Shown here: piece after piece, positions 1-64,000 of the stretch
Position numbering within the stretch: position 1 is the stretch's first letter
Layout of the letters: every line of letters begins with the position of its first letter
Assembly: GCF_040703125.1 (NCBI RefSeq)
Contig: NZ_CP160035.1
Span: 744,001-808,000, forward strand
Reading direction: 5' to 3'
From: Flavobacterium ovatum
GTDB taxonomy: Bacteria; Bacteroidota; Bacteroidia; Flavobacteriales; Flavobacteriaceae
DNA length: 64,000 nt
Made by a program: the position numbers and the translations under genes
The notes under the pieces: model-generated
The model's database searches: none
What the model was told of the DNA's origin: nothing
Seen by the model: the letters and a program-made list of their open reading frames with translations, nothing else

Positions 1-371
1 TTTACGTCGATTTCTTCTCTTTCGGTTTTCATGGTGTCTGGCATGCGTATCGCCATTTTCATCAACTCGGTTTCATCGGCTGCAGGATATACTTCGCGCA
101 ACTGACTGATGTAGGCTTTTACGATTGGCACATTTACCTTGGTCGATGTTTGCTCGGCAGTACTTTCGATAAAAATAGAGAAATCTACTTTTCCTCTTTC
201 GAGTTTTGTAGCAAGTTGGGTGCGGAGACCTAATTCCATTTCACGATATAAAGAAGGCATTCTAGCGTTGAGATCTAGGCCTTTGCTGTTTAGGGATTTT
301 ACTTCTACGGTAACTTTTTTGGTTGGTAATTGCAAAGTAGCTTTACCAAAACCTGTCATTGATTGTATCAT
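1..371 (-). CDS. YicC/YloC family endoribonuclease, N-terminal part (cut by window edge)
   Basis: The minus strand from 371 reads MIQSMTGFGKATLQLPTKKV and stays open for 123 codons to the window edge. The MTGFGxA opening at residues 5-11 is the hallmark of the YicC family, whose members are about 290 residues, so roughly 40 percent is present. E. coli YicC is an endoribonuclease linked to small-RNA turnover; this is knowledge of the family, not something visible here. I chose the ATG at 371 rather than the one at 359 because it gives the family's usual four residues before MTGFG. The downstream neighbour lies outside the window. Confidence 0.9.
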   Translation of the reverse strand, partial: MIQSMTGFGKATLQLPTKKVTVEVKSLNSKGLDLNARMPSLYREMELGLRTQLATKLERGKVDFSIFIESTAEQTSTKVNVPIVKAYISQLREVYPAADETELMKMAIRMPDTMKTEREEIDV

Positions 372-433
372 ACTTTTTTATAAGAAAGCCCAAATATACG
401 GAAAAAGTTTTTTGGTCGTACTGTGACATAAGG

Positions 434-468
434 TTACGCAAAGATTCACAGAGGAAACACGGAGATAC
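434..468. repeat. Degenerate 11-bp-period CTTTGTG-type repeat
   Basis: On the minus strand this reads CTCCGTGTTTC, CTCTGTGAAT, CTTTGCGTAAC, three units of about 11 bp. It looks like a decayed relative of the cleaner array at 60604..60641. It lies in the 450 bp gap between the YicC and ArsC-like genes, which holds only repeats. Confidence 0.4.
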
Positions 469-484
469 GCTGGGTATTTTTGAA

Positions 485-553
485 CATTTAAGTTTTGTTT
501 ATTGGGCTAACGCTGAATTTTTAAAACATATAAGAAATGTAAGCTCATATAAG
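485..553. repeat. Solo copy of the TAAG-phased repeat
   Basis: ACATATAAG, AATGTAAG and CTCATATAAG follow one another with TAAG at 531, 540 and 550 (spacing 9 and 10), plus a CATTTAAG upstream at 485. The same spacing and nearly the same sequence make up the inverted repeats around the GxxExxY gene at 21201..21799. No gene is associated with this copy. Confidence 0.6.
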
Positions 554-580
554 CGTGGAAGGGAAAAACTAGAAATTCAG

Positions 581-668
581 ATTTTTGATTAACGATATTG
601 TGTACGATAATCGTTTTCAGGTAACCAAAAAATCTGAAATCGATAATCGTTGGTCTTCAATCAAAAAT
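581..668. repeat. GATTAACGAT intergenic element with terminal inverted repeats
   Basis: An 88 bp element bounded by ATTTTTGATT (581..590) and its exact complement AATCAAAAAT (659..668). The interior carries the small palindrome ACGATAATCGT. A clearly related copy lies at 48011..48090, and shorter relatives lie at 47823, 35278 and 35381. It has no coding capacity. Confidence 0.65.
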
Positions 669-688
669 ATTTTTCACTAAGAGGTTTG

Positions 689-794
689 CGTGAAGGATAG
701 GAATAAGCTACCAAAGTAGCATGGATAGCCTGACAGCAGTAGAGAAAGGGGCTTTGTGAGCGCATGCTAGATTTAGCCCCTTTTTCTACTGCTG
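689..794 (+). repeat. Two-hairpin structured element, copy 1
   Basis: Hairpin 1 is GCTAC (707..711) with GTAGC (716..720). Hairpin 2 pairs 734..753 with 775..794, a 20 bp stem with one G-U position and a 21 nt loop, opening with CAGCAGTAG and closing with CTACTGCTG. The linker contains GATAGCCTGA. A second locus (17266..17392, minus strand) has the same order: short hairpin, ATAGC linker, CAGCAG-anchored long hairpin. It could also act as terminator of the ArsC-like gene ending at 822, but the minus strand lacks a clear U-run. Confidence 0.55.
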
Positions 795-821
795 GCACGC
801 CCAAATGATTTTAATTTTGGA

Positions 822-1178
822 CTATACTAATCCTAATTTTTTGTGCAATTTGAGGATGTTTGGCTGGGTGTTTCCAATGAAAATTTCATCATTTATCACA
901 AAAACGGGGCGACTCAAAAAGGTGTAATGCTCTAGGAGGTATTTTTTGTAATCGTCCTCGGTTAGGGATTTGTCTTTGAGATTTAAGGTTTTGTACAAAA
1001 CGGCTTTTTTGCTAAAAAGTGCTTCATAACTTCCTGAAAGTTGATATAATTGGTCAATTTCTTCCTCAGTAAGAGGGTTTTGTTTGATGTCGTGATAGGC
1101 CAAATCAAGGTCTTTAGGTAAGGCTTTGATGATTTTTCGACAAGTGTCACAACTGGCTAAATAATATATTTTGTTCAT
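822..1178 (-). CDS. ArsC/Spx-like arsenate reductase family protein
   Basis: A 118-residue thioredoxin-fold protein of the ArsC/YffB family, full length for it. The N-terminal strand is followed by CDTC (C10, C13) and then by helix KIIKAL. The conserved LSRP segment near residues 87-90 holds the arginine that contacts the substrate or thiolate in ArsC enzymes. True arsenate reductases keep the first cysteine but normally lack the CxxC pair, so a general thiol-redox role is as likely. It stands alone, divergent from the DinB gene, with no arsenic resistance genes nearby. Confidence 0.85.
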   Translation of the reverse strand: MNKIYYLASCDTCRKIIKALPKDLDLAYHDIKQNPLTEEEIDQLYQLSGSYEALFSKKAVLYKTLNLKDKSLTEDDYKKYLLEHYTFLSRPVFVINDEIFIGNTQPNILKLHKKLGLV

Positions 1179-1250
1179 GATATTGGAATTTCTAACTGCA
1201 AAGTAACTTTATTTAAGATGGAATTTGCGTATTTTTAGCAAAAAAAATAG

Positions 1251-1709
1251 ATGATGGATTCAATATTTGAAGTTTTAAAAATACAACGAAATCTGGCTGT
1301 ACAGTTTTTAGATCATTATACGCTGGAGCAATTAAATACAATTCCAGAGGGTTATCGCAATAATTTGATTTGGAATATCGCGCACATGGTCGTGACGCAA
1401 CAATTATTGGTTTATAAATTTTCGGGCTTGCCAATGCAGGTTTCAGACGAATTGGTAGAACGTTACAAAAAAGGGACCGAAGTTACGGCTCCCGCAACCG
1501 AAACAGAGATTGCCGAAATAAAGACCTTGCTTGTCGATACGGCTGTACAAAATGAAAAGGATTTTGCCAACGGTCTATTTGTAAATTATGCGGAATATCC
1601 AACCTCAACAGGTTTTGTGATAAAAAATGTGGCTGACGCACTTAGTTTTAACGTTTTTCACGAAGGAATGCACATTGGAATTATGATGCGCTTGAGAAAG
1701 TTGGTGTAA
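1251..1709 (+). CDS. DinB family putative metal-dependent hydrolase
   Basis: A 152-residue four-helix-bundle protein of the DinB/YfiT superfamily. The expected metal triad is visible: H45 in NIAHMVVTQ, and H137 and H141 in the FHEGMHIG motif at the end of the last helix. Family members include thiol-dependent S-transferases, but most bacterial ones have no known reaction. Two adjacent ATG codons (1251 and 1254) are possible starts. The gene is monocistronic and ends at a strong hairpin terminator. The substrate cannot be predicted. Confidence 0.85.
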   Translation: MMDSIFEVLKIQRNLAVQFLDHYTLEQLNTIPEGYRNNLIWNIAHMVVTQQLLVYKFSGLPMQVSDELVERYKKGTEVTAPATETEIAEIKTLLVDTAVQNEKDFANGLFVNYAEYPTSTGFVIKNVADALSFNVFHEGMHIGIMMRLRKLV

Positions 1710-1737
1710 ATGAATTATAATTCTGTTTTATGGATAT

Positions 1738-1774
1738 AAAAAATGTTGCTGGATTTCTCTAGCAACATTTTTTT
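1738..1774 (+). terminator. Rho-independent terminator after the DinB gene, probably bidirectional
   Basis: AAATGTTGCT (1741..1750) pairs with AGCAACATTT (1761..1770) across a 10 nt loop, followed by a T-run. It lies between two genes that converge (ends at 1709 and 1792). Confidence 0.8.
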
Positions 1775-1791
1775 GAATTCTGCCTTTCAAC

Positions 1792-4671
1792 CTACTTACC
1801 TACTATAAATTTTAAACTTGTTTTTACACCTTGTTGATTTTTGACCGCAACAAAGTAGATCCCTGTACTTAAACGGGTTACATTTATTGGCTCATCACTT
1901 GAAACAGTGCCGCTGAACATTAACTTTCCGTTACTATCAATAATGGAATATGAGCTGTTATCTGCTATATTGGTTAACTTGATTATGCCATTGTTTTTGA
2001 CAGGATTTGGATAGATTGTAGTTTGGGTTTTTAGCTGAACTTTTTCTTCAACTGATAATAAAGCCGCATCAATCGTTCCTTTGTACCAACCACTTCCCCA
2101 TCCTGCTGACCACAAAATATTTTGATTGTCTGGGTCTGGTTTTACATCAACCACTCGGTCTGAATGGGCCAGCCCTTTGTTGATCTTAATCCAATTCACA
2201 CCTGCATCTATTGATAGAAAAACGCCCGTGTTTTTGAAATTATCGACCATATTAGGCACTTGGGCTGCTGCCGAAATCACAATTATATTCGAATTTACTG
2301 GAGATACTTCTGTCTGCCATATGTAGGGTGATTCAAATATTCTTGTCCAATTTGCTCCGTTGTCGGCACTTTTCCAAACACCTCCTGCGCTCAAAGCACC
2401 CGATCTTGATCCCGCAGATATAAACATAAAACCTGTATTTCTATCAATAAAAAAATTATTAACTGATTTAATAGCGGACGGAATTGTCATTTGTGTCCAA
2501 CTTTGACCGTTATTTATAGACTTATATAATCCCCCTGGATCTGAATTGCTAAATTGATTTACCGATGCGTAAATTGTATTTGTATTTGCTGGATCCATTG
2601 TTATCCTACGAATACTTCCTGTAGAAGCAGGCAAACCAGAATTACTTAATGTCCATGTAAAACCCGCATCTGTTGATCTATAAAAACCATAACCACCTTT
2701 TGTCAACACGCTTTCGTCTACCGAAGTACCTACTTCTGAAATTGCTCTTCTGGTTGCACAGAAATACATATTATTGGGATTGTTAGGGTCTATCAACAAT
2801 GAGTTTTGAAAAGCTAAATTCTCATAACTATTATTACTAGCAGTGAATATCTGGCTAATATTTTGCCAAGTAGCCCCGCCATCTGTAGTTCTTCGTAACC
2901 AACCTCTATGGTCTTGCCTAGTAACAAGAATGTAAATTGTATTTGGATCTGTTGGGTGAGCAGCTACGGTAGCGGCCGTATGAGCGGCGACATTACCATT
3001 ATAATCATGTACTTGTCCTTCAATTTGTTCGATAACGACATCATTGGCAATAGTACTTGTTGTGGTTCCTTTTGTTTGCCATAGACCATGCTCTCCGCTA
3101 CAAAATAATTTTCTACCTGGTACTCCGGTTTCCACTAGCATAAATCGACCAGGAAGATTGGTATTTCCTCGTCCTATCCATTTATTGCTATTTGGTGCCG
3201 CCTCAATATCATCAGCTTGTTGCCAAGATGTTCCACTGTCATTTGAACGAAGCAATTGTTGGTCGATTCCTGTAAAAATTTCTCCATTTTTATTGATTGC
3301 TAACATCCTTGCTCCTGCAGCAGTTTCGTCACTAGCATCCATATCCTTTTGCATATGAGAATAGTCTATATTAGCACCCGTAGGATTGTTTCTTGCCTGC
3401 CAATAGCCACTGTTTGTATTGTTTTTCCAATAAATTCCTGATCTTGAACTAGCGATCCATGTTGCTCCGCCATCAACTGTTTTCCAAACATCACCAGGTC
3501 CAAAACTGAAATCATGTCTCTTGTTATGCAAAATATAGATTTCATTCTTGTTTGTTGGATTAACAACTATCCTATTAAAGGTTTGCAACGCTTGTGTAGG
3601 ATAGGACGTATAAGTTGCTTGCGAAACAGATTTAGATATCCCCAACCAATTCGCTACTGTACGATGGTAACTATCTCTTGACGAATAATCTGTAACCGAT
3701 TGCATATTGAGTCCCAAATTACCTGTGATACTTTGCCATGAAAGGCCGCTATCGGTACTTTTATAGATTCCGCCAGTGCTATTGATTGTATTTCCGCTTG
3801 GAGTATAAACCGTTTGTTCTACAGCATATAAAATAAATTCACCAGAAGTGGCATTGTAATACGACGTTAAATCACGTGGTCTATTGTTTGGTAATCCTGT
3901 CGCACTTGAACTCCAAGTCACACCCAAATTTGTACTTCTGTACATTCCTTGAGCGGTAGCCATGATAACAATATTTGGATTGTTTCTATCAAATAGAATC
4001 CTACCCACATCTAGATCTGCATCTAAACCGGTAGCCACTTTTGTCCAGCTCACCCCTTTGTTGGTTGTTTTCCAGACATAACCATAGTTGGACCTTGATA
4101 TCATTTGTCCTTGCGGTTGGGCCAAAGTTCTATGAACATCTTTTACATTCCAAAAATCACCAGCACCCAAAAACCAAATGTTATCATTGGTAGGATGTAT
4201 AGCCAACTTAGAGTGGCATTTTCCCATTGTTGCCAATTCTGTCCAATTTCGTCCTCTATCGGTAGTGGTATAGATTTTTCCGCTGGAAATACTTCCACTT
4301 TGATCATTTGCAAAGGCAACACCATAATCAGCATCCTGCAAAGAGAACTGTATATCAATTACCCTACGCATGTCGAGTCCGTTGCCATCACTATCTTTTA
4401 AAGTAGACCATGATTGTCCGTTGTCCCAGGTACCAAATGCAGCATGCATGTCTGCACCGCTAAACATCACATTTGCATCTGTGGGGTGACACCAAAACTC
4501 TTCACAGTAGCCAGAAGTACCTGGCGAAATATTCACCCATTGCACCAAAGGAGATGACTGAATCTTTTGAGTTTGCAATTGATTAAAACTGATAAATGAA
4601 CCTTGAGCAAAAGATAAATGCGTTGTTATAGTAAGTAAAAAAGGTACAATAGAAGGTAAAATTCTTTTCAT
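1792..4671 (-). CDS. Secreted BNR/sortilin-repeat protein with type IX sorting domain
   Basis: A 959-residue protein. A signal peptide at 1-22 ends in LSFAQ. The body carries about a dozen Asp-box motifs of the form S/T-x-D-x-G-x-x-W (for example TTDRGRNW, STDSGLSW, TTDGGATW, STDAGFTW), which mark tandem BNR/sortilin beta-propeller blades. Residues 884-959 form a type IX secretion (Por/SprA) sorting domain that starts at TIYPNP and has GIYFV near its end. It is therefore exported through T9SS to the surface or medium. GH74-type glycosidases share this blade layout, but I cannot assign catalytic acids, so the enzymatic role is open. Monocistronic. Confidence 0.85.
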   Translation of the reverse strand: MKRILPSIVPFLLTITTHLSFAQGSFISFNQLQTQKIQSSPLVQWVNISPGTSGYCEEFWCHPTDANVMFSGADMHAAFGTWDNGQSWSTLKDSDGNGLDMRRVIDIQFSLQDADYGVAFANDQSGSISSGKIYTTTDRGRNWTELATMGKCHSKLAIHPTNDNIWFLGAGDFWNVKDVHRTLAQPQGQMISRSNYGYVWKTTNKGVSWTKVATGLDADLDVGRILFDRNNPNIVIMATAQGMYRSTNLGVTWSSSATGLPNNRPRDLTSYYNATSGEFILYAVEQTVYTPSGNTINSTGGIYKSTDSGLSWQSITGNLGLNMQSVTDYSSRDSYHRTVANWLGISKSVSQATYTSYPTQALQTFNRIVVNPTNKNEIYILHNKRHDFSFGPGDVWKTVDGGATWIASSRSGIYWKNNTNSGYWQARNNPTGANIDYSHMQKDMDASDETAAGARMLAINKNGEIFTGIDQQLLRSNDSGTSWQQADDIEAAPNSNKWIGRGNTNLPGRFMLVETGVPGRKLFCSGEHGLWQTKGTTTSTIANDVVIEQIEGQVHDYNGNVAAHTAATVAAHPTDPNTIYILVTRQDHRGWLRRTTDGGATWQNISQIFTASNNSYENLAFQNSLLIDPNNPNNMYFCATRRAISEVGTSVDESVLTKGGYGFYRSTDAGFTWTLSNSGLPASTGSIRRITMDPANTNTIYASVNQFSNSDPGGLYKSINNGQSWTQMTIPSAIKSVNNFFIDRNTGFMFISAGSRSGALSAGGVWKSADNGANWTRIFESPYIWQTEVSPVNSNIIVISAAAQVPNMVDNFKNTGVFLSIDAGVNWIKINKGLAHSDRVVDVKPDPDNQNILWSAGWGSGWYKGTIDAALLSVEEKVQLKTQTTIYPNPVKNNGIIKLTNIADNSSYSIIDSNGKLMFSGTVSSDEPINVTRLSTGIYFVAVKNQQGVKTSLKFIVGK

Positions 4672-4697
4672 AAATATTTTATTTTAAATGCAAAGAC

Positions 4698-4705
4698 CAA
4701 AATTA
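4698..4705 (-). promoter_or_regulatory. Bacteroidota -7 box for the BNR-repeat gene
   Basis: The minus strand carries TAATTTTG, an exact TAnnTTTG match, 27 bp before the ATG at 4671. No well-spaced -33 TTG is evident. Confidence 0.4.
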
Positions 4706-5116
4706 ACCAAACAATTTCCCTTTATAATTTCAAACAGTTTTTATTCTATCACAAATGATTTATTAATGAACAATTAACCCGATTTACAAGTCTTTACACA
4801 AATAACAGACTCATATTTCGCTAATTATCTATAAAATGAAATACTGTTATTAATTGCTAATGTACCAAAGCCAGTTTGAAACAAGAATTACAGTCAATTA
4901 CAAATAAAGAGAACTTTCTTATTCAAAAAAAACCGCCACAAAAAATAAACACACCCAGCATTAAAAAACATAATATACTGATTTAGATATTATTATAAAT
5001 TATATTAATTTTTTTTTACGATGCATAACAATACTATTTCACAACATAGTATACACTTCCTCAAGTCAATGTAATACCACGCAATGTTACTTTTCTAATT
5101 CTAAATAAAAAGAACC
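4706..5116. other. AT-rich intergenic region without recognisable features
   Basis: Very AT-rich DNA between the BNR-repeat gene and the decayed ORFs. I find no ORF with family resemblance, no strong hairpin with U-run and no copy of the dispersed repeats here. Confidence 0.5.
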
Positions 5117-5329
5117 ATGCCGAATTTTACTCCCATCATTCACGTACATCCGTCAATTAAGCCATACGGAAATAGGTTTTACCCGAATAACAATTTCAAA
5201 GACCTTTTGAGTCCTTCTTGCATTTGGTACAAAGACCGCCCTACCGTAGTAGATAAATTACCAGAAAATGCCGTTGGTGTTGGCAGGTATAGTCAAAGTG
5301 ATTTTAGCACGATTACCGAAGGTTTCTAA
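5117..5329 (+). CDS. Short ORF of unknown function, probably a gene fragment
   Basis: A 70-residue reading frame (starts MPNFTPIIHVHPSIK, ends STITEGF). I do not recognise it. It has no signal peptide or membrane segment. It precedes the frameshifted ORF at 5415 on the same strand and is separated from it by 85 bp containing stops, so both may be parts of one decayed locus. It may equally be noncoding. Confidence 0.3.
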   Translation: MPNFTPIIHVHPSIKPYGNRFYPNNNFKDLLSPSCIWYKDRPTVVDKLPENAVGVGRYSQSDFSTITEGF

Positions 5330-5414
5330 AGCATTATTTGCTTATCGCAATACCCGATTGAAAAGGATTTTTTTTTAAATAAAAGGATCAAAATCTAAAA
5401 TTCTCGGGAAATTT

Positions 5415-5899
5415 TTGAGTTTTATGAGTTTGTTGAGCAAGCAAAGGGTGGATTATGTTTTAAGTTCCAAATACAACTACTTTGAAGACCTGAATAAAGA
5501 ATATGAATACTTAAAAATACTTAATGGCTGTTCGCCAAACGGTAGCAGCAAGACCTATGGTCTTATAGGTTCTAGAGCGGACTTAATTTCGACCACAAAT
5601 TTATATGTTATCTTGACTACTGAAGGCACTCACGTTTTTTGTTATAGCACAGACACTCGAAATCCCAACAACTGGAAAAACCTAGCGCAAAATGTTGCTA
5701 AAGTAAAAACTAGGATACTCAGCCTTTTTCTATAACTCTTGCTAATCACTTTTATGATGATTTATATACGCATGCTCAAATTTTATATGATGCTTCGGCA
5801 AAATTATTAAATCAGGAATAGGCCATGCGCAATGACGGATTTACGCATGAGGATACCGAAATTCCGATTAGTGCTTTGGGTGAAGAATTAATCGAATAA
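5415..5899 (+). pseudogene. Frameshifted remnant of an unrecognised protein gene
   Basis: The first frame codes for 106 residues, including the coherent stretch NYFEDLNKEYEYLKIL, and stops at 5735. Close to that point a second frame becomes open and continues as TLANHFYDDLYTHAQILYD up to a stop at 5821. A further short frame (5825..5899) reads MRNDGFTHEDTEIPI and ends GEELIE. Three successive protein-like pieces in shifted frames suggest a gene broken by indels. I do not recognise the family. An alternative is two small overlapping genes, which I think less likely. Confidence 0.45.
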
Positions 5900-6032
5900 T
5901 TGCAACAAACCAATAATTGCATACGGATTCATATTAATGTCAAACACATCTCTAAAGAATATAGAACTACTTAATCCTTTGTACAAGTAATTGCGTCCAA
6001 AAATTACTTCTAAATAATGTCTTAAATAAAGC

Positions 6033-6060
6033 TTGTTTTGGTGATGATATGTTATTTTTG
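6033..6060 (+). promoter_or_regulatory. Predicted promoter of the photolyase operon
   Basis: TATTTTTG at 6053..6060 is an exact TAnnTTTG -7 box. A TTG at 6033..6035 lies 17 bp upstream as the -33 element. The start of transcription would fall near 6066, just before the 34 bp palindrome at 6077 and about 120 nt before the first gene. Confidence 0.45.
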
Positions 6061-6076
6061 TTTAACTTTGCTTAAC

Positions 6077-6110
6077 AATGATTAAACAAAAATATTTTTA
6101 TTTAATCATT
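6077..6110. promoter_or_regulatory. 34 bp near-perfect palindrome in the photolyase operon leader
   Basis: Two 17 bp arms meet with no spacer: AATGATTAAACAAAAAT (6077..6093) and ATTTTTATTTAATCATT (6094..6110). They are complementary at all but one position. It lies between the predicted -7 box and the first gene. This is the geometry of an operator for a dimeric repressor, or of an RNA hairpin in the leader. It is not an obvious terminator because no U-run follows. Confidence 0.55.
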
Positions 6111-6186
6111 CGAAAAGAAAGCAAACTATTAATAAAAGCTCTTGTGGTTTCTAAATCGTTTGGTATTGTAAATTAAAATAATAGTC

Positions 6187-6588
6187 ATGAAAAATAAAAT
6201 ACCTGATAATGTTGTCTTTTCCAATGAGGAAGGATTTAATGCCAACCTATTGCCTTACGGAACAAATGTAGGTGCACCAGTAATTAGAGTGGACGATGTG
6301 GTTTCATGGAAAAGTAGAGGAATTAGCACCGTAAACAAGGAGTTTGAAACTAAGTTTATGGAACTAAAATTACAATATCAAAATCTAATACAAGAATTCG
6401 AATGGAATGAATTAGTGTACAATGCTAAGTTTTCATTTGAACCTATTGTTGGCGAAATCTATCATATGTATAGAGATGTAAATGGTGGAAACTTCCTTTC
6501 ATTGATCGCCCCACAAGAATGGAATAAAGAACACATTGGCACTTTTAAATTAAATAGTGATAAAAAATGGATACTGCTTCATCAATAA
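6187..6588 (+). CDS. DUF2452 family protein
   Basis: A 133-residue soluble protein matching DUF2452 as I know it from flavobacteria: PDNVVFSNEE at the start, the core VGAPVIRVDDVVSWKSRG, the segment FSFEPIVGEIYHMY, and a C-terminal GTFKLNSDKKWI. The function is unknown. It is the first gene of the photolyase operon, 72 bp before the flavin reductase and on the same strand. The shared context suggests a role in light or flavin physiology, but the sequence alone does not show it. Confidence 0.85.
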   Translation: MKNKIPDNVVFSNEEGFNANLLPYGTNVGAPVIRVDDVVSWKSRGISTVNKEFETKFMELKLQYQNLIQEFEWNELVYNAKFSFEPIVGEIYHMYRDVNGGNFLSLIAPQEWNKEHIGTFKLNSDKKWILLHQ

Positions 6589-6660
6589 GCTTTTTAGAAA
6601 TGTATTCAATTGAAATATAGCAAGAACACAAACTTTGAAACAATAAATTTTTTAAAAAAC

Positions 6661-7311
6661 ATGAGTAAAAAAACAATTATTTGTAGTGATGAACTTGATG
6701 TATTAGAAAAGCAACAACGTGTAAATTTAATCAATAGTTTAGGTGGTTTTAAAAGTGTGGCTTTAGTGGGAACAGCAGATTCAAATGGAAATACTAATGC
6801 AGCCATTTTTAGCTCTTTTTTTCATATTGGCGCGAATCCACCACTAATCGGAATGATTTTTCGACCAAGTCCGCCAGAACGAGATACGATGCGAAATATC
6901 ATAGAAACAGGATTTTACACCATCAATCATATTAACGAAAGCATTTATAAACAAGCACACCAAACATCCGCAAGGTATGATGCAGACGTATCTGAATTTG
7001 ATGCAACGGGCTTAACTCCCGAATATAAAAATAATTTTTTCGCCCCTTTTGTAGCCGAAAGTAACGTCCAATTAGGAATTGAATATAAAGATAAAATTGA
7101 GATAGCGATCAACAATACAACCATTATTATTGGGGAAATTATTCAAATACATATCCCTGAAGATTGTTTGCTTGAAGATGGATTTGTCAACTTAGAAAAA
7201 GCAAATACAATTACAACCTCTGGGCTAGATAGTTATCACAAAACCACTCAACTGGATCGATTAAGCTATGCAAAACCCAATAAAGAAGTAACCTCCATAA
7301 TTCAAAATTGA
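6661..7311 (+). CDS. Flavin reductase family (FMN-binding) protein
   Basis: A 216-residue protein of the flavin reductase-like/flavoredoxin family. The N-terminal half contains the split-barrel flavin-binding core (KSVALVGTADSNGNTNAA, then FFHIGANPPLIGMIFRPS) and NTITTSGLDSYH lies near the C-terminus. I chose the ATG at 6661; an upstream TTG at 6610 in the same frame would add 17 residues with no family support. Its stop overlaps the TTG start of the next gene, so the two are translationally coupled. It could supply reduced flavin to the photolyases encoded beside it, which is inference. Confidence 0.85.
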   Translation: MSKKTIICSDELDVLEKQQRVNLINSLGGFKSVALVGTADSNGNTNAAIFSSFFHIGANPPLIGMIFRPSPPERDTMRNIIETGFYTINHINESIYKQAHQTSARYDADVSEFDATGLTPEYKNNFFAPFVAESNVQLGIEYKDKIEIAINNTTIIIGEIIQIHIPEDCLLEDGFVNLEKANTITTSGLDSYHKTTQLDRLSYAKPNKEVTSIIQN

Positions 7312-8801
7312 ATAAAAAAGCTATAAATATTGTTTGGTTCAAACGTGATTTACGTTTTATAGATCACGAACCAATTTTTATGGCACAAAAAGAAAATATC
7401 CCAACACTCTTGGTCTACTTTTTTGAACCTTCGGTAATGAATTATGATGATTCTGATAGTCGTCATTGGCGCTTTATCTATGAATCATTACAGGAAATGC
7501 AATCAAAATTACAATCAATTGCGGCCGAAATTTATTATTTTCACAGTGAAGTAGAGTCCGTTTTTGAACAGTTACTCCAAGTGTATGAGGTAAAAACGGT
7601 TTTTTCACATCAAGAAATTGGTAACAAAATCACTTTCGATAGAGACAATACGATGCAATCTTTTTTTGACGAAAGGAATATATCTTGGAAACAATCTCAA
7701 ATGCATGGAGTCATTCGTAAATTAAAATCCAGAAGCGATTGGGAAAAACGTTGGGAAAAGGTCATGCGCGACATCCCAAAAACAATGGATTTTCAGACAT
7801 TAAAAGTACAACTTTTAGCGCCTGATTTTTACAAACATTTAAAAGGGAAAGCCCTTTCAACATTAATTACAACCCGCAATAAAAATTTTCAACAAGGGGG
7901 CGAATATTGGGCTTGGCGGTACTTGGATAGTTTTGTAAAAGAGCGTTATGTCAATTATAGCAAACACATTTCCAAACCCAGTTTAAGTCGAAAGGGCTGT
8001 AGCCGTTTGTCGCCTTATTTAGCCTATGGGAATATTAGCATGCGCATGGTGTATCAATATACCAACCAGCATTATGAAAATTCAACTAACAAAAGAGCCA
8101 TTCTGAATTTTGTTTCCAGATTGCATTGGCATTGCCATTTCATTCAAAAGTTTGAAGACGAATGCCGCATGGAATTCGAAAATGTAAACAAAGCTTATGA
8201 TGCACTTGTGAAGCCAAAAAATGAAACCTACATAAAAGCTTGGCAAGAAGGAAAAACAGGAGTGCCAATTGTTGATGCTTGCATGCGGTGCTTAGTGCAA
8301 ACCGGTTATATTAATTTTAGAATGCGCGCTATGGTAGTTTCCTTTTTTACGTTCAATTTGTGGCAAGATTGGCGCGAATTACATTTTTTGGCGCGACAAT
8401 TTTTAGATTATGAACCTGGAATTCATTATCCGCAATTGCAAATGCAATCAGGAACAACAGGCATTAATACGATTCGGATTTACAGTCCCATTAAGAACTC
8501 GGAAGATCACGATTCAGAGGGTGTTTTTATAAAAAAATGGTTGCCCGAATTGGCTGAAATTCCAGTCACATTACTTCATGAACCATGGAAGTTAAATCCA
8601 ATAGAACAACAATTTTACCAGTGCGAAATAGGGAAAGACTATCCTTTTCCAATTGTAGACATTGAAGAAACTAGAAAAAAAGCCAGCGCTATTGTGTGGA
8701 GTTTTAGAAAGAATAACGATGTGAAGGAAGAAGGCAAACGCATATTGAAAAAACATATAAATAATTCGAAAACTAAACCAATAAAAAAGAAAGCCAAATG
8801 A
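7308..8801 (+). CDS. Photolyase/cryptochrome, subgroup with WHCHF and QMQSGTTG motifs
   Basis: A 497-residue member of the photolyase/cryptochrome family. The N-terminal Rossmann antenna domain opens with NIVWFKRDLR. The C-terminal FAD-binding helical domain contains SRLSPYLAYGN (232-242), RLHWHCHFIQ (271-280), NFRMRAMVVSF (336-346) and HYPQLQMQSGTTG (373-385). These motifs match a widespread but little-studied bacterial subgroup, distinct from class I CPD photolyases. It starts with TTG at 7308, which overlaps the previous stop as TTGA; the first ATG lies well inside the Rossmann fold. Basic C-terminal tail. CPD repair, (6-4) repair or photosensing are all possible. Confidence 0.85.
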   Translation: MNKKAINIVWFKRDLRFIDHEPIFMAQKENIPTLLVYFFEPSVMNYDDSDSRHWRFIYESLQEMQSKLQSIAAEIYYFHSEVESVFEQLLQVYEVKTVFSHQEIGNKITFDRDNTMQSFFDERNISWKQSQMHGVIRKLKSRSDWEKRWEKVMRDIPKTMDFQTLKVQLLAPDFYKHLKGKALSTLITTRNKNFQQGGEYWAWRYLDSFVKERYVNYSKHISKPSLSRKGCSRLSPYLAYGNISMRMVYQYTNQHYENSTNKRAILNFVSRLHWHCHFIQKFEDECRMEFENVNKAYDALVKPKNETYIKAWQEGKTGVPIVDACMRCLVQTGYINFRMRAMVVSFFTFNLWQDWRELHFLARQFLDYEPGIHYPQLQMQSGTTGINTIRIYSPIKNSEDHDSEGVFIKKWLPELAEIPVTLLHEPWKLNPIEQQFYQCEIGKDYPFPIVDIEETRKKASAIVWSFRKNNDVKEEGKRILKKHINNSKTKPIKKKAK

Positions 8802-9511
8802 GTATTTTTTTAAAAGCCAACTGGGAAAATATTGTGATGGCAAATTATGAAATAGCACCAGATATTTTGTCCAAATATATACCACAAGGTGTTACACTAG
8901 ATCTGTATGATGGCAAAGCTTACATAAGTTTAGTGGGGTTTATGTTTAAAAATACTAAAATATTTAATGTTCCCATATACAAGTTTGGCACTTTCGAGGA
9001 AATTAATTTACGCTTTTATGTATCCAGAAAAGTGGGTAATATAACTAAAAGAGGCGTTGTATTTATTAATGAAACCGTTCCATATAAAGCCGTAGCATGG
9101 TTAGCAAATGCATTGTATAAAGAACATTACACAACGATTCCAACAAAACACCACTGGGATTTTTCCAAGAAAAATAAGGAAATAAAATACGAATGGTTGG
9201 TGGATAAAAAATGGAATAGTATCGTATTATCTGCTTGTAAAGAAAAAAAAGCTATGACAAAAAACAGTTTTGAAAGCTTCATTTTTGAACATTATTATGG
9301 ATACACAAAATATAGTGAGACCAGTACCGAAGAATATCAAATTGCGCATCCAAGCTGGTTAGTTAATGAAATTTTAGACTATAAAATTGATTGCCATTTT
9401 GAAAAAATGTACGGTAAGGGTTTTGCCGTTTTAGATAAAACAAAACCTACGTCAGTATTTTTAGCTGAAGGTTCTACTGTAGAAATCAATTGGAAAAGAA
9501 CTAAAATTTAA
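8798..9511 (+). CDS. DUF2071 (YqjF-like) family protein
   Basis: A 237-residue soluble protein resembling the DUF2071/YqjF family: an opening LKANWENIVMANYEI, then the segment YDGKAYISLVGFMFKNTK, then EINLRFYV and RGVVFINE. Members adopt an acetoacetate-decarboxylase-like fold and their reaction is unknown to me. The ATG overlaps the photolyase stop (ATGA), and a 4 bp gap separates it from the DUF2256 gene, so it belongs to the operon. DUF2071 genes often travel with photolyase genes in bacteria, which suggests but does not prove a related function. Confidence 0.8.
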   Translation: MSIFLKANWENIVMANYEIAPDILSKYIPQGVTLDLYDGKAYISLVGFMFKNTKIFNVPIYKFGTFEEINLRFYVSRKVGNITKRGVVFINETVPYKAVAWLANALYKEHYTTIPTKHHWDFSKKNKEIKYEWLVDKKWNSIVLSACKEKKAMTKNSFESFIFEHYYGYTKYSETSTEEYQIAHPSWLVNEILDYKIDCHFEKMYGKGFAVLDKTKPTSVFLAEGSTVEINWKRTKI

Positions 9512-9515
9512 ACTA

Positions 9516-9653
9516 ATGAAAGGCGTAAAAAAGCAAAACCTCCCCACCAAAATTTGTGTAGTCTGTCAAAGACCATTTGCTTGGCGCAAAAAGTGGAGTA
9601 CCATTTGGGACGAAGTAAAATATTGCAGTGATAAATGCAGAAGCAACAAATAA
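9516..9653 (+). CDS. DUF2256 zinc-ribbon microprotein
   Basis: A 45-residue protein, MKGVKKQNLPTKICVVCQRP followed by FAWRKKW and YCSDKCRSNK. C14 and C17, with C37 and C41, form a CxxC...CxxxC zinc-binding site. The LPxKxCxxCxRPFxWRKKW pattern defines DUF2256, a family repeatedly found beside photolyase and cryptochrome genes. It lies 4 bp after DUF2071 and 1 bp before the PhrB gene, inside the operon. It could be a nucleic-acid or partner-binding cofactor of the neighbouring photolyases; no function is established to my knowledge. Confidence 0.88.
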   Translation: MKGVKKQNLPTKICVVCQRPFAWRKKWSTIWDEVKYCSDKCRSNK

Positions 9654-9654
9654 C

Positions 9655-11190
9655 ATGAATAAAACGATACGACTCATTCTTGGGGATCAATTAAATAGCC
9701 ATCATACTTGGTTTAAAACTGTGGATAATTCAGTGGTTTATGTCATGATGGAAATACGCTCCGAAACCGATTATGCCACACATCATATTCAAAAAATAGT
9801 TGGTTTTTTTGCAGCAATGCAATCTTTCTGTGCGGAATTAAAATCTAAAAATCATCAAGTACTTTATATTCATTTGAATGATGAAACCAACTTGCATTCT
9901 TTTGAGAAAAACATTCAAAACTTAGTTTCGATTCACAATTTCACTCATTTTGAATACCAGTTGCCTGATGAATATCGTGTGGATTTGGATTTAAAAAATC
10001 TTTGTCAATCCCTTTCGATTACAAATTCGGTTGTTGATTCGGAGCATTTTTTTACTACTCGAGAGGAATTAGGTCTTTTTTTCGAAGGAAAGAAAACCTT
10101 TGTAATGGAAAGTTTTTATCGCATGCTTCGAAAAAAACACACCGTTTTGATGGACGGCAATAATCCGTTAACGGGGAAATGGAATTACGATGGTGAAAAC
10201 CGTAAAAAATTACCCAAAAATCACAAAGCAACCTGGCCTTTAGTTTTCGCTAATGATGTTACTGAGATTTATAATCAAATTCAGTTAACAACTATTAAAA
10301 CCATCGGAACTATTGACGCAAAAGCTTTTGTTTGGCCAATTAATAGAATACAGTCATTGCGATTATTAGATTTTTTTCTTGCAGAATGTTTGCCATTATT
10401 TGGGAGCTACCAAGATACGATGTCACCAAATGAATGGTCATTGTATCATTCTAGAATATCCTTTTCTATGAATTTAAAAATGATTTCACCACAAGAAGTT
10501 ATTGACAAAGCCATACAAGAATGGGGGAAAAGACCAGAGGAAATAGCGTACAATCAATTAGAAGGTTTTGTACGTCAGATAATTGGTTGGCGTGAGTACA
10601 TGCGGGGTATTTATTGGCTCAAAATGCCCGAATATGGCACTATGAACTTCTTTAACAATCAAGAAAAACTACCCGATTGGTTTTGGACCGGAAACACCAA
10701 AATGAATTGTTTAAAAGATGCCATAACCCAATCATTAAATTACGCATATGCACATCACATTCAACGGTTAATGATTACTGGCAATTTTGCGCTCTTAGCC
10801 GGAATTCATCCTGACGAATTAGACGCTTGGTATTTAGGAATTTATATTGATGCCATTGAATGGGTGGAAATCACCAATACTCGAGGTATGAGTCAGTTTG
10901 CTGATGGCGGAATTGTAGGCACAAAACCGTATGTAAGTTCGGCTTCTTACATTGATAAAATGAGTCATTATTGTGGCAGTTGCTTTTATAAAAAAGAACT
11001 AAAAACGGGTAAAAAAGCATGTCCTTTTAATAGTTTATATTGGAATTTTTATGACCGAAATGAAGCTAAGTTGAGTGAAAATCCAAGAATCGGAATGATG
11101 TATAGTGCCTGGAAAAAGATGAAACCAGAAGTAAAAGTTGCCTTATTAGAACAAGCTGATTATTATTTGAAAAATATCAATGAATTATGA
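9655..11190 (+). CDS. phrB: FeS-BCP type (6-4) photolyase PhrB/CryB
   Basis: A 511-residue member of the bacterial iron-sulfur cryptochrome/photolyase group (FeS-BCP). The opening IRLILGDQLNSHHTWF is typical. Four cysteines, C352, C440, C443 and C456, have the same spacing as the [4Fe-4S] ligands of Agrobacterium PhrB. Characterised members repair (6-4) photoproducts and bind FAD plus a lumazine antenna. I chose the ATG at 9655, 1 bp after the DUF2256 stop; an upstream frame from 9628 overlaps DUF2256 and adds no family sequence. The stop overlaps the CRY-DASH start. Confidence 0.93.
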   Translation: MNKTIRLILGDQLNSHHTWFKTVDNSVVYVMMEIRSETDYATHHIQKIVGFFAAMQSFCAELKSKNHQVLYIHLNDETNLHSFEKNIQNLVSIHNFTHFEYQLPDEYRVDLDLKNLCQSLSITNSVVDSEHFFTTREELGLFFEGKKTFVMESFYRMLRKKHTVLMDGNNPLTGKWNYDGENRKKLPKNHKATWPLVFANDVTEIYNQIQLTTIKTIGTIDAKAFVWPINRIQSLRLLDFFLAECLPLFGSYQDTMSPNEWSLYHSRISFSMNLKMISPQEVIDKAIQEWGKRPEEIAYNQLEGFVRQIIGWREYMRGIYWLKMPEYGTMNFFNNQEKLPDWFWTGNTKMNCLKDAITQSLNYAYAHHIQRLMITGNFALLAGIHPDELDAWYLGIYIDAIEWVEITNTRGMSQFADGGIVGTKPYVSSASYIDKMSHYCGSCFYKKELKTGKKACPFNSLYWNFYDRNEAKLSENPRIGMMYSAWKKMKPEVKVALLEQADYYLKNINEL

Positions 11191-12479
11191 AAACAGCAAT
11201 CGTTTGGTTTAAAACAGATTTACGATTACACGATAATGAAACACTCATAAAAGCAATTGCGCAAAGTGAGACCATTATTCCTGTCTATTGTTTTGATGAA
11301 TCCCATTATAAAACAACTGATTTTGGGTTCAAAAAAACAGGCAGTTTTAGAGCACCATTTTTATTGGAATCTCTTAGAGATTTAGATTTAAATTTACGCG
11401 CTATTGGATCAGGACTTCTTATCCTGAAAGGAAAACCAGAGGAAGAAATCCCTAAACTTGTTCAGCAATACAGAGCTACTAAAGTTTTTGCAAAACGAGA
11501 AGTTTCTTATGAAGAAAAACAAAGCGAAGCATTAGTGCAAGCGGCACTTTTTAAAGTAAGATGTGAACTTGAAACCTTTAGCACAAGTACTTTGTATCAT
11601 GCTGAAGATTTACCTTTTTCAATTAAAGACATTCCAGATATGTTTACCAATTTTAGAAAAAAAACAGAGAAAGATGCGGTAATTAGAACAGCATTTGTAG
11701 CGCCCACGCAAATCACATCTCCTGAAATAAAACCAATCGATTTACCTTTATTGAAAGATTTAGAGGTGCTTTCTGTGTCAATGGATAAGCGATCAGCAAT
11801 CCAATTCAAAGGAGGTGAATCTGAGGCTATAAAACGATTGAACTATTATTTTTTTGAATCCAAAAGCATATCCAATTATAAAGAAACCAGAAACGGATTA
11901 GTTGGTTTAGATTACTCATCAAAATTTTCTGCGTGGTTGGCCATGGGCTGTATTTCACCACGATTTATTTATCAAGAATTAACAAAATATGAACTGGAAT
12001 TTGGTGCAAATGAGTCCACGTATTGGTTGGTTTTTGAACTATTATGGCGCGATTACTTTAGGTTTATGATGAAAAAGTATAAAATCAAATTCTTTCAAAA
12101 ATCAGGAATTCAGGGTAAAGGATCACAAATAAATGAACCTAATAAGCAACAGCTTCAAGATTGGATTGACGGTAAAACTGGAGTCGCTTTTGTAGATGCT
12201 AATATGATTGAATTGAAATTAACTGGATTCATGAGCAACCGAGGGCGTCAAATTGTCGCCAGTTATTTATGCAATGATTTAAAGCTGGATTGGCGTTTGG
12301 GTGCCGCTTATTTTGAACAACAGTTGATTGATTATGATGTGTGCAGCAACTGGGGAAATTGGGCGTATCTAGCAGGAGTAGGAAACGATCCAAGAGGCAA
12401 TCGTCATTTCAATATTGAAAAACAAGCGACTGATTATGATAAAAAACAAATCTTTAGAAATTTGTGGCTCAATTCATAA
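11187..12479 (+). CDS. CRY-DASH cryptochrome
   Basis: A 430-residue cryptochrome of the DASH class. TAIVWFKTDLRLHDNETL begins the Rossmann domain. The FAD domain shows YKETRNGL and YSSKFSAWLAMGCISPR, then LLWRDYFRFM and the end motif CSNWGNWAYLAGVGNDPRG, all characteristic of DASH proteins. Known members bind FAD and methenyltetrahydrofolate and repair CPDs mainly in single-stranded DNA. It is the last gene of the operon; its ATG overlaps the phrB stop (ATGA). A hairpin at 12577 is the likely transcript end. Confidence 0.93.
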   Translation: MKTAIVWFKTDLRLHDNETLIKAIAQSETIIPVYCFDESHYKTTDFGFKKTGSFRAPFLLESLRDLDLNLRAIGSGLLILKGKPEEEIPKLVQQYRATKVFAKREVSYEEKQSEALVQAALFKVRCELETFSTSTLYHAEDLPFSIKDIPDMFTNFRKKTEKDAVIRTAFVAPTQITSPEIKPIDLPLLKDLEVLSVSMDKRSAIQFKGGESEAIKRLNYYFFESKSISNYKETRNGLVGLDYSSKFSAWLAMGCISPRFIYQELTKYELEFGANESTYWLVFELLWRDYFRFMMKKYKIKFFQKSGIQGKGSQINEPNKQQLQDWIDGKTGVAFVDANMIELKLTGFMSNRGRQIVASYLCNDLKLDWRLGAAYFEQQLIDYDVCSNWGNWAYLAGVGNDPRGNRHFNIEKQATDYDKKQIFRNLWLNS

Positions 12480-12576
12480 GTAAGAATTTTAACCTTATAA
12501 AGGCATTGCACTCTTGATAAGCTCCGTATGTGATTATTATTATTTTTAATAATTTATCTCAGAACTAAAATAAGAA

Positions 12577-12600
12577 AGCCATTCAATTTCTCGAATGGCT
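12577..12600. terminator. Hairpin between convergent genes
   Basis: AGCCATTC (12577..12584) pairs with GAATGGCT (12593..12600), with A-rich DNA before and after. It separates the CRY-DASH gene from the minus-strand gene ending at 12623 and can serve both. Confidence 0.6.
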
Positions 12601-12622
12601 AAAATATATATATTTTGACAAT

Positions 12623-13378
12623 TTAATTATCCTTGTAAAAAAAATCGTGAATTTTTATAATTTCACCTCGCCCAATCTGTACTAAATTTTTTGTTTCTTT
12701 AATAAAAACACCTAAAGACTTCTCGTTATAAATAAATTTCATTTCAGGCGAATAGTCAGTTACCAAATACATGTCACCAGCTAATTTAAAGAAAGGGATT
12801 ACTAATTTACTTTTTACCTTAACTCCATTGTTTACAATCTTCCCATCTATTAAAGTTTCCTTTATAAAATTTTTATCCTTTTTAGCTGAAGAAACTTGTA
12901 CATATGACGTCATCATATTTGTCCATTCTTTGGTATCAACCAAAAACCATTTTACTTTATCGAAATTTATGCCATATTCACTTATCCAGCCATGACTTGT
13001 AAAACCAAACAACACCTGTTTTTTCCCATCAAGGACAGGAGAATCACCTTCTTTGAATTCTTGTATTTTAAAAGATATTACTGAGGTAGCAGACATATCA
13101 CTTAGCTTCTTACCATTAAAATCAAGCGTTTCTAGAGAGAAACTTGTTAATTCAGGATGATTTGATAAAACCCATTCAGTAGCTGTCAACTCAGCTTGCT
13201 CCTTCATTTGCTCAACAGCTGCGAGTCCTGCCCCAATAGCAAGTAGACCACCTGCAACTGCAGCGAGTCCTAATCCATTATTTTGAGCTTTTAACCCTTT
13301 TGGAATTAAACATATTGTAAAAATGAGCAGATATAAAACTACTTTTCTCAAGTACAGCTTTTTTACGTTTTCTTTCAT
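12623..13378 (-). CDS. Exported protein of unknown function with glycine-rich segment
   Basis: A 251-residue protein that I do not recognise. A basic N-terminus, a hydrophobic segment at about 11-26 and a KAQ cleavage-like site near 30-32 indicate export. A second short hydrophobic stretch follows directly, rich in glycine and alanine (LGLAAVAGGLLAIGAGLAAVE), and could be a glycine-zipper membrane helix. The rest is soluble, with ATEWVLSNHPEL and a C-terminal ending FFYKDN. It is monocistronic between two hairpins. Confidence 0.6.
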   Translation of the reverse strand: MKENVKKLYLRKVVLYLLIFTICLIPKGLKAQNNGLGLAAVAGGLLAIGAGLAAVEQMKEQAELTATEWVLSNHPELTSFSLETLDFNGKKLSDMSATSVISFKIQEFKEGDSPVLDGKKQVLFGFTSHGWISEYGINFDKVKWFLVDTKEWTNMMTSYVQVSSAKKDKNFIKETLIDGKIVNNGVKVKSKLVIPFFKLAGDMYLVTDYSPEMKFIYNEKSLGVFIKETKNLVQIGRGEIIKIHDFFYKDN

Positions 13379-13513
13379 TATAGATAAATTTTAAAATTTT
13401 AATAAAAACACCATTTACAGTCTTCGCAAAGAAACAACTCCAGTAAGCTGGACACAATACCCACTTTTAGTGATATTCTGAAAAAATAATCTTAGAAAAA
13501 CACTAAACCCACC

Positions 13514-13549
13514 GCACAAAAAAAGCCACTCAATTTCTTGAATGGCTTT
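13514..13549 (-). terminator. Terminator downstream of the GIY-YIG gene
   Basis: AAAGCCA (13522..13528) pairs with TGGCTTT (13543..13549). Read on the minus strand, the hairpin is followed by a run of T. It would stop transcripts from the GIY-YIG/tRNA-remnant locus. Confidence 0.6.
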
Positions 13550-13558
13550 CTTATTTTG

Positions 13559-13615
13559 TAGTCTCTCTTGAGCTCGAAGCAACCCCGATAGCTATCGGAA
13601 TGATTAACAGTCTGA
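13559..13615 (-). pseudogene. Truncated tRNA-Asn remnant with palindromic insertion
   Basis: The plus strand keeps CTCTTGAGCTCGAAGCAA, close to the 3' half of the intact tRNA-Asn genes (CTCTTGGGCTCGAACCAA), then the palindrome CCCGATAGCTATCGG, then TGATTAACAGTC of the anticodon arm. The 5' half is missing and is replaced by the end of the GIY-YIG reading frame, whose last three codons lie within the anticodon arm. Confidence 0.65.
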
Positions 13616-13891
13616 ATATTTTTGTTGTAGTTTTTCAATCATTTCAGGATATAACTTTAAATTTCGAATATAAACCTGACTTTTCATTGATTTAATATGT
13701 TTTTCAATTTCTAGACCTTGAGATTTTGATATACATTCAATTGTTAAGAATACAGTCCAATCATTTGCATTATGAGTAAACTTTCTGTTTTCAGCATTTT
13801 GATGAAATAGCAATCTTTCATTTAGATTTTCAGTAAATCCAATATAAAACTTACCTAGTTTTTCCGAAAAAAGCATGTAGACTATATTCAT
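13604..13891 (-). CDS. GIY-YIG nuclease family protein
   Basis: A 95-residue single-domain GIY-YIG protein, standard length for the YhbQ/UvrC-like small type. The motif is present as VYMLFS (Y5) and FYIGFT (Y16, G18), followed by NLNERLLFH with R26 and H30; an acidic residue in LEIEKHIKS is the likely metal ligand. Small proteins of this kind are putative structure-specific or homing-type nucleases. The stop codon lies inside a tRNA-Asn remnant and the gene follows the tRNA-Asn array on the same strand. This suggests an insertion at, or recombination with, a tRNA gene. Confidence 0.85.
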   Translation of the reverse strand: MNIVYMLFSEKLGKFYIGFTENLNERLLFHQNAENRKFTHNANDWTVFLTIECISKSQGLEIEKHIKSMKSQVYIRNLKLYPEMIEKLQQKYSDC

Positions 13892-13910
13892 AAATATCTT
13901 TTTATAAATA

Positions 13911-13941
13911 CAAAAAGCCCGACATCACTGTCAGGCTTTTC
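13911..13941 (-). terminator. Terminator of the last tRNA-Asn gene
   Basis: AAAAGCCCGACA (13913..13924) pairs with TGTCAGGCTTTT (13929..13940) across a four-base loop. On the minus strand a T-run follows. It sits 8 bp after the 3' end of the tRNA at 13949. Confidence 0.8.
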
Positions 13942-13948
13942 AAATTTG

Positions 13949-14022
13949 CTCCCTCTCTTGGGCTCGAACCAAGGACCCTCTGATTAACAGTCAGATGCTC
14001 TAACCAACTGAGCTAAGAAGGA
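13949..14022 (-). tRNA. tRNA-Asn (GTT), copy 1
   Basis: A 74 nt cloverleaf on the minus strand: acceptor TCCTTCT pairs with AGAGGGA, D-arm GCTC/GAGC, anticodon loop CTGTTAA with anticodon GTT, T-arm CTTGG-TTCGAGC-CCAAG, discriminator G. CCA is not encoded. It follows the two pseudo-tRNA units and has its own terminator. It has no promoter of its own that I can see, so it may depend on read-through. Confidence 0.95.
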
Positions 14023-14110
14023 AACTATATAATATGCAACATTGGAGATATAAATCTCCGTTTATTTTAAAAACAAAAAATCCAGTTTTACAAGTGAATT
14101 TTTTTAACAA

Positions 14111-14198
14111 CTCCCTCTCTTGAACTCAAACCAATCCCGATAGCTATCGGGACTCAGAATTATCAGTCAGATGCTCTAACCAACTGAGCTAAGAAGGA
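14111..14198 (-). pseudogene. Pseudo-tRNA-Asn, copy 2, with palindromic insertion
   Basis: An 88 nt relative of the flanking tRNA-Asn genes. Acceptor and D-arm are intact, but the anticodon arm is altered (loop CTGATAA, stem mismatched), the T-loop reads TTTGAGT so the invariant C56 is lost, and TCCCGATAGCTATCGGGA (14135..14152) occupies the variable-arm position. The terminator hairpin that follows is also degraded. Identical in sequence to copy 3. Confidence 0.8.
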
Positions 14199-14286
14199 AA
14201 CTATATAATATGCAACATTGGAGATATAAATCTCCGTTTATTTTAAAAACAAAAAATCCAGTTTTACAAGTGAATTTTTTTAACAA

Positions 14287-14374
14287 CTCCCTCTCTTGAA
14301 CTCAAACCAATCCCGATAGCTATCGGGACTCAGAATTATCAGTCAGATGCTCTAACCAACTGAGCTAAGAAGGA
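14287..14374 (-). pseudogene. Pseudo-tRNA-Asn, copy 3, with palindromic insertion
   Basis: Same 88 nt sequence and same defects as copy 2. The enclosing units 14023..14198 and 14199..14374 are a perfect 176 bp tandem duplication by direct comparison. The insertion would fold as a seven-pair hairpin with an AGCT loop, superficially like a class II variable arm. Confidence 0.8.
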
Positions 14375-14426
14375 AACTATATAATGTACAACAATGGAGA
14401 TATACGTCTCCGTTTAATTTAAAAAA

Positions 14427-14458
14427 CAAAAAATCCAGTTTTACAACTGGATTTTTTT
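14427..14458 (-). terminator. Terminator of tRNA-Asn copy 4
   Basis: AAAAAATCCAGTT (14428..14440) pairs with AACTGGATTTTTT (14445..14457). In the two pseudo-tRNA units the right arm has changed to AAGTGAATTTTT, which breaks the pairing. Confidence 0.8.
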
Positions 14459-14463
14459 AGTAG

Positions 14464-14537
14464 CTCCCTCTCTTGGGCTCGAACCAAGGACCCTCTGATT
14501 AACAGTCAGATGCTCTAACCAACTGAGCTAAGAAGGA
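14464..14537 (-). tRNA. tRNA-Asn (GTT), copy 4
   Basis: Same 74 nt sequence as copy 1, with anticodon GTT, intact arms and discriminator G. It is the promoter-proximal gene of the array, has an intact terminator directly behind it (14428..14457) and a good promoter about 75 bp upstream. It is probably the main expressed tRNA-Asn. Confidence 0.95.
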
Positions 14538-14612
14538 AACTGTATATTGTATTGCGTACAGGTATATTTATGTGCTTAGTAAGAACGTTGTATTTGTTTG
14601 TCTAAGCGGTTG

Positions 14613-14642
14613 CAAAGATAGAGCTAAATTTAATATTTGCAA
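14613..14642 (-). promoter_or_regulatory. Promoter of the tRNA-Asn array
   Basis: The minus strand carries TATCTTTG (-7 box, 14620..14613) with TTG (14642..14640) exactly 19 bp upstream. This is the consensus Bacteroidota spacing. Confidence 0.6.
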
Positions 14643-14670
14643 GCAAAAAATAAAAAAAATTTACTTTTTT

Positions 14671-16014
14671 TTACTTCCCTATTACTGCCTTGTAAATATC
14701 ATTTCCGTTAGCAAATAAAAGCAATGATATAAGTAAAACAAAACCAACCATTTGAGCATTCTCTAAGAATTTATCAGATGGTTTTTTACCACTTATCATT
14801 TCGTATAATAAAAACATTACATGTCCACCATCAAGCGCAGGAATCGGCAATAAATTCATTACTCCAAGCATAATTGACAGCAAAGCCGTAAGTGTCCAAA
14901 ACACTTCCCAACTCCATGTACTTGGAAAAATATCAAATATCGCTTTAAATCCGCCTACTTGTTTGTAAGCTCCCGTATCTGGGTTAAATATCATTTGCAA
15001 TTGTTTTCCATAACCTATTAACTGGTCTTTTCCTTTTTCGATTCCCACAGGAAATGATTCAAAGAAACCAAACTCTTGTTTGCGTACTTTATAATATCCT
15101 AGTTTCTCTAAGGAATCCATTCCTAAGCCACCTAATTGAACGCCTACTTTTCCTTCAGCGTTAATTTGTAACGATATAGAAATTTCTTTTTGATCACGTA
15201 ATACAACAGCAGGAACCGTCTTATTTTTGTTAGCTTCTAATATCGTTTTAGCTTCGTCAAAATATTTTACTTTTTGACCGTTCAAAGACAAAATCATGTC
15301 TTTAGCTTCCAACACCGTGTTAGGCGATCCGTCAGCTACAGCACCAATCACAAAAGGCATACGAATAGAAACCAGTTGCCCCTTCTCTACTTTTGACAAT
15401 TGATCAATAAAATCTTCTGGCATTGTTATCGTCTGCTCCGCACCATTTCTTTCGACAAGTACGTTATGACCCATGATAATTTTCATGTTGATTTGGTTGT
15501 CAAACTTGGTAATTTTCTCACCGTCAACCGCTAAGATGTTATCCCCAGTTTGGAAACCTACTTTTTGCAATACTGGATTCTCAATCAATAAACCATCTTT
15601 CAAGTCTTCCATAGCAATATAAGTATCGCCGTAAGTAAAGGCCATTCCGATATAGATAATGAAAGCCAAAATAAAGTTTACTGTTACACCACCAAGCATG
15701 ATAATCAAACGTTGCCAAGCTGGTTTTGAACGAAATTCCCAAGGTTGTGGTGGTAATGCCATTTGCTCCTTGTCCATGCTTTCGTCAATCATTCCAGAGA
15801 TTTTTACATAACCTCCCAATGGCAACCAACCGATTCCGTATTCTGTTTCCCCAATTTTTTTCTTCAACAGTGAATATTTCACATCAAAGAACAAATAAAA
15901 TTTTTCGACTCTGGTTTTGAATAATTTAGCAGGAATAAAATGTCCTAATTCGTGAAGTATAATAAGTAATGATAAGCTCAATAAAAATTGAGAAAGCTTG
16001 ATAAATATTTCCAT
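14671..16014 (-). CDS. rseP: RIP metalloprotease RseP (site-2 protease)
   Basis: A 447-residue polytopic zinc protease, typical length. The first membrane helix contains HELGH (residues 21-25, zinc ligands and catalytic glutamate). Two PDZ-like domains follow (for example GDNILAVDGEKI and KDMILSLNGQKV). The second active-site element LPIPALDGGH at about 389-398 supplies the aspartate ligand D395, and a terminal membrane helix closes the protein. RseP cleaves anti-sigma factors and remnant signal peptides inside the inner membrane. A -7 box (TACTTTTG) lies at 16045..16052. No anti-sigma gene is nearby. Confidence 0.95.
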   Translation of the reverse strand: MEIFIKLSQFLLSLSLLIILHELGHFIPAKLFKTRVEKFYLFFDVKYSLLKKKIGETEYGIGWLPLGGYVKISGMIDESMDKEQMALPPQPWEFRSKPAWQRLIIMLGGVTVNFILAFIIYIGMAFTYGDTYIAMEDLKDGLLIENPVLQKVGFQTGDNILAVDGEKITKFDNQINMKIIMGHNVLVERNGAEQTITMPEDFIDQLSKVEKGQLVSIRMPFVIGAVADGSPNTVLEAKDMILSLNGQKVKYFDEAKTILEANKNKTVPAVVLRDQKEISISLQINAEGKVGVQLGGLGMDSLEKLGYYKVRKQEFGFFESFPVGIEKGKDQLIGYGKQLQMIFNPDTGAYKQVGGFKAIFDIFPSTWSWEVFWTLTALLSIMLGVMNLLPIPALDGGHVMFLLYEMISGKKPSDKFLENAQMVGFVLLISLLLFANGNDIYKAVIGK

Positions 16015-16044
16015 TTTAAAATTTTAATTCTTTTTTTCAACTCA

Positions 16045-16052
16045 CAAAAGTA
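16045..16052 (-). promoter_or_regulatory. -7 box for rseP
   Basis: TACTTTTG on the minus strand, an exact TAnnTTTG match 31 bp before the rseP ATG. A possible TTG at 16079..16077 has a long spacing (24 bp). Confidence 0.35.
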
Positions 16053-16219
16053 AGCTTTTCTATTTTATTTCCTTTGCAATAATACGGCATAAGGTTTTAA
16101 ATGTTTGTTAATTAGTGTAATTTTAATTTCAATACAAACAAGATGCATTAAATTTACCGTTCTACTCTAATTCCTTAACAATAGTAGTACCAAACTAACG
16201 CAACTAATAATAAAATAGC

Positions 16220-17260
16220 ATGCAAAAAATAAAAACAGCATTACTCTCATACGGCATGTCCGGCAAAGTATTTCATGCACCTTTCCTTAGTTTACATCCA
16301 GGCTATGAACTCATAGGTTCTTGGGAACGAACCAACAAATTGATTCAAGCCGATTATCCAGCGGTAACCAGTTACCCCACTATAGAATCTGTCCTAGAAA
16401 GTAATGCAGAACTCATTGTAGTGAACACACCAACAGCTACTCATTTTGAGTACACCAAGAAAGTTTTACAAGCTGGCAAGCACGCCATTGTAGAAAAAGC
16501 ATTTACTACCACCGTTGCCGAAGCGCAAGAACTAGCCGCTTTAGCCAAAGAAAAAGGACTCAAATTGGCCGTTTTCCAAAACAGAAGATGGGATAGCGAT
16601 TTTAAAACCATCAAAAAAGTTATTGACCAAGAACTTTTGGGAGAACTAGTAGATGCTGAATTTCATTTTGACCGCTACACTCCTACTTTGAGTCCAAAAG
16701 CACACAAAGAAACGATAAGTGGTGGCTCTGGAATAGTAAAAGATTTAGGTCCGCACTTGATCGACCAAGCCTTGAGTTTATTCGGTTTTCCACAAGCTGT
16801 CAATGCCGATATTCGCATCACACGCGAAAATTCATTAGTTGATGATTCACTAGACATTTGCTTGTTTTACCCCAATTTTAGAGTTCGCCTAAAAGCTGGT
16901 TTTTTCAATAGAGAAATGATTCCGTCCTATATTTTACAAGGCAAAAAAGGGTCTTTTTTCAAACACCGTGGCGATGTTCAGGAAGACCAACTCAAACTCA
17001 ACCACAAACCCAATTTGACCGACTGGGGAACCGAAGACAAGGCACAGGAAGGACTGCTCCACACTGAAATCAATGGCAAAATAATTAGTGAAAAAACCCC
17101 AACACTACAAGGCAATTATTACGACTATTTTGACGGAATGTATAACGCTATCACACAAAACAGCGCCGAACCCGTAACCCCTCAAGACGGAATTCAAGTC
17201 ATGCAGATCATCGAAGCTGCCATTCAAAGCAATAAAGAAAAACGAAGAATCGAATTTTAA
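16220..17260 (+). CDS. Gfo/Idh/MocA family oxidoreductase
   Basis: A 346-residue NAD(P)-dependent oxidoreductase. An N-terminal Rossmann domain (LSYGMSGKVFHAPFL, a glycine-rich variant common in the YhhX/YdgJ subgroup) is followed by VVNTPTATHFEY and the conserved EKAFTTT, where the lysine serves the active site. The C-terminal alpha/beta domain begins near GELVDAEFHFDR; SGGSGIVKDLGPHLIDQAL lines the substrate pocket. Substrates in this family are sugars or sugar acids; none can be deduced here. Monocistronic, convergent with the serine hydrolase. Confidence 0.9.
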   Translation: MQKIKTALLSYGMSGKVFHAPFLSLHPGYELIGSWERTNKLIQADYPAVTSYPTIESVLESNAELIVVNTPTATHFEYTKKVLQAGKHAIVEKAFTTTVAEAQELAALAKEKGLKLAVFQNRRWDSDFKTIKKVIDQELLGELVDAEFHFDRYTPTLSPKAHKETISGGSGIVKDLGPHLIDQALSLFGFPQAVNADIRITRENSLVDDSLDICLFYPNFRVRLKAGFFNREMIPSYILQGKKGSFFKHRGDVQEDQLKLNHKPNLTDWGTEDKAQEGLLHTEINGKIISEKTPTLQGNYYDYFDGMYNAITQNSAEPVTPQDGIQVMQIIEAAIQSNKEKRRIEF

Positions 17261-17265
17261 ATTTT

Positions 17266-17392
17266 CATCAGGAGTACACGAATTATTTCCAAAATTCGTC
17301 CCCTCCTGCTGTTCGCTATATCTTTTTTGTGGTTCCAAAAAAGAACCACAAAAAAGGATGCCGCTGCCATCAGGACTAGCAACAACTTATAT
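17266..17392 (-). repeat. Two-hairpin structured element, copy 2
   Basis: On the minus strand: a 13 bp perfect hairpin (GAACCACAAAAAA with its complement), a GATATAGCGAA linker, then a long hairpin opening with CAGCAGGAG and closing with CTCCTGATG; its inner stem is ACGAATT (17278..17284) with AATTCGT (17293..17299). The architecture matches 689..794 although the sequences differ, as expected when only base pairing is conserved. Confidence 0.55.
17323..17355. terminator. Hairpin usable as bidirectional terminator
   Basis: TTTTTTGTGGTTC (17323..17335) and GAACCACAAAAAA (17343..17355) are perfect 13 bp arms around a 7 nt loop, with the U-run built into the stem on both strands. It lies between convergent genes ending at 17260 and 17401. 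Confidence 0.65.
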
Positions 17393-17400
17393 CCTCAAAA

Positions 17401-18744
17401 TTACTTTTTCACAGCAGCAATTACAGATTGCAAAAAATCATTGAAGTCAAAACAGTCTTCTCCTTTCAATCCAAGGTGTACAATGACCAAATCCTTTGAC
17501 GGAATAATGGCCACCATCTGTCCTTGAAAACCATTACAGTAATACATATCACGAGGCACATCCGGAAAATGACCACCCGCATTGAGCCAAAATTGAGCTC
17601 CATAACGACCTTCGGAAGTATCGGTTGGAGTACTGGTAAATTTTACCCATTCTGGCGAAAGAATTTGCTCCCCATTCCAATTTCCTTGGTTCAGATACAG
17701 CAAACCAAACTTCCCCCAGTCTCTAGCTGTTGCCCAACCATAAGACGAACCCACATAATTCCCAATCATATCGGTTTCTAGCACCATCGAATTCATTCCA
17801 ATTTTATCAATCAGGTTCGTGTACCAAAAATCCAAATACTCTTGATGTGATTTAAATTGATAACGCAATATCTTAGACAATAAATTGGTGGTTCCACCAG
17901 AATAACACCAATGGGTGTTGGGCTGAAAAGCCAATGGTTTGTCGATTTGTACTTTTCCCATATCAACCGCTTGGTACAACATTCTAGTTACATCGCAAAT
18001 TTTAGTATAATCTTCTACCCACTCCAATCCCGAATTCATTTGCAACAAATTACGGGTGGTGATATTTTTTCTTCCATCATTTTGCCATTCGGGAATAGGA
18101 GCTGGTTTATCGATATCAAATTTCCCTTGTTGCTCCAAAGCGCCAAATAGAGCTCCCGTAATACTTTTGGCCATTGACCAACCCAATAATTTACTAGTCT
18201 CATCAAATCCAGATGCATATTTTTCGGCTAAAATCTGATTTTTATAAATAACGACTACTGCCCGAGTTCGTTTTTCTTTTTGTCCAGAAATATCAAAAGA
18301 ATTAGCAACTGCGGCATTTAATGCATTGTAATCTATATTGGTAAAAACAATTTCCTCTGGTTTAACATCTCCATAAGGATAAAATCCTGGCTTTGACTTC
18401 ACTCTTTTGGGAACTAAAAAAGGTCTCGATTCATCAAAATCTTTATTGATTAAGGTTGCACCAATTCCTTCACGGTAAATCGCTTTTCGTTTTTGCAGTC
18501 CAAATACAGATGCCGTTGCGTATTTCCCTTTTTCGAATAGAGTATTACTTGCCAAACCAAATACTTTGAAATCATTATCTTGCGATTCTATCAAATCTAG
18601 CGGACGGTTGTCGATAAAATGACAGGAAGCCACATTCTTTGCCGAAAATCCTGAAAAGAAATCGAGTTTACGATACACTATTCTTCCAAAAAAACCACAT
18701 AGCAGTAGCACTAGTAAAAACAGAAAAAATCCCATCATATTCAA
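17401..18744 (-). CDS. Membrane-anchored serine hydrolase (class C beta-lactamase fold)
   Basis: A 447-residue protein with an N-terminal membrane anchor (residues 4-25). The beta-lactamase/DD-peptidase-like domain has the SxxK motif as S190-MA-K193 in GWSMAKSIT. YSGG serves as the YxN-like motif and LGLKG lies near the C-terminus where HxG/KTG is expected. Relatives include esterases, D-amino-acid peptidases and 6-aminohexanoate hydrolases, so the substrate is open. The anchored, periplasm-facing topology is inferred. Monocistronic, no resistance genes nearby. Confidence 0.88.
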   Translation of the reverse strand: MNMMGFFLFLLVLLLCGFFGRIVYRKLDFFSGFSAKNVASCHFIDNRPLDLIESQDNDFKVFGLASNTLFEKGKYATASVFGLQKRKAIYREGIGATLINKDFDESRPFLVPKRVKSKPGFYPYGDVKPEEIVFTNIDYNALNAAVANSFDISGQKEKRTRAVVVIYKNQILAEKYASGFDETSKLLGWSMAKSITGALFGALEQQGKFDIDKPAPIPEWQNDGRKNITTRNLLQMNSGLEWVEDYTKICDVTRMLYQAVDMGKVQIDKPLAFQPNTHWCYSGGTTNLLSKILRYQFKSHQEYLDFWYTNLIDKIGMNSMVLETDMIGNYVGSSYGWATARDWGKFGLLYLNQGNWNGEQILSPEWVKFTSTPTDTSEGRYGAQFWLNAGGHFPDVPRDMYYCNGFQGQMVAIIPSKDLVIVHLGLKGEDCFDFNDFLQSVIAAVKK

Positions 18745-19073
18745 GAGGCGTTAGACTGCAATTTAAAAAATAAAAAACGCAAAATTATTCCTTTTGAAAT
18801 TTTATTCCTCAAAGACAAATCAAAAAAAGCAAATTACTTCTGTTCATTAAACATCATTTTCATAGCATGAAAAGTTCTTTTGCCACGAATTTTACGAATT
18901 CACACGAATAAAATAGAAGTTTTAAGAGAATTCGTGGAATTAGTTATTTAAGTTTTAGAATTCGTGCCAATTTGTGTAATTCGTGTCAACTTTTTTTACT
19001 TTAATCATAAAAAGCAAATAACAAAACTGTCCTAAAAATTTACCAAATCCTGCCAAAAACGATTTAGAATTAG
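18745..19073. other. Intergenic region upstream of sufS, mainly repeats
   Basis: No ORF of interest. It contains the CACGAATT repeat cluster at 18882..18988 and AT-rich DNA leading into the sufS promoter. Confidence 0.5.
18882..18988. repeat. CACGAATT-type interspersed repeat, inverted arrangement
   Basis: The left part has CCACGAATTTTACGAATT then CACACGAATA. The right part has AATTCGTGCC, TTTGTG and AATTCGTGTC, that is, the same words in inverted order, with another AATTCGTGG in between. The words recur about every 9-18 bp. A typical Bacteroidota intergenic repeat; function unknown. Confidence 0.5.
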
Positions 19074-19081
19074 TACTTTTG
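19074..19081 (+). promoter_or_regulatory. -7 box of the suf cluster
   Basis: TACTTTTG, an exact TAnnTTTG match that directly abuts the palindrome at 19082. Transcription would start inside the palindrome and leave a leader of about 20 nt. Confidence 0.5.
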
Positions 19082-19102
19082 TATTTAGATTTTTTCTAAA
19101 TA
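19082..19102. promoter_or_regulatory. Iron-box-like palindrome over the sufS transcription start
   Basis: TATTTAGA (19082..19089), a 5 bp spacer and TCTAAATA (19095..19102): perfect 8-5-8 inverted repeat. It directly follows the -7 box and ends 3 bp before the sufS ATG, the position of a repressor operator. The same palindrome occurs at 41041. A Fur-type regulator is the likely binder given the iron-linked genes it precedes. Confidence 0.65.
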
Positions 19103-19105
19103 ACT

Positions 19106-20320
19106 ATGTTAGACATTCAAAAAACAAGATCCGATTTCCCTATTCTTTCTCAAAAAGTAAACGGAAAACCTTTAGTATATTTCGATAACGGCGCTACTTC
19201 TCAAAAACCACAAGTGGTGATTGATGCTATAGCCAAATATTATCAAGAAATAAACGCCAATATTCACCGTGGTGTTCACACCTTAAGTCAGTTAGCAACT
19301 GATGCGTATGAAATAGCACGTGGCAAAGTTCAAAACCACATAAACGCCAAACACAGTCACGAAGTACTTTTTACTTCAGGAACTACTTTTGGAATTAATT
19401 TGGTTACCAATGGTTTTGCTGCAATATTAAAACCAGGAGATGAAGTACTAGTTTCGTCACTAGAGCACCATAGCAATATTGTGCCTTGGCAAATGCTTTG
19501 CGAAAAAACAGGAGCAACCCTCAAAGTTATTCCAATGAATGAAGCGGGAGAATTAATTATGGCCGAATACGACAAATTATTGTCGGATAAAACCAAAATT
19601 GTAACCGTAAATCATATTTCGAATGCCTTGGGAACCATCAACCCCATTGAATATATGATTGCAGAAGCGCACAAAGTGGGAGCTGCGATTTTGATTGATG
19701 GTGCACAAGCGGTACCGCATCTTAAACCAGACGTTCAAGCTTTGGACTGTGATTTTTATGTATTTTCTGGTCACAAAATGTGTGGTCCAACAGGAACTGG
19801 AATTCTATACGGAAAAGAAGACTGGTTAAATAAACTCCCTCCCTATCAAGGTGGTGGCGAAATGATTAAAGAAGTCTCTTTCGAAAAAACAACTTATGCC
19901 GAATTGCCTCATAAATTTGAAGCCGGAACGCCTAATATCGCTGGCGGAATTGTTCTAGGAACTGCCATTGATTATATGAATGAAGTTGGTTTTGAGAACA
20001 TTCAAAAACAAGAATTAGAGTTATTAGAATACGGAACCGAGAAATTATTGGAAATTGAAGGCTTGCGTATTTTTGGAACATCCAAAAACAAAACATCTGT
20101 GATTTCTTTTAATATCGAAGGGATTCATCCGTATGATATTGGGACCATCATTGACAAATTGGGAATTGCTGTTCGTACAGGACATCATTGCGCACAACCC
20201 ATCATGAGTTTTTACGGAATTCCAGGCACGATTCGTGCTTCGTTTTCGTTTTACAACACCAAAGAAGAAATTGACAGTTTGGTAGCAGCGATTAAAAAGG
20301 CCCAAATGATGTTGTCTTAA
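19106..20320 (+). CDS. sufS: Cysteine desulfurase SufS
   Basis: A 404-residue PLP enzyme of the SufS/group II type. The PLP lysine K224 lies in SGHKMCGPTG, EHHSN (H121/H122) stacks on PLP, and the persulfide cysteine C362 lies in RTGHHCAQP. It removes sulfur from cysteine and passes it to SufE for Fe-S cluster assembly in the cytoplasm. It heads the cluster sufS-lipoprotein-sufE-DUF59-DUF2480. The sufBCD scaffold genes are not in this window. A palindrome that may bind an iron regulator overlaps its start of transcription. Confidence 0.96.
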   Translation: MLDIQKTRSDFPILSQKVNGKPLVYFDNGATSQKPQVVIDAIAKYYQEINANIHRGVHTLSQLATDAYEIARGKVQNHINAKHSHEVLFTSGTTFGINLVTNGFAAILKPGDEVLVSSLEHHSNIVPWQMLCEKTGATLKVIPMNEAGELIMAEYDKLLSDKTKIVTVNHISNALGTINPIEYMIAEAHKVGAAILIDGAQAVPHLKPDVQALDCDFYVFSGHKMCGPTGTGILYGKEDWLNKLPPYQGGGEMIKEVSFEKTTYAELPHKFEAGTPNIAGGIVLGTAIDYMNEVGFENIQKQELELLEYGTEKLLEIEGLRIFGTSKNKTSVISFNIEGIHPYDIGTIIDKLGIAVRTGHHCAQPIMSFYGIPGTIRASFSFYNTKEEIDSLVAAIKKAQMMLS

Positions 20321-20329
20321 TAATTTTTT

Positions 20330-20773
20330 ATGAAAAATGTAATCGCATTATTGTGTTGTCTACTTATAGGGAGTAGTTGTGCTTGTCAAAAAAATGAAGA
20401 CATGAAAACCGCAATAATCGAATATGTTGCCAATACTAGAGGCTTTTATCAAAAAATAGAAATACAAAACAAAACAGCTTCGGTTACAAACGACCGTTCT
20501 GGAAAGGAGAAAGCAAAAACAATATCAATATCTGATGAAGATTGGAAAGAGATCGTCAGTTTATTCCAAAAGGTAAAGCTAGAGGAATTAGCACAATTGA
20601 AAGCGCCTACTCAAAAACGATTCCATGACGGTGCAGCCATCGCTAATTTGAACATAAAATACAAAGAAAAAGAATATGAGTCTGCTAGTTTTGACCATGG
20701 ATTTCCGCCTGCTGAAATAGAAAAAATAGTAAATAAAATCAATTCATTTGCAAAACAAAACAATGAAAATTAA
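20330..20773 (+). CDS. Putative lipoprotein of unknown function between sufS and sufE
   Basis: A 147-residue protein that I do not recognise. The hydrophobic N-terminus ends in the lipobox-like IGSSC (C17), with a second cysteine at 19. The mature part is hydrophilic and reads like a small beta-rich domain (KIEIQNKTASVTNDRSG and KEKEYESASFDHGF). It starts 9 bp after sufS, and its last 11 nt overlap the sufE start, so it is co-expressed with Fe-S assembly genes although it is predicted to be envelope-attached. No role is known. Confidence 0.7.
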   Translation: MKNVIALLCCLLIGSSCACQKNEDMKTAIIEYVANTRGFYQKIEIQNKTASVTNDRSGKEKAKTISISDEDWKEIVSLFQKVKLEELAQLKAPTQKRFHDGAAIANLNIKYKEKEYESASFDHGFPPAEIEKIVNKINSFAKQNNEN

Positions 20774-21182
20774 AGAAATACAAGACGAGATAGTAGACGA
20801 ATTTTCGATGTTTGATGATTGGATGGAGCGCTATGAATACATCATCGACCTCGGAAAAAAGTTACCGCTTATCGCCGAAGAATATAAAACCGACAATAAT
20901 TTAATCAAAGGTTGTCAATCGAAAGTTTGGTTACAAGGAGAGCAAAATGATGATACGATAGTATTCACAGCAGACAGTGACGCTATCTTGACCAAAGGGA
21001 TTATTGCGATTTTGATTCGTACTTTCTCCAATCAAAAAGCGATTGACATCATCAACGCTGACATGGATTTTATTGACGAAATTGGTTTGAAAGAACACCT
21101 TTCTCCAACACGTGCGAATGGATTGGTATCGATGATTAAGAATATTAAGATGTATGCTTTGGCATTCGATGCTAAGAAATAG
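20763..21182 (+). CDS. sufE: SufE sulfur acceptor
   Basis: A 139-residue SufE-family protein, standard length. MKIKEIQDEIVDEFSMFDDW begins the helical cap. The persulfide-carrying cysteine C51 lies in IKGCQSKVWL, at the same position as in E. coli SufE. It accepts sulfur from SufS and activates it. I chose the ATG at 20763, which overlaps the preceding gene by 11 nt; an ATG-less extension of five residues upstream is possible but unsupported. Downstream the transcript runs into the repeat-bounded GxxExxY insertion. Confidence 0.94.
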   Translation: MKIKEIQDEIVDEFSMFDDWMERYEYIIDLGKKLPLIAEEYKTDNNLIKGCQSKVWLQGEQNDDTIVFTADSDAILTKGIIAILIRTFSNQKAIDIINADMDFIDEIGLKEHLSPTRANGLVSMIKNIKMYALAFDAKK

Positions 21183-21200
21183 ACACTGATATGTTTTTTT

Positions 21201-21263
21201 AAACCATATAAGAAATGTAAGAGCATTTAAGAGAAACTAATAATTAAGAACATGTAAGCTTTT
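21201..21263. repeat. Left inverted repeat of the GxxExxY element
   Basis: AACCATATAAGAAATGTAAG followed by AGCATTTAAG and, after a gap, TTAAGAACATGTAAGCTT. TAAG recurs at 21209, 21218, 21228, 21245 and 21255. It is an inverted match of 21735..21799: the first 29 bp differ at three positions and the last 18 bp are also similar. Confidence 0.7.
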
Positions 21264-21322
21264 GATTGGGTTTCAATTACATAAAAATTCTTACTTTAGT
21301 AGTATCATCAACATCTACTACT

Positions 21323-21736
21323 ATGGTTACTAAGAAATCATTAAAGGATTTAATTTACACTGTAAATGGAGCAGCAATTGAAGTTCACAAACAATTAGGT
21401 CCTGGTTTATTGGAAAGTATTTATCATAAATGCATGATTCATGAATTAACTCTAAGAGGAATCCATTTTCAGACCGAACTTACAATTCCAATTGAGTACA
21501 AAGGTTTAAGTTTAGAATCTGATTTAAGATGTGATTTATTTGTCGAAAATTGCCTAGTAGTTGAATTAAAAGCAACTGATAAAATTATACCGGTTCATGT
21601 TGCGAAATTAATGTCATACATGAATCTTTTGGAAGCTCCGATTGGATTAATGATTAATTTTAATGTCACAAATATTTTTGACCATGGTCAAAAAACATAT
21701 GTCAATAATAGATATAGTACACTAAAAGAGGAATAA
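21323..21736 (+). CDS. GxxExxY protein, PD-(D/E)xK-like nuclease fold
   Basis: A 137-residue member of the GxxExxY family. The name-giving motif is G28-LL-E31-SI-Y34 in QLGPGLLESIYH. D71 in RCDLFVEN and E81-L-K83 in VVELKATDK form a PD-(D/E)xK nuclease-like signature, and LMSYMNLL plus GLMINFNV complete the fold. I chose the ATG at 21323; an upstream alternative start at 21266 lacks family support. The gene interrupts the suf cluster and is enclosed by ~60 bp imperfect inverted repeats, which suggests that it belongs to a small mobile or repeat-associated element. The biological role of the family is not known to me. Confidence 0.88.
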   Translation: MVTKKSLKDLIYTVNGAAIEVHKQLGPGLLESIYHKCMIHELTLRGIHFQTELTIPIEYKGLSLESDLRCDLFVENCLVVELKATDKIIPVHVAKLMSYMNLLEAPIGLMINFNVTNIFDHGQKTYVNNRYSTLKEE

Positions 21737-21799
21737 ACAAGCTTATATCTCTTTTAAGCAACAACACTTATATGGTCTTATATTTCTTATATGGTTAAG
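21735..21799. repeat. Right inverted repeat of the GxxExxY element
   Basis: Its reverse complement reads AACCATATAAGAAATATAAG, then ACCATATAAG, then TTAAAAGAGATATAAGCTT, parallel to the left repeat at 21201..21263. It begins at the GxxExxY stop codon. Confidence 0.7.
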
Positions 21800-21845
21800 A
21801 AAAAAATATAATTCTAATATGGTTTAAAACATAAAACAAATAAAA

Positions 21846-22169
21846 ATGGAACAACAAATAGACACCAACGAATTAGGAGAATTGATCGTAAAAAAATTAA
21901 AAACCATTTACGATCCAGAGATTCCTGTAGACATATACGAATTAGGATTGATTTATGACGTAATGGTAAATACAGATTATGAAGTAAAAATCTTGATGAC
22001 TTTGACATCTCCAAACTGCCCAGTTGCAGAAAGTTTACCAAGAGAAGTAGAGGAAAAAGTGAAATCAATTGAGCACATCAAAGATGCCGAAGTAGAAATT
22101 ACTTTTGACCCGCCATGGAGCAAAGATTTGATGAGCGAAGAAGCAAAATTAGAATTAGGAATGCTTTAA
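21846..22169 (+). CDS. SUF-associated DUF59/MIP18 family Fe-S assembly protein
   Basis: A 107-residue DUF59 protein. The family signature YDPEIPVDIYELGLIY (22-37) is followed by LTSPNCPVAESLP with the conserved cysteine C58, and by FDPPWSKDLMSEEAKLELG at the C-terminus. Such proteins (SufT-like, PaaD-like) help to mature Fe-S enzymes and are commonly found in suf clusters of Bacteroidota. It lies just beyond the GxxExxY insertion on the same strand, and without that insertion would follow sufE closely. Confidence 0.92.
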   Translation: MEQQIDTNELGELIVKKLKTIYDPEIPVDIYELGLIYDVMVNTDYEVKILMTLTSPNCPVAESLPREVEEKVKSIEHIKDAEVEITFDPPWSKDLMSEEAKLELGML

Positions 22170-22172
22170 AAA

Positions 22173-22243
22173 AGTTTCATGTTAAAGGTTTCACGTTACA
22201 TAAGAAAACTTGAAACCTTAAACCTTAAACTTGAAACTTGAAA
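22173..22243. repeat. GTTTCA/TGAAAC inverted intergenic repeat
   Basis: GTTTCATGTTAAAGGTTTCA on the left is answered by AACTTGAAACCTTAAACC and CTTGAAACTTGAAACC on the right. It lies between the DUF59 and DUF2480 genes and could form a long imperfect hairpin in the transcript. Confidence 0.45.
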
Positions 22244-22252
22244 CCAAAAGAA

Positions 22253-22765
22253 ATGGACGAAATAATCAACAAAGTTGCCGAGAGCAAACTGGAGGTTTTT
22301 GATTTGGAAGATTACTATCCAAAAGGACAGCGTGTGCAAATTGATATTTCACAATGGCTGATTGAAGGTTTTTTATTAAGAGAAAAAGACTTTAGAGAAA
22401 GCCTAAAAAATCACGATTGGTCACAATACCAAGATCAATTGGTTGCTATTCATTGTAGTACAGATGCGATTGTTCCGGCCTGGTCTTCTATTTTGGTTGC
22501 CATTCAATTGGCTCCTTTTGCAAAAAAAATTGTAGACGGAACTATTGATGACTTAAACGCTTCTTTATATGAAGAATTGTTACCTAAAATTGACTTTTCT
22601 GTATATGAGAACAAAGCAATGATAATCAAAGGCTGTTCAAAAAAACCAGTACCTACAAGGGCTTATATTTTGGCAGCACATCATTTGCAACCTTACGCTC
22701 GTAGCATTATGTACGGGGAAGCATGTTCGGCAGTGCCGTTGTACAAAGCTCCTAAAAAAGCATAA
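22253..22765 (+). CDS. DUF2480 family protein
   Basis: A 170-residue soluble protein of DUF2480, a Bacteroidota family usually found next to suf genes. It begins MDEIINKVAESKLEVFDLED, has VAIHCSTDAIVPAWSSIL with a conserved cysteine, a second cysteine in IIKGCSKKPVPTRAY, and a C-terminal MYGEACSAVPLYK. The three conserved cysteines and the location suggest a role in Fe-S assembly, but none is established. I chose the ATG at 22253. A strong terminator follows, so this is the last gene of the suf transcript. Confidence 0.85.
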   Translation: MDEIINKVAESKLEVFDLEDYYPKGQRVQIDISQWLIEGFLLREKDFRESLKNHDWSQYQDQLVAIHCSTDAIVPAWSSILVAIQLAPFAKKIVDGTIDDLNASLYEELLPKIDFSVYENKAMIIKGCSKKPVPTRAYILAAHHLQPYARSIMYGEACSAVPLYKAPKKA

Positions 22766-22809
22766 AACAATCATGTTTACTAAAAAAACAGCCCAATTCG
22801 TAGGGTTTT

Positions 22810-22834
22810 GCCGCTTTTTAAGCGGCTTTTTTTT
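22810..22834 (+). terminator. Terminator of the suf cluster
   Basis: GCCGCTT (22810..22816) pairs with AAGCGGC (22820..22826) and is followed by eight T. Strong and unambiguous. Confidence 0.9.
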
Positions 22835-22863
22835 ATATTTACATAAACCAAAATATTTTAATC

Positions 22864-23715
22864 ATGAAAAAAATCTGTTATTCAATCAGTTTTATATTGA
22901 TAGGTATTGCGCTTCAAGCACAGGAGGTAGTAAAAGACACTACAAAACTATGGACTAAGAAAGGAAATATTTCTTTACTTTTCAATCAATCTGCTTATAA
23001 CAAAGAATGGCTAGGCGGAGGAACATCCAACATAGCTGGAAATTTTGGTCTAAACTATGATTTCAATTATAAAAACGGAGATGTCGTTTGGGACAACAAG
23101 TTTATCATGGCGTATGGATTGAGTAAAATAAAAGGAATACCAGAAACTGCCAAAACAGATGACCGCTTGGAACTAAATTCTCTTTGGGGTAAAAAAGCTT
23201 CAGGGGATTGGTATTACTCCGCTTTTTTTAATTTCAAAACGCAAATGGATTCAGGTTTTGATAATAAAACAGGTGTTCGATTGTCACACTTTTTCTCGCC
23301 TGCTTATTTTCAATTTGGACCAGGTATGCTCTGGAAAAAAAGTGATAACCTAAGTGTGAATATTGCACCTGCCGCAGGAAAATTTATTTTTGTACACGAT
23401 CATTTTACGACAACAGGACCTTCCTTTGGAGTCAAACAAGGAGATACTTCTCGTTTTGAATTTGGTGCCAGTATTTCAGCCTACTACAAAGTGAACGTAA
23501 TGACCAATGTTTCTATTGAAAATAGATTAAATTTATATTCTAACTATTTAGACAATCCTCAAAACGTGGATGTAGATTACCAAATGAATGTGGTAATGAG
23601 AATCAACAAATACCTAACAGCGAATATAGCTGTTCAAGCTATTTATGATGATAACTCGATTAAGGCAACGCAAATACGTGAAGTTTTTGGCCTTGGTGCT
23701 AATTATGGGTTTTAG
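22864..23715 (+). CDS. DUF3078 outer-membrane beta-barrel protein
   Basis: A 283-residue protein of DUF3078. The signal peptide at 1-19 ends in ALQAQ. The mature part opens with LWTKKGNISLLFNQSAYNKE, followed by GGGTSNIAGN and the repeated amphipathic strands of a beta-barrel, and ends GLGANYGF with the terminal aromatic residue typical of outer-membrane proteins. Function unknown. It is monocistronic: the suf terminator precedes it and a strong hairpin follows. Confidence 0.88.
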   Translation: MKKICYSISFILIGIALQAQEVVKDTTKLWTKKGNISLLFNQSAYNKEWLGGGTSNIAGNFGLNYDFNYKNGDVVWDNKFIMAYGLSKIKGIPETAKTDDRLELNSLWGKKASGDWYYSAFFNFKTQMDSGFDNKTGVRLSHFFSPAYFQFGPGMLWKKSDNLSVNIAPAAGKFIFVHDHFTTTGPSFGVKQGDTSRFEFGASISAYYKVNVMTNVSIENRLNLYSNYLDNPQNVDVDYQMNVVMRINKYLTANIAVQAIYDDNSIKATQIREVFGLGANYGF

Positions 23716-23741
23716 AAAAATTATTTCTTATTATCTCAACT

Positions 23742-23779
23742 AAAAAAGCCTTTTGAAATCAAATTCAAAAGGCTTTTTT
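23742..23779. terminator. Bidirectional terminator with 16 bp stem
   Basis: AAAAAAGCCTTTTGAA (23742..23757) and TTCAAAAGGCTTTTTT (23764..23779) pair perfectly around a 6 nt loop. It lies between convergent genes ending at 23715 and 23795. Confidence 0.9.
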
Positions 23780-23794
23780 ACTGTTTTTGGAAAT

Positions 23795-24325
23795 TTAAAG
23801 TTCCTTTAAAATATCCCCATTGGGATTTACAACTAGTCTTTTAACATCGTTGTCTTTTTTAATTTTCAAACTATACTCATTATTAAGGACTTCACCCTCT
23901 GATTGAGTATATAACAACTTATCATTGACAATTATCCATTCAGGATAGGTTTTGTAAATTGAAATTAACACTTTGTCAGGCAGTCTAACATTTTTATACT
24001 TTTCTACTACACGAGTTAATTTTCCATTTCCATCATAAGTAGCTGCCAAAGAGCCTTTTCTTAATCTCATGACAACCAAATATTCTTTAGCTCCTTCATA
24101 GTCCCTTCCTATATCATAGGAAATAAATTTTTCTTGAAGTCTATTGACGTGTTTGTCAGGGTTATTATCTCGCAAATAAACCGAAAAATCTTTTTCAGCC
24201 TTATGTATGACGACTTCAGGCAAATTGGTTATCTCTAAATTTAACTTATTGTCCACTTTTTCACCTTGAGAGTAGGTGACCGTTGCAAAACCAAAAAATA
24301 ATAAACTTATAATTACTGCTTTCAT
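23795..24325 (-). CDS. Exported PepSY-like protein of unknown function
   Basis: A 176-residue exported protein with a signal peptide (residues 1-19, ending VTYSQ). The body resembles the PepSY-like/BLIP-like small periplasmic proteins of flavobacteria: KEYLVVMRLRKGSLAATYDGNGKL resembles one PepSY repeat and DNDVKRLVVNPNGDILKEL another. This assignment is by general pattern only. Monocistronic. The 330 bp upstream to hflX hold AT-rich DNA and the hflX terminator. Confidence 0.6.
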   Translation of the reverse strand: MKAVIISLLFFGFATVTYSQGEKVDNKLNLEITNLPEVVIHKAEKDFSVYLRDNNPDKHVNRLQEKFISYDIGRDYEGAKEYLVVMRLRKGSLAATYDGNGKLTRVVEKYKNVRLPDKVLISIYKTYPEWIIVNDKLLYTQSEGEVLNNEYSLKIKKDNDVKRLVVNPNGDILKEL

Positions 24326-24611
24326 GACATATAGATTTTAGTTAATAAAAAATTACTGCAATTATTTTAAATAATTAATCACTATTTAATTGTAGGTTTT
24401 TAATTACGCCCTGAAAATCATTATTTTTATTATATAGGTGGTATTAAATTCAGAAAGATTATGCGAAAACTTATTTCTTAAAGTTAACTTATTTAATTAT
24501 TCATAATTGTTAATAGAGACGTTAAAAACCAAAAGTAAACTTGCGTTTTAATTATAAAACCACGCTTTTATACACTAAATTCCTCATAAATCGTACAGTT
24601 CTTTTGTTAAA
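24326..24611. other. AT-rich intergenic region, promoter side of the 23795 gene
   Basis: I see no ORF, no repeat-family copy and no clear exact TAnnTTTG box placed for the minus-strand gene starting at 24325. The right end is occupied by the hflX terminator. Confidence 0.4.
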
Positions 24612-24655
24612 GAAAAATCCCTTTTGAAACACTAGGTTTTCAAAAGGGATTTTTC
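24612..24655 (-). terminator. Terminator of hflX
   Basis: GAAAAATCCCTTTTGAAA (24612..24629) pairs with TTTCAAAAGGGATTTTTC (24638..24655), 18 bp, ending in a T-run on the minus strand 2 bp after the hflX stop. Confidence 0.9.
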
Positions 24656-24656
24656 T

Positions 24657-25889
24657 TTACTCTTCGTCCTTTTCCACGACATCCTTATAATCAGGATACA
24701 AAAACTTGTTGTATGGAAAGCGTGTGACATGTATGTGACGCACGGCTTCATAAACACGTTCTCTGAATTCTTCGAAATTTTCTTTGTTGGTTGCCGAAAT
24801 AAACAACGCATTCGATTCTCCTACACGACTCATCCAAGTGGATTTCCATTCTTCAAGAGTATAATGTTTAGGTGTTTTTTCGGTAATCAAATCGTCTTCG
24901 TCTATCGTTAAATATTTATAAGCATCGATTTTATTAAAGACCATCAAAGTCGGCTTATCGTGTGCTTTGATATCGGCCAAAGTTTGATTTACAGAAGCGA
25001 TATGATCTTCAAAATCTGGGTGAGAAATATCAACAACGTGCAATAACAAATCGGCTTCACGAACTTCATCCAACGTACTTTTGAAAGAATCTACGAGTTG
25101 TGTTGGCAATTTTCTAATAAATCCTACGGTATCTGAAAGCAAGAAAGGCAGGTTTTTAATCACTACTTTACGAACTGTTGTATCCAAAGTTGCAAAGAGT
25201 TTGTTCTCTACAAACACATCGCTTTTCCCTACGGCATTCATCAAGGTCGATTTCCCTACATTGGTATATCCTACCAAAGCTACTCGTACCATTGAACCAC
25301 GATTGCTGCGTTGCGTCCCCATTTGTTTGTCAATGGCCTTGATTTTATCTTTCAAAAGAGCAATACGATCACGCACGATACGTCTATCGGTTTCAATCTC
25401 TGTTTCTCCAGGTCCACGCATTCCAATTCCTCCTTTTTGACGTTCAAGGTGAGTCCACATTCCTGAAAGCCTCGGCAATAAATATTGGCATTGCGCCAAC
25501 TCTACTTGAGTACGTGCGTAGGAAGTTTCGGCACGTTGTGCAAAAATATCTAGGATAAGGTGTGTTCTATCAAGGACTTTGCAATCCTCGATTATTTTGG
25601 ATATGTTTTTTTGTTGCGAAGGTGTTAACTCGTCATCAAAAATCAAGGTCGAAATTTTGTTCTCTTTTACATACAACAAGATTTCTTCTATTTTACCAGT
25701 CCCTACGAAAGTTTTGGGATTGGGTTTGTCCATTTTTTGATAAAAACGTTTAACTACTTCACCACCTGCGGTAAAAGTCAAAAACTCTAGTTCGTCCAGA
25801 TATTCGTTGAGTTTATCCTCGGGTTGATTCTGAGTGATGATTCCAACTATAGCCGTTTTTTCAAAATTGATTTCTTCTTTTTCTATCAT
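24657..25889 (-). CDS. hflX: GTPase HflX
   Basis: A 410-residue ribosome-associated GTPase. The N-terminal HflX domain (FVGTGKIEEI, LIFDDELTPSQQKN) is followed by the glycine-rich linker GGIGMRGPGETEIETDRR (153-170) and the G domain with G1 GYTNVGKST (207-215), DTVGFIRKLPTQL as G3 and NKID as G4. HflX splits stalled 70S ribosomes after stress. The C-terminus ends in an acidic tail (DYKDVVEKDEE). Monocistronic with its own terminator; a -7 box (TAAATTTG) lies at 25906..25913. Confidence 0.96.
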   Translation of the reverse strand: MIEKEEINFEKTAIVGIITQNQPEDKLNEYLDELEFLTFTAGGEVVKRFYQKMDKPNPKTFVGTGKIEEILLYVKENKISTLIFDDELTPSQQKNISKIIEDCKVLDRTHLILDIFAQRAETSYARTQVELAQCQYLLPRLSGMWTHLERQKGGIGMRGPGETEIETDRRIVRDRIALLKDKIKAIDKQMGTQRSNRGSMVRVALVGYTNVGKSTLMNAVGKSDVFVENKLFATLDTTVRKVVIKNLPFLLSDTVGFIRKLPTQLVDSFKSTLDEVREADLLLHVVDISHPDFEDHIASVNQTLADIKAHDKPTLMVFNKIDAYKYLTIDEDDLITEKTPKHYTLEEWKSTWMSRVGESNALFISATNKENFEEFRERVYEAVRHIHVTRFPYNKFLYPDYKDVVEKDEE

Positions 25890-25905
25890 AATATTGAATA
25901 AGTTA

Positions 25906-25913
25906 CAAATTTA
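25906..25913 (-). promoter_or_regulatory. -7 box for hflX
   Basis: TAAATTTG on the minus strand, an exact TAnnTTTG match 17 bp before the ATG at 25889. No -33 element at good spacing. Confidence 0.35.
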
Positions 25914-25979
25914 ATGATTTGCAAACTAGAAATTGGTTTTAAGAGTCTTTAATATTTTGACTCTAATGCATCCTTATAT

Positions 25980-26468
25980 TTATTGAACTGAAATCAAATC
26001 AATATCAAACAAAAGTACAGAACCACCTGGAATTGGACCAGTAGAATTATCTCCGTAACCAATATTTGAAGGGATTAATAACACTCCTTTTCCACCAGCT
26101 TTGAATTTTGGAATACCTTCTGTCCAACCTCTAATCACTTGGTTTAATCCAAAAGAGATTCCTTCGGCACCGCTTTGGTCAAAAACAGTTCCGTTTGTAA
26201 AATACCCTTTGTAAGCCACGGTTACATTTGAATCTGCTGTTGGCTGTGCCCCTTTTCCTTCTTCGGTAATGATATAATACAAACCAGAGTCCGTTTTTTC
26301 GGCCGTTAGATGATTTTTTTCTAAATAATCTTTAATTTCTTGCTCATTTTTAGCTGAATTATCAGTCACTTCAACTTGTTGTTGATTTTGCTCTTGATCT
26401 TGATCTTTCTTTTTACAAGAACTCACTGAGATTGCTAATGTAATTGCTACTACTGCGTAATACTTCAT
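25980..26468 (-). CDS. FKBP-type peptidyl-prolyl isomerase lipoprotein
   Basis: A 162-residue lipoprotein: lipobox ISVSSC with C18, a charged glutamine-rich linker (KKKDQDQEQNQQQ), then an FKBP domain with VTVAYKGYFTNGTVFDQS, VIRGWTEGIPKFKAGGKG and NIGYGDNSTGPIPGGS, the usual active-site residues. It would assist protein folding in the periplasm. It is encoded 8 bp downstream of the AsmA-like gene on the same strand, which suggests co-transcription and a shared envelope role. Confidence 0.93.
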   Translation of the reverse strand: MKYYAVVAITLAISVSSCKKKDQDQEQNQQQVEVTDNSAKNEQEIKDYLEKNHLTAEKTDSGLYYIITEEGKGAQPTADSNVTVAYKGYFTNGTVFDQSGAEGISFGLNQVIRGWTEGIPKFKAGGKGVLLIPSNIGYGDNSTGPIPGGSVLLFDIDLISVQ

Positions 26469-26476
26469 AATAATTT

Positions 26477-29230
26477 TTATTTAATAGGGGTTTCAATATA
26501 TTCTTGCTCTTCAATCTCTTCGGTTTTTTTACCGAGTTTTACTTTTGGATTTTCTTGTGTTCCGGTAACCGTCAACGGAATCCCGATAATTCCTAGTGGT
26601 GGTAATCCCAAACGCATTTTTATGTTCAATTTTCCATCAAAATTAGAAGTTCCTTCGATTCTAGGTCTAAAACCTGCAAATTTGAATTTGAATTGTTCAA
26701 TAGTAATTATATTATTTTTGATGGTCGTATTAATATCTACCTTCGTCACATTTGGGTCTTTGATGCTTTCAAAACTAGTCGACTTACTCACATTGTTAAA
26801 CATCTTGAAACCTTTCATTTTTACATCTTTCACAGAAAGCTTTCCGCCTCCAGACAATGACGGATATATAGGTTTCATGTCTTGATTCATCTTCCCTTTT
26901 ACAGCATAATCCAAAGAAACAATTCCTTCAGCACTTTTTGCCGCTGTTGCCATATTACGAAACATTTCGATTTCGTTATACGCTCTTTTTATATCAAAAT
27001 CCTCGGCTTTTATTTTAAAATCAAAAAAAGCTCTTTGCAAAGTTTCATTATTATAAACCACATCCATTCTTACGGGACTACCAATAATCTTGAAACCCGA
27101 CTCTTTCAAACTTAATTTGCCTTTGTTCACATTCATATTTCCAGCCAAATCCGAAATCGTAAGCCCTTGCCAATAGACTTTGTTCGAATGCGCCGAAAGA
27201 TTCAAATTGAAGTTTGGCGGAATCACAACCACTCCCGAACTGACAGCTGCACTCGCAACTTGTCCATCAACTGGAGCAGGATCTGGACTTGCATACATAA
27301 ATTCATCTACATATAAATTTTTACTTTTTAAAGCAAAATTCCCTTTTAAAACCGCTTTGTCAGACAACACAAAATTGATCACATTGCTCATGTTTCCGTT
27401 CATCACAAAATCGGATTTCCCATAAGATGCTGTAAAGTTTTTGAACTGCAATTGGTCTTGTTTAAAGGTAAAAAGACCTTCGTTAATCACAAAAGCTTTT
27501 GGTAAATATTGAGAATATGTCGTAATGTTTCGCAATAATAAAGTTCCGCTATTCTTTAATTTCGAATAGCGACCGTTTGTGGCGTCGCTCTGCGTTCCCT
27601 TCAAGGCTAGATTCGCTTTGATATATCCTTTTATATCTAAACCTTTTTGTGAAAACACTTGATAGATTTTGCCCAAATCCATTTCGCCATTTACTTTTAA
27701 ATCATAGTTGATGTCATCTAGATTACTAAATGCACCTTCTACTTTTACAGGCTTTCCTTCGAATACAAAAGAAGCTGGATTCATTTTTATCGAAAGATCT
27801 TTGGTAGTTCCAGCTGGGTTGTCCATTGTCAAATCCAAATTAATATCGGTTATTGGATTAGGATAATATGGCGTTTTGATCGCACCATTTTTCAAATTGA
27901 TAAATCCTTTCGTTTTAGGTAAAATTTTATTTTCCATGTCATACACACCATTTACCGAAAGATCTGCATTCAAAACTCCTTTAAGATTTATGGTCGAAAT
28001 TCCGAAAGCGCGATTCATTTTTTCTAAATCCATTTGGGCACGAAAACGAGCAGCAATTGCAGGTTTTTCTAATCCTTTTATATCTAGGATTCCATTGAAA
28101 TATTCTTTTCCTAAATTGAAATATATAGAATCAATCTTAACATTCAGTTTTTGAGTATCTAAAGAAGGTAATTTGGTGTCAAAATTCAAAAAAAGATTTG
28201 ATGCCGCCACCGGAACCTTATCATAAGCAATCATCCCTTTTCGAATTTTCATGTTGAAACCTAAATCGGGTTTCTTATTTTCCTTTTCGATATAATCACC
28301 TTTTAAAGTCAACAAAACATCTGTTTTCCCTTCGATTATAGTCTTAGACAACCATTGCGTAAATTGAGGTGGAAGAGCAGTAAAAAAATCATACAAATTA
28401 CTATCAGTCGATTTTACAACAAAATTCATCGCATAACCGTCTTTAATGAAATTGAAGGTTCCTTTGAAATCTACTGGCAATTTATTGATTTTCAAATCAT
28501 TTTGCTTGAATTCAAAAGCCAAAGAAGTGGTATTGATTTTGGTTATCAACGTCGCATTCACTTGTTTGTTTTTCAAATATTGTTCGCCTCCAAGGCTAAA
28601 ATCAAAAGAGTTAATCTTCGCTTCGGTCACCAAATCAAAAACAGATTTTTCCAAATCTCCTTTTCCCACATAATTGAAACCACGAGCTTCCATCAGGATT
28701 TTAGTCGATAAATCATTATAAACCACCTGAGTATTCTTGATGTCTATCTTTTCTAATTTGATAGTAGTTTCAGAACTTTCGCTGTCAGTAGGACTTTCAT
28801 CTTTGGATTTATAAACGCTGTAATTCGCCTGTCCTTGTTCATTTACTTTGATATTGAACAAGGCATTCGAAACAAATATTTGGTCAATTTTTACCTCTTT
28901 TTTGAAAATCAATCTAGGAATATTTATTCCAAAAGCCATTGCCTTGGCACTAATCAACGTTTCGTTTTTATAAGGAGCAGCTCCTTTTAAATTAAAATCC
29001 TTCAACGTAAGTGTCAATGAAGGAAAATGATCAAAAAACGACAAATTGGATTCCTGAAAATGCAATTCGCCCTCAATATTTTCGTTAGCAAAAACCTTAA
29101 TTTGATTGGTAATGAATTCTGGAAACAATTTTGGCAATGCAAACATTAATACTAGTAGACCAACTATTGTAATCCCAGTAATTTTCAACCCTTTGAGTAT
29201 CTTACTCTTCATTGCTTTAATTTTTTGCAA
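26477..29230 (-). CDS. AsmA-like large envelope protein
   Basis: A 917-residue protein with one N-terminal membrane helix (KITGITIVGLLVLMFALP) and a long beta-rich body, in the size class of AsmA/TamB/YhdP proteins. The C-terminal AsmA-like region contains PSLSGGGKLSVKDVKMKG and MRLGLPPLGIIGIPLTVTG followed by NPKVKLGKK. Family members bridge inner and outer membranes and are implicated in phospholipid transport. Two starts are possible, 29230 and 29212; the second directly precedes the basic-hydrophobic anchor. It leads an apparent two-gene unit with the FKBP lipoprotein. Confidence 0.85.
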   Translation of the reverse strand: MQKIKAMKSKILKGLKITGITIVGLLVLMFALPKLFPEFITNQIKVFANENIEGELHFQESNLSFFDHFPSLTLTLKDFNLKGAAPYKNETLISAKAMAFGINIPRLIFKKEVKIDQIFVSNALFNIKVNEQGQANYSVYKSKDESPTDSESSETTIKLEKIDIKNTQVVYNDLSTKILMEARGFNYVGKGDLEKSVFDLVTEAKINSFDFSLGGEQYLKNKQVNATLITKINTTSLAFEFKQNDLKINKLPVDFKGTFNFIKDGYAMNFVVKSTDSNLYDFFTALPPQFTQWLSKTIIEGKTDVLLTLKGDYIEKENKKPDLGFNMKIRKGMIAYDKVPVAASNLFLNFDTKLPSLDTQKLNVKIDSIYFNLGKEYFNGILDIKGLEKPAIAARFRAQMDLEKMNRAFGISTINLKGVLNADLSVNGVYDMENKILPKTKGFINLKNGAIKTPYYPNPITDINLDLTMDNPAGTTKDLSIKMNPASFVFEGKPVKVEGAFSNLDDINYDLKVNGEMDLGKIYQVFSQKGLDIKGYIKANLALKGTQSDATNGRYSKLKNSGTLLLRNITTYSQYLPKAFVINEGLFTFKQDQLQFKNFTASYGKSDFVMNGNMSNVINFVLSDKAVLKGNFALKSKNLYVDEFMYASPDPAPVDGQVASAAVSSGVVVIPPNFNLNLSAHSNKVYWQGLTISDLAGNMNVNKGKLSLKESGFKIIGSPVRMDVVYNNETLQRAFFDFKIKAEDFDIKRAYNEIEMFRNMATAAKSAEGIVSLDYAVKGKMNQDMKPIYPSLSGGGKLSVKDVKMKGFKMFNNVSKSTSFESIKDPNVTKVDINTTIKNNIITIEQFKFKFAGFRPRIEGTSNFDGKLNIKMRLGLPPLGIIGIPLTVTGTQENPKVKLGKKTEEIEEQEYIETPIK

Positions 29231-29295
29231 ATGTAAGTCATTTAATCAACAGTAGGATTCTAATAAAATCATAAATTATTCTAGATTTTTCGCAC

Positions 29296-30642
29296 CTATT
29301 TTTCTCCATAAATCTGAACATCATCTACTTGAAAAGCACCATCCAAAGCCGTATTTTTACCCGAGCCAATGTATTTGAAAGCAATGTTAATTTTGCCTGT
29401 GTAACTCGACAAATCAACCCCACCCGAACCAATAAACTGATACCAAGGAGTAGCTTGTTGCGGCACGTTAAAATTCACTTTTACCCAAGTGGCTTTGGTA
29501 ACATCCAATCCATCAAAATTTTTGGAAACATAAAGTTCCAAAGTATTCAAAGGAGAATCTACATCCAAGTGGTGTTGGGCACTTCTAAAGGTTAATACTT
29601 CATTTTTATAAATATCCATATCTATTTTTGGCGAAATCAACCAGCCAATATTTGAGTTCACTTTTGTTCCACTAATCAAAAACTCTGCGCAACCATTGCC
29701 ATTATAAACCGCCCCTTTCCAAAACAAAGAACCCGCTTGCACGAGATTGGCCCAACCTGGCAAACTCAAATTACTTTTGTCAACCGCCCCTTGAAAATTT
29801 TCTGTAAAAAACGGTATGCCACGTGCTGTAGACGGTTCAATATCACTTTCTGACCGAACAACCAGTTGATAATCTACTCCAAATTTGGTCAAAACTCCTC
29901 GCACCTTTACTTTGGTTGTGGGAACTAAACTAGCAGCAAAACGGGCGTAACCACTCGTTCTTAGGTACACTTGATTTCCGTTTTTATCCAACAAATACCA
30001 ATTGGTACCGCCACCAACATTATTATCATCTTCAAAATAGTGACGACCAATCGCCGCTTCGGCAAATTGCACATCATTCAACTCTACCAAGGTGTTTAAA
30101 TTACTGTCTTTCAACAATTCTGGAATGGTCATGGTTTTCACCAATTCATCGTCTTTCAAAGTCGTGCAAGATGGAAAAAGTACGTTTTTATAATCGTTTT
30201 GCGACAATCGACCCACTGAAGCTTCATTGAAAGCATTGGCATAAATCCCGCCAATACGTAGTCCTCCAAAGTATATATCGGTGTATTGATTTTTTAATTT
30301 CAAATAAACTTTGTTTCCCAATCGATAGTCGACATACAAATTACTAGCATCAATAGGAACGCTAAAACCAACGGAAGGAGTGGTGGCTGTTGCCAAAGTT
30401 TGCAAAGAAATGGTTTTAAAATAATTGCCATACTCATCTGTAGAAACTACATAGGCCTCAATAATATCATCATAAGGATATGGCGTAACAACCGAATTGG
30501 CATTTTTAACCACTTCTAAAACTGTTTTATTAGTCGAAAAATCAATTTGATTGCAAACCATTTGAGGAACTTCAATTTCGCCCGTAACACAAGCCGAAAA
30601 AACAAAAAGCAAAACGATTGATAAATAAAATTGTGGTTTCAT
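29296..30642 (-). CDS. DUF5689 and choice-of-anchor J domain lipoprotein
   Basis: A 448-residue lipoprotein: lipobox VFSAC (C18). The DUF5689 region includes YPYDDIIEAYVVSTDEYGNY and resembles an OB-fold, and an OB-like stretch VPTTKVKVRGVLTKFGVDYQ follows. The C-terminal part has FTENFQGA and ends in AFKYIGSGKNTALDGAFQVD, which matches choice-of-anchor J/MAM-like jelly rolls. It is 14 bp downstream of the TonB receptor gene, so the two form a surface uptake pair analogous to SusC/SusD-type partnerships. The ligand is unknown. Confidence 0.85.
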   Translation of the reverse strand: MKPQFYLSIVLLFVFSACVTGEIEVPQMVCNQIDFSTNKTVLEVVKNANSVVTPYPYDDIIEAYVVSTDEYGNYFKTISLQTLATATTPSVGFSVPIDASNLYVDYRLGNKVYLKLKNQYTDIYFGGLRIGGIYANAFNEASVGRLSQNDYKNVLFPSCTTLKDDELVKTMTIPELLKDSNLNTLVELNDVQFAEAAIGRHYFEDDNNVGGGTNWYLLDKNGNQVYLRTSGYARFAASLVPTTKVKVRGVLTKFGVDYQLVVRSESDIEPSTARGIPFFTENFQGAVDKSNLSLPGWANLVQAGSLFWKGAVYNGNGCAEFLISGTKVNSNIGWLISPKIDMDIYKNEVLTFRSAQHHLDVDSPLNTLELYVSKNFDGLDVTKATWVKVNFNVPQQATPWYQFIGSGGVDLSSYTGKINIAFKYIGSGKNTALDGAFQVDDVQIYGEK

Positions 30643-30656
30643 AAGCCATGATTTTG

Positions 30657-33500
30657 TTATAAACTTAAATTGAGATTGAGATAATACGTACGACCATATC
30701 CCTGAAAATATTTGTTTGCAAACGAAGGTGCAGTGCTCGCCAAATCCTGATTGCGTTGACGAAAATTGGCATTCCGAGCTTGCTCATATCCACCTGTTTT
30801 GTAGTAAGTGTCTAGCACATTATTGATGCTGAAAAACAAACCCAAATATCTTTTTTGAATGCGCCAAGATTTTCCACCAATAACATTAAGCAAAGCTACA
30901 GCCTGCAACTTTTCTTGTTCCAAAAGTATTTTGGCTCGTTCCTCCGTCGCTTCTGGAAATGTGAAACCACTAGCTGGATTGGTATAAAAACGACTTGTTC
31001 TCGCTATAGGCGAAACATCTACATAACGACCGTCCAGATAATTTATATTTGTGGCCAACCACCAATAATGAGGATCACGGTACTCCAAACCTACACTATA
31101 GGCTTGCTGTGGCATTCCGGCTTGCTTGTAATTTTTGAGTAATGCAGTTCCAAAATCAATAGTAGTATTTGGATTGTCAACGGTTGCCAAAGCATCATTT
31201 GTAATATGCAAATTTGGGTTGTTTGTATAAAAATACTGTCCGTAGGCTACAGCCAGAGTTGTTTTTAATGTCGAATTGATATTGTATTCCACACTCCATT
31301 CTAGCCCTTGATTACTCTTGTTCAAATGAGACATTGTTTGACCTACAAAACCATTGGTGCTAGTGTAACCTGCACCGTTGTCAAAAATCCCTTCGGCATA
31401 GAAAAAAGAAGTTTGCGTTGCATTTTGCTGTGTAATGGTATAAACTGTTAATCGGGTTTGAAATTTTGGCGAACGAAAAACATAGCTTGCATCTAGACTA
31501 TTTATGGTTTCACTTTCCAAGGAAGAGATGACAGAATTATTGAGTCTTGCATTAGGAAAACTACTTTTCAAGGAAGGTGCTTTGGTCAAATGTGCTCCGT
31601 TTATGGTTACCGATTGTCTGCCTGAAATTTTAAAGATCATCCCTCCCTTGAAACCAAAATTCTCAAAGTTTAATTTTTGACTTTTTCCAAAAGAATTAGA
31701 TTCGTAAATTCCGTTTTTATACAATCCTTCTCGTTGGTAACTTGTAGAAGTAAAAGATTGCGCTAGGTAAAAATCAACAGTTTTGTAAGTGAATCTAAAC
31801 TGCGTAAAAGCATCAAAAGTTTGGGCCAAATAATTGAAATTATACCCATACGCTTCTCCTTTCAAAACTTTTCGATTCGGATTATTCAAGTCCGATTGTG
31901 ATTGACTGCCTTTATAATACGGATCAAAATCTTCAAAATAAGCTCCTCCTAATAAATCAATCAATTTTTGATAATTATGAGATTGTAAGTTGGAGAACGA
32001 AGCGCCAGCATTCATCATCACGTTGGCATTTATTTGGGTAGCAAAAAGGCTGTTGCCTGCAATAGTAGTGTCATCGGTGCGATCTTCATACAATACATAA
32101 TGACTTTGTGCAGGCGCATAACCGCTTATTTTACCGTTTCCATCTAATATCGGACTTTGATTGGCGCGATACAAAGCAGCCCAATCAATTTGAGGATTAG
32201 CCAAAAATTGCAAGCGACTCTTCTCTGCATTCCCTTCATCTGGAATAAAAGCGCCAGAATACTCGCCTTGGTCGGCAGTGTATAGCGAAAGATAATAACT
32301 CGGTAACTTTCGATAATACGCAGGATCGGGACTGTTGGCATTTTGATAATCAATATTACTATTGCTAATTTTTCCTGTCTGATACATCACAGAAGATTGC
32401 AGATTACTATGGTCGTTGATGGTAAAATAATGATTCACCATAAAAATTGGTTCTGCTACCGTTTTGACCCTTGCATTTCGTTGCTTCCCGTCTTGAAAAC
32501 CCCAATAGGCATTATAATTTTTAGAAGTAAGCTGAATCACTTCATCGGTATTTGGCGAATTCTTCCCTCTGGCATTGGGTGTATAAAAACCAGAGAAATT
32601 CAAAGAATGTTTATCATTTATTTTCTTTTCGACACCCACAAAAACCGAATTACCATCATAAGTCGTTCCGTCAAAAAAACCTTCATTTGCCCATCGTTTA
32701 CCCGCCGAAATCACATACGCCCAACCATTCGACATCAAACCTGATGCATGCGTGGCAATCGTTCGCCAATTGTAATTGGTATTGGTTGCCGAAAAAGTGA
32801 TGCGGGTTCCTTTTCTAAAAATGGAAGCTCGTGTATTAATTTCTTGAGTTCCCAAAACACCTCCAAAACTATAGTCCGAAGCCGTCGTTCCAATGGTGAG
32901 TTCTTGATTACGAGTCACGTCATTGAGTCCGCCCCAGTTACCCCACTGTGGTCTGCCGTCATAGACTTTGTTCATTTTGACACCATTAATAAGCGTTGTT
33001 GCTTGCTCGCTATCGAGTCCCCGCATTCTAAAACGCACAGCTCCCCAATTGAAGGCAGCGGCTTGCTGAAAAGCATCTTTGGTGGATTGTAATAAAATAG
33101 AAGTACTCACAGAACTGCCGTTGTCATCTTGAACTTCTTCATCCAAAAGTCGAATCGTATTGCTCTGTTGTTCCGAAACGACATCTTCCTCTAAAATGAG
33201 TGTACCTAAATTCAATATTTTATCTTCGGAAACGGAAATAGACAACAAAATATCTTTATACCCTTGACTATGTACAAGTAGTAAATATTCGCCTGAATTA
33301 ATTACGTCCAATACAAAGGTTCCATTGGTACTTGTCAATTGCATCAAGATGGTATTTTGTAGTGACACCACAACAGAGGATAATGGCTGTAGTGTTTTAG
33401 ACTCTAAAACTGTTCCCGAAACCTGAGTGCTATTTTGAGGAAAAAGTAATACAAAGGGAAACAACAAGGAAAAATAAAGTAGCGGTATTCTCATACACAA
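30657..33500 (-). CDS. TonB-dependent receptor with carboxypeptidase-like regulatory domain
   Basis: A 947-residue outer-membrane receptor. Signal peptide (LLYFSLLFPFVLLFPQ), then a carboxypeptidase-D regulatory-like beta-sandwich at about 25-110 (VSGTVLESKTLQPLSS), a plug domain (FRMRGLDSEQATTLINGVKM) and a 22-strand barrel ending in YYLNLNLSL. Two starts are close together (33500 and 33494). Paired with the DUF5689 lipoprotein downstream. In flavobacteria, DUF5689-linked receptors are sometimes near extracellular nuclease genes, but none is present here. I see no iron box before it, so iron uptake is not indicated. Confidence 0.92.
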   Translation of the reverse strand: MCMRIPLLYFSLLFPFVLLFPQNSTQVSGTVLESKTLQPLSSVVVSLQNTILMQLTSTNGTFVLDVINSGEYLLLVHSQGYKDILLSISVSEDKILNLGTLILEEDVVSEQQSNTIRLLDEEVQDDNGSSVSTSILLQSTKDAFQQAAAFNWGAVRFRMRGLDSEQATTLINGVKMNKVYDGRPQWGNWGGLNDVTRNQELTIGTTASDYSFGGVLGTQEINTRASIFRKGTRITFSATNTNYNWRTIATHASGLMSNGWAYVISAGKRWANEGFFDGTTYDGNSVFVGVEKKINDKHSLNFSGFYTPNARGKNSPNTDEVIQLTSKNYNAYWGFQDGKQRNARVKTVAEPIFMVNHYFTINDHSNLQSSVMYQTGKISNSNIDYQNANSPDPAYYRKLPSYYLSLYTADQGEYSGAFIPDEGNAEKSRLQFLANPQIDWAALYRANQSPILDGNGKISGYAPAQSHYVLYEDRTDDTTIAGNSLFATQINANVMMNAGASFSNLQSHNYQKLIDLLGGAYFEDFDPYYKGSQSQSDLNNPNRKVLKGEAYGYNFNYLAQTFDAFTQFRFTYKTVDFYLAQSFTSTSYQREGLYKNGIYESNSFGKSQKLNFENFGFKGGMIFKISGRQSVTINGAHLTKAPSLKSSFPNARLNNSVISSLESETINSLDASYVFRSPKFQTRLTVYTITQQNATQTSFFYAEGIFDNGAGYTSTNGFVGQTMSHLNKSNQGLEWSVEYNINSTLKTTLAVAYGQYFYTNNPNLHITNDALATVDNPNTTIDFGTALLKNYKQAGMPQQAYSVGLEYRDPHYWWLATNINYLDGRYVDVSPIARTSRFYTNPASGFTFPEATEERAKILLEQEKLQAVALLNVIGGKSWRIQKRYLGLFFSINNVLDTYYKTGGYEQARNANFRQRNQDLASTAPSFANKYFQGYGRTYYLNLNLSL

Positions 33501-33773
33501 ATCTCATTTTAAAAATAATTTATAATCCAGCAATTGCTTCTATAGCATCAACCCTAATGGTTATAACTGTATAAACTAAATTTGTTTTGAAAATGAGTTG
33601 TTTCTATTATATAATGAGGTATTTACAACGCCCTACTAAAGTAGGAAAAAAACGATGTGATTTTACAGTTTTTTATTTATTTATTAAAAAAAAATAATAG
33701 CCCTGTTTATCTTTACAATTTATCCTAATTATTAGAACAATTGAAAAGATAAACTCTTGGGATAATCTTAAAA

Positions 33774-34181
33774 TTATTTACTGTAAATATAAGCTTCAAG
33801 GCCTTTTAATTCTTCATCGCTCATGGCTTTGGTAATAGCAAAATTGGCTTTCATAATCTCATACTGACTTGGGTCAACCAAGGGTTTCGCATCGTCTTTT
33901 AAGAACGCGATAATACTTCCGCCTTTGGCTTTATAAACCGATGCAATTTCTTGTACGCTGGGCCCAATCAGTTTAGTATCCACTTTATGACAAGTTATAC
34001 AAGTTCCTTTTCCGTTAAAAATGGTTTCTCCCAATTTTTCTGGTGTTTGAGCTTCTGCCGGCATTCCTTCAGAAGAGGCTTCCGTAGTTGCGGCTGGTTC
34101 TTGTTTGCCAAATGATTCTTCTTCTTTCTTTTTGCAAGAAATGGCTAAAAAAACCAATCCAAAAATTATTATTTTTTTCAT
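33774..34181 (-). CDS. Lipoprotein c-type cytochrome
   Basis: A 135-residue membrane-attached monoheme cytochrome. Lipobox LAISC (C16), a low-complexity linker rich in E, A and T, then CITCH (C61, C64, H65) as the heme attachment site and VDPSQYEIMKANFAITKAMS, which contains the candidate methionine ligands. It would be an electron shuttle in the periplasm. A -7 box (TATCTTTG) sits at 34203..34210. It lies beside the heme biosynthesis genes, which is functionally sensible, but it has its own promoter. Confidence 0.92.
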   Translation of the reverse strand: MKKIIIFGLVFLAISCKKKEEESFGKQEPAATTEASSEGMPAEAQTPEKLGETIFNGKGTCITCHKVDTKLIGPSVQEIASVYKAKGGSIIAFLKDDAKPLVDPSQYEIMKANFAITKAMSDEELKGLEAYIYSK

Positions 34182-34202
34182 ATTTGTATGTATTTATACT
34201 AT

Positions 34203-34210
34203 CAAAGATA
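34203..34210 (-). promoter_or_regulatory. -7 box for the cytochrome c gene
   Basis: TATCTTTG on the minus strand, an exact TAnnTTTG match 22 bp before the ATG at 34181. Confidence 0.4.
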
Positions 34211-34271
34211 AAATATTATAAATTTATAACTAATGACATTTATCATCTTAATGAAAAAGTCAATACTTATT

Positions 34272-35267
34272 TTATTTTTTTAAAAGTATAGCCGCTTCTT
34301 TAGCAAAATAGGTAGAGATCAAACTCGCTCCTGCTCTTTTGATGCACATTAATTGTTCCATCATAATGGCATCATTGTCTAACCAACCTCTTTCGGCAGC
34401 GGCTTTTATCATCGCATATTCACCGGAAACATGATAAACTGTCACAGGAACATTTACTGCATTTTTTACTTCACGAACAATATCCAAATAAGCAATTCCT
34501 GGTTTTACCATAACCATATCTGCTCCTTCTTCTACATCCCAAACCGCTTCTTTAATAGCTTCGATGCGATTGGCATAATCCATTTGGTACGTTTTTTTAT
34601 CTTTTGGTACTTCGACTTCCGATTCTTTTGGTGCGCTATCCAAAGCATCACGGAAAGGCCCGTAAAAAGCCGAAGCATACTTAGCGGAATAACTCATAAT
34701 TCCAACATTGTGAAAACCTGCCGCATCAAGACCTTGACGCAAACGCAACACACGTCCATCCATCATATCAGATGGTGCTACAAAATCGGCACCAGCCTGG
34801 GCATGTGAAACTGCCATTTTGACTAGCGAATCATTTGTAGAGTCATTCTCTACATCTCCATTGGCAATGATTCCGTCGTGACCATAAATAGAATAAGGGT
34901 CTAATGCCACATCTGGCATGACAATCATCTCTGGACAAGCCGTTTTAATAGCACGAATTGTATTTTGCATCAACCCATTTGGATTCCACGCTTCTTTTCC
35001 TGTATTGTCTTTTAAACCCTCGCTTACTTTCACATAAATATTGACTGCGCGAATTCCTAATTCAAATAATTCTTTGACTTCCTTAACTGTCAAATCTATC
35101 GAACGGCGAAAGATTCCTGGCATAGATGGAATGGCAACTTGCACATTTTCGCCTTCTGCAACAAACATTGGAAACATAAAATCGGATGGACTTAAAGTTG
35201 TTTCGCGAACCAAACTTCTAATGGATTCATTGGTTCTTAATCTTCTACCTCGCTGTAATGGGAACAT
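34272..35267 (-). CDS. hemB: Porphobilinogen synthase (ALA dehydratase)
   Basis: A 331-residue HemB. The two Schiff-base lysines are K196 in SYSAKYASAFYGPFR and K255 in MVMVKPGIAYLDI. In the metal-binding loop the cysteines of the zinc enzymes are absent (ALDPYSIYGHDGI), so this is the magnesium/alanine-type or metal-independent class. It condenses two ALA molecules to porphobilinogen. It is the distal gene of the minus-strand heme cluster; a 162 bp gap with repeat copies separates it from hemF, so it may have a separate promoter. Confidence 0.97.
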   Translation of the reverse strand: MFPLQRGRRLRTNESIRSLVRETTLSPSDFMFPMFVAEGENVQVAIPSMPGIFRRSIDLTVKEVKELFELGIRAVNIYVKVSEGLKDNTGKEAWNPNGLMQNTIRAIKTACPEMIVMPDVALDPYSIYGHDGIIANGDVENDSTNDSLVKMAVSHAQAGADFVAPSDMMDGRVLRLRQGLDAAGFHNVGIMSYSAKYASAFYGPFRDALDSAPKESEVEVPKDKKTYQMDYANRIEAIKEAVWDVEEGADMVMVKPGIAYLDIVREVKNAVNVPVTVYHVSGEYAMIKAAAERGWLDNDAIMMEQLMCIKRAGASLISTYFAKEAAILLKK

Positions 35268-35277
35268 AATGATGTGT

Positions 35278-35354
35278 GATTAACGGTTTTTGATTAACGA
35301 TTTTTGATTTATGTTGATTGTCACCATTAATCAAAAATCATCGGTCTTTAATCT
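35278..35354. repeat. GATTAACGATTTTTGATT repeat copy between hemF and hemB
   Basis: GATTAACGGTTTTTGATTAACG and a following GATTTTTGATT, answered by ATTAATCAAAAATCATCGG and CTTTAATC on the right, so the element is inverted within itself. Same family as 581..668 and 47823..47887. Confidence 0.6.
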
Positions 35355-35380
35355 TATTATTTTTATATTTAATAGAATGT

Positions 35381-35421
35381 CGTTTAACGATTAGTTATAT
35401 CTGAAATCAAAAATCGTTATT
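35381..35421. repeat. Short GATTAACGAT-family copy
   Basis: GTTTAACGATTAGTT followed by GAAATCAAAAATCGTTATTC. It is a reduced copy 27 bp beyond the one at 35278..35354 and lies just after the hemF stop. Confidence 0.5.
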
Positions 35422-35429
35422 CAGCACTC

Positions 35430-36332
35430 TTAAATCCATTCTTTTGGATTCTCTAACACTTGAATTAATTTTTCTTCTTCACTTCCCGTTTCTGGATGAT
35501 GGTCATAAACCCACTGCACATGTGGTGGCAAACTCATCAAAATCGATTCAATTCTTCCGTTGGTTTTTAATCCAAATAAAGTCCCTTTGTCGTGCACCAA
35601 ATTGAACTCTACATAACGACCACGACGGATTTCTTGCCATGTTTTTTGTTCTGGTGTGTAAGGTAATTCTTTTCTCTTTTCAACAATCGGAACATACGCT
35701 TCTAGGAAACTATTCCCAACCTCAGAGACAAAGTTAAACCATTTTTCCATGCTCATCTCTTCGGTTGCTTTGCAATAGTCAAAGAATAATCCTCCAATTC
35801 CACGGGCTTCATTACGATGTGCATTCCAGAAATAAGCATCACATTGTTTTTTATATTTTGGATAAAAGTCTGGATTGTGTTTATCACAAGCTGTTTTACA
35901 GGTTTGGTGAAAATGAGTTGCATCTTCTTCAAACAAATAATAAGGGGTTAAATCTTGTCCGCCTCCAAACCATTGCTGGATTACATTTCCCTTTTCGTCA
36001 TACATCTCAAAATAGCGCCAGTTCGCATGTACCGTAGGCACCATTGGACTTTTTGGATGCAAAACCAAACTCAATCCACAAGCAAAAAAATCTGCTTCAC
36101 CTACATTAAATAGCTTTTGCATACTGTCTGGTAATTTACCGTGAACAGCTGATATATTGACTCCACCTTTTTCAAAAACTCTTCCGTTCTCGATTACTCG
36201 AGTTCTTCCGCCACCGCCTTCTGGACGTTCCCAAAGATCTTCTTTAAATTTGGCTTGACCATCAACAGCTTCTAGTCCTGCTACGATTTGGTCTTGTAAA
36301 GTTTGTATGTATGCGTAGAATTTATTTTTCAT
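35430..36332 (-). CDS. hemF: Oxygen-dependent coproporphyrinogen III oxidase
   Basis: A 300-residue HemF. Diagnostic segments are WERPEGGGGRTRVIENGRVF, HANWRYFEMYD, WFGGGQDLTPYYLFEEDA and GRYVEFNLVHDKGTLFGL. It converts coproporphyrinogen III to protoporphyrinogen IX with O2, consistent with an aerobic lifestyle; no oxygen-independent HemN is present in the window. Its ATG overlaps the stop of the unknown 124-residue gene by one base, so the two are translationally coupled. Confidence 0.97.
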   Translation of the reverse strand: MKNKFYAYIQTLQDQIVAGLEAVDGQAKFKEDLWERPEGGGGRTRVIENGRVFEKGGVNISAVHGKLPDSMQKLFNVGEADFFACGLSLVLHPKSPMVPTVHANWRYFEMYDEKGNVIQQWFGGGQDLTPYYLFEEDATHFHQTCKTACDKHNPDFYPKYKKQCDAYFWNAHRNEARGIGGLFFDYCKATEEMSMEKWFNFVSEVGNSFLEAYVPIVEKRKELPYTPEQKTWQEIRRGRYVEFNLVHDKGTLFGLKTNGRIESILMSLPPHVQWVYDHHPETGSEEEKLIQVLENPKEWI

Positions 36333-36706
36333 TATAAATCAGCTTTTACCGCTGCAATTTTATTAAATATTCCAAACGAAAAAGTTTTACTTTCTTGTTG
36401 AATATAATTGTAAATGGCTAATGCTTTTTCGATTAAATCAAATGGCTTTTCTTTCGAAAAAACCACTAAAAAATCTGCAAATTGTTCTTTTTGATACCAA
36501 TCGAAATGCAATCTTTCTAATAAGACGAGTAAGTCGATAGTTGTAATTTCACCTAAACTTCCAATCGTAAGTCCGAAATCTTTTAATGCTTCTCCTAATT
36601 GATCACTATCAAATGTTTTATTAGGCACAAAAACCAATGAATGCAACGTCTTTAACACATTGTCAATTCGTTCACTTTCCTTGTCACGTAATCCTTTGTT
36701 TAACAT
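36332..36706 (-). CDS. Unknown protein inside the heme operon
   Basis: A 124-residue soluble, helix-rich protein that I do not recognise. It has no signal peptide, membrane segment or cysteine. Segments such as KTLHSLVFVPNKTFDSDQLG and LLVLLERLHFDWYQKEQFAD are amphipathic; the two histidines in HSL and RLHFDW are possible ligands. It sits between hemE and hemF with coupling to hemF, which suggests a function in late heme synthesis or its control. Its conservation in other flavobacterial heme operons would need to be tested. Confidence 0.65.
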   Translation of the reverse strand: MLNKGLRDKESERIDNVLKTLHSLVFVPNKTFDSDQLGEALKDFGLTIGSLGEITTIDLLVLLERLHFDWYQKEQFADFLVVFSKEKPFDLIEKALAIYNYIQQESKTFSFGIFNKIAAVKADL

Positions 36707-36773
36707 ATTATTGAGTTTTCAGTCGCAGTTTTCAGTTCACTGTGACCGAAAATTGCGACTGCATACTATTTTA

Positions 36774-37799
36774 CTAATTCCCGTATTCCTTCACAGCATC
36801 AATAAACGCCTTAGCATGGTCTACTGGAATATTAGGTAAAATTCCGTGACCTAAGTTCACGATGTATTTGTCTTTACCGAATTCGTCAATCATTTCGTGT
36901 ACCATTTTCTTGATAACCGGAATTGGAGACAATAATCTTGATGGGTCAAAATTACCTTGTAAAGTAATGTTTCCACCCGACAAATATCTTGCGTTTCTTG
37001 GAGAACAAGTCCAGTCTACTCCTAATGCAGAAGCGCGGCTTTTTCCCATTTCGCCAAGAGCGAACCAACATCCTTTTCCGAATACAATCACTGGAGCGTC
37101 ATCTGCAAGAGCTTCAACGATTTGGTTGATGTATTTCCAAGAAAATTCTTGATAGTCTGTTGGAGATAACATTCCGCCCCAAGAGTCAAAAATCTGAACG
37201 GCATCTACTCCCGATTTTACTTTTTCTTTTAGGTATAAAATAGTCGTGTCTGTAATTTTTTGCAATAAAACATGTGCTGCTTCTGGGTGTGAGAAACAAA
37301 AACCTTTGGCTTTATCAAAGCTTTTAGACCCTTGACCTTCTACCGCATAGCACATAATTGTCCATGGTGAACCTGCGAAACCAATTAATGGCACCTCATC
37401 ATTCAACATTTCTTTGGTCAATTTAATAGCGTCAAAAACGTATCCTAAAGTTTCATGAACGTCTGGAACGATTACGTTTTCAACATCCTGAATTGTACGA
37501 ATCGGATTTGGTAAATATGGACCAAAATTTGGTTTCATTTCTACTTCAATTCCCATTGCTTGCGGAATCACCAAGATATCTGAAAACAAAATCGCAGCAT
37601 CTGGAGCAATTCTACGAATCGGCTGAACTGTGATTTCGGCAGCCAATTCAGGTGTTTGACAACGGGTAAAAAAATCATATTTATCACGCAAAGCGATAAA
37701 TTCCGGTAAATATCTTCCGGCTTGACGCATCATCCAAACGGGTGGACGTTGAACAGTTTCACCTTTTAATGCTCTTAAAAACAAATCATTCTTTAACAT
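36774..37799 (-). CDS. hemE: Uroporphyrinogen decarboxylase
   Basis: A 341-residue HemE. The N-terminal signature [16 protein letters not shown] includes the substrate-binding arginines. [13 protein letters not shown] supplies the catalytic aspartate, [16 protein letters not shown] is the second signature and [16 protein letters not shown] is the C-terminal motif. It decarboxylates the four acetate side chains of uroporphyrinogen III. It lies between hemD and the unknown gene in the same direction. Confidence 0.98.
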
Positions 37800-37843
37800 A
37801 ATTGTATTTCTTTTAATTTCCCCTTCGGGAATTAGGGGATATT

Positions 37844-38545
37844 TTAATTTTGAGCTTCTGGCTCTATGATTTCAGGATTGTAATGTTCTAAAACAGCAAT
37901 AATAGTATCCTCCACGGTCGGAATTTCAGCTACTACTATGTTTTTTATTTTATATTCTTCTAATGCTGCAGCAGTTGTATTGCCTACGCAAAAGCAGATT
38001 TCTTTTTTAATTTTATTATTCGAAAAATAACTCTCCACAGCTGAAGGACTGAAAAACATAATTCCGTCAAAATTTTCTTGGTCCGATATTTTGAAAGGTG
38101 CTAATGTAGTTTGATACACTTCTATTTCGTTAAAGGTAACTCCAGCTTCTTTTAATGCTTCCGGCAACGTCTCTTTACGTAAATTTCCGCTCAAAAAAGT
38201 AAAACTTTCTTTGTTGTATATTAAGGTAATAATTTCAGAAAGTTCAGAGGCATAATCCATGTAGACAGCAACTGTAAAACCGTTTTGTTCCAGTAACTCT
38301 TTGGTTTTAATTCCAACACAAAAAACCGTTTTGGTTTTAAGAACCTCCCAACCGCTTTGTTCCATTAAACTCCCAACGGCATTTTGACTACTAAAAATCA
38401 AATTGCTATTGAATTTATCCAACTCAAATTGGTTGTTTTTTACCTCAATAAAATCTTGTTCCAATAGGTCATAATCCGCATCGATAAATACTTGTCTTTG
38501 CTCTGCAGATAATGTTTTGGTTGATAAAATGCTTATTTGACTCAT
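37844..38545 (-). CDS. hemD: Uroporphyrinogen-III synthase
   Basis: A 233-residue HemD, a family with low sequence identity. Two alternating alpha/beta domains are suggested by [50 protein letters not shown] and [16 protein letters not shown], the typical SPSAVES and G(K/N)TTAAAL elements. It closes and inverts ring D of hydroxymethylbilane. Its start overlaps the hemC stop by one base (TAATG), which makes the assignment secure. Confidence 0.93.
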
Positions 38546-39471
38546 TATTTTTTCAGTTTGTTTTTTATTTCTGTCATCAAAGTTGCTCCTCCGTTATTCA
38601 AAACTTCTTGTGCAGAGAAGAATCCTAGTTTCTTCCATTCTTCGATTGGCACCACTTTATCTACTTCTAGTTTTTCTTTTCCGTCAAGCGAAAATAAAAC
38701 ACCTTGAAAATGAATCGTATCTTCCTCTTCATTATAAGTAGCCAAAGCACCAATTGGCGCTGTACAGCCCCCTTCTAAAGTTTTTAGAAATTGGCGTTCT
38801 ATATAGGTACAGATTTCCGTTTCGATATCGTTCAAATGCGAAAGTGCATCTAGTGTAAAATTGTCGTTCCCCATGGCTACCACAAGCATCGCTCCTTGTG
38901 CAGGTGCAGGAATCATCCAATCGAGTGCAATAAGATTTTCCGCAACTAGATTGATACGTTCCAGTCCAGCAGCAGCAAACACAGCTCCGTTCCAGTCGTT
39001 ATCGGCTAGTTTTTGCATACGCAAATTGACATTTCCTCTTAAATCAACTACTTTATGATTTGGATATTTGTTCAACCATTGTGCTTGACGTCGCAAACTT
39101 CCGGTAGCAATTGTTCCGTTTCCTTCCAAGAAATCTAAACTTCCTTTGTAGGCCAAAACATCGACCGTATTGGCTCTTTCTAAAACAGCTGCTTGAACTA
39201 TTCCAATTGGCAAAGCAGTAGGCACATCTTTCATAGAATGCACAGCAATATCAACCTCGCCATTAATCATAGCGATATCTAGTGTTTTTGTGAAAATCCC
39301 GGTAATTCCTAGTTCGTATAAAGGTTTGTCTAGTACGACATCTCCTGTTGATTTTACGGCTACAATTTTAGTTTTATAGCCTAAATCATTTAATTTTTTT
39401 TCTACTGTATGCGCTTGCCATAATGCGAGTTCACTATCACGGGTACCTATACGTATTATTTTATCTGCCAT
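38545..39471 (-). CDS. hemC: Hydroxymethylbilane synthase (porphobilinogen deaminase)
   Basis: A 308-residue HemC. The N-terminus IRIGTRDSELALWQAHTVE, the catalytic region VHSMKDVPTALP and TGSLRRQAQW are typical. C236 in LEGGCTAPIGA carries the dipyrromethane cofactor. It polymerises four porphobilinogens. It follows hemA by about 150 bp and is coupled to hemD. Confidence 0.98.
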   Translation of the reverse strand: MADKIIRIGTRDSELALWQAHTVEKKLNDLGYKTKIVAVKSTGDVVLDKPLYELGITGIFTKTLDIAMINGEVDIAVHSMKDVPTALPIGIVQAAVLERANTVDVLAYKGSLDFLEGNGTIATGSLRRQAQWLNKYPNHKVVDLRGNVNLRMQKLADNDWNGAVFAAAGLERINLVAENLIALDWMIPAPAQGAMLVVAMGNDNFTLDALSHLNDIETEICTYIERQFLKTLEGGCTAPIGALATYNEEEDTIHFQGVLFSLDGKEKLEVDKVVPIEEWKKLGFFSAQEVLNNGGATLMTEIKNKLKK

Positions 39472-39622
39472 TTTTATTTTTTACAAATGATAAAGCAATA
39501 TTACCATTATTTATTTTAACCATTAAGAAATTAAGATTCATTAAGGGTTAGTTTTAACTCTCATCTAAACATCGCAAAATATTGATTTACAAATGGTTCA
39601 AAAATAATTCAATGTTTTACAA

Positions 39623-40876
39623 TTACTTAACCAACGCCTCAATCTTGAACACTTTTTCAATCCACTCGATGCTTTCATCTACCATTGTATTTTCATCTTT
39701 CAAATGATTGGCAAAATGAGTCGTGATTTTGTGAATGATTCTAGCGCTGATAATCTCAGCTTGTTCTTCATTAAAACCTGCAATTTTCTTGCTTTGGAAA
39801 TTCAATTCTGCAGTTTTAATATCGTTCAATTTGGCTTTCAAAGCATTGATGGTGGGAGCAAATTTTCTTCCTTTTGTCCAAGTAATAAATTCTTCCTTTA
39901 TTTCCTCAATAATTGCCTCGGCATCTGGAATGTGTTTCTTTCTTTTTTCTATAGTTTCATCTGTCAATTGCGACAAATAATCCATATGAATTAAAGTCAC
40001 ACCATCTAATTCCTCAACATCCTCATTTACATTTTTTGGAATCGATAAATCCAAAATCAACAACGGTTTCTTTAAGTTCAAAATCGCTTTGTCTACCGTT
40101 GGGTTTTGTGCGCCTGTAGCAACAACCAAAACATCTGCTTTTTGCAATTCTAAGTGCAACTCTGAATAATCTTTTACGATTAAATTCAGTTTTCCAGCTA
40201 GTTTCTCGGCTTTGTCTTTGGTTCTATTTATAAGAGTGATGTGTTCGTTTTTGGTGTGTTTTACCAGGTTCTCACAGGTATTTCTACCTATTTTTCCGGT
40301 TCCAAAAAGTAAAATATTTTTATTTCCTATGTCTTCTACATTTTTGAAGATATATTGTACTGCAGCAAAAGCAACCGAAGTGGCTCCTGAGCTAATTTCG
40401 GTATCGGTTTTTATTTTTTTGCTGGCTTGAATTACAGCATTTACCAAACGCTCCATAAAAGTATTGACAAGGCCTAATGCTTTTGCATGAATAAAACTGG
40501 TTTTAATTTGCGCAATTATTTCAAAATCTCCTAAAATCTGACTGTCTAAACCAGTACCCACTTTAAAGATATGACTGATGGCTTCATTGTTTTTATAAAC
40601 AAAACCCACACGTTGAAATTCTTCTACTGTCCCATTACTATTTTCACAAATCAATTTTATCAATTGAAAAGGATGTTCTGCAAAACCATAAATTTCCGTA
40701 CGATTGCAGGTTGAAGTAACCACTAAACTTTCGATGCCTTCGTTTTTGGCTTGTTCCAACAAACGTGTTTTGGCAACAGAGTCTAAACTAAATTTACCCC
40801 TCGTTGCAGCATCAGCTTTTTTATAGCTCAATCCTACAGCGTAGAAATAGTGGTGTTTTATGTTATTATTTTCCAT
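39623..40876 (-). CDS. hemA: Glutamyl-tRNA reductase
   Basis: A 417-residue HemA of the C5 pathway. The catalytic domain holds the active-site cysteine in VVTSTCNRTEIYGF. LGDFEIIAQIK follows, then the NADPH-binding domain (LLFGTGKIGRNTCENL) and a C-terminal dimerisation helix. It reduces glutamyl-tRNA to glutamate-1-semialdehyde, the committed step of heme synthesis. It is the first gene of the minus-strand heme cluster, has a well-formed promoter at 40903..40934 and is divergent from the AraC-type regulator. The next enzyme, HemL, is not in the window. Confidence 0.97.
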   Translation of the reverse strand: MENNNIKHHYFYAVGLSYKKADAATRGKFSLDSVAKTRLLEQAKNEGIESLVVTSTCNRTEIYGFAEHPFQLIKLICENSNGTVEEFQRVGFVYKNNEAISHIFKVGTGLDSQILGDFEIIAQIKTSFIHAKALGLVNTFMERLVNAVIQASKKIKTDTEISSGATSVAFAAVQYIFKNVEDIGNKNILLFGTGKIGRNTCENLVKHTKNEHITLINRTKDKAEKLAGKLNLIVKDYSELHLELQKADVLVVATGAQNPTVDKAILNLKKPLLILDLSIPKNVNEDVEELDGVTLIHMDYLSQLTDETIEKRKKHIPDAEAIIEEIKEEFITWTKGRKFAPTINALKAKLNDIKTAELNFQSKKIAGFNEEQAEIISARIIHKITTHFANHLKDENTMVDESIEWIEKVFKIEALVK

Positions 40877-40902
40877 AAATAGTACTTTTCAAGAAAGTCA
40901 AG

Positions 40903-40934
40903 CAAAATTATTACTATAGCTTTGATAAAAACAA
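40903..40934 (-). promoter_or_regulatory. Promoter of the hemA-led heme cluster
   Basis: TAATTTTG (minus strand, 40910..40903) with TTG (40934..40932) 21 bp upstream. The start of transcription would fall near 40897, about 20 nt before the hemA ATG. Confidence 0.5.
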
Positions 40935-41004
40935 CGCTAGAAGTTCTTTTTATGTCGCTACATGTTTTTTCGACAAAAAATCGTTATTTTTTTATATTTA
41001 TTCC

Positions 41005-41012
41005 TATTTTTG
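41005..41012 (+). promoter_or_regulatory. -7 box for the AraC-type regulator
   Basis: TATTTTTG, an exact TAnnTTTG match on the plus strand, 29 bp before the iron-box palindrome at 41041 and about 100 bp before the gene. Confidence 0.4.
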
Positions 41013-41040
41013 TACTGAAATCAGGCAATAGCAACTGCCT

Positions 41041-41061
41041 TATTTAGATTTGTTCTAAATA
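41041..41061. promoter_or_regulatory. Iron-box-like palindrome in the hemA/araC divergent region
   Basis: TATTTAGA (41041..41048), spacer TTTGT, TCTAAATA (41054..41061): the same perfect 8-5-8 palindrome as before sufS. It lies downstream of the plus-strand -7 box, where binding would block the regulator gene, and 130 bp upstream of the hemA promoter. Confidence 0.65.
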
Positions 41062-41105
41062 AAATAACCTGATATTTATCATCTTTATACTAAAAAAATG
41101 TCGCT

Positions 41106-41978
41106 ATGAGTTCACAAGAAATTATTAAAATTGAAGATGATTTTACCCTCATTCGGTTCCAAAATGATGACAAAGAACCCTTTTTGGCGCAACGCGAAAT
41201 TGAGAGTGGAATGATTCAATTTCACTTTGGATTAAAGGGAAATGCTAAGTTTCTGTTCAACCAAGGAAGTTATGTATTGGAGCTGAAGGAAGAGAAATCA
41301 TTGCTTTTGTATAACCCACAGAAAGAATTGCCTATCAATTTGGAATTGGCACCCAACTCTTGGGCGATATCATTGATTGTTTCTATCAAAAAATTTCACG
41401 CTCTATTTTCAGCCGAAGCCGATTATATTACCTTTTTGAGTGGAGATAACAAAGACAAAAAATATTATAACGAAGGAAATATCAGTCCGTCAATGGCGAT
41501 TGTATTGAGTCAGTTGTTTCATTATAACTTACATCCTTCGATAAAAAACTTGTATTATAAAGGAAAAGGATACGAATTACTAAGTCTCTATTTCAACCGC
41601 ACCGAAGATCCAAATGCAGAACAATGTCCGTTTTTGACAGACGAAGACAATGTGATTAAAATCAGGAAGGCCAAAGAAATTATTATTGCCAACATGGCCG
41701 AACCACCAGGACTGCAAGAACTAGCAGACCAAATAGGTTTGAATTTAAAGAAACTAAAAATGGGTTTCAAACAAATTTATGGTGAAACAGTTTATGGGTT
41801 TCTATTTGATTATAAAATGGATTTTGCTCGAAAATTACTCGACAGCGGTTCTTATAATGTAAATGAAGTAGGATTGAAAATTGGGTACAGCACCGGTAGC
41901 CATTTTATTGCGGCTTTCAAAAAGAAATTTGGCACCACACCCAAAAAATATTTGATGTCGATTAACCCTAATACATAA
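41106..41978 (+). CDS. AraC-family transcriptional regulator beside the heme genes
   Basis: A 290-residue regulator. The N-terminal ~170 residues form a ligand/cupin-like domain with QREIESGMIQFHFGLKGNAK. The C-terminal AraC/XylS domain (about 190-285) has two helix-turn-helix motifs, seen in LQELADQIGLNLKKLKMGFK and VNEVGLKIGYSTGSHFIAAFK with FGTTPKKYL. It is divergent from hemA and upstream of hemH, and carries an iron box in its control region. It resembles the AraC-type siderophore/heme-responsive activators of iron uptake systems (PchR-like). Target genes are inferred only. Confidence 0.9.
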   Translation: MSSQEIIKIEDDFTLIRFQNDDKEPFLAQREIESGMIQFHFGLKGNAKFLFNQGSYVLELKEEKSLLLYNPQKELPINLELAPNSWAISLIVSIKKFHALFSAEADYITFLSGDNKDKKYYNEGNISPSMAIVLSQLFHYNLHPSIKNLYYKGKGYELLSLYFNRTEDPNAEQCPFLTDEDNVIKIRKAKEIIIANMAEPPGLQELADQIGLNLKKLKMGFKQIYGETVYGFLFDYKMDFARKLLDSGSYNVNEVGLKIGYSTGSHFIAAFKKKFGTTPKKYLMSINPNT

Positions 41979-42029
41979 GTAAAATCAATTTCAGATATTA
42001 AACAATAAATAAAAATGAGTTAATTGCTG

Positions 42030-42059
42030 TTTGGCTCATAAGTCGTTACTGTATTTTTG
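42030..42059 (+). promoter_or_regulatory. Promoter of hemH
   Basis: TTTG (42030..42033), 18 bp spacer, TATTTTTG (42052..42059). This is one of the best matches to the Bacteroidota consensus in the window. The leader would be about 70 nt. Confidence 0.55.
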
Positions 42060-42137
42060 TAACACATTAATTAAAAAAAAGTCCTTTCCTCATTTAAAAC
42101 CGGAAGGATTAATTTAAAATATAAAAGCATTATAGAT

Positions 42138-43169
42138 ATGAAAGGTGTATTATTAGTAAACTTGGGATCACCAGAAAGCCCAACTCCAAAAGATGTGAAG
42201 CCATATTTAGACGAATTTTTAATGGACAAATACGTAATTGACGTTCCATTTTTACTACGTGCTTTATTGGTTCGAGGTATTATTTTACAAACAAGACCAA
42301 AAAAATCAGCAGCTGCCTATGCCAAAATATGGTGGGACGAAGGTTCACCTCTTGTGGTTATTTCGAAACGTATGCACGAAAAAGTGAAACAACTAGTTGA
42401 AATCCCTGTTTCATTAGCGATGCGCTATGGTAATCCATCGTTATTATCAGGTCTTCAAGAACTACATGACAAAGGTGTAAATGAAGTGATGCTTTTTCCT
42501 TTGTATCCACAACATGCTATGGCCTCTACTACTACCATTTTAGAACTTGCGGAAGAGTTGCGTAAAAAACATTTTCCGGGAATGAAATTCACAATCGTTC
42601 CTGCCTTTTATAATAAACCAGATTATATTAAAAACCTAGCCGACTCCATAAAAAGTCATTTAACTGGTTTTGATTATGACCATCTTTTATTCTCCTATCA
42701 CGGTATTCCAGAACGTCACATTCGTAAAACCGACATTACAAAATCCCACTGTAAAATAGACGGTTCTTGTTGCAATACCCCATCACCCGCTCACGAATTT
42801 TGTTACCGTCACCAATGTTATGAAACAACCAAACAAGTGGTAAAATTATTGGGCATCCCAGAAGGTAAATACAGTCAAACTTTTCAATCCCGATTAGCTG
42901 GAGATAAATGGCTAACCCCTTATACTGATGTTGAAGTAAACAAAATGCCTGAAAAAGGGATTAAAAAATTGGCAGTCGTAACTCCTGCTTTTGTATCTGA
43001 TTGTCTTGAAACATTGGAAGAAATTGCCATGGAAGCTAACCACGAATTTAAAGCTCACGGTGGGGAAGAATTCCTTGCCATCCCTTGTTTGAATGACAGT
43101 GATGAATGGTGTCAAACCGTGGGGAACTGGATTAAAGAATGGGCTATTGCCGAGAAAAGCATCGCATAA
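42138..43169 (+). CDS. hemH: Ferrochelatase
   Basis: A 343-residue HemH. The N-terminus GVLLVNLGSPESPTPKDV, the core histidine motif LLFSYHGIPERHIRKTD, and YSQTFQSRLAGDKWLTPYTD are diagnostic. VVTPAFVSDCLETLEEI carries the second active-site glutamates. Several cysteines in DGSCCNTPSPAHEFCYRHQC may hold a [2Fe-2S] cluster or simply be structural. It inserts iron into protoporphyrin IX. The MATE gene starts directly at its stop, so they form one transcript with hemJ. Confidence 0.98.
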   Translation: MKGVLLVNLGSPESPTPKDVKPYLDEFLMDKYVIDVPFLLRALLVRGIILQTRPKKSAAAYAKIWWDEGSPLVVISKRMHEKVKQLVEIPVSLAMRYGNPSLLSGLQELHDKGVNEVMLFPLYPQHAMASTTTILELAEELRKKHFPGMKFTIVPAFYNKPDYIKNLADSIKSHLTGFDYDHLLFSYHGIPERHIRKTDITKSHCKIDGSCCNTPSPAHEFCYRHQCYETTKQVVKLLGIPEGKYSQTFQSRLAGDKWLTPYTDVEVNKMPEKGIKKLAVVTPAFVSDCLETLEEIAMEANHEFKAHGGEEFLAIPCLNDSDEWCQTVGNWIKEWAIAEKSIA

Positions 43170-44525
43170 ATGGCAGTTTCATCCGAAGAATTAGGAACAG
43201 AAGACATAAAGAAACTCTTGATAAAACAGGCAGTTCCGGCATCTGTAGGGATCTTATTTCTTTCGGTTAATATTCTCATTGATACTATTTTCGTCGGGCA
43301 ATGGATTGGTTCTTTGGCCATTGCAGCAGTTACTGTTGTGCTACCTATTACGTTTTTAATTTCGTCTTTAGGAATGGCTATTGGAGTTGGAGGAGGATCA
43401 GTCCTATCGAGAGCTTTAGGAGCTAAGGATAAAGAAAAAGCAGAGACCACTTTTGCAAATCAAATCATGATGACACTCCTGTTGTCATTATTGTTGTTGT
43501 TGCTGTGTGCGTTTTTCAGTAAGAGTGTATTACTGCTTTTTGGTGCCAAAGGATCGATAATGACATTGGCAGAGGAATTTTTCTATCCTATCCTTTATTC
43601 AGTTCCTTTTTTAGCGCTTTGTATGATGGGCAGTAATATCATCCGAGCCGAAGGAAAAGCTAAATTTGCTATGATTGCCATGATTATTCCGGCATTTGTC
43701 AATATTGGTTTGGATATTGTTTTTATCAAATTTATGAAATTAGGAATGTTTGGAGCTGCTATGGCAACGACCATTTCTTATATTATGTGCTTTTTGTTTG
43801 TCTTTTGGTTTTTTATTTTTAAAAGTGATTTGAAACTTAAGCCAAGACATTTTAAATTTAATTTCCCCATTGTTAAAGAAATTACCGAACTAAGTTTTGT
43901 TACTTTTTCAAGACAAAGTGTAATCAGCATTTTAGCTATTATTATTAACCATACTTTATTTGCTTACGGTGGCGAGCAATCTATTGCAGTATATGGGATA
44001 GTGAGCAGAATGTTAATGTTTGCTTTGTTTCCAATTTTAGGAATTACTCAAGGATTTATACCCATCGCAGGTTATAATTATGGGGCCAAAAATTATGAAA
44101 GAGTGAACGAAAGTATCCTTATATCCATAAAATATGCGGCATTATTGGCCACAATAATTTATTTATTTATTTTGTACTTTGCGTCCGAAATCGTATCTGT
44201 TTTTACCCATGATGCTGTGGTTACGGCTGATACAACTGTAGCTTTAAGATGGGTTTTTGCAGCATCTCCTGTTATTGCAATTCAGTTAATTGGCGCGGCA
44301 TACTTCCAAGCGGCTGGAAAGGCTAAGAAGGCATTATTATTGACTTTGAGCAAACAAGGTTTTTTCTTAATTCCGTTGGTTCTTATTCTACCAAATTTTT
44401 TCGGTATTTTTGGCGTTTGGGTAGCGTTCCCGATAGCGGACACCTTATCAACGGTATTGACTGCCTATTTTCTTAGAAAAGAAATGAATTCACAATTGAT
44501 CGAAACTACTGATGGAATACTATAA
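43170..44525 (+). CDS. MATE-family efflux transporter
   Basis: A 451-residue polytopic membrane protein with the two six-helix halves of the MATE/NorM family. LLIKQAVPASVGILF and GMAIGVGGGSVLSRALGAKD in the first half match QGFIPIAGYNYGAKNYERV in the second. It would expel cationic or organic compounds with H+ or Na+. The ATG follows the hemH stop without a gap, and the last 14 nt overlap hemJ. This tight coupling to the last two heme steps suggests a porphyrin- or heme-related cargo, which is inference. Confidence 0.93.
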   Translation: MAVSSEELGTEDIKKLLIKQAVPASVGILFLSVNILIDTIFVGQWIGSLAIAAVTVVLPITFLISSLGMAIGVGGGSVLSRALGAKDKEKAETTFANQIMMTLLLSLLLLLLCAFFSKSVLLLFGAKGSIMTLAEEFFYPILYSVPFLALCMMGSNIIRAEGKAKFAMIAMIIPAFVNIGLDIVFIKFMKLGMFGAAMATTISYIMCFLFVFWFFIFKSDLKLKPRHFKFNFPIVKEITELSFVTFSRQSVISILAIIINHTLFAYGGEQSIAVYGIVSRMLMFALFPILGITQGFIPIAGYNYGAKNYERVNESILISIKYAALLATIIYLFILYFASEIVSVFTHDAVVTADTTVALRWVFAASPVIAIQLIGAAYFQAAGKAKKALLLTLSKQGFFLIPLVLILPNFFGIFGVWVAFPIADTLSTVLTAYFLRKEMNSQLIETTDGIL

Positions 44526-45060
44526 TTATCTAAAATCCTTGCACCTCATCTTTGTCATCACATGGTTTGCAGGTTTGTTTTATATTGTACGCTTGTTTGT
44601 GTACCAAATTGAAGCGGCGGATAAACCTTCGCCAGAAAAAGAAATTTTGCAAAAACAATACAAAATAATGACCTACCGATTGTGGTATATCATTACTTGG
44701 CCATCAGCGGTTTTGGCAAGTATTTTTGCCTTTTGGATGTTGTTGTTTACTCCCATGGGGAATGCTTGGTTACAAATGCCTTGGATGCATGTGAAACTTG
44801 GCTTTGTATTTGCGTTGTATTTATACCACGGAAAATGCCAACAAATTTTTACGCAGTTGCAAAACGATGAAGTTAAATACACAACTAACTTTATGCGATT
44901 GTGGAATGAAGGAGCAACAATCATTCTTTTTGCAGTAGTTTTTTTAGTAGTTTTAAAAAATGCTGTAAATTGGATTTATGGAGTAATCGGGATTTTTGCT
45001 TTTTCTGTTACAATCATGTTAGGATTCAAATTTTATAAGCGTATTCGGGAGAAAAAATAG
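44512..45060 (+). CDS. hemJ: Protoporphyrinogen IX oxidase HemJ
   Basis: A 182-residue membrane protein with four to five helices, matching HemJ (formerly DUF/CopD-like). Characteristic segments are LKSLHLIFVITWFAGLFYIV with H11, YRLWYIITWPS, and WMHVKLGFVFALYLYHGKC. It oxidises protoporphyrinogen IX to protoporphyrin IX and is the bacterial replacement for HemG/HemY, neither of which is present here. Its position two genes after hemH supports the call. It overlaps the MATE gene by 14 nt. Confidence 0.9.
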   Translation: MEYYNYLKSLHLIFVITWFAGLFYIVRLFVYQIEAADKPSPEKEILQKQYKIMTYRLWYIITWPSAVLASIFAFWMLLFTPMGNAWLQMPWMHVKLGFVFALYLYHGKCQQIFTQLQNDEVKYTTNFMRLWNEGATIILFAVVFLVVLKNAVNWIYGVIGIFAFSVTIMLGFKFYKRIREKK

Positions 45061-45062
45061 AT

Positions 45063-45107
45063 GATAGTTACTAGTTTTAAGTTAATCACCAATAACTAGC
45101 ATCTATC
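45063..45107. repeat. Inverted repeat between hemJ and the histidine kinase gene
   Basis: GATAG (45063..45067) and CTAGTT (45071..45076) pair with AACTAG (45094..45099) and CTATC (45103..45107). Without a U-run it is a weak terminator candidate. Confidence 0.4.
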
Positions 45108-45123
45108 AACCAACAACTTTACA

Positions 45124-46596
45124 ATGTTCAAAAACTTCAAAATAGCAATGCTCTCGCTGCGTATCAGAATCTTCCTCTCGATGATTGTAGTGATTATTGT
45201 GGCTTCTGTTTTGCTGGCTTCAATCTCAATTATTCAGTTTAAAAACGAAGCCAAAGAATACCATCAAGAACGATTGGAACGCAAGGAAAATGCAGTAAGA
45301 GAACACATTAACTACGTGCTTTCGACTACAACTTATCCGCTTACAACTGAAAATTTAGATTTAATTTTTAAGGACAAAATCCACGAACTGGCCCACATAC
45401 ACAATATTGAAATCAATATTTATGGACTAGATGGAAACTTACTCAAAAGCTCTAAAGAAACCTTTTCGGTAGATAAAGCCGCACTTCCGATTCCGAAATA
45501 TATCTTGAAATTAGTGCGTTCTTCTATCGAAAAAAGATACGTGGACATCAAGACGATAAATGGAATTAAAAACCGATCCTCTTATACACAAATCAAAGAT
45601 GATAAATTCAAACCTTTAGGAGTTCTGAATCTTCCCTATCTGGAAGATGACGGTTTTTATGATAAAGAATTACATAGTTTCTTGATTAGGCTAGGGCAAG
45701 TCTATTCATTTATGCTGATTGTCGCTTTTGCTTTGGCCTACTTTTTATCTTCTTATATCACTAAATCGCTCAAAACGATTTCAGACAAAATGAACGAAAC
45801 TACTTTGAGCCAAAAGAACAAGAAAATTGTACTTGAAGCTAGTAGTAAAGAGATCAATTCCTTGATTTCAGCTTATAATCGAATGGTAGATGAACTAGAA
45901 ATTAGTGCCATCAAACTAGCACAAGGAGAAAGAGAAGAAGCTTGGCGCGAAATGGCAAAACAGGTGGCGCACGAGATTAAAAATCCGTTGACACCTATGC
46001 GATTGACCGTTCAAAGTTTTGAGCGAAGATTTAATCCAAACGACCCCAATATCCATCAGAAGATGAAGGACTACTCAGACACCCTAATTCAACAAATTGA
46101 CACCATGAGTGCGGTCGCTTCGGCGTTTTCTAACTTTGCTTCGATGCCTGCACAGCAAAATGAAACCTTGAATGTGGTGGAAGTAGTCGAACTAACTTTG
46201 GATATTTTCAATGAAGACCATATCATTTTCCATGCGGAATCTCCTGAAATTATTTCGAAAATTGATCGAACACAATTGATTCGAATTATTACTAATTTAG
46301 TCAAAAATGCCATTCAATCTATTCCTGATGACCAAGAAGACAAGACGGTCATTGTTGGCATTAAAAGTGAAAACAATCAAGTTATGATTACAGTTGAAGA
46401 CTTTGGAATAGGAATCAAACCCGAAGACAGCGCACGAGTATTTGAACCAAAATTTACTACTAAAAGTAGCGGAATGGGACTAGGACTGAGTATTATCAAA
46501 AACATTATTGAAAATTACAAAGGAACAATTACCTTTGAGTCAACCTTCGGTCAAGGGACTCGATTTACGGTTACACTTCCTATTATTAACTTCTAA
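45124..46596 (+). CDS. Membrane sensor histidine kinase (NtrY-like)
   Basis: A 490-residue kinase. A membrane helix lies near 13-37, then a periplasmic sensor domain (about 40-190), a second helix (LGQVYSFMLIVAFALAYFLS), a HAMP linker, and HisKA with the phosphoacceptor H283 in QVAHEIKNPLTPMRL. The HATPase_c domain has the N-box NLVKNAIQS, G1 EDFGIGIKPED and G2 GMGLGLSIIKNI. The HEIKNPLTP form of the H-box is typical of NtrY-type kinases. No response regulator gene is adjacent, so it is an orphan here. The signal is unknown. Confidence 0.92.
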   Translation: MFKNFKIAMLSLRIRIFLSMIVVIIVASVLLASISIIQFKNEAKEYHQERLERKENAVREHINYVLSTTTYPLTTENLDLIFKDKIHELAHIHNIEINIYGLDGNLLKSSKETFSVDKAALPIPKYILKLVRSSIEKRYVDIKTINGIKNRSSYTQIKDDKFKPLGVLNLPYLEDDGFYDKELHSFLIRLGQVYSFMLIVAFALAYFLSSYITKSLKTISDKMNETTLSQKNKKIVLEASSKEINSLISAYNRMVDELEISAIKLAQGEREEAWREMAKQVAHEIKNPLTPMRLTVQSFERRFNPNDPNIHQKMKDYSDTLIQQIDTMSAVASAFSNFASMPAQQNETLNVVEVVELTLDIFNEDHIIFHAESPEIISKIDRTQLIRIITNLVKNAIQSIPDDQEDKTVIVGIKSENNQVMITVEDFGIGIKPEDSARVFEPKFTTKSSGMGLGLSIIKNIIENYKGTITFESTFGQGTRFTVTLPIINF

Positions 46597-46608
46597 AAAA
46601 GTTTTATC

Positions 46609-47391
46609 ATGGACTACAATACAATATTAGTTAGTTTAAAAGAAAATATAGCGATACTTACTATCAATCGCCCAACAAAACTGAATGCGCTCAATAAAGA
46701 AACGATTGCAGAGTTGCATCAAGCTTTTGAAAACTTAGAACTAAACCCTGCAGTGAGAGTAATACTTCTTACTGGAAGTGGCGAAAAAGCCTTTGTTGCC
46801 GGTGCAGATATTGCCGAATTTGCTGATTTTTCAGTAGAAGAAGGAATTCAGTTGGCGGCATTTGGGCACGAGACTTTGTTTAATTATGTCGCAAATTTAA
46901 AAACTCCTGTCATCGCTGCCATTAACGGATATGCTTTGGGTGGCGGACTTGAATTGGCGATGGCTTGCCATTTTAGAGTTGCATCTGAAAATGCTAAAAT
47001 GGGTTTACCTGAAGTTACTTTGGGATTGATTCCGGGTTACGGAGGAACACAACGTTTGCCACAGTTGATTGGAAAAGGTCGTGCCATGGAAATGATTCTT
47101 ACTGCCGGAATGATTCCTGCCGATGAAGCGCTTCAAATAGGATTGGTAAATCATGTGGTTCCACAAGTTGAATTACTAGATTTCTGCGAAAGTATAGCCT
47201 TAAAAATTGTCAAAAATGCTCCACTAGCCATCAGCAAAGCGATTCATGCCATAAATGCCAATTATAAAGATGGAGAAAATGGTTTTGATACTGAAATTAA
47301 ATATTTTGGTCAATCATTTGGTACCAAAGATTTTAAAGAAGGAACCACTGCATTTTTAGAAAAAAGAAAAGCGCTATTTATTGGCGAATAA
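46609..47391 (+). CDS. Enoyl-CoA hydratase/isomerase family protein
   Basis: A 260-residue crotonase-fold enzyme. The oxyanion-hole segments are AFVAGADIAEFADF and INGYALGGGLELAMACHFR. The catalytic glutamates expected of hydratases lie in MGLPEVTLGLIPGYGGTQRL. It would hydrate 2-enoyl-CoA in beta-oxidation or in a related pathway. It lies 12 bp after the kinase gene and 22 bp before an unknown gene, on the same strand. It has no other beta-oxidation genes nearby. Confidence 0.93.
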   Translation: MDYNTILVSLKENIAILTINRPTKLNALNKETIAELHQAFENLELNPAVRVILLTGSGEKAFVAGADIAEFADFSVEEGIQLAAFGHETLFNYVANLKTPVIAAINGYALGGGLELAMACHFRVASENAKMGLPEVTLGLIPGYGGTQRLPQLIGKGRAMEMILTAGMIPADEALQIGLVNHVVPQVELLDFCESIALKIVKNAPLAISKAIHAINANYKDGENGFDTEIKYFGQSFGTKDFKEGTTAFLEKRKALFIGE

Positions 47392-47413
47392 TTTATATTA
47401 TAAATAACAACCT

Positions 47414-47815
47414 ATGTCATTCAACCCCCTATTTGCTGAATTTTGGAATAAAGTAACCGAAAGTATTGAAAACGGTACTTACGCCAAACTAACATTGGCA
47501 AAAACTATTGGCGATACCGAACTGAAAAATATCTATGTACGACCTGTTCTTGAAGGAGATACCGCTTTCAAAATGTCAGTCATTGCTCGATACAAAACCG
47601 AGGAAATAGAAAGTTTTCATGCGCTTGAAGATACTTTTGCTGTTTTGGTTCCTTATATGAACAATCCGTTTTTAACAGCGTTGTTATTCACGACAGAGAA
47701 CGACTTGACTTTTAAACTCAATAAAAAAAGAGTAGCTAGCATAGTTGACCAAGCACCAACATTCAAAAATGCTTCGGATGTAATTGTAGAAATGAAAGAC
47801 AAAGGATTGATTTAA
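47414..47815 (+). CDS. Conserved-looking protein of unknown function
   Basis: A 133-residue soluble protein that I do not recognise. It has no signal peptide or membrane segment. Its opening MSFNPLFAEFWNKVTESIEN is helical, and the body alternates short strands and helices (LKNIYVRPVLEGDTAFKMSV, VPYMNNPFLTALLFTTEND, and a terminal VEMKDKGLI). It follows the enoyl-CoA hydratase gene by 22 bp and is probably co-transcribed. No function can be inferred. Confidence 0.65.
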   Translation: MSFNPLFAEFWNKVTESIENGTYAKLTLAKTIGDTELKNIYVRPVLEGDTAFKMSVIARYKTEEIESFHALEDTFAVLVPYMNNPFLTALLFTTENDLTFKLNKKRVASIVDQAPTFKNASDVIVEMKDKGLI

Positions 47816-47822
47816 GATTGTA

Positions 47823-47887
47823 GATTTTTGATTAACGATTTTTGATTTCAATCAGCAATAAAAAATCGTTAATCTTCATTCACAAAT
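47823..47887. repeat. GATTAACGATTTTTGATT repeat, copy after 47414 gene
   Basis: TTTTTGATTAACGATTTTTG on the left is matched by AAAAAATCGTTAATC on the right, an inverted arrangement. It is the first of three repeat copies in the 280 bp gap 47816..48094, which holds no gene. Confidence 0.6.
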
Positions 47888-47929
47888 AATTTTATACCAT
47901 AAATTATTATAATATGTCAATGTTTTTTC

Positions 47930-47973
47930 ACCATATAAGCCAAATAAGTTTTCTTTATTTAAGACCACATAAG
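47930..47973. repeat. Solo TAAG-phased repeat copy
   Basis: ACCATATAAGCCAAATAAG followed by TTTATTTAAGACCACATAAG, with TAAG at 47936, 47945, 47960 and 47970 (spacing 9, 15 and 10). Same family as the inverted repeats around the GxxExxY gene. Confidence 0.6.
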
Positions 47974-48010
47974 GATTAGAGCGGAGAAAAGAGAAGGGTT
48001 TTAAGGTTCG

Positions 48011-48090
48011 TGATTAACGATGTTCTTTACGATAATCGTTTTGATGCAACCAAAAATCTAAAATCGTTTATCGTTAATCTTCATTCATAA
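48011..48090. repeat. GATTAACGAT element, close relative of 581..668
   Basis: TGATTAACGAT, TACGATAATCGTTTT, AACCAAAAATCT, AAATCG, ATCGTTAATCTTCATTCA follow one another in the same order and spacing as in the copy at 581..668, which shows common descent of the whole ~75 bp element. Confidence 0.65.
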
Positions 48091-48094
48091 ATCA

Positions 48095-48757
48095 TTATTT
48101 TTCCCCTTCCCATTCTGCATAAAACTGCGATAAAAATCCTTGCATGTATTGGTGTCTTTGAAAAGCGATTTTTTTACCAGACTCGGTGTTCATAGTATCT
48201 TTTAGCAATAATAATTTTTCATAAAAATGATTGATCGTTGGAGCCGTACTTTTTTTGTACTCCTCTTTGGTCATATTCATATTGGGATCGATATTAGGGT
48301 CAAACATCGCTCTATTTTTAAATCCCCCATAATTGAATGCCCTCGCAATTCCGATGGCTCCTATGGCGTCTAAACGGTCTGCATCTTGCACCACCTCTAA
48401 TTCTGTGGAATTAAAGCAGTTTTCGAAATTCCCTCCTTTAAACGAAATGTTTTCAATAATATTGATAACCTGTTGAATCGTACTTTCTTCTACATTTTGA
48501 TTTTCTAAAAAAAGGCGAGCCGTTTTAGGGCCAATTGTTTCATCTCCACCAGAAGAATCAGGATGAAATTTACTATCAGCAATATCGTGTAGTAAGGCGC
48601 CTAGTTTTACTACCGTCAAATCACAATCTTCTTCTTGGGCAATCAAAAGCGCGTTTTTATACACTCTTTCAATGTGAAACCAGTCATGTCCACCCTCAGC
48701 ATTCACCAGTTTCCTTTTTACGAAAGTAATGGTATTATTTATTAAATCTAAGTTCAT
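48095..48757 (-). CDS. HD-domain phosphohydrolase
   Basis: A 220-residue metal-dependent HD-superfamily enzyme of the YedJ/YpgQ kind. HDWFHIERVYKNA (H24, H28), LLHDIADSKF with H57-D58, and VVQDADRLDAIGAIGIARAF provide the four metal ligands. Relatives hydrolyse nucleotides or phosphate esters; the substrate cannot be predicted. It is preceded by the desaturase terminator and appears monocistronic. Confidence 0.9.
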   Translation of the reverse strand: MNLDLINNTITFVKRKLVNAEGGHDWFHIERVYKNALLIAQEEDCDLTVVKLGALLHDIADSKFHPDSSGGDETIGPKTARLFLENQNVEESTIQQVINIIENISFKGGNFENCFNSTELEVVQDADRLDAIGAIGIARAFNYGGFKNRAMFDPNIDPNMNMTKEEYKKSTAPTINHFYEKLLLLKDTMNTESGKKIAFQRHQYMQGFLSQFYAEWEGEK

Positions 48758-48778
48758 TTTAATTTGTGTTTCAAAAAA

Positions 48779-48829
48779 AATGCTGATTTAAAAGTTTCAA
48801 AAACTCCAAAATCAGCATTATATTATTCT
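48779..48829 (-). terminator. Terminator of the plsC-desaturase transcript
   Basis: AATGCTGATTT (48779..48789) pairs with AAATCAGCATT (48819..48829) over a 29 nt loop. On the minus strand a T-run follows. Confidence 0.7.
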
Positions 48830-48838
48830 TATAAAAAG

Positions 48839-49825
48839 TTACAATCTTGCTGGTTCAACCCATTTGAAGATATGTGACTCTGCAGGAATTTTAATTCTTT
48901 CAGAAACTTTGGCCATTCTTGCTGGTAGTTTCATTAAGTAATCACGAGCTTTTTCAGCCTCAGGTGTTAATCCTACAATCTTATCAATTTCCCATTTCTC
49001 AACCAATTTTTGCATGATATCTACATAATCATTGGCTGTATAAACGCCAATACGTTGTGCAGAATCTGAAAACTGTTCGAATGCAGAACCTATCTGCTGT
49101 CCAGATTCTCTCAAGAAATGCGCAGGCATTACAATTTTGGCCTTCATCATATATTCAAAAGCAAGCATCATTTCACTTGGATCCACTTTGAATATTTCGC
49201 TAACAAAATGGCTGTAAGCATGGTGGTGACGCATTTCGTCACCGGCAATCATCTTACACATTTTAGCCAGTTTTTTATCGCCATAACCTTTTGCTAATTG
49301 GGATACTCTATTGTGCGAAACGTAAGTTGCCAATTCTTGAAAACTAGTGTAAACAAAATTTTTATAAGGGTCTCTTCCTGTTCCAATATCAAATCCATCG
49401 TTGATTAAGTGCTGCGAAGTCATTTCCACTTCACGCATGTTCACACGACCTGACAAATAAATATATTTATTCAACAAATCACCGTGACGGTTTTCTTCTC
49501 CGGTCCATTGGCGCACCCATTTGGCCCAGCTATTGCGCTCTAGGTTATCTACACCCTCTACTTCCATCAACCAGTTTTCATAAGTTGGCAAAGCTTCCTC
49601 TGTAATCATATCTCCTACCATAGCTACCCAAAAATCATACGGTAAATCTTTAGAGATTTCACGTAATTCTTTTACCTCTTCTAGAAAATTATCACTTTCA
49701 GAATTTGGTAAAAAATCAGATGGCTGCCATATTTCTTCTACAGGAATTAGATATTGGTCGACAAAACTGTCAACTCTCTTTTCTAAAAACTGCATTACTT
49801 CTAATCTGACATTTTTTATTGACAT
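48839..49825 (-). CDS. Acyl-ACP desaturase
   Basis: A 328-residue soluble diiron enzyme of the stearoyl-ACP desaturase family. The diiron site is visible as EENRHGDLLNKY and GDEMRHHHAYSHF, the two ExxH motifs of the ferritin-like four-helix core. ELATYVSHNRVSQLAK surrounds a further ligand region. It introduces a double bond into acyl-ACP with O2 and ferredoxin. It lies 11 bp downstream of plsC on the same strand, so unsaturated fatty acid formation and phospholipid assembly are co-expressed. Confidence 0.93.
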   Translation of the reverse strand: MSIKNVRLEVMQFLEKRVDSFVDQYLIPVEEIWQPSDFLPNSESDNFLEEVKELREISKDLPYDFWVAMVGDMITEEALPTYENWLMEVEGVDNLERNSWAKWVRQWTGEENRHGDLLNKYIYLSGRVNMREVEMTSQHLINDGFDIGTGRDPYKNFVYTSFQELATYVSHNRVSQLAKGYGDKKLAKMCKMIAGDEMRHHHAYSHFVSEIFKVDPSEMMLAFEYMMKAKIVMPAHFLRESGQQIGSAFEQFSDSAQRIGVYTANDYVDIMQKLVEKWEIDKIVGLTPEAEKARDYLMKLPARMAKVSERIKIPAESHIFKWVEPARL

Positions 49826-49836
49826 CGTATACTGTT

Positions 49837-50571
49837 TTAAAATTGTATTCCTTTTACTATTGTACTTTCTGTATGCTTCATTAAATCCTCAAATTTATAA
49901 TCACTAACTTTTAATGGTTTATGAAACTCAAAGCTAAGATGATTACCTAAACCTACGGGAAAAAATCCAAAACGCACCATTTTCCATGAGTTATTTATCG
50001 ATATTGGAACAATATAAGCCGACGGAGCATATTTACACAATATTTTCAAACCACTTTGAGCAAATTCTTTGGGTTTTCCTGTTTTACTTCTTGTTCCTTC
50101 AGGAAAAATAACCGCTGACTGATTATTTTGTTCTATATATTCGGATAGACCTTTGATAATTGGTATCGCTTGCTTAGGATCTTTTCTATCGATTAAAACA
50201 GATCCACCATGTCTCAAATTAAAAGAAACACTTGGTATCCCCGAACCTAATTCTTTCTTACTTACAAATTTACAATGAAAACGCCTCAAAAACCAAATCA
50301 TAGCGATAATATCGTACATACTTTGATGATTAGCCACAAAAATCAATGGAACTCCTTCTGGAATTGTCTCTACATTTTTGATTGTATAAGTTGTACCGAC
50401 TAAATTCGTACATTTTAACAATAAAAAATTTAAGTAGTCTACACTTTTTTTGTGAGCTAGATAACCAAAAAATCGCAAGCAAATCCATTGTATGGGATGA
50501 AAAATCACCAATATAAGACCGAACAACAAGTAATAAATTACCGATATAGGATAGGATACTATTTTTTGCAT
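49837..50571 (-). CDS. plsC: 1-acyl-sn-glycerol-3-phosphate acyltransferase
   Basis: A 244-residue LPLAT-family enzyme. The N-terminal helix (VIYYLLFGLILVIFHPIQW) anchors it in the inner membrane. The NHQSMYD motif holds H82 and D87 of the HX4D catalytic pair, and FPEGTRSKTG is the glycerophosphate-binding motif. It makes phosphatidic acid. I chose the ATG at 50571 rather than an upstream TTG, which would add seven residues without support. It is the first gene of a two-gene unit with the desaturase. Confidence 0.93.
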   Translation of the reverse strand: MQKIVSYPISVIYYLLFGLILVIFHPIQWICLRFFGYLAHKKSVDYLNFLLLKCTNLVGTTYTIKNVETIPEGVPLIFVANHQSMYDIIAMIWFLRRFHCKFVSKKELGSGIPSVSFNLRHGGSVLIDRKDPKQAIPIIKGLSEYIEQNNQSAVIFPEGTRSKTGKPKEFAQSGLKILCKYAPSAYIVPISINNSWKMVRFGFFPVGLGNHLSFEFHKPLKVSDYKFEDLMKHTESTIVKGIQF

Positions 50572-50655
50572 TCTGAAAATTTTAGTCTGCAAAAGTAGTA
50601 AATAATATTTTACTGTAATTAATTACTAAATAATAATAGATTTGAGCTTTAATTG

Positions 50656-50663
50656 TACCTTTG
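50656..50663 (+). promoter_or_regulatory. -7 box for rnpA
   Basis: TACCTTTG, an exact TAnnTTTG match 33 bp before the rnpA ATG. No well-spaced -33 TTG. Confidence 0.4.
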
Positions 50664-50696
50664 TAAACTAAAATCGCAGCTTTTTTCAATAGAAAT

Positions 50697-51077
50697 ATGA
50701 ACTTTAATTACCCCAAAGAAGAGAAACTCAAAAGCAAAATTAAAATAGGATTGCTTTTTTCAGAAGGTAAATCCGTTTCCAAATTTCCCTTGCGCATGGT
50801 TTATTATGCTGGAGCTGTTGGAGAAGACAGCAGAACTCAAATAGGGGTTTCTGTTTCTAAAAGAAATTTTAAAAAAGCCGTTGACCGCAATTATTTCAAA
50901 AGAGTACTTCGTGAAACTTACCGTCTCAATAAACATTTGTTGCTAGACAACCTTGACCAACCCTACTCTATCATGTTGTTTTATCAAACGAAAGACCGTT
51001 TATCATATGAAGAAATCAACACTAAAACCATTCAGTTAATCGAGAAATTTTTACATCAAATAAAAAAGCAAGAATAA
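50697..51077 (+). CDS. rnpA: Ribonuclease P protein component
   Basis: A 126-residue RnpA. The central RNR region GVSVSKRNFKKAVDRNYFKR with VLRETYRLNKH is diagnostic. It helps the RNase P RNA to remove 5' leaders of tRNA precursors. In most bacteria rnpA lies beside rpmH; here rpmH is absent and the DUF4349 lipoprotein and an S41 protease follow instead. The start gives an N-terminus (MNFNYPKEEKLKSK) of the usual length. Confidence 0.95.
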   Translation: MNFNYPKEEKLKSKIKIGLLFSEGKSVSKFPLRMVYYAGAVGEDSRTQIGVSVSKRNFKKAVDRNYFKRVLRETYRLNKHLLLDNLDQPYSIMLFYQTKDRLSYEEINTKTIQLIEKFLHQIKKQE

Positions 51078-51129
51078 GTATAGTTTTTGTATTTTTAACA
51101 TGTAGCAGTCTCACTATTTAAATGAAAAT

Positions 51130-51948
51130 ATGAAATCTCTAATTCTTGTTTTGTTATTATTTTTCACTTTATCGAGCTGCAAAAAATCAGAGGCTGTGGC
51201 TGAATTTTCGGACATGGCTATAAGTGCCGTACCACTTGCTCCTAAATCATCTTCAAATTCTTATGCAGACAAGAAAGATTCGCCAAATAAAGAAGATCAA
51301 AAAATCATCAAACAAGGAAATCTTCGCTTAGAATCTAATGACTTAGAATCAACTTATAATCAAATTCAAACTGCTGTAAAAAAACATACAGCCACTATTC
51401 TAAACGATAACGAAGGCAAAAACGACTATGAAGTTTATAGAAGATTAATCGTTAGAGTTCCAAGTAATAAATTTGATGTTTTTCTAAATGACATTTCAAA
51501 AGGCGTTTCCTATTTTGACAACAAAGAAATTTCATCGCAAGATGTAACTGAAGAATATATAGATATAGATGCTCGGCTTAAAGCCAAAAAAGTATTGGAA
51601 TCACGTTACATTGAATTATTAAAAAAAGCCAACAAAGTTTCGGAAATGCTTGAAATCGAAGGGCAATTATCTGCTATTCGTGAAGAGATTGAAGCCAAAG
51701 AAGGTCAGTTGAGATACATGCAAAGCCGAGTTTCCTATAGCACTATTACAATAGAATTTTATAAACCAATGGCCGAAGCAAGTGGTGCAACTATGTCATA
51801 TGGTTCTAAAATCTGGAACGCAATAAAATCTGGGTTCAACAGCATTTCGAGTTTTTTCATTACACTCTTAGAAATTTGGCCTTTTATATTAATCCTTGGT
51901 ACTGGAATATATTTCGTTAGAAAACGATATCAGAATAAAAAAATATAA
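51130..51948 (+). CDS. DUF4349 lipoprotein
   Basis: A 272-residue protein. Lipobox TLSSC (C17), then the DUF4349 domain (IIKQGNLRLESNDLESTYNQ, RLIVRVPSNKFDVFL and the invariant-looking DVTEEYIDIDARLKAKK), a long coiled coil at about 150-200 (MLEIEGQLSAIREEIEAKEG), YSTITIEFYKP and a C-terminal membrane helix. The protein would thus be fixed in the envelope at both ends. Function unknown. 52 bp after rnpA and 2 bp before the protease gene. Confidence 0.9.
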   Translation: MKSLILVLLLFFTLSSCKKSEAVAEFSDMAISAVPLAPKSSSNSYADKKDSPNKEDQKIIKQGNLRLESNDLESTYNQIQTAVKKHTATILNDNEGKNDYEVYRRLIVRVPSNKFDVFLNDISKGVSYFDNKEISSQDVTEEYIDIDARLKAKKVLESRYIELLKKANKVSEMLEIEGQLSAIREEIEAKEGQLRYMQSRVSYSTITIEFYKPMAEASGATMSYGSKIWNAIKSGFNSISSFFITLLEIWPFILILGTGIYFVRKRYQNKKI

Positions 51949-51950
51949 CA

Positions 51951-53585
51951 ATGAATCCATTGAAAAAAAAAGTAATTATTCCCATAATAGCTTCCGCATT
52001 TTTATATGTAGGAGTAAGTTTTAAAGATAATTTTTTTGAAATTGCTAAGCAAATTGAAATTTTCACAACGCTTTTCAAAGAGTTAAACACCAATTATGTT
52101 GATGAGATGAACCCTGGTGACTTAATGGATAAAGCGATCAAATCCATGTTAGCTAATTTAGATCCGTATACTGTTTATTTTAATGAGCAAGATGTTTTAA
52201 AATTTAAAATCAATAATACCGGAGAATACACTGGAATAGGTGCCTTGATAAAAAGAAAAGAAGGTATGATAATCATTAAAGAGGTGTATAAAAACTTTCC
52301 TGCGGATAAAGCAGGAATAAAACCTGGTGATGAAATTATACAAATAGGAGACGTTACTCTTGCAGATTTTAAAGATGATGCTTCTCAACTTTTTAGAGGA
52401 ACAAAAAACACTAAAATTGATGTTCAATATATTCGACAAGGAAAAAAGAAGACTACTCAAATTATCCTAGATGAAGTGGAAATCAAATCGGTTCCATTTT
52501 TTGCTAAAATAGATGATAAAACAGGTTATATCGTTCTGGCACATTTTAATAAAAAAGCCTCTAATGAAACTAAAGAAGCATTATTAGAATTAAAAAAACA
52601 AGGCGCTGAACGAATTGTATTAGATTTAAGAGGAAACCCCGGAGGACTATTAAACGAAGCAGTAAATATTTGCAATTTGTTTGTTCCTAAAAATGAAATT
52701 ATTGTAACTACTAAGTCTAGAATCGAAAAATATAATAGCACCTACAAAACAGCTTTTGAACCTGTGGACACTCAAATCCCATTAGTCATTATTGTGAATA
52801 GTAAAAGTGCTTCGGCATCTGAAATTGTTTCAGGCGCTTTGCAAGATTTAGATAGAGCAGTAATTATAGGTAATCGTAGCTTTGGAAAAGGATTGGTACA
52901 AAAACCTATTGATTTAACATACAACACCCAATTAAAAGTAACCATTTCAAGATATTACACTCCTTCAGGAAGATGTATTCAGGCATTAGATTATGCCCAT
53001 AAAGACCTAAAAGGACTGGCAACTAGAACAGATGAAAAAAATTATAATGCGTTTAAAACGCGTAAAGGAAGAACCGTTTATGATGGAGGTGGAATTTTAC
53101 CTGATGTTGAAATTGAAGAAACCAAAACCAGTACCATTGCGGATGCCTTATTAAAAAATGATGTCATATTTAATTACGCTACCGTTTACTACTATAAAAA
53201 CCCCACTTTAAGTAGTGAGATACCTGTTTTTACCGATGCTCATTTTGAAGATTTTAAAAACTATATTAAAGCTCAAAAGATATCGTTTGACACCGAAACA
53301 GAGTTAGCACTTAAAAACACTTTAGTTGTTGCCAAAAAAGAAAAAATAGATATGGCTATTCTAAAAGAATACCAACAACTACTTTCTACATTACAAAAAA
53401 GTGAGGAAGAGCAATTAGACAAAAATAAGACTGAGATTAAGAACTTGATTTTGGACGAAATTATTAAACGTTATTTATACCAAGAAGGCTTGTATCAATA
53501 TTATTTAAAAAACAATTTAGAAGTAAAGCGTTCTGTCAATATTTTGAACAATACTGCTGATTATCAAAAAATATTAAAAATGTAA
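51951..53585 (+). CDS. S41 family C-terminal processing peptidase
   Basis: A 544-residue CtpA/Prc-like protease. An N-terminal hydrophobic segment (IIASAFLYVGVSF) anchors or exports it. A PDZ domain (about 80-170, PADKAGIKPGDEIIQIG) precedes the S41 catalytic core. The nucleophile S288 in KSASASEIVSG and the general base K313 in FGKGLVQ are 25 residues apart as in known family members. It degrades or trims periplasmic proteins. It overlaps the OmpA-family gene by one base. Confidence 0.95.
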   Translation: MNPLKKKVIIPIIASAFLYVGVSFKDNFFEIAKQIEIFTTLFKELNTNYVDEMNPGDLMDKAIKSMLANLDPYTVYFNEQDVLKFKINNTGEYTGIGALIKRKEGMIIIKEVYKNFPADKAGIKPGDEIIQIGDVTLADFKDDASQLFRGTKNTKIDVQYIRQGKKKTTQIILDEVEIKSVPFFAKIDDKTGYIVLAHFNKKASNETKEALLELKKQGAERIVLDLRGNPGGLLNEAVNICNLFVPKNEIIVTTKSRIEKYNSTYKTAFEPVDTQIPLVIIVNSKSASASEIVSGALQDLDRAVIIGNRSFGKGLVQKPIDLTYNTQLKVTISRYYTPSGRCIQALDYAHKDLKGLATRTDEKNYNAFKTRKGRTVYDGGGILPDVEIEETKTSTIADALLKNDVIFNYATVYYYKNPTLSSEIPVFTDAHFEDFKNYIKAQKISFDTETELALKNTLVVAKKEKIDMAILKEYQQLLSTLQKSEEEQLDKNKTEIKNLILDEIIKRYLYQEGLYQYYLKNNLEVKRSVNILNNTADYQKILKM

Positions 53586-54391
53586 TGCATAAGTTACTTC
53601 AAATAGTCGCTTTTTTGATTTATGGAATCCTTTATGCCCAAGAAAAAAAGATTGAAACCGTCTTTTTTGATTTCGACAAATACACTTTAGAAAACGACCA
53701 AATACAGACAGTACTTGATTTTATTAAAAAAAATGATACTTCAAAAATTGAATCTATCCAAATTTATGGATATTGTGATGATAGAGGAAACAATGATTAC
53801 AACTACAGCTTATCCGAAAATCGAGTTACAACTGTAAGGGATCTATTAACAACAAATGGATTTAATAAAAACAAAATACTCATCATTGAAGGCCGAGGTC
53901 GAGTTTTAGTTAAACAGGATACTGTTGAAGATTTATCAAGAATTAGGTCTCAAAATAGAAGGGTGGATATGCTTCTGGTTCCTAAAAACAGTTTTGGAAA
54001 TGGTATTTATAATTCCTTACAAGACAGTCATAATGTGGGTGACCGCATCTATTTTGAAAATATACTATTTCCTTTAGGTAGTAGCGATTTAACATTAGGT
54101 TCTTTAAAAGAATTAGACAAAATCGTTGCCCTTTTAAACAAAAACAAAAGCTTAGAATTCGAAATCCGAGGGCATGTTTGTTGTACTCCAAACCATTTTG
54201 ATGATGCTGTAGACAAAGCCACCAGTGAACGTAAACTGTCAGTAAACAGAGCTAAAGCGGTTTTTAGATATCTATTATCAAAAAACATCAATAGCCTTAG
54301 GATGTCATATAAAGGATGTGGAAATCAATTCCCGCTAGGTCAAGGCGAAGAAATGGATCGACGTGTTGAATTCTTAATTACCAAAACATAA
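53585..54391 (+). CDS. Protein with two OmpA-like peptidoglycan-binding domains
   Basis: A 268-residue exported protein with signal peptide (ending ILYAQ). The first OmpA_C-like domain begins VFFDFDKYTLENDQ with SLSENRVTTVRDLL, the second begins ENILFPLGSSDLTLGSLKEL with SVNRAKAVFRYLL and ends MDRRVEFLIT. Each has the NRA/NRV helix typical of peptidoglycan binding. Two such domains without a beta-barrel make it a periplasmic cell-wall linker. It starts in the stop codon of the S41 protease gene (TAATG), so the two are coupled. Confidence 0.9.
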   Translation: MHKLLQIVAFLIYGILYAQEKKIETVFFDFDKYTLENDQIQTVLDFIKKNDTSKIESIQIYGYCDDRGNNDYNYSLSENRVTTVRDLLTTNGFNKNKILIIEGRGRVLVKQDTVEDLSRIRSQNRRVDMLLVPKNSFGNGIYNSLQDSHNVGDRIYFENILFPLGSSDLTLGSLKELDKIVALLNKNKSLEFEIRGHVCCTPNHFDDAVDKATSERKLSVNRAKAVFRYLLSKNINSLRMSYKGCGNQFPLGQGEEMDRRVEFLITKT

Positions 54392-54397
54392 AGAGTC

Positions 54398-55375
54398 TTA
54401 TCTTTTTACAATTGAAACTGATTTAATAATCGCTTCTAATTCGTGCATTAAATCCCGTTTTTCTTTCGAAGGAGAATAACAAAAACCTTCTAAGACTAAA
54501 GCTCTACTATATTCATCATCAATAATCACATAATTGATAAAAGGCCCTGACATAAAATCATTTTTCAATTCCCAGGTTCCTTTCATTTCATAAGCCAATT
54601 TCCCATCCAATTTAATTTTGAAAAAATAAGGAGAATAAGCTTCCTCAGTAATCATATCCGTATCAATTTCTTTTCCATGAATATACAATTTACCAATAGA
54701 ATCACGCATACTAATAATATTAGATACTAAATTATTCTTATTAATAATATGATAAATAGGAACTTGGTAAATTAACAAACTACTGCTGCCACTTACAATT
54801 TCTTTTTTCAACCACAAAAAATTAGATTCGTGTAATGTGTATTGATAATCTGTTGGAACGTCTAAATTAACATGAAATTTGTTATCAATTATCTTAGGGT
54901 CCAAAACTGATTTTTTAATTATCTTTTGAGATTCTTCAATTTCAGTTTGTCTGATTGTAGCAATAATTGTAGCGCTTTGTTTCTCTAAAATAGATAAAAT
55001 ATCTGTTGCCGTTCTTCCTGTAATATGAAACACATTTTGAGGTGAAGCATATTGATCGGTTATGATTTCAAATTTATTTACCTCCTCTTTTTTAACCACA
55101 ACAATATTGCGGCTATCCGTCATAAAACCTTCTAACAATTTAGTAGGATATTGATTGATATTAAATAGAGGTTCTTCTTGAGGTAGCCCTATTACGGGTG
55201 AAGCGAATTTATTTCGAATACTATCTCCTACTTCACTATTCCACAATTGATCATCTATAACAATAGAAATAGTATTAATCTTTCCAGTTGCTTTTTTGGT
55301 AACAACATCCTCTTTGTCTTTACAAGAGAACAATGACAATGAAAGTAGTAGAAATAAAAAATGGGCCTTATTCAT
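54398..55375 (-). CDS. DUF4837 lipoprotein
   Basis: A 325-residue lipoprotein with lipobox LFSC (C18). The body matches DUF4837, seen as ISIVIDDQLWNSEVGDSIR, FNINQYPTKLLEGFM, RNIVVVKKEE and NFLWLKKEI with IYQVPIY. Mean features are mixed alpha/beta; no active site is apparent. Function unknown, restricted to Bacteroidota as far as I know. It follows the LysM lytic transglycosylase gene by 47 bp on the same strand, so a cell-wall context is likely. Confidence 0.88.
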   Translation of the reverse strand: MNKAHFLFLLLSLSLFSCKDKEDVVTKKATGKINTISIVIDDQLWNSEVGDSIRNKFASPVIGLPQEEPLFNINQYPTKLLEGFMTDSRNIVVVKKEEVNKFEIITDQYASPQNVFHITGRTATDILSILEKQSATIIATIRQTEIEESQKIIKKSVLDPKIIDNKFHVNLDVPTDYQYTLHESNFLWLKKEIVSGSSSLLIYQVPIYHIINKNNLVSNIISMRDSIGKLYIHGKEIDTDMITEEAYSPYFFKIKLDGKLAYEMKGTWELKNDFMSGPFINYVIIDDEYSRALVLEGFCYSPSKEKRDLMHELEAIIKSVSIVKR

Positions 55376-55422
55376 AATTGTATAATTATAATAAAACCCA
55401 AATTTATATAAGATTATTGTAT

Positions 55423-57444
55423 TTATCCGTTTAATTTCAATTTCATTCCAGGTTTAATTCCTTCATTGCTAATATCGTTCCATTTTTTCAAATCTGCGAT
55501 AGTAACTCCAGACTTTTTAGCGATACTATATAAAGTATCACCTGCTTGAACATAATAATCAGTAGCAGATTTTTTTGCGAAGCTATCGGTCTTTTTGAAA
55601 GAATTCACACTCGCAAGAGAGGTATTGATAGCAGGCTCATTTTTGGCTACAATCAATGCTTTTCCTAAAGCAACTGAATTAGAATTCAATTTATTCCATT
55701 GTTTCAATTCGTTTAAAGAAGTTCCAAATTTCTTGGCAATAGTCCCAAGGTTATCTCCTTTTTGAACTACATATTGAATGTTTTTCAAAGCTACTGGAGT
55801 AACAACAGCAACTTCCTCAGAGGCCGTAGTGGTATTAATTTTTAATTTTGTTCCCAATTGAATGGACGAACCAGATAAATCATTCCAAGACGTTAAATCA
55901 GCAACCGTCACATTATGGCTTCTAGCGATTGAGTTTAAATTTTCACCTTTTTGTACAATATGAAAACGCATTTCATCATTTGAAATATCATCAGCGTTGA
56001 CAGTTATTTCATCTTTATCAATTTTCTCAACTACGACACTTTTTTGAACTGCTGCAGTAGAAGCAATCGCTTTACGGGCATTTGATTTAACTATTGAATC
56101 TGCAACACCAATTTTTAAGTTCTCACCGTAAGCAATGTTACTATTATTAAGGTTGTTCCATTTCATAATAGCTTCTACACTTACATCATATTTACTAGCA
56201 ATAGCATTCAGGTTATCTCCTTGTTTTACTTTGTAGTATTGTGTATTATTAGCAGTCAATTTTAAAGTATCTGAATCTAAAACTGACTTGAATGCAATTG
56301 CTCTTGAATTTTGAAAATCACCATTTTTATAATCTAATTCATGTTGCAAGTAAGCATAAATTTTGTCTTCATTAGAAGTAAAAATTGCAATTTTATCTTT
56401 AGGTAATTTTAAAAAATGATTAGCATCATTGTAAACAGGAATCGTATTCAATTTATAGGATGGATTCAACAATTCCAGTTGCGCGATAGGCACGTCTAAT
56501 AAATCCGATAATTGCTTGAACGTCATTTCCTTTCTAATCATAACTGTATCAGTTGCAAAATGTTGCAAAATGGCTCTGTTAGGTTTAATACCGTGCTCTT
56601 TATGATACTCATAAATATACATCGTAGCTAAAAAAGCAGGAACATACCCTTGTGTTTCTTTAGGTAAATAATTACGGATGTCCCAGAAATTTTGTTTTCC
56701 TCCTGAACGACGAATTGCTTTTGTAACATTCCCTGGGCCTGAATTATACGAAGCCAAAACCAATTCCCAATCACCAAAAATAGCATACATATTACTCATA
56801 TATTGCGCCGCTGCTTGCGTCGCTTTATAAGGGTCACTACGTTCATCTACATAAGAATCAATTTTTAAGTCATATTGTTTACCAGTTTGGTACATGAACT
56901 GCCATAATCCAGTAGCTCCCACTTTGGAAACCGCTTTTGGATTTAAAGCTGATTCAACAATCGCTAAATATTTAATTTCTAAAGGAACATTATTTTTCGC
57001 AAAAGTCTCTTCAAATAAAGGGAAATAATACTCTGAAACAGCCATCAAACGTTCGTAAGATTTTCTACGGTATTTCAAGAAAGACTTGATTACGTTTTCC
57101 AGATTTTCATTGTATTGAATTCTAAAAGGAGATTTAGCATTCATGGCCTCGAGTCTAGATTTCAACAAATCTGTAGGCAATTCATAATCTACTTTTATAC
57201 TAGAATCAATCGATGCAATATCATTAGTCATCTCATTGTATAGGTCCAAATCTGTCAATTCTTTCATCCAAAGATTATCAACACAAGCGGCTAAATCATC
57301 TTTTACAAAAGATTTTTTTATGGAGTCTAGGTAGGTCACCTTCCTCTCTAAACCAACAATTCCCTTGTTCTCAGCAATATCTTGCGAAAACAAAGGAATT
57401 GATAGTAATAAAGAAAGTGATATTGTGATATATTTTTTAGTCAT
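55423..57444 (-). CDS. MltD-like lytic transglycosylase with four LysM domains
   Basis: A 673-residue peptidoglycan enzyme. Signal peptide (1-20, LSIPLFSQ). The SLT catalytic domain lies near 145-290, with the catalytic glutamate E164 in IVESALNPKAVS and GLWQFM and YNSGPGNV as substrate-groove motifs. Four LysM domains of about 44 residues follow in the C-terminal third (YYKVKQGDNLNAIAS, FHIVQKGENLNSIAR, YVVQKGDNLGTIAKK, YYVQAGDTLYSIAKK). It cleaves glycan strands to 1,6-anhydro products. More LysM copies than E. coli MltD (two). Confidence 0.95.
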   Translation of the reverse strand: MTKKYITISLSLLLSIPLFSQDIAENKGIVGLERKVTYLDSIKKSFVKDDLAACVDNLWMKELTDLDLYNEMTNDIASIDSSIKVDYELPTDLLKSRLEAMNAKSPFRIQYNENLENVIKSFLKYRRKSYERLMAVSEYYFPLFEETFAKNNVPLEIKYLAIVESALNPKAVSKVGATGLWQFMYQTGKQYDLKIDSYVDERSDPYKATQAAAQYMSNMYAIFGDWELVLASYNSGPGNVTKAIRRSGGKQNFWDIRNYLPKETQGYVPAFLATMYIYEYHKEHGIKPNRAILQHFATDTVMIRKEMTFKQLSDLLDVPIAQLELLNPSYKLNTIPVYNDANHFLKLPKDKIAIFTSNEDKIYAYLQHELDYKNGDFQNSRAIAFKSVLDSDTLKLTANNTQYYKVKQGDNLNAIASKYDVSVEAIMKWNNLNNSNIAYGENLKIGVADSIVKSNARKAIASTAAVQKSVVVEKIDKDEITVNADDISNDEMRFHIVQKGENLNSIARSHNVTVADLTSWNDLSGSSIQLGTKLKINTTTASEEVAVVTPVALKNIQYVVQKGDNLGTIAKKFGTSLNELKQWNKLNSNSVALGKALIVAKNEPAINTSLASVNSFKKTDSFAKKSATDYYVQAGDTLYSIAKKSGVTIADLKKWNDISNEGIKPGMKLKLNG

Positions 57445-57551
57445 TTTTCCTTAGTTAATATGCTTATTAATAACTCGTTAAGAATTTAGCAAATACAAAC
57501 ATACTACCTAATAACTAAAAAAAACTAAAAATATTGTTAAATATATTATTT

Positions 57552-58739
57552 TTAGTCTAAAATCGCTGCAATACCAGGTAACACTCTACCTTCAAGCATC
57601 TCTAGCATCGCTCCACCACCTGTTGAAACATAACTCATTTTGTCTTCAAAACCGAATTGTTTCACTGCTGCAACTGAATCACCACCTCCTACAAGTGAGA
57701 ATGCGCCATTTGCTGTTGAAGCTGCAATATAATCACCCAAAGCGATTGTTCCTTTTGCAAATGATTCCATTTCAAAAACTCCTAATGGACCATTCCAAAG
57801 AATTGTTTTAGATTCCATGATTACTTTTTCAAATGCTGCCAATGATTTTGGACCTGCATCAAGACCTTCCCATCCATCAGGAATTTCTCTTACATCAACG
57901 ATTTGAGTGTTTGCTGTATTTGAGAAATCATCTGCAGCAACTACATCAACTGGAATATGAATTTGAACTCCTTTTTCTTTAGCTAAACGTAAAATCTCTA
58001 AAGCCAACTCTAGTTTGTCATCTTCACAAATAGAATTACCTACTTTACCTCCTAAAGCTTTCACAAAAGTAAAGGTCATACCTCCACCTAAAATCATATG
58101 ATCTACTTTGTCAAGAATATTTTCAATAACTGTAATTTTTGAAGAAACTTTAGATCCTCCTAGTATAGCTAAAACTGGTTTTACGCTATCGTTTAATACT
58201 TTATTGATGCTTTCAATTTCTTTAGCTAACAACATTCCAAAACATTTAGCTGTTGGAAAAAATTGAGCGATAATCGTAGTCGAAGCATGTGCTCTGTGAG
58301 CCGTTCCAAAAGCGTCGTTTACATAAATATCTCCCAATGAAGCCAATTCTTTAGCGAAAGCAACATCCCCAGCTTCTTCTTCAGCATGGTAACGTAAATT
58401 TTCTAATAATAAAACTTCTCCAGCTTGTAAAGCGTCAGCAGCTGTTTTAGCTTCTTCACCAATACAGTTAGCTGCAAATTTCACAGGAACTCCAAGAATT
58501 TCAGAAGTTGATTTTAAAATGTGTTTTAATGAATATTTCGCTTCAACACCTTTTGGTCTTCCTAGGTGTGACATTAAGATTACGCTTCCACCTTGTGCCA
58601 AGATAGCATCAATAGTTGGTTTTGCAGATACGATACGAGTAGTATCAGTAATGTTGAAATTTTCGTCCAAAGGCACGTTAAAATCAACACGAATTATTGC
58701 TTTTTTATTTTTAAAATCAAAGTCGTTTAAAGTCTTCAT
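57552..58739 (-). CDS. pgk: Phosphoglycerate kinase
   Basis: A 395-residue glycolytic enzyme. The N-terminal signature [18 protein letters not shown] and [12 protein letters not shown] bind 3-phosphoglycerate. [11 protein letters not shown] and NGPLGVFE with [11 protein letters not shown] form the nucleotide-binding lobe. I chose the ATG at 58739 because it gives the family's usual start; an upstream in-frame start at 58811 would add 24 residues outside the family. A -7 box (TATATTTG) lies at 58776..58783. Monocistronic. Confidence 0.97.
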
Positions 58740-58775
58740 TAGATTTGTTTTAAGTTTATTATTTTCAAAGTGCAA

Positions 58776-58783
58776 CAAATATA
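58776..58783 (-). promoter_or_regulatory. -7 box for pgk
   Basis: TATATTTG on the minus strand, an exact TAnnTTTG match 37 bp before the chosen ATG. It lies inside the longer alternative reading frame, which further supports the shorter protein. Confidence 0.45.
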
Positions 58784-58978
58784 GAACTTTTAGATTAGTA
58801 TAATATTTCATTATTCTAAAAAATTGACCTTTTCTATAACGAAAACGATGTAAGTCGTATAAAAAATTTAGGATTCTAGATTACGTTTTATGAATTCTAC
58901 AAAAAAACTTGAAAATGTTTATTATTTTGAGTCAAAAAGTATCCCTATAAACCTGTATAAACTTTGTTTCCCAAAGTT

Positions 58979-59007
58979 TTTGACTACACCATTTTCTGTT
59001 ATCTTTG
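58979..59007 (+). promoter_or_regulatory. Promoter of holB, implying a leaderless transcript
   Basis: TTTG (58979..58982), 17 bp spacer, TATCTTTG (59000..59007). The holB ATG lies at 59012, only 5 bp beyond the -7 box, so transcription should start at or within a few bases of the start codon. Confidence 0.5.
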
Positions 59008-59011
59008 CTTT

Positions 59012-60160
59012 ATGCTATTTTCAAATATTTTAGGACAAGATCACATCAAGAACCACCTCACCCAGAGTGCTAGTTCAGGACGCATTCCACATGCGCAGCT
59101 TTTTATAGGACCCGAAGGCTGTGGTACCTTAACCATGGCAATTGCTTATGCGCAATATATTTTGTGTCAAAATCAAAACGGAGAAAACACGGGAGAAAAT
59201 GCCGCTTGCAACCTGAAGTTTGACAAAATAGCCCATCCTGATTTGCATTTTGTATATCCTACAGTAACAACAGATGAAGTAAAAGCCAAGCCAAAAAGTA
59301 TTGATTTCATTACTGATTGGAGAGAATTTGTCTTGCAACAGCCTTATGGTGGACTGTTTGATTGGTACGCTATTCTTGGCGTAAAAAACAAACAAGGAGA
59401 AATTCGGGTTGATGATGCTCAGGAAATATTAAAATCCTTGGCTTTAAAGTCCTACGAAGGCGGTTATAAAATTATGATTGTCTGGATGGCAGACAAGCTC
59501 AATACTGCAGCTTCCAATAAATTATTAAAGTTACTCGAAGAGCCACCAGAGAAAACAGTCTTTATATTGATTAGCGAAAACGAAGAAGACATTATTCAAA
59601 CCATTCGTTCGCGTTGTCAAATTTTGCATTTTAATGGATTGAGCCAATCTGTAATTGCAGATGCCTTAGTTGCCAAAGAACAAATAGACGAAAAATTAGC
59701 CTTGAAACTAGCCCATCAAGCGCAAGGAAATTATAACAAAGCCTTGCATTTATTGCATGATGACAGCGAAGAACATCCCTTTGAAGAATGGTTTGTTACT
59801 TGGGTACGAGCTGCTTTTCAAGCCAAAAAAGACGCTTCGGCCATTCATGATTTGATTACTTGGAGCGAAAAAATAGCGGCATTAGGAAGAGAAAGCCAAA
59901 AGAAATTCTTGGATTTTTGTATCGAAATGTTTCGACAAGCACTTTTACTCAATTACGAAACACCGAGTTTGGTCTATTTTGAACCCAAAGTTCCTAAGTT
60001 CAAATTGGAGAAATTTGCTCCTTTTGTCAACGGAAACAACATTCACGAAATTTACAGCGAAATTGGCGAAGCCATGTACCACATAGAACGTAATGGAAAC
60101 GCAAAAATAATATTGACCGATTTATCTATAAAACTAACCCGCCTTATTCATAAAAAATAA
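59012..60160 (+). CDS. holB: DNA polymerase III delta' subunit
   Basis: A 382-residue clamp-loader subunit. The AAA+ N-domain contains GRIPHAQLFIGPEGCGTLTM, a degenerate P-loop, and cysteines at about 49-65 that may form the zinc site. YKIMIVWMADKLNTAASNKL with LLKLLEEPPEKTVFILIS is diagnostic, followed by IRSRCQILHF (SRC motif). It helps to load the sliding clamp. I chose the ATG at 59012 since the family starts with LFSNILGQD; an upstream frame would overlap the predicted promoter. Confidence 0.93.
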   Translation: MLFSNILGQDHIKNHLTQSASSGRIPHAQLFIGPEGCGTLTMAIAYAQYILCQNQNGENTGENAACNLKFDKIAHPDLHFVYPTVTTDEVKAKPKSIDFITDWREFVLQQPYGGLFDWYAILGVKNKQGEIRVDDAQEILKSLALKSYEGGYKIMIVWMADKLNTAASNKLLKLLEEPPEKTVFILISENEEDIIQTIRSRCQILHFNGLSQSVIADALVAKEQIDEKLALKLAHQAQGNYNKALHLLHDDSEEHPFEEWFVTWVRAAFQAKKDASAIHDLITWSEKIAALGRESQKKFLDFCIEMFRQALLLNYETPSLVYFEPKVPKFKLEKFAPFVNGNNIHEIYSEIGEAMYHIERNGNAKIILTDLSIKLTRLIHKK

Positions 60161-60165
60161 CCAAC

Positions 60166-60549
60166 ATGAACAATCCCGCCTCACTACTAATTCTCGTTTT
60201 TTTGAGTATGACCTTTTTGCAATCTAGTTATGAAAAGCTTTTTTACTGGGAAGACAATCTTACCTTTCTCAAAGAGCATTTCTTAAAAACAAGATTAAAA
60301 AACTTGGTCAAACCAGCCTTAATCAATTTAGTAATAATGGAATTGATATCGACCATCCTTTGTTTTGTAGGCGGAATCGAATTAATCATTAGCGATGGAA
60401 GACTTTTTGGTTTTTACGGTGCCGTATTTTCTTCAATTACCTTATTAATGATGCTTTTTGGTCAACGACTAGCCAAAGATTATGATGGTGCAAGAACCAT
60501 TGTAATTTATTTTATACCAGCAGTGATGGCGGTATATTGGTTGAACTAG
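60166..60549 (+). CDS. Small DoxX-like membrane protein
   Basis: A 127-residue protein with four predicted membrane helices (residues about 3-20, 50-70, 82-103 and 110-125). The layout and SYEKLFYWEDNLTFLKEHF suggest the DoxX-like family, whose members are of uncertain function in membrane redox. It follows holB by 5 bp on the same strand and is probably co-transcribed. Alternative: an unclassified four-helix membrane protein. Confidence 0.65.
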   Translation: MNNPASLLILVFLSMTFLQSSYEKLFYWEDNLTFLKEHFLKTRLKNLVKPALINLVIMELISTILCFVGGIELIISDGRLFGFYGAVFSSITLLMMLFGQRLAKDYDGARTIVIYFIPAVMAVYWLN

Positions 60550-60603
60550 AAAAATAATCAATGGCAAAGTTCAATTGCAAAAATCAATTTCAAAGTTCAT
60601 AAT

Positions 60604-60641
60604 CTTTGTGTCTTCTTTGTGCTTTCTTTGTGTACTTTGTG
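60604..60641. repeat. CTTTGTG array with 11 bp period
   Basis: CTTTGTG starts at 60604, 60615, 60626 and 60635, so four copies at spacing 11, 11 and 9, followed by GTTAAAA. It lies between the DoxX-like and thioesterase genes. A decayed relative lies at 434..468. Confidence 0.6.
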
Positions 60642-60687
60642 GTTAAAATTTCGCTATCAAAGAATTATGAAATAATCAAAAATTACT

Positions 60688-61197
60688 ATGACCCCAAAAC
60701 ATCCTTCAGAATCTTTGGCTATACATACTGATTTGGTTTTGCCAAGTGAAACCAATCATATCAACAACCTTTTTGGAGGAGAACTTTTGTCGCGTATGGA
60801 TCGTGCCGCTAGTATTTCGGCACAGCGTCATTCCCGCAATATTGCCGTTACCGCATCGGTAAATCATGTAGCTTTTACAAAACCTATTTTGCTAGGAAGT
60901 GTCGTGACTATTGAAGCCAAAGTATCTAGAGCCTTCAACACCTCAATGGAAGTTTATATCGACGTTTGGGTAGAAGACCGTCTATCTGGAGAAAAATCCA
61001 AAGCCAACGAAGCTATTTATACTTTTGTAGCCGTGGATCAAAACGGAAAACCTGTAGTTATTCCTCCCATTATACCAGAAACAGCTATTGAAAAAGAACG
61101 ATTTGAAGGCGCTCTAAGACGCAAACAATTGAGTTTATTGTTGGCTGGAAAAATGAAGCCCAGCGAAGCTACAGAGCTGAAAGCTTTGTTCGATTAA
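60688..61197 (+). CDS. Acyl-CoA thioesterase (hotdog fold)
   Basis: A 169-residue YciA/ACOT-type thioesterase. LVLPSETNHINNLFGGELLSR contains the family motif with the catalytic asparagine/aspartate region, and TASVNHVAFTKPILLGSVV follows. A helical C-terminal tail (GALRRKQLSLLLAGKM) extends the hotdog. It hydrolyses acyl-CoA to free acid and CoA in the cytoplasm. Its promoter region contains the CTTTGTG repeat array. Confidence 0.93.
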   Translation: MTPKHPSESLAIHTDLVLPSETNHINNLFGGELLSRMDRAASISAQRHSRNIAVTASVNHVAFTKPILLGSVVTIEAKVSRAFNTSMEVYIDVWVEDRLSGEKSKANEAIYTFVAVDQNGKPVVIPPIIPETAIEKERFEGALRRKQLSLLLAGKMKPSEATELKALFD

Positions 61198-61259
61198 TTC
61201 AACTTCATTCGAACAAAGCTTATCTTCAATGAGATAGCTAAAAACAAAAACAGCATTTT

Positions 61260-61280
61260 TATTTAGATTAAATACAAATA
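61260..61280. promoter_or_regulatory. Imperfect iron-box-like palindrome before 61339
   Basis: TATTTAGA (61260..61267), a 5 bp spacer and TACAAATA (61273..61280), two mismatches to the perfect version. It abuts the -33 element (61282) of the predicted promoter of the next gene. Confidence 0.5.
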
Positions 61281-61281
61281 A

Positions 61282-61313
61282 TTTGTTGTTTTCAAAATAA
61301 GTTATTAAATTCG
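61282..61313 (+). promoter_or_regulatory. Promoter of the 61339 gene
   Basis: TTTG (61282..61285), 20 bp spacer, TAAATTCG (61306..61313), one mismatch to TAnnTTTG. Confidence 0.4.
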
Positions 61314-61338
61314 CACCCTATTTAATACACTTAGACAT

Positions 61339-61692
61339 ATGTCTCAAATTCATTTTAGTCAAGAATTTTTATTTGAAACCCCAAAAGGATATAGTTATCA
61401 ATGTGATACAACAAATACTATCATCATCAACTTTAGTGATACTATTGTAAAGTATAGTGTTCGTGATTTTTTGATTTTTCAAAGAAAAGTAAATAGTGTT
61501 GCCATTCTTGACATGATTTATGATTTATCAGATTCCTGTGATTCAAAATTAATTCAAAACACCAAGACTAATTTTTCAAGAAACCTTACCATTTGTGAAA
61601 TTATTCAATTGAGAGAATTATTAAATGGAACAAAATTCACACTAGTACTTCATTCTATGCTTAACGAAGTATTGAATGATGTTATGGTTTAA
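61339..61692 (+). CDS. Unknown protein downstream of an iron-box-like palindrome
   Basis: A 117-residue soluble protein that I do not recognise. It starts MSQIHFSQEFLFETPKGYSY, has cysteines in YQCDTTNT, SDSCDS and TICEIIQL, and a mixed alpha/beta pattern (DTIVKYSVRDFLIFQRKVNS). The C-terminal half is helical. Its control region carries a TATTTAGA-type palindrome, and ferritin follows on the same strand 120 bp later with its own promoter, so a role in iron handling is a reasonable guess from context only. Confidence 0.65.
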   Translation: MSQIHFSQEFLFETPKGYSYQCDTTNTIIINFSDTIVKYSVRDFLIFQRKVNSVAILDMIYDLSDSCDSKLIQNTKTNFSRNLTICEIIQLRELLNGTKFTLVLHSMLNEVLNDVMV

Positions 61693-61725
61693 ACTTAACT
61701 TTTACAATCCTAAAAACCTTCATTT

Positions 61726-61746
61726 TATTTAGATTGAATTCAAATT
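61726..61746. promoter_or_regulatory. Weak iron-box-like half palindrome before ferritin
   Basis: TATTTAGA (61726..61733), 5 bp, TTCAAATT (61739..61746): left arm perfect, right arm with three mismatches. Confidence 0.4.
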
Positions 61747-61752
61747 TAAAAG

Positions 61753-61766
61753 CTATAGCGCTATAG
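61753..61766. promoter_or_regulatory. Perfect 14 bp palindrome in the ferritin promoter
   Basis: CTATAGCGCTATAG, exact palindrome, centred 21 bp upstream of the -7 box at 61781. This is the usual place for an operator covering the -33 region. Confidence 0.45.
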
Positions 61767-61780
61767 TAGGATTTATTCCG

Positions 61781-61788
61781 TAAATTTG
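61781..61788 (+). promoter_or_regulatory. -7 box of the ferritin gene
   Basis: TAAATTTG, an exact TAnnTTTG match 25 bp before the ATG at 61814. Confidence 0.5.
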
Positions 61789-61813
61789 AGAGTAACTAAA
61801 AAATTGAAGTAAA

Positions 61814-62341
61814 ATGAAAGATTTATTAAGAACCAACTCTTCACTTCACGAGGGAATAGAAAAACTATTAAACTTACAATCTAAGATAGAAAGTGATGCG
61901 TCTAACAAATATTTGGCTATGGCCTCCTGGTTGGACCGAAATGGATATGCAAACACAGCGGATTATTTATACGCACAATCTGAAGAAGAGCGCATGCACT
62001 TCCTGAAAATATTCAAATACATTACTGAATTAGGCGGAATTGCTATTACCCCTACAATTGGCGAAGTACAACAAGAATTTCGATCTCTAAAAGAGGTTTT
62101 TGAAATTGCACTACAAAATGAAATTGCGGTAACACATGCTATCAATAAAATTGTTGCCAAATGTCGAGCGGAAAACGATTATGCCACCGAAGAATTCATG
62201 ATGTGGTACGTAAGAGAACAAAGAGAAGAAGAAAAAAATGCGAGACGTGCACTAGAACTATTTGATCTAATTGATGAAAATGCTCCTTCTGGAAAATTCG
62301 AATTAGACCGAGAAATTGCCAAAATTGGCGCTGCGGTATAA
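61814..62341 (+). CDS. ftnA: Ferritin
   Basis: A 175-residue non-heme ferritin. The ferroxidase centre is indicated by LQSKIESDASNKYLAMASWL and AQSEEERMHFLKIFKYITELG, with EIAVTHAINKIVAKC and MMWYVREQREEEKNA providing further E and H ligands. It oxidises and stores iron in a 24-mer shell in the cytoplasm. The promoter region carries a weak iron-box-like sequence and a separate perfect palindrome. Terminated by a GCAA-tetraloop hairpin. Confidence 0.95.
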   Translation: MKDLLRTNSSLHEGIEKLLNLQSKIESDASNKYLAMASWLDRNGYANTADYLYAQSEEERMHFLKIFKYITELGGIAITPTIGEVQQEFRSLKEVFEIALQNEIAVTHAINKIVAKCRAENDYATEEFMMWYVREQREEEKNARRALELFDLIDENAPSGKFELDREIAKIGAAV

Positions 62342-62361
62342 AAGATCAAAAACTATTATTT

Positions 62362-62392
62362 AAAACTCTTATTGCAAAATAAGAGTTTTTTT
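62362..62392 (+). terminator. Ferritin terminator with GCAA tetraloop
   Basis: AAAACTCTTATT (62362..62373) and AATAAGAGTTTT (62378..62389) form a perfect 12 bp stem closed by GCAA and followed by T. It reaches the stop codon of the convergent gene. Confidence 0.9.
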
Positions 62393-62648
62393 ATGCTTTC
62401 ATATCCTCCATCATTTTTTCCGCTTGACTTAAAGTCACTTTTTCGTACCATTTATTTTCAAACTGATTATAAAGTATAGGGGCGCACTTGCAGCGGTCAC
62501 TACATTCGATTTTAAAAATCTCAATTTCGTTTTTCAAACCATTTTCTTTGATGGTTTTCTTGAAATATTTTTTTATTTCGTTATGTTTTCCACATTTACT
62601 TCCAGTGCAAATAAATAATGCTTTTTTTGGAAAGGGTATTGTGCTCAT
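62391..62648 (-). CDS. Thioredoxin-like [2Fe-2S] ferredoxin domain protein
   Basis: An 85-residue protein with the thioredoxin-like ferredoxin pattern: C14 and C19 in ICTGSKCGKH (Cx4C), then C49 and C53 in ECSDRCKCAP (Cx3C), plus C55. Such proteins are related to the NuoE/HoxE cluster domain and to Azotobacter Fe-S protein I. The partner is unknown. It is convergent with ferritin and next to the helicase gene (36 bp). Its location among iron-linked genes is suggestive. Confidence 0.88.
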   Translation of the reverse strand: MSTIPFPKKALFICTGSKCGKHNEIKKYFKKTIKENGLKNEIEIFKIECSDRCKCAPILYNQFENKWYEKVTLSQAEKMMEDMKA

Positions 62649-62684
62649 AATTCATCAGTTTAGATCACAAAGATAAAACTATAA

Positions 62685-64000
62685 TCAAGCATTTTCTATT
62701 AATTTCATATTAGAAACAAACTTTGATGTCTGTTCCATATCAAAATATTTATCCTTCAAAAGCTTTACCTGATACTTTTTAGGCAAATAAACTCCCCATT
62801 TAGAAAAATCTAATAAAACAGGATTTGACTCTAAAAGAGTAGAAATATGTGGGTCAATATCACTTAATGGTAAGGATATAGAATTCCATTTAGAAATTAA
62901 TTCTTTTTTTGCAACTTGAATATAAAATGAACTACTTGCATCGTCCAAAATATTTGTTATTCCTGCTATATTCAAAAGTAATTGAATGGTCCTATTTACT
63001 CGTGTTCCTGTAAAAGTAAAAAGTTCTATTTTTTTGTCGGATGATAATAATGGACGGTCATATTCTAAATCTTGAATATTAAAAAATGAAAAATCTTTTC
63101 GTATTATTTCTAATTCATCAGAACTAAGTTCGTCGAGAAAATCATAATTTACTTCTGAATAAAGAATATCAAGTATTTTTTCTCTTATCTTATGATGTAC
63201 TGCACCACTGTTACCAAAAAACATTGGTTTTTTTCCATCTCTAGCGGGAATTACTTCAATCTTTTTTGCTTTGAGGTCTACATATTTAATCTTCCAAATT
63301 TTGGCGGAAAGTAAAATATTTTCATCTTCAATAATTTGCGGAGAAAAGGGAACTTCACCAATTTTATTACCAGCATTTACTACCTTAAAATTTTCTTCGG
63401 TCTTAAAGACGCTATAAAATTCGCGGCTGTTAACCACTTTTTCTCCTTCTATTCCAATTATAACCTCCTGTTGAATTCTCTCAAGGAAGTCTATTTCAAT
63501 TAAATGATTAATAATTTCTTCAACTTCAAATAATTCAATTCTTTTAAAAGCAGAGTTTTCAAGAAGCTGACTTATTAAATCAGGGATTTTAATTCCTGAG
63601 TATCCTTTAGTTATTGACAGTGCTTGATGCACTAAAATATCATAAGGCTTTTCATTTGTCTGTGGCGGTTCAATATAACCTTCTTCGTATAACAACCAAC
63701 AAGCTATAGATTGAAGCAGACTCCATTCATTTGTAGCGTATAAATATAAACTGCTACTCTCTCCTTCTTTTCGTCCGCTTCTTCCCACACGTTGAATTAA
63801 AGAAGAAATACTATTTGTTGCATCAATTTGAACAACTGCGTCAACGGCTCCAATATCAATACCTAATTCTAAAGTAGATGTACATGAAATACAAAAATTC
63901 TTTCTGTCGTTGTTTTTTGCAAAATATTCAACATATTCCCGAACTTCTCTATCAACTGATGAATGATGTGAAAAATAATTAGAATGACCTTTTACTAATT
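62685..64000 (-). CDS. Lhr-type SF2 helicase, C-terminal part (cut by window edge)
   Basis: The frame is open from the window edge at 64000 down to 62685 (438 codons). At the edge it reads SHHSSVDREVREY, CTSTLELGIDIGAVDAVVQI (motif V) and IQRVGRSGRKEG (motif VI), typical of the second RecA lobe of Lhr helicases. The following winged-helix and beta-barrel part (EFYSVFKTEENFKVVNAGNK, IGEVPFSP) matches the Lhr core. The GTG at 63788 is an internal codon, not a start. Lhr proteins act in DNA repair, and related helicases occur in phage-defence loci; nothing here decides between them. Confidence 0.85.
   Translation of the reverse strand, partial: LVKGHSNYFSHHSSVDREVREYVEYFAKNNDRKNFCISCTSTLELGIDIGAVDAVVQIDATNSISSLIQRVGRSGRKEGESSSLYLYATNEWSLLQSIACWLLYEEGYIEPPQTNEKPYDILVHQALSITKGYSGIKIPDLISQLLENSAFKRIELFEVEEIINHLIEIDFLERIQQEVIIGIEGEKVVNSREFYSVFKTEENFKVVNAGNKIGEVPFSPQIIEDENILLSAKIWKIKYVDLKAKKIEVIPARDGKKPMFFGNSGAVHHKIREKILDILYSEVNYDFLDELSSDELEIIRKDFSFFNIQDLEYDRPLLSSDKKIELFTFTGTRVNRTIQLLLNIAGITNILDDASSSFYIQVAKKELISKWNSISLPLSDIDPHISTLLESNPVLLDFSKWGVYLPKKYQVKLLKDKYFDMEQTSKFVSNMKLIENA

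Follow-up and report, generated by a model that had tools for sequence, protein, structure and literature searches.

In a 64,000-nt stretch of the Flavobacterium ovatum genome (the window; positions 744001-808000 of the 4.25 Mb single-contig genome), a GxxExxY nuclease gene lies between two inverted arms of a phased repeat. Such arms recur around relatives of the gene, the repeat is coupled to the protein also across unrelated sites, palindromes are dispersed through the genomes, and orthologous gaps turn over in their content. The inverted repeats around the gene, the matching repeats that its relatives tend to have and the scattered gene-less copies make the system look like a family of self-spreading DNA that has drawn little notice. 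The reading we favor, with a probability of roughly 0.57, is that the unit is a member of a repeat/nuclease system resembling REP/RAYT, with a PD-(D/E)XK nuclease in place of the HUH transposase. The small nuclease would be specific for one type of phased repeat (8-10 nt), two inverted arms of which bracket its gene, would act in trans on gene-less palindromic copies, and would only rarely move or copy its own unit. Binding and cutting of the repeats by the protein, perhaps on a hairpin or on paired arms, are our inference, as are the spread or homogenization of the repeat copies by this cutting and a movement of the nuclease gene between sites. Counting against this reading, four of the five repeat-richest genomes are without a cognate gene, gene presence and repeat number are only loosely linked, no target-site duplication is recognizable at the sites compared, and many gene copies are old residents; the genes without clear arms and the cases in which the arms resemble those of an own-genome paralogue at least as well (both below) also weigh against it.

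The nuclease gene (21323..21736, + strand) encodes 137 aa from its ATG and has Pfam and NCBIfam matches; the frame is open from a TTG at 21266, and many relatives align from residue 1 of the ATG start at 21323. The left arm (21189..21231, + strand) is composed of the phased units CCATATAAG, ATGTAAG and CATTTAAG, with weaker TAAG units extending to ~ 21260, and the right arm (21767..21809, - strand) carries the left-arm units in inverse orientation, each unit ending in TAAG. The two arms of 43 nt are 86% complementary, and their 30-nt core (AACCATATAAG...) differs at three positions. An extra outer right unit (21807..21829, - strand) is inverse to 21197-21219 at 87%. The first-pass annotation had described repeats matching over their length with a three-mismatch core; the core stands, but the claim on length was generous, because the match past ~ 43 nt needs gaps. 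Its remark that the unit separates sufE from the DUF59 gene is borne out, as gene and arms lie in the gap between an upstream sufE-like gene (20748..21182, + strand), whose SufE model score is under the model's own cut-off, and the downstream SUF-associated DUF59 gene (21846..22169, + strand). An inverted-repeat score as high as that of the unit, 56, is reached at a single control ORF out of 273 and nowhere among 880 resampled flank pairs (maximum 32). A search of Rfam for known RNAs gave no entry at the nuclease/repeat unit. Elsewhere in the window, a Flavo-1 RNA at 17298-17381 (- strand) scores over the Rfam gathering threshold. Directly past the DUF59 gene (22166-22250) lies a palindromic repeat, GTTTCATGTTAAAGGTTTCA... 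/ ...CTTGAAACTTGAAACC, which differs in type from the window unit and resembles repeats in sister suf clusters.

The window protein has PDDEXK_3 (PF13366, E 4.8e-37) as its sole Pfam match at E<=0.01 and GxxExxY (TIGR04256) as its sole NCBIfam match, passing the curated cut-off of 35 with 131.4 bits. The family is large, with 7,996 of 7,998 scored candidates matching. The PD-(D/E)xK signature recognized in the first reading is present and near-invariant in the alignment of relatives (D71 in 175/175, E81 in 171/174, K83 in 173/173), and E31 is found in 175/176. The signature is conserved under purifying selection, with strong constraint on the nuclease gene (dN/dS 0.04-0.18). The structure is predicted with a pLDDT of 95.5, and the modeled fold resembles PD-(D/E)XK-type nucleases: 4ic1 is among the top structural rows, many nucleases follow further down, Hjc resolvases are included, and there is a weak match to a domain of the homing endonuclease I-Bth0305I (E 0.21). 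Foldseek with the model against the PDB gave no match at E<=0.001, and a sequence search of solved structures gave no relative at E<=1. A defense system was considered and rejected, PADLOC returning only a weak Cas4 match and PHROGs none at E<=0.1. Plasmid or phage cargo is unsupported as well, relatives occurring in 7 of 72,556 plasmid and 2 of 50,697 phage records, the latter from the same virus (E<=1e-5). PMC8934634 reports a GxxExxY gene next to an RT gene, at a position that a different tool annotates as cas4. Searches of the open-licence PMC literature brought up no title or displayed abstract on a GxxExxY-repeat association, and the name itself turns up there in just two papers (PMC12085832 is listed for it).

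Inverted arms are general to GxxExxY genes, though not every gene has them. Relatives were collected from named genomes (77) and further ones from 61 Flavobacterium genomes, giving 183 matches, of which 176 were kept as distinct and with flanks of at least 150 bp. An inverted match in the flanks within 300 bp reached a score of at least 28 at 139 of the 176 genes (79%) and at least 36 at 105 (60%), versus 3.3% (9) and 1.1% of the 273 control ORFs. As these controls all stem from the 77 named-genome loci and many of them sit in tightly packed coding DNA, Markov-resampled versions of the GxxExxY flanks were added (n = 880), 17 of which reached 28 and none 36. The arm rate is alike in both sets of genes (57/75 at named loci, 82/101 at the others), and clear arms within 300 bp are absent in 37 of the 176. 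For other Bacteroidota genera, 18 of 29 loci score at least 28 and seven at least 36, with just four possible controls, one of which reaches 28. The arms consist of short phased units of 8-10 nt, the best lag being 8, 9 and 10 in 85, 70 and 31 of 278 arms, respectively; a periodicity scan of entire flanks was uninformative, and the same kind of scan worked on the arms. GxxExxY genes elsewhere without such flanks had been named beforehand as evidence against a mobile element; the 139 genes with arms show a different picture, usually with another unit sequence than that of the window.

Of the 61 Flavobacterium genomes, 50 have GxxExxY genes (0 to 9 per genome), as do 75 of 148 genomes of Bacteroidota, and further matches occur in Bacteroides and Prevotella. 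Beyond this phylum, a Gemmatirosa (Gemmatimonadota) replicon holds 38 matches to CCGCNGAGGNCGCNGAGG (control 0) and a GxxExxY gene, perhaps frame-disrupted as it aligns in two BLAST pieces, between two complete palindromes. A Sphingomonas gene (L302 1192-1620) lies between fabD and fabG, and its C-terminal codons partly form the right arm. Read by eye, arms are also present at Bernardetia and Treponema genes, and Persicobacter is ambiguous.

The arm type changes with the clade of the protein tree. Classes assigned by eye along the tree run through ACGGATT, CACAAAGTT, CGCAAAGAC, CGCAGATT, CCGCAAAGTTCGCAAAG, CACAGAG, CCACGAAGG, CCATTAAG, CCATATAAG (the window type) and CCACATAG, and the five GxxExxY genes of the window genome have five arm types. 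Among 82 of the 101 elements outside the named loci (37 genomes), the 19 elements without clear arms being omitted, arm similarity between genomes rises with protein identity at a rho of 0.495; when arms are shuffled among genes within a genome (500 times), the mean is 0.059 and the maximum 0.202. Pairs without any shared flanking protein, judged on flanks of 0.7-4 kb and therefore possibly including some missed shared sites, give a rho of 0.412 (shuffle maximum 0.184). At 70-80% protein identity, arm likeness is 32.2 in 32 non-syntenic and 32.4 in 71 syntenic pairs. The nearest relative from another genome (< 75% identity) exceeds the best own-genome paralogue in arm likeness in 57 of 64 cases, and the nearest non-syntenic relative does so in 46 of 64 and fails in 18. 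The coupling exceeds that of every shuffle and survives the removal of syntenic pairs, so the arms track the gene more than the genome or the site. Repeat-rich genomes without a cognate gene would fit a passive association, in which other enzymes spread the repeats, the gene just survives among them and the coupling reflects shared ancestry. However, the coupling persists without a shared flanking protein (within the reach of these flanks) and drops on within-genome arm shuffles, and five genes bear five arm types in the window genome, and we regard such an association as very unlikely.

Gene-less copies of the repeat are dispersed. Matches to the window-unit pattern CCATATAAGNNATNTAAG number 638 and are spread over 31 of the 61 Flavobacterium genomes, with 20 exact matches in the window genome and up to 103 (G008); the reversed pattern, used as control, has none in the 61 genomes. 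A similarity search with the window arm in its own genome gave seven matches, the query itself and the right arm included. The pattern of a second clade, CCGCNAAGNNCGCNAAG, is found in 44 of 61 genomes with up to 86 copies, against six control matches overall. Within the window, a similarity match at 523..553 (+ strand) and a degenerate arm at 47930..47973 (+ strand), both read by eye, are single phased arms without a gene, whose inverted partner is not obvious by eye; the solo repeats listed in the first reading are thus real, and the genome has more of them. A CACAGAG-like phased stretch (GATTCACAGAGGAAACACGGAGA) lies at 440-470, close to the solo TATAAG arm.

Among the matches listed, adjacent CCATATAAGNNATNTAAG matches within 400 bp are convergent in 23 of 23 cases in G015 and 11 of 11 in G042. 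The 20 of 23 G015 pairs that were examined are palindromes with two ~ 30-nt arms around unrelated loops; in copies L397, L401, L403 and L410, the loop by eye holds another unit or the unit is nested in another. An autonomous element with its derivatives had been proposed for the window unit. A nuclease with inverted ends and gene-less copies is indeed present, but the 20 G015 copies are not deletion derivatives, because their loops are unrelated. Pairing maintained by arm-to-arm matching within each mini-element is also unsupported, left and right arms matching no better than arms of different mini-elements (a value as high as the observed one arises in 1,096 of 5,000 shuffles). The window repeat is most abundant in G008 (103), G015 (77), G057 (54), G056 (53) and G004 (50), and among these five genomes a gene of the cognate clade (at least 60% identity to the window's) is present in G015 alone. 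Genomes with a cognate gene have more than two repeat copies in 8 of 10 cases and those lacking it in 18 of 51 (Fisher p 0.014), a loose link.

At two sites compared across the genus, one and the same gap bears a window-type unit, another phased type, another inverted repeat or none, depending on the species. One such orthologous site has the unit in six genomes (decayed in one of them), and there the arms are conserved and the loops have diverged. No target-site duplication is recognizable at the sites compared, which are highly diverged. At the site of L400, the gap is filled in other species (L414, L417, L418, L420) by intergenic inverted repeats of yet other kinds (GTCATTGCGAGGAACGAAGCAATC; TTTGTCATTTCGACGAAGGAGAAATCT; CCCGACAGGTTT).

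The suf gap could be surveyed, by a DUF59 match with SufE upstream, in 60 of 61 Flavobacterium genomes, its states being sorted by eye. Ten genomes have the gene with arms and one a decayed gene (G019); gene-less two-arm units are of the window type in four and of two other types in four and three, five gaps hold single-arm remnants, and 28 of the remaining 33 span 0-52 bp. The window clade (at least 60% identity) is confined to those ten genomes and always sits at the suf gap. A fixed residence as a stable operon member, the alternative considered at the outset, is unsupported with the gene present in only 10 of 60 genomes. Host and nuclease distances at 17 suf loci, eight of them chosen for bearing the gene, correlate with an r of 0.49 (0 of 2,000 shuffles). 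A purely vertical history was nevertheless rejected, as two nuclease subtypes contradict the host distances despite this overall correlation: between G000 and G025 the distance is 0.08 for the host proteins and 0.39 for the nuclease, and the nuclease of the distant host G012 is 0.27 from that of G025 and 0.38 from that of G000. The history of the site probably comprises mostly inheritance with some replacement. At the suf site alone (17 loci), the nuclease evolves ~ 2 times faster than SufE and DUF59 (mean distance 0.31 versus 0.15).

These states could also be read as traces of a homing-like parasite, whose nuclease would cut gene-less palindromes made otherwise, repair from a gene-bearing copy then putting the gene into the loop. 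Gene-bearing, gene-less and decayed-gene gaps with similar arms would fit, as would the two subtypes at odds with host distances and a predicted fold that ranks with Hjc resolvases and, weakly, with the I-Bth0305I domain. However, homing leaves the spread of gene-less copies unexplained, and one clade gene per genome facing dozens of empty copies would be poor homing; we consider it unlikely.

A gene of another clade is flanked by FecCD permease and ABC ATPase genes at L046, a member of a site cluster with 34 loci. GxxExxY genes are co-directional with the upstream neighbor in 71 of 76 and with the downstream neighbor in 66 of 72 cases, compared with 294 of 449 control pairs; counted per site cluster, the values are 34.7 of 40 for upstream (p 0.002) and 30 of 36 for downstream neighbors (p 0.02). 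This co-direction, the low dN/dS and the arms kept around diverged loops at one orthologous site hint at a host-retained function, with the arms as 3' UTR hairpins or attenuators that the nuclease processes or controls as an operon component and no parasite. Such a function is quite unlikely in our estimate: the gene is kept at suf in only a sixth of the genomes surveyed (10/60), sister species have unrelated repeats or none in the same gaps, and gene number varies from 0 to 9. As for the repeat/nuclease reading itself, the REP/RAYT-like anatomy with another nuclease fold, proposed in the first-pass annotation, holds, while movement is inferred and several copies of the gene have long resided at old, shared sites.

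A second family of small genes shows related features. Four-helix-bundle genes (PF05635) occur in 60 of 61 Flavobacterium genomes, with inverted arms scoring at least 28 at 50 of 76 and a period of 7-8 nt. Their phased arm units (L239-L268, L333-L372) include CTAAGNNNCTAAG, TTAGACTTCTTAGA and AATTGTTAATTATAAATTG. The coupling of arm and protein is weak, with a rho of 0.307 versus a within-genome shuffle mean of 0.152 and maximum of 0.251 (49 elements with arms of at least 26). In another gap of the suf cluster (L373, L374, L376, L377, L379), a four-helix-bundle relative found by tblastn has inverted arms in G015, G008, G054, G053 and G057, and sister species have gene-less repeats or none there. 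Tentatively, and with more doubt than belief, GxxExxY and four-helix-bundle (S23/IVS) units might be two branches of one large cross-phylum, hairpin-borne class whose small proteins read short tandem units (8-10 versus 7-8 nt), the 23S rRNA IVS being a special case landed in rRNA loops. From this likeness, the boldest lead, follows a testable account of how 23S rRNA intervening sequences arose. Should the nuclease indeed read its phased repeats, the GxxExxY family would gain a substrate and one class of intergenic repeats a cause. The coupling also provides a ready specificity test, with ~ 10 protein clades each having its own predicted site.

Among the known systems closest to the window nuclease are the Cas4 and Hjc PD-(D/E)XK nucleases. 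The unit shares inverted ends and short gene-less copies with MITEs and DDE insertion sequences; in contrast to these, it has no DDE transposase, the loops of 20 gene-less copies are unrelated, and no target-site duplication was recognized at the compared sites, which are too diverged. The 23S rRNA IVS comprises a small ORF within an inverted-repeat stem with tandem short repeats beside it, in Coxiella heptamer repeats ahead of the S23 ORF (PMC4990558). The window unit likewise has a small ORF in an inverted-repeat stem with adjoining tandem short repeats, but its ORF is PF13366 rather than S23 and sits between the protein genes sufE and DUF59 instead of in rRNA.

RAYT genes, according to PMC2817692, lie between two inverted repeats, coevolve with them, evolve faster than their neighbors and accompany many repeats per genome; the REP itself is a GTAG/CGTC-tagged palindrome of 20-40 bp (PMC3733652). 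GxxExxY genes likewise have flanking inverted repeats (139/176), coevolution with the repeat (rho 0.495), faster evolution than their neighbors (suf site only, 17 loci) and many repeats per genome. They differ in that a PD-(D/E)XK-type nuclease takes the place of the IS200/IS605-related (HUH) tyrosine transposase, in arms made of phased short units, and in a looser link of gene and abundance. Because inverted repeats, coevolution and fast evolution are shared, abundance is only loosely linked and the enzyme is not the RAYT-type transposase, the GxxExxY system works like REP/RAYT and is no member of it. If our reading is true, the REP/RAYT way of life arose again with an unrelated nuclease.
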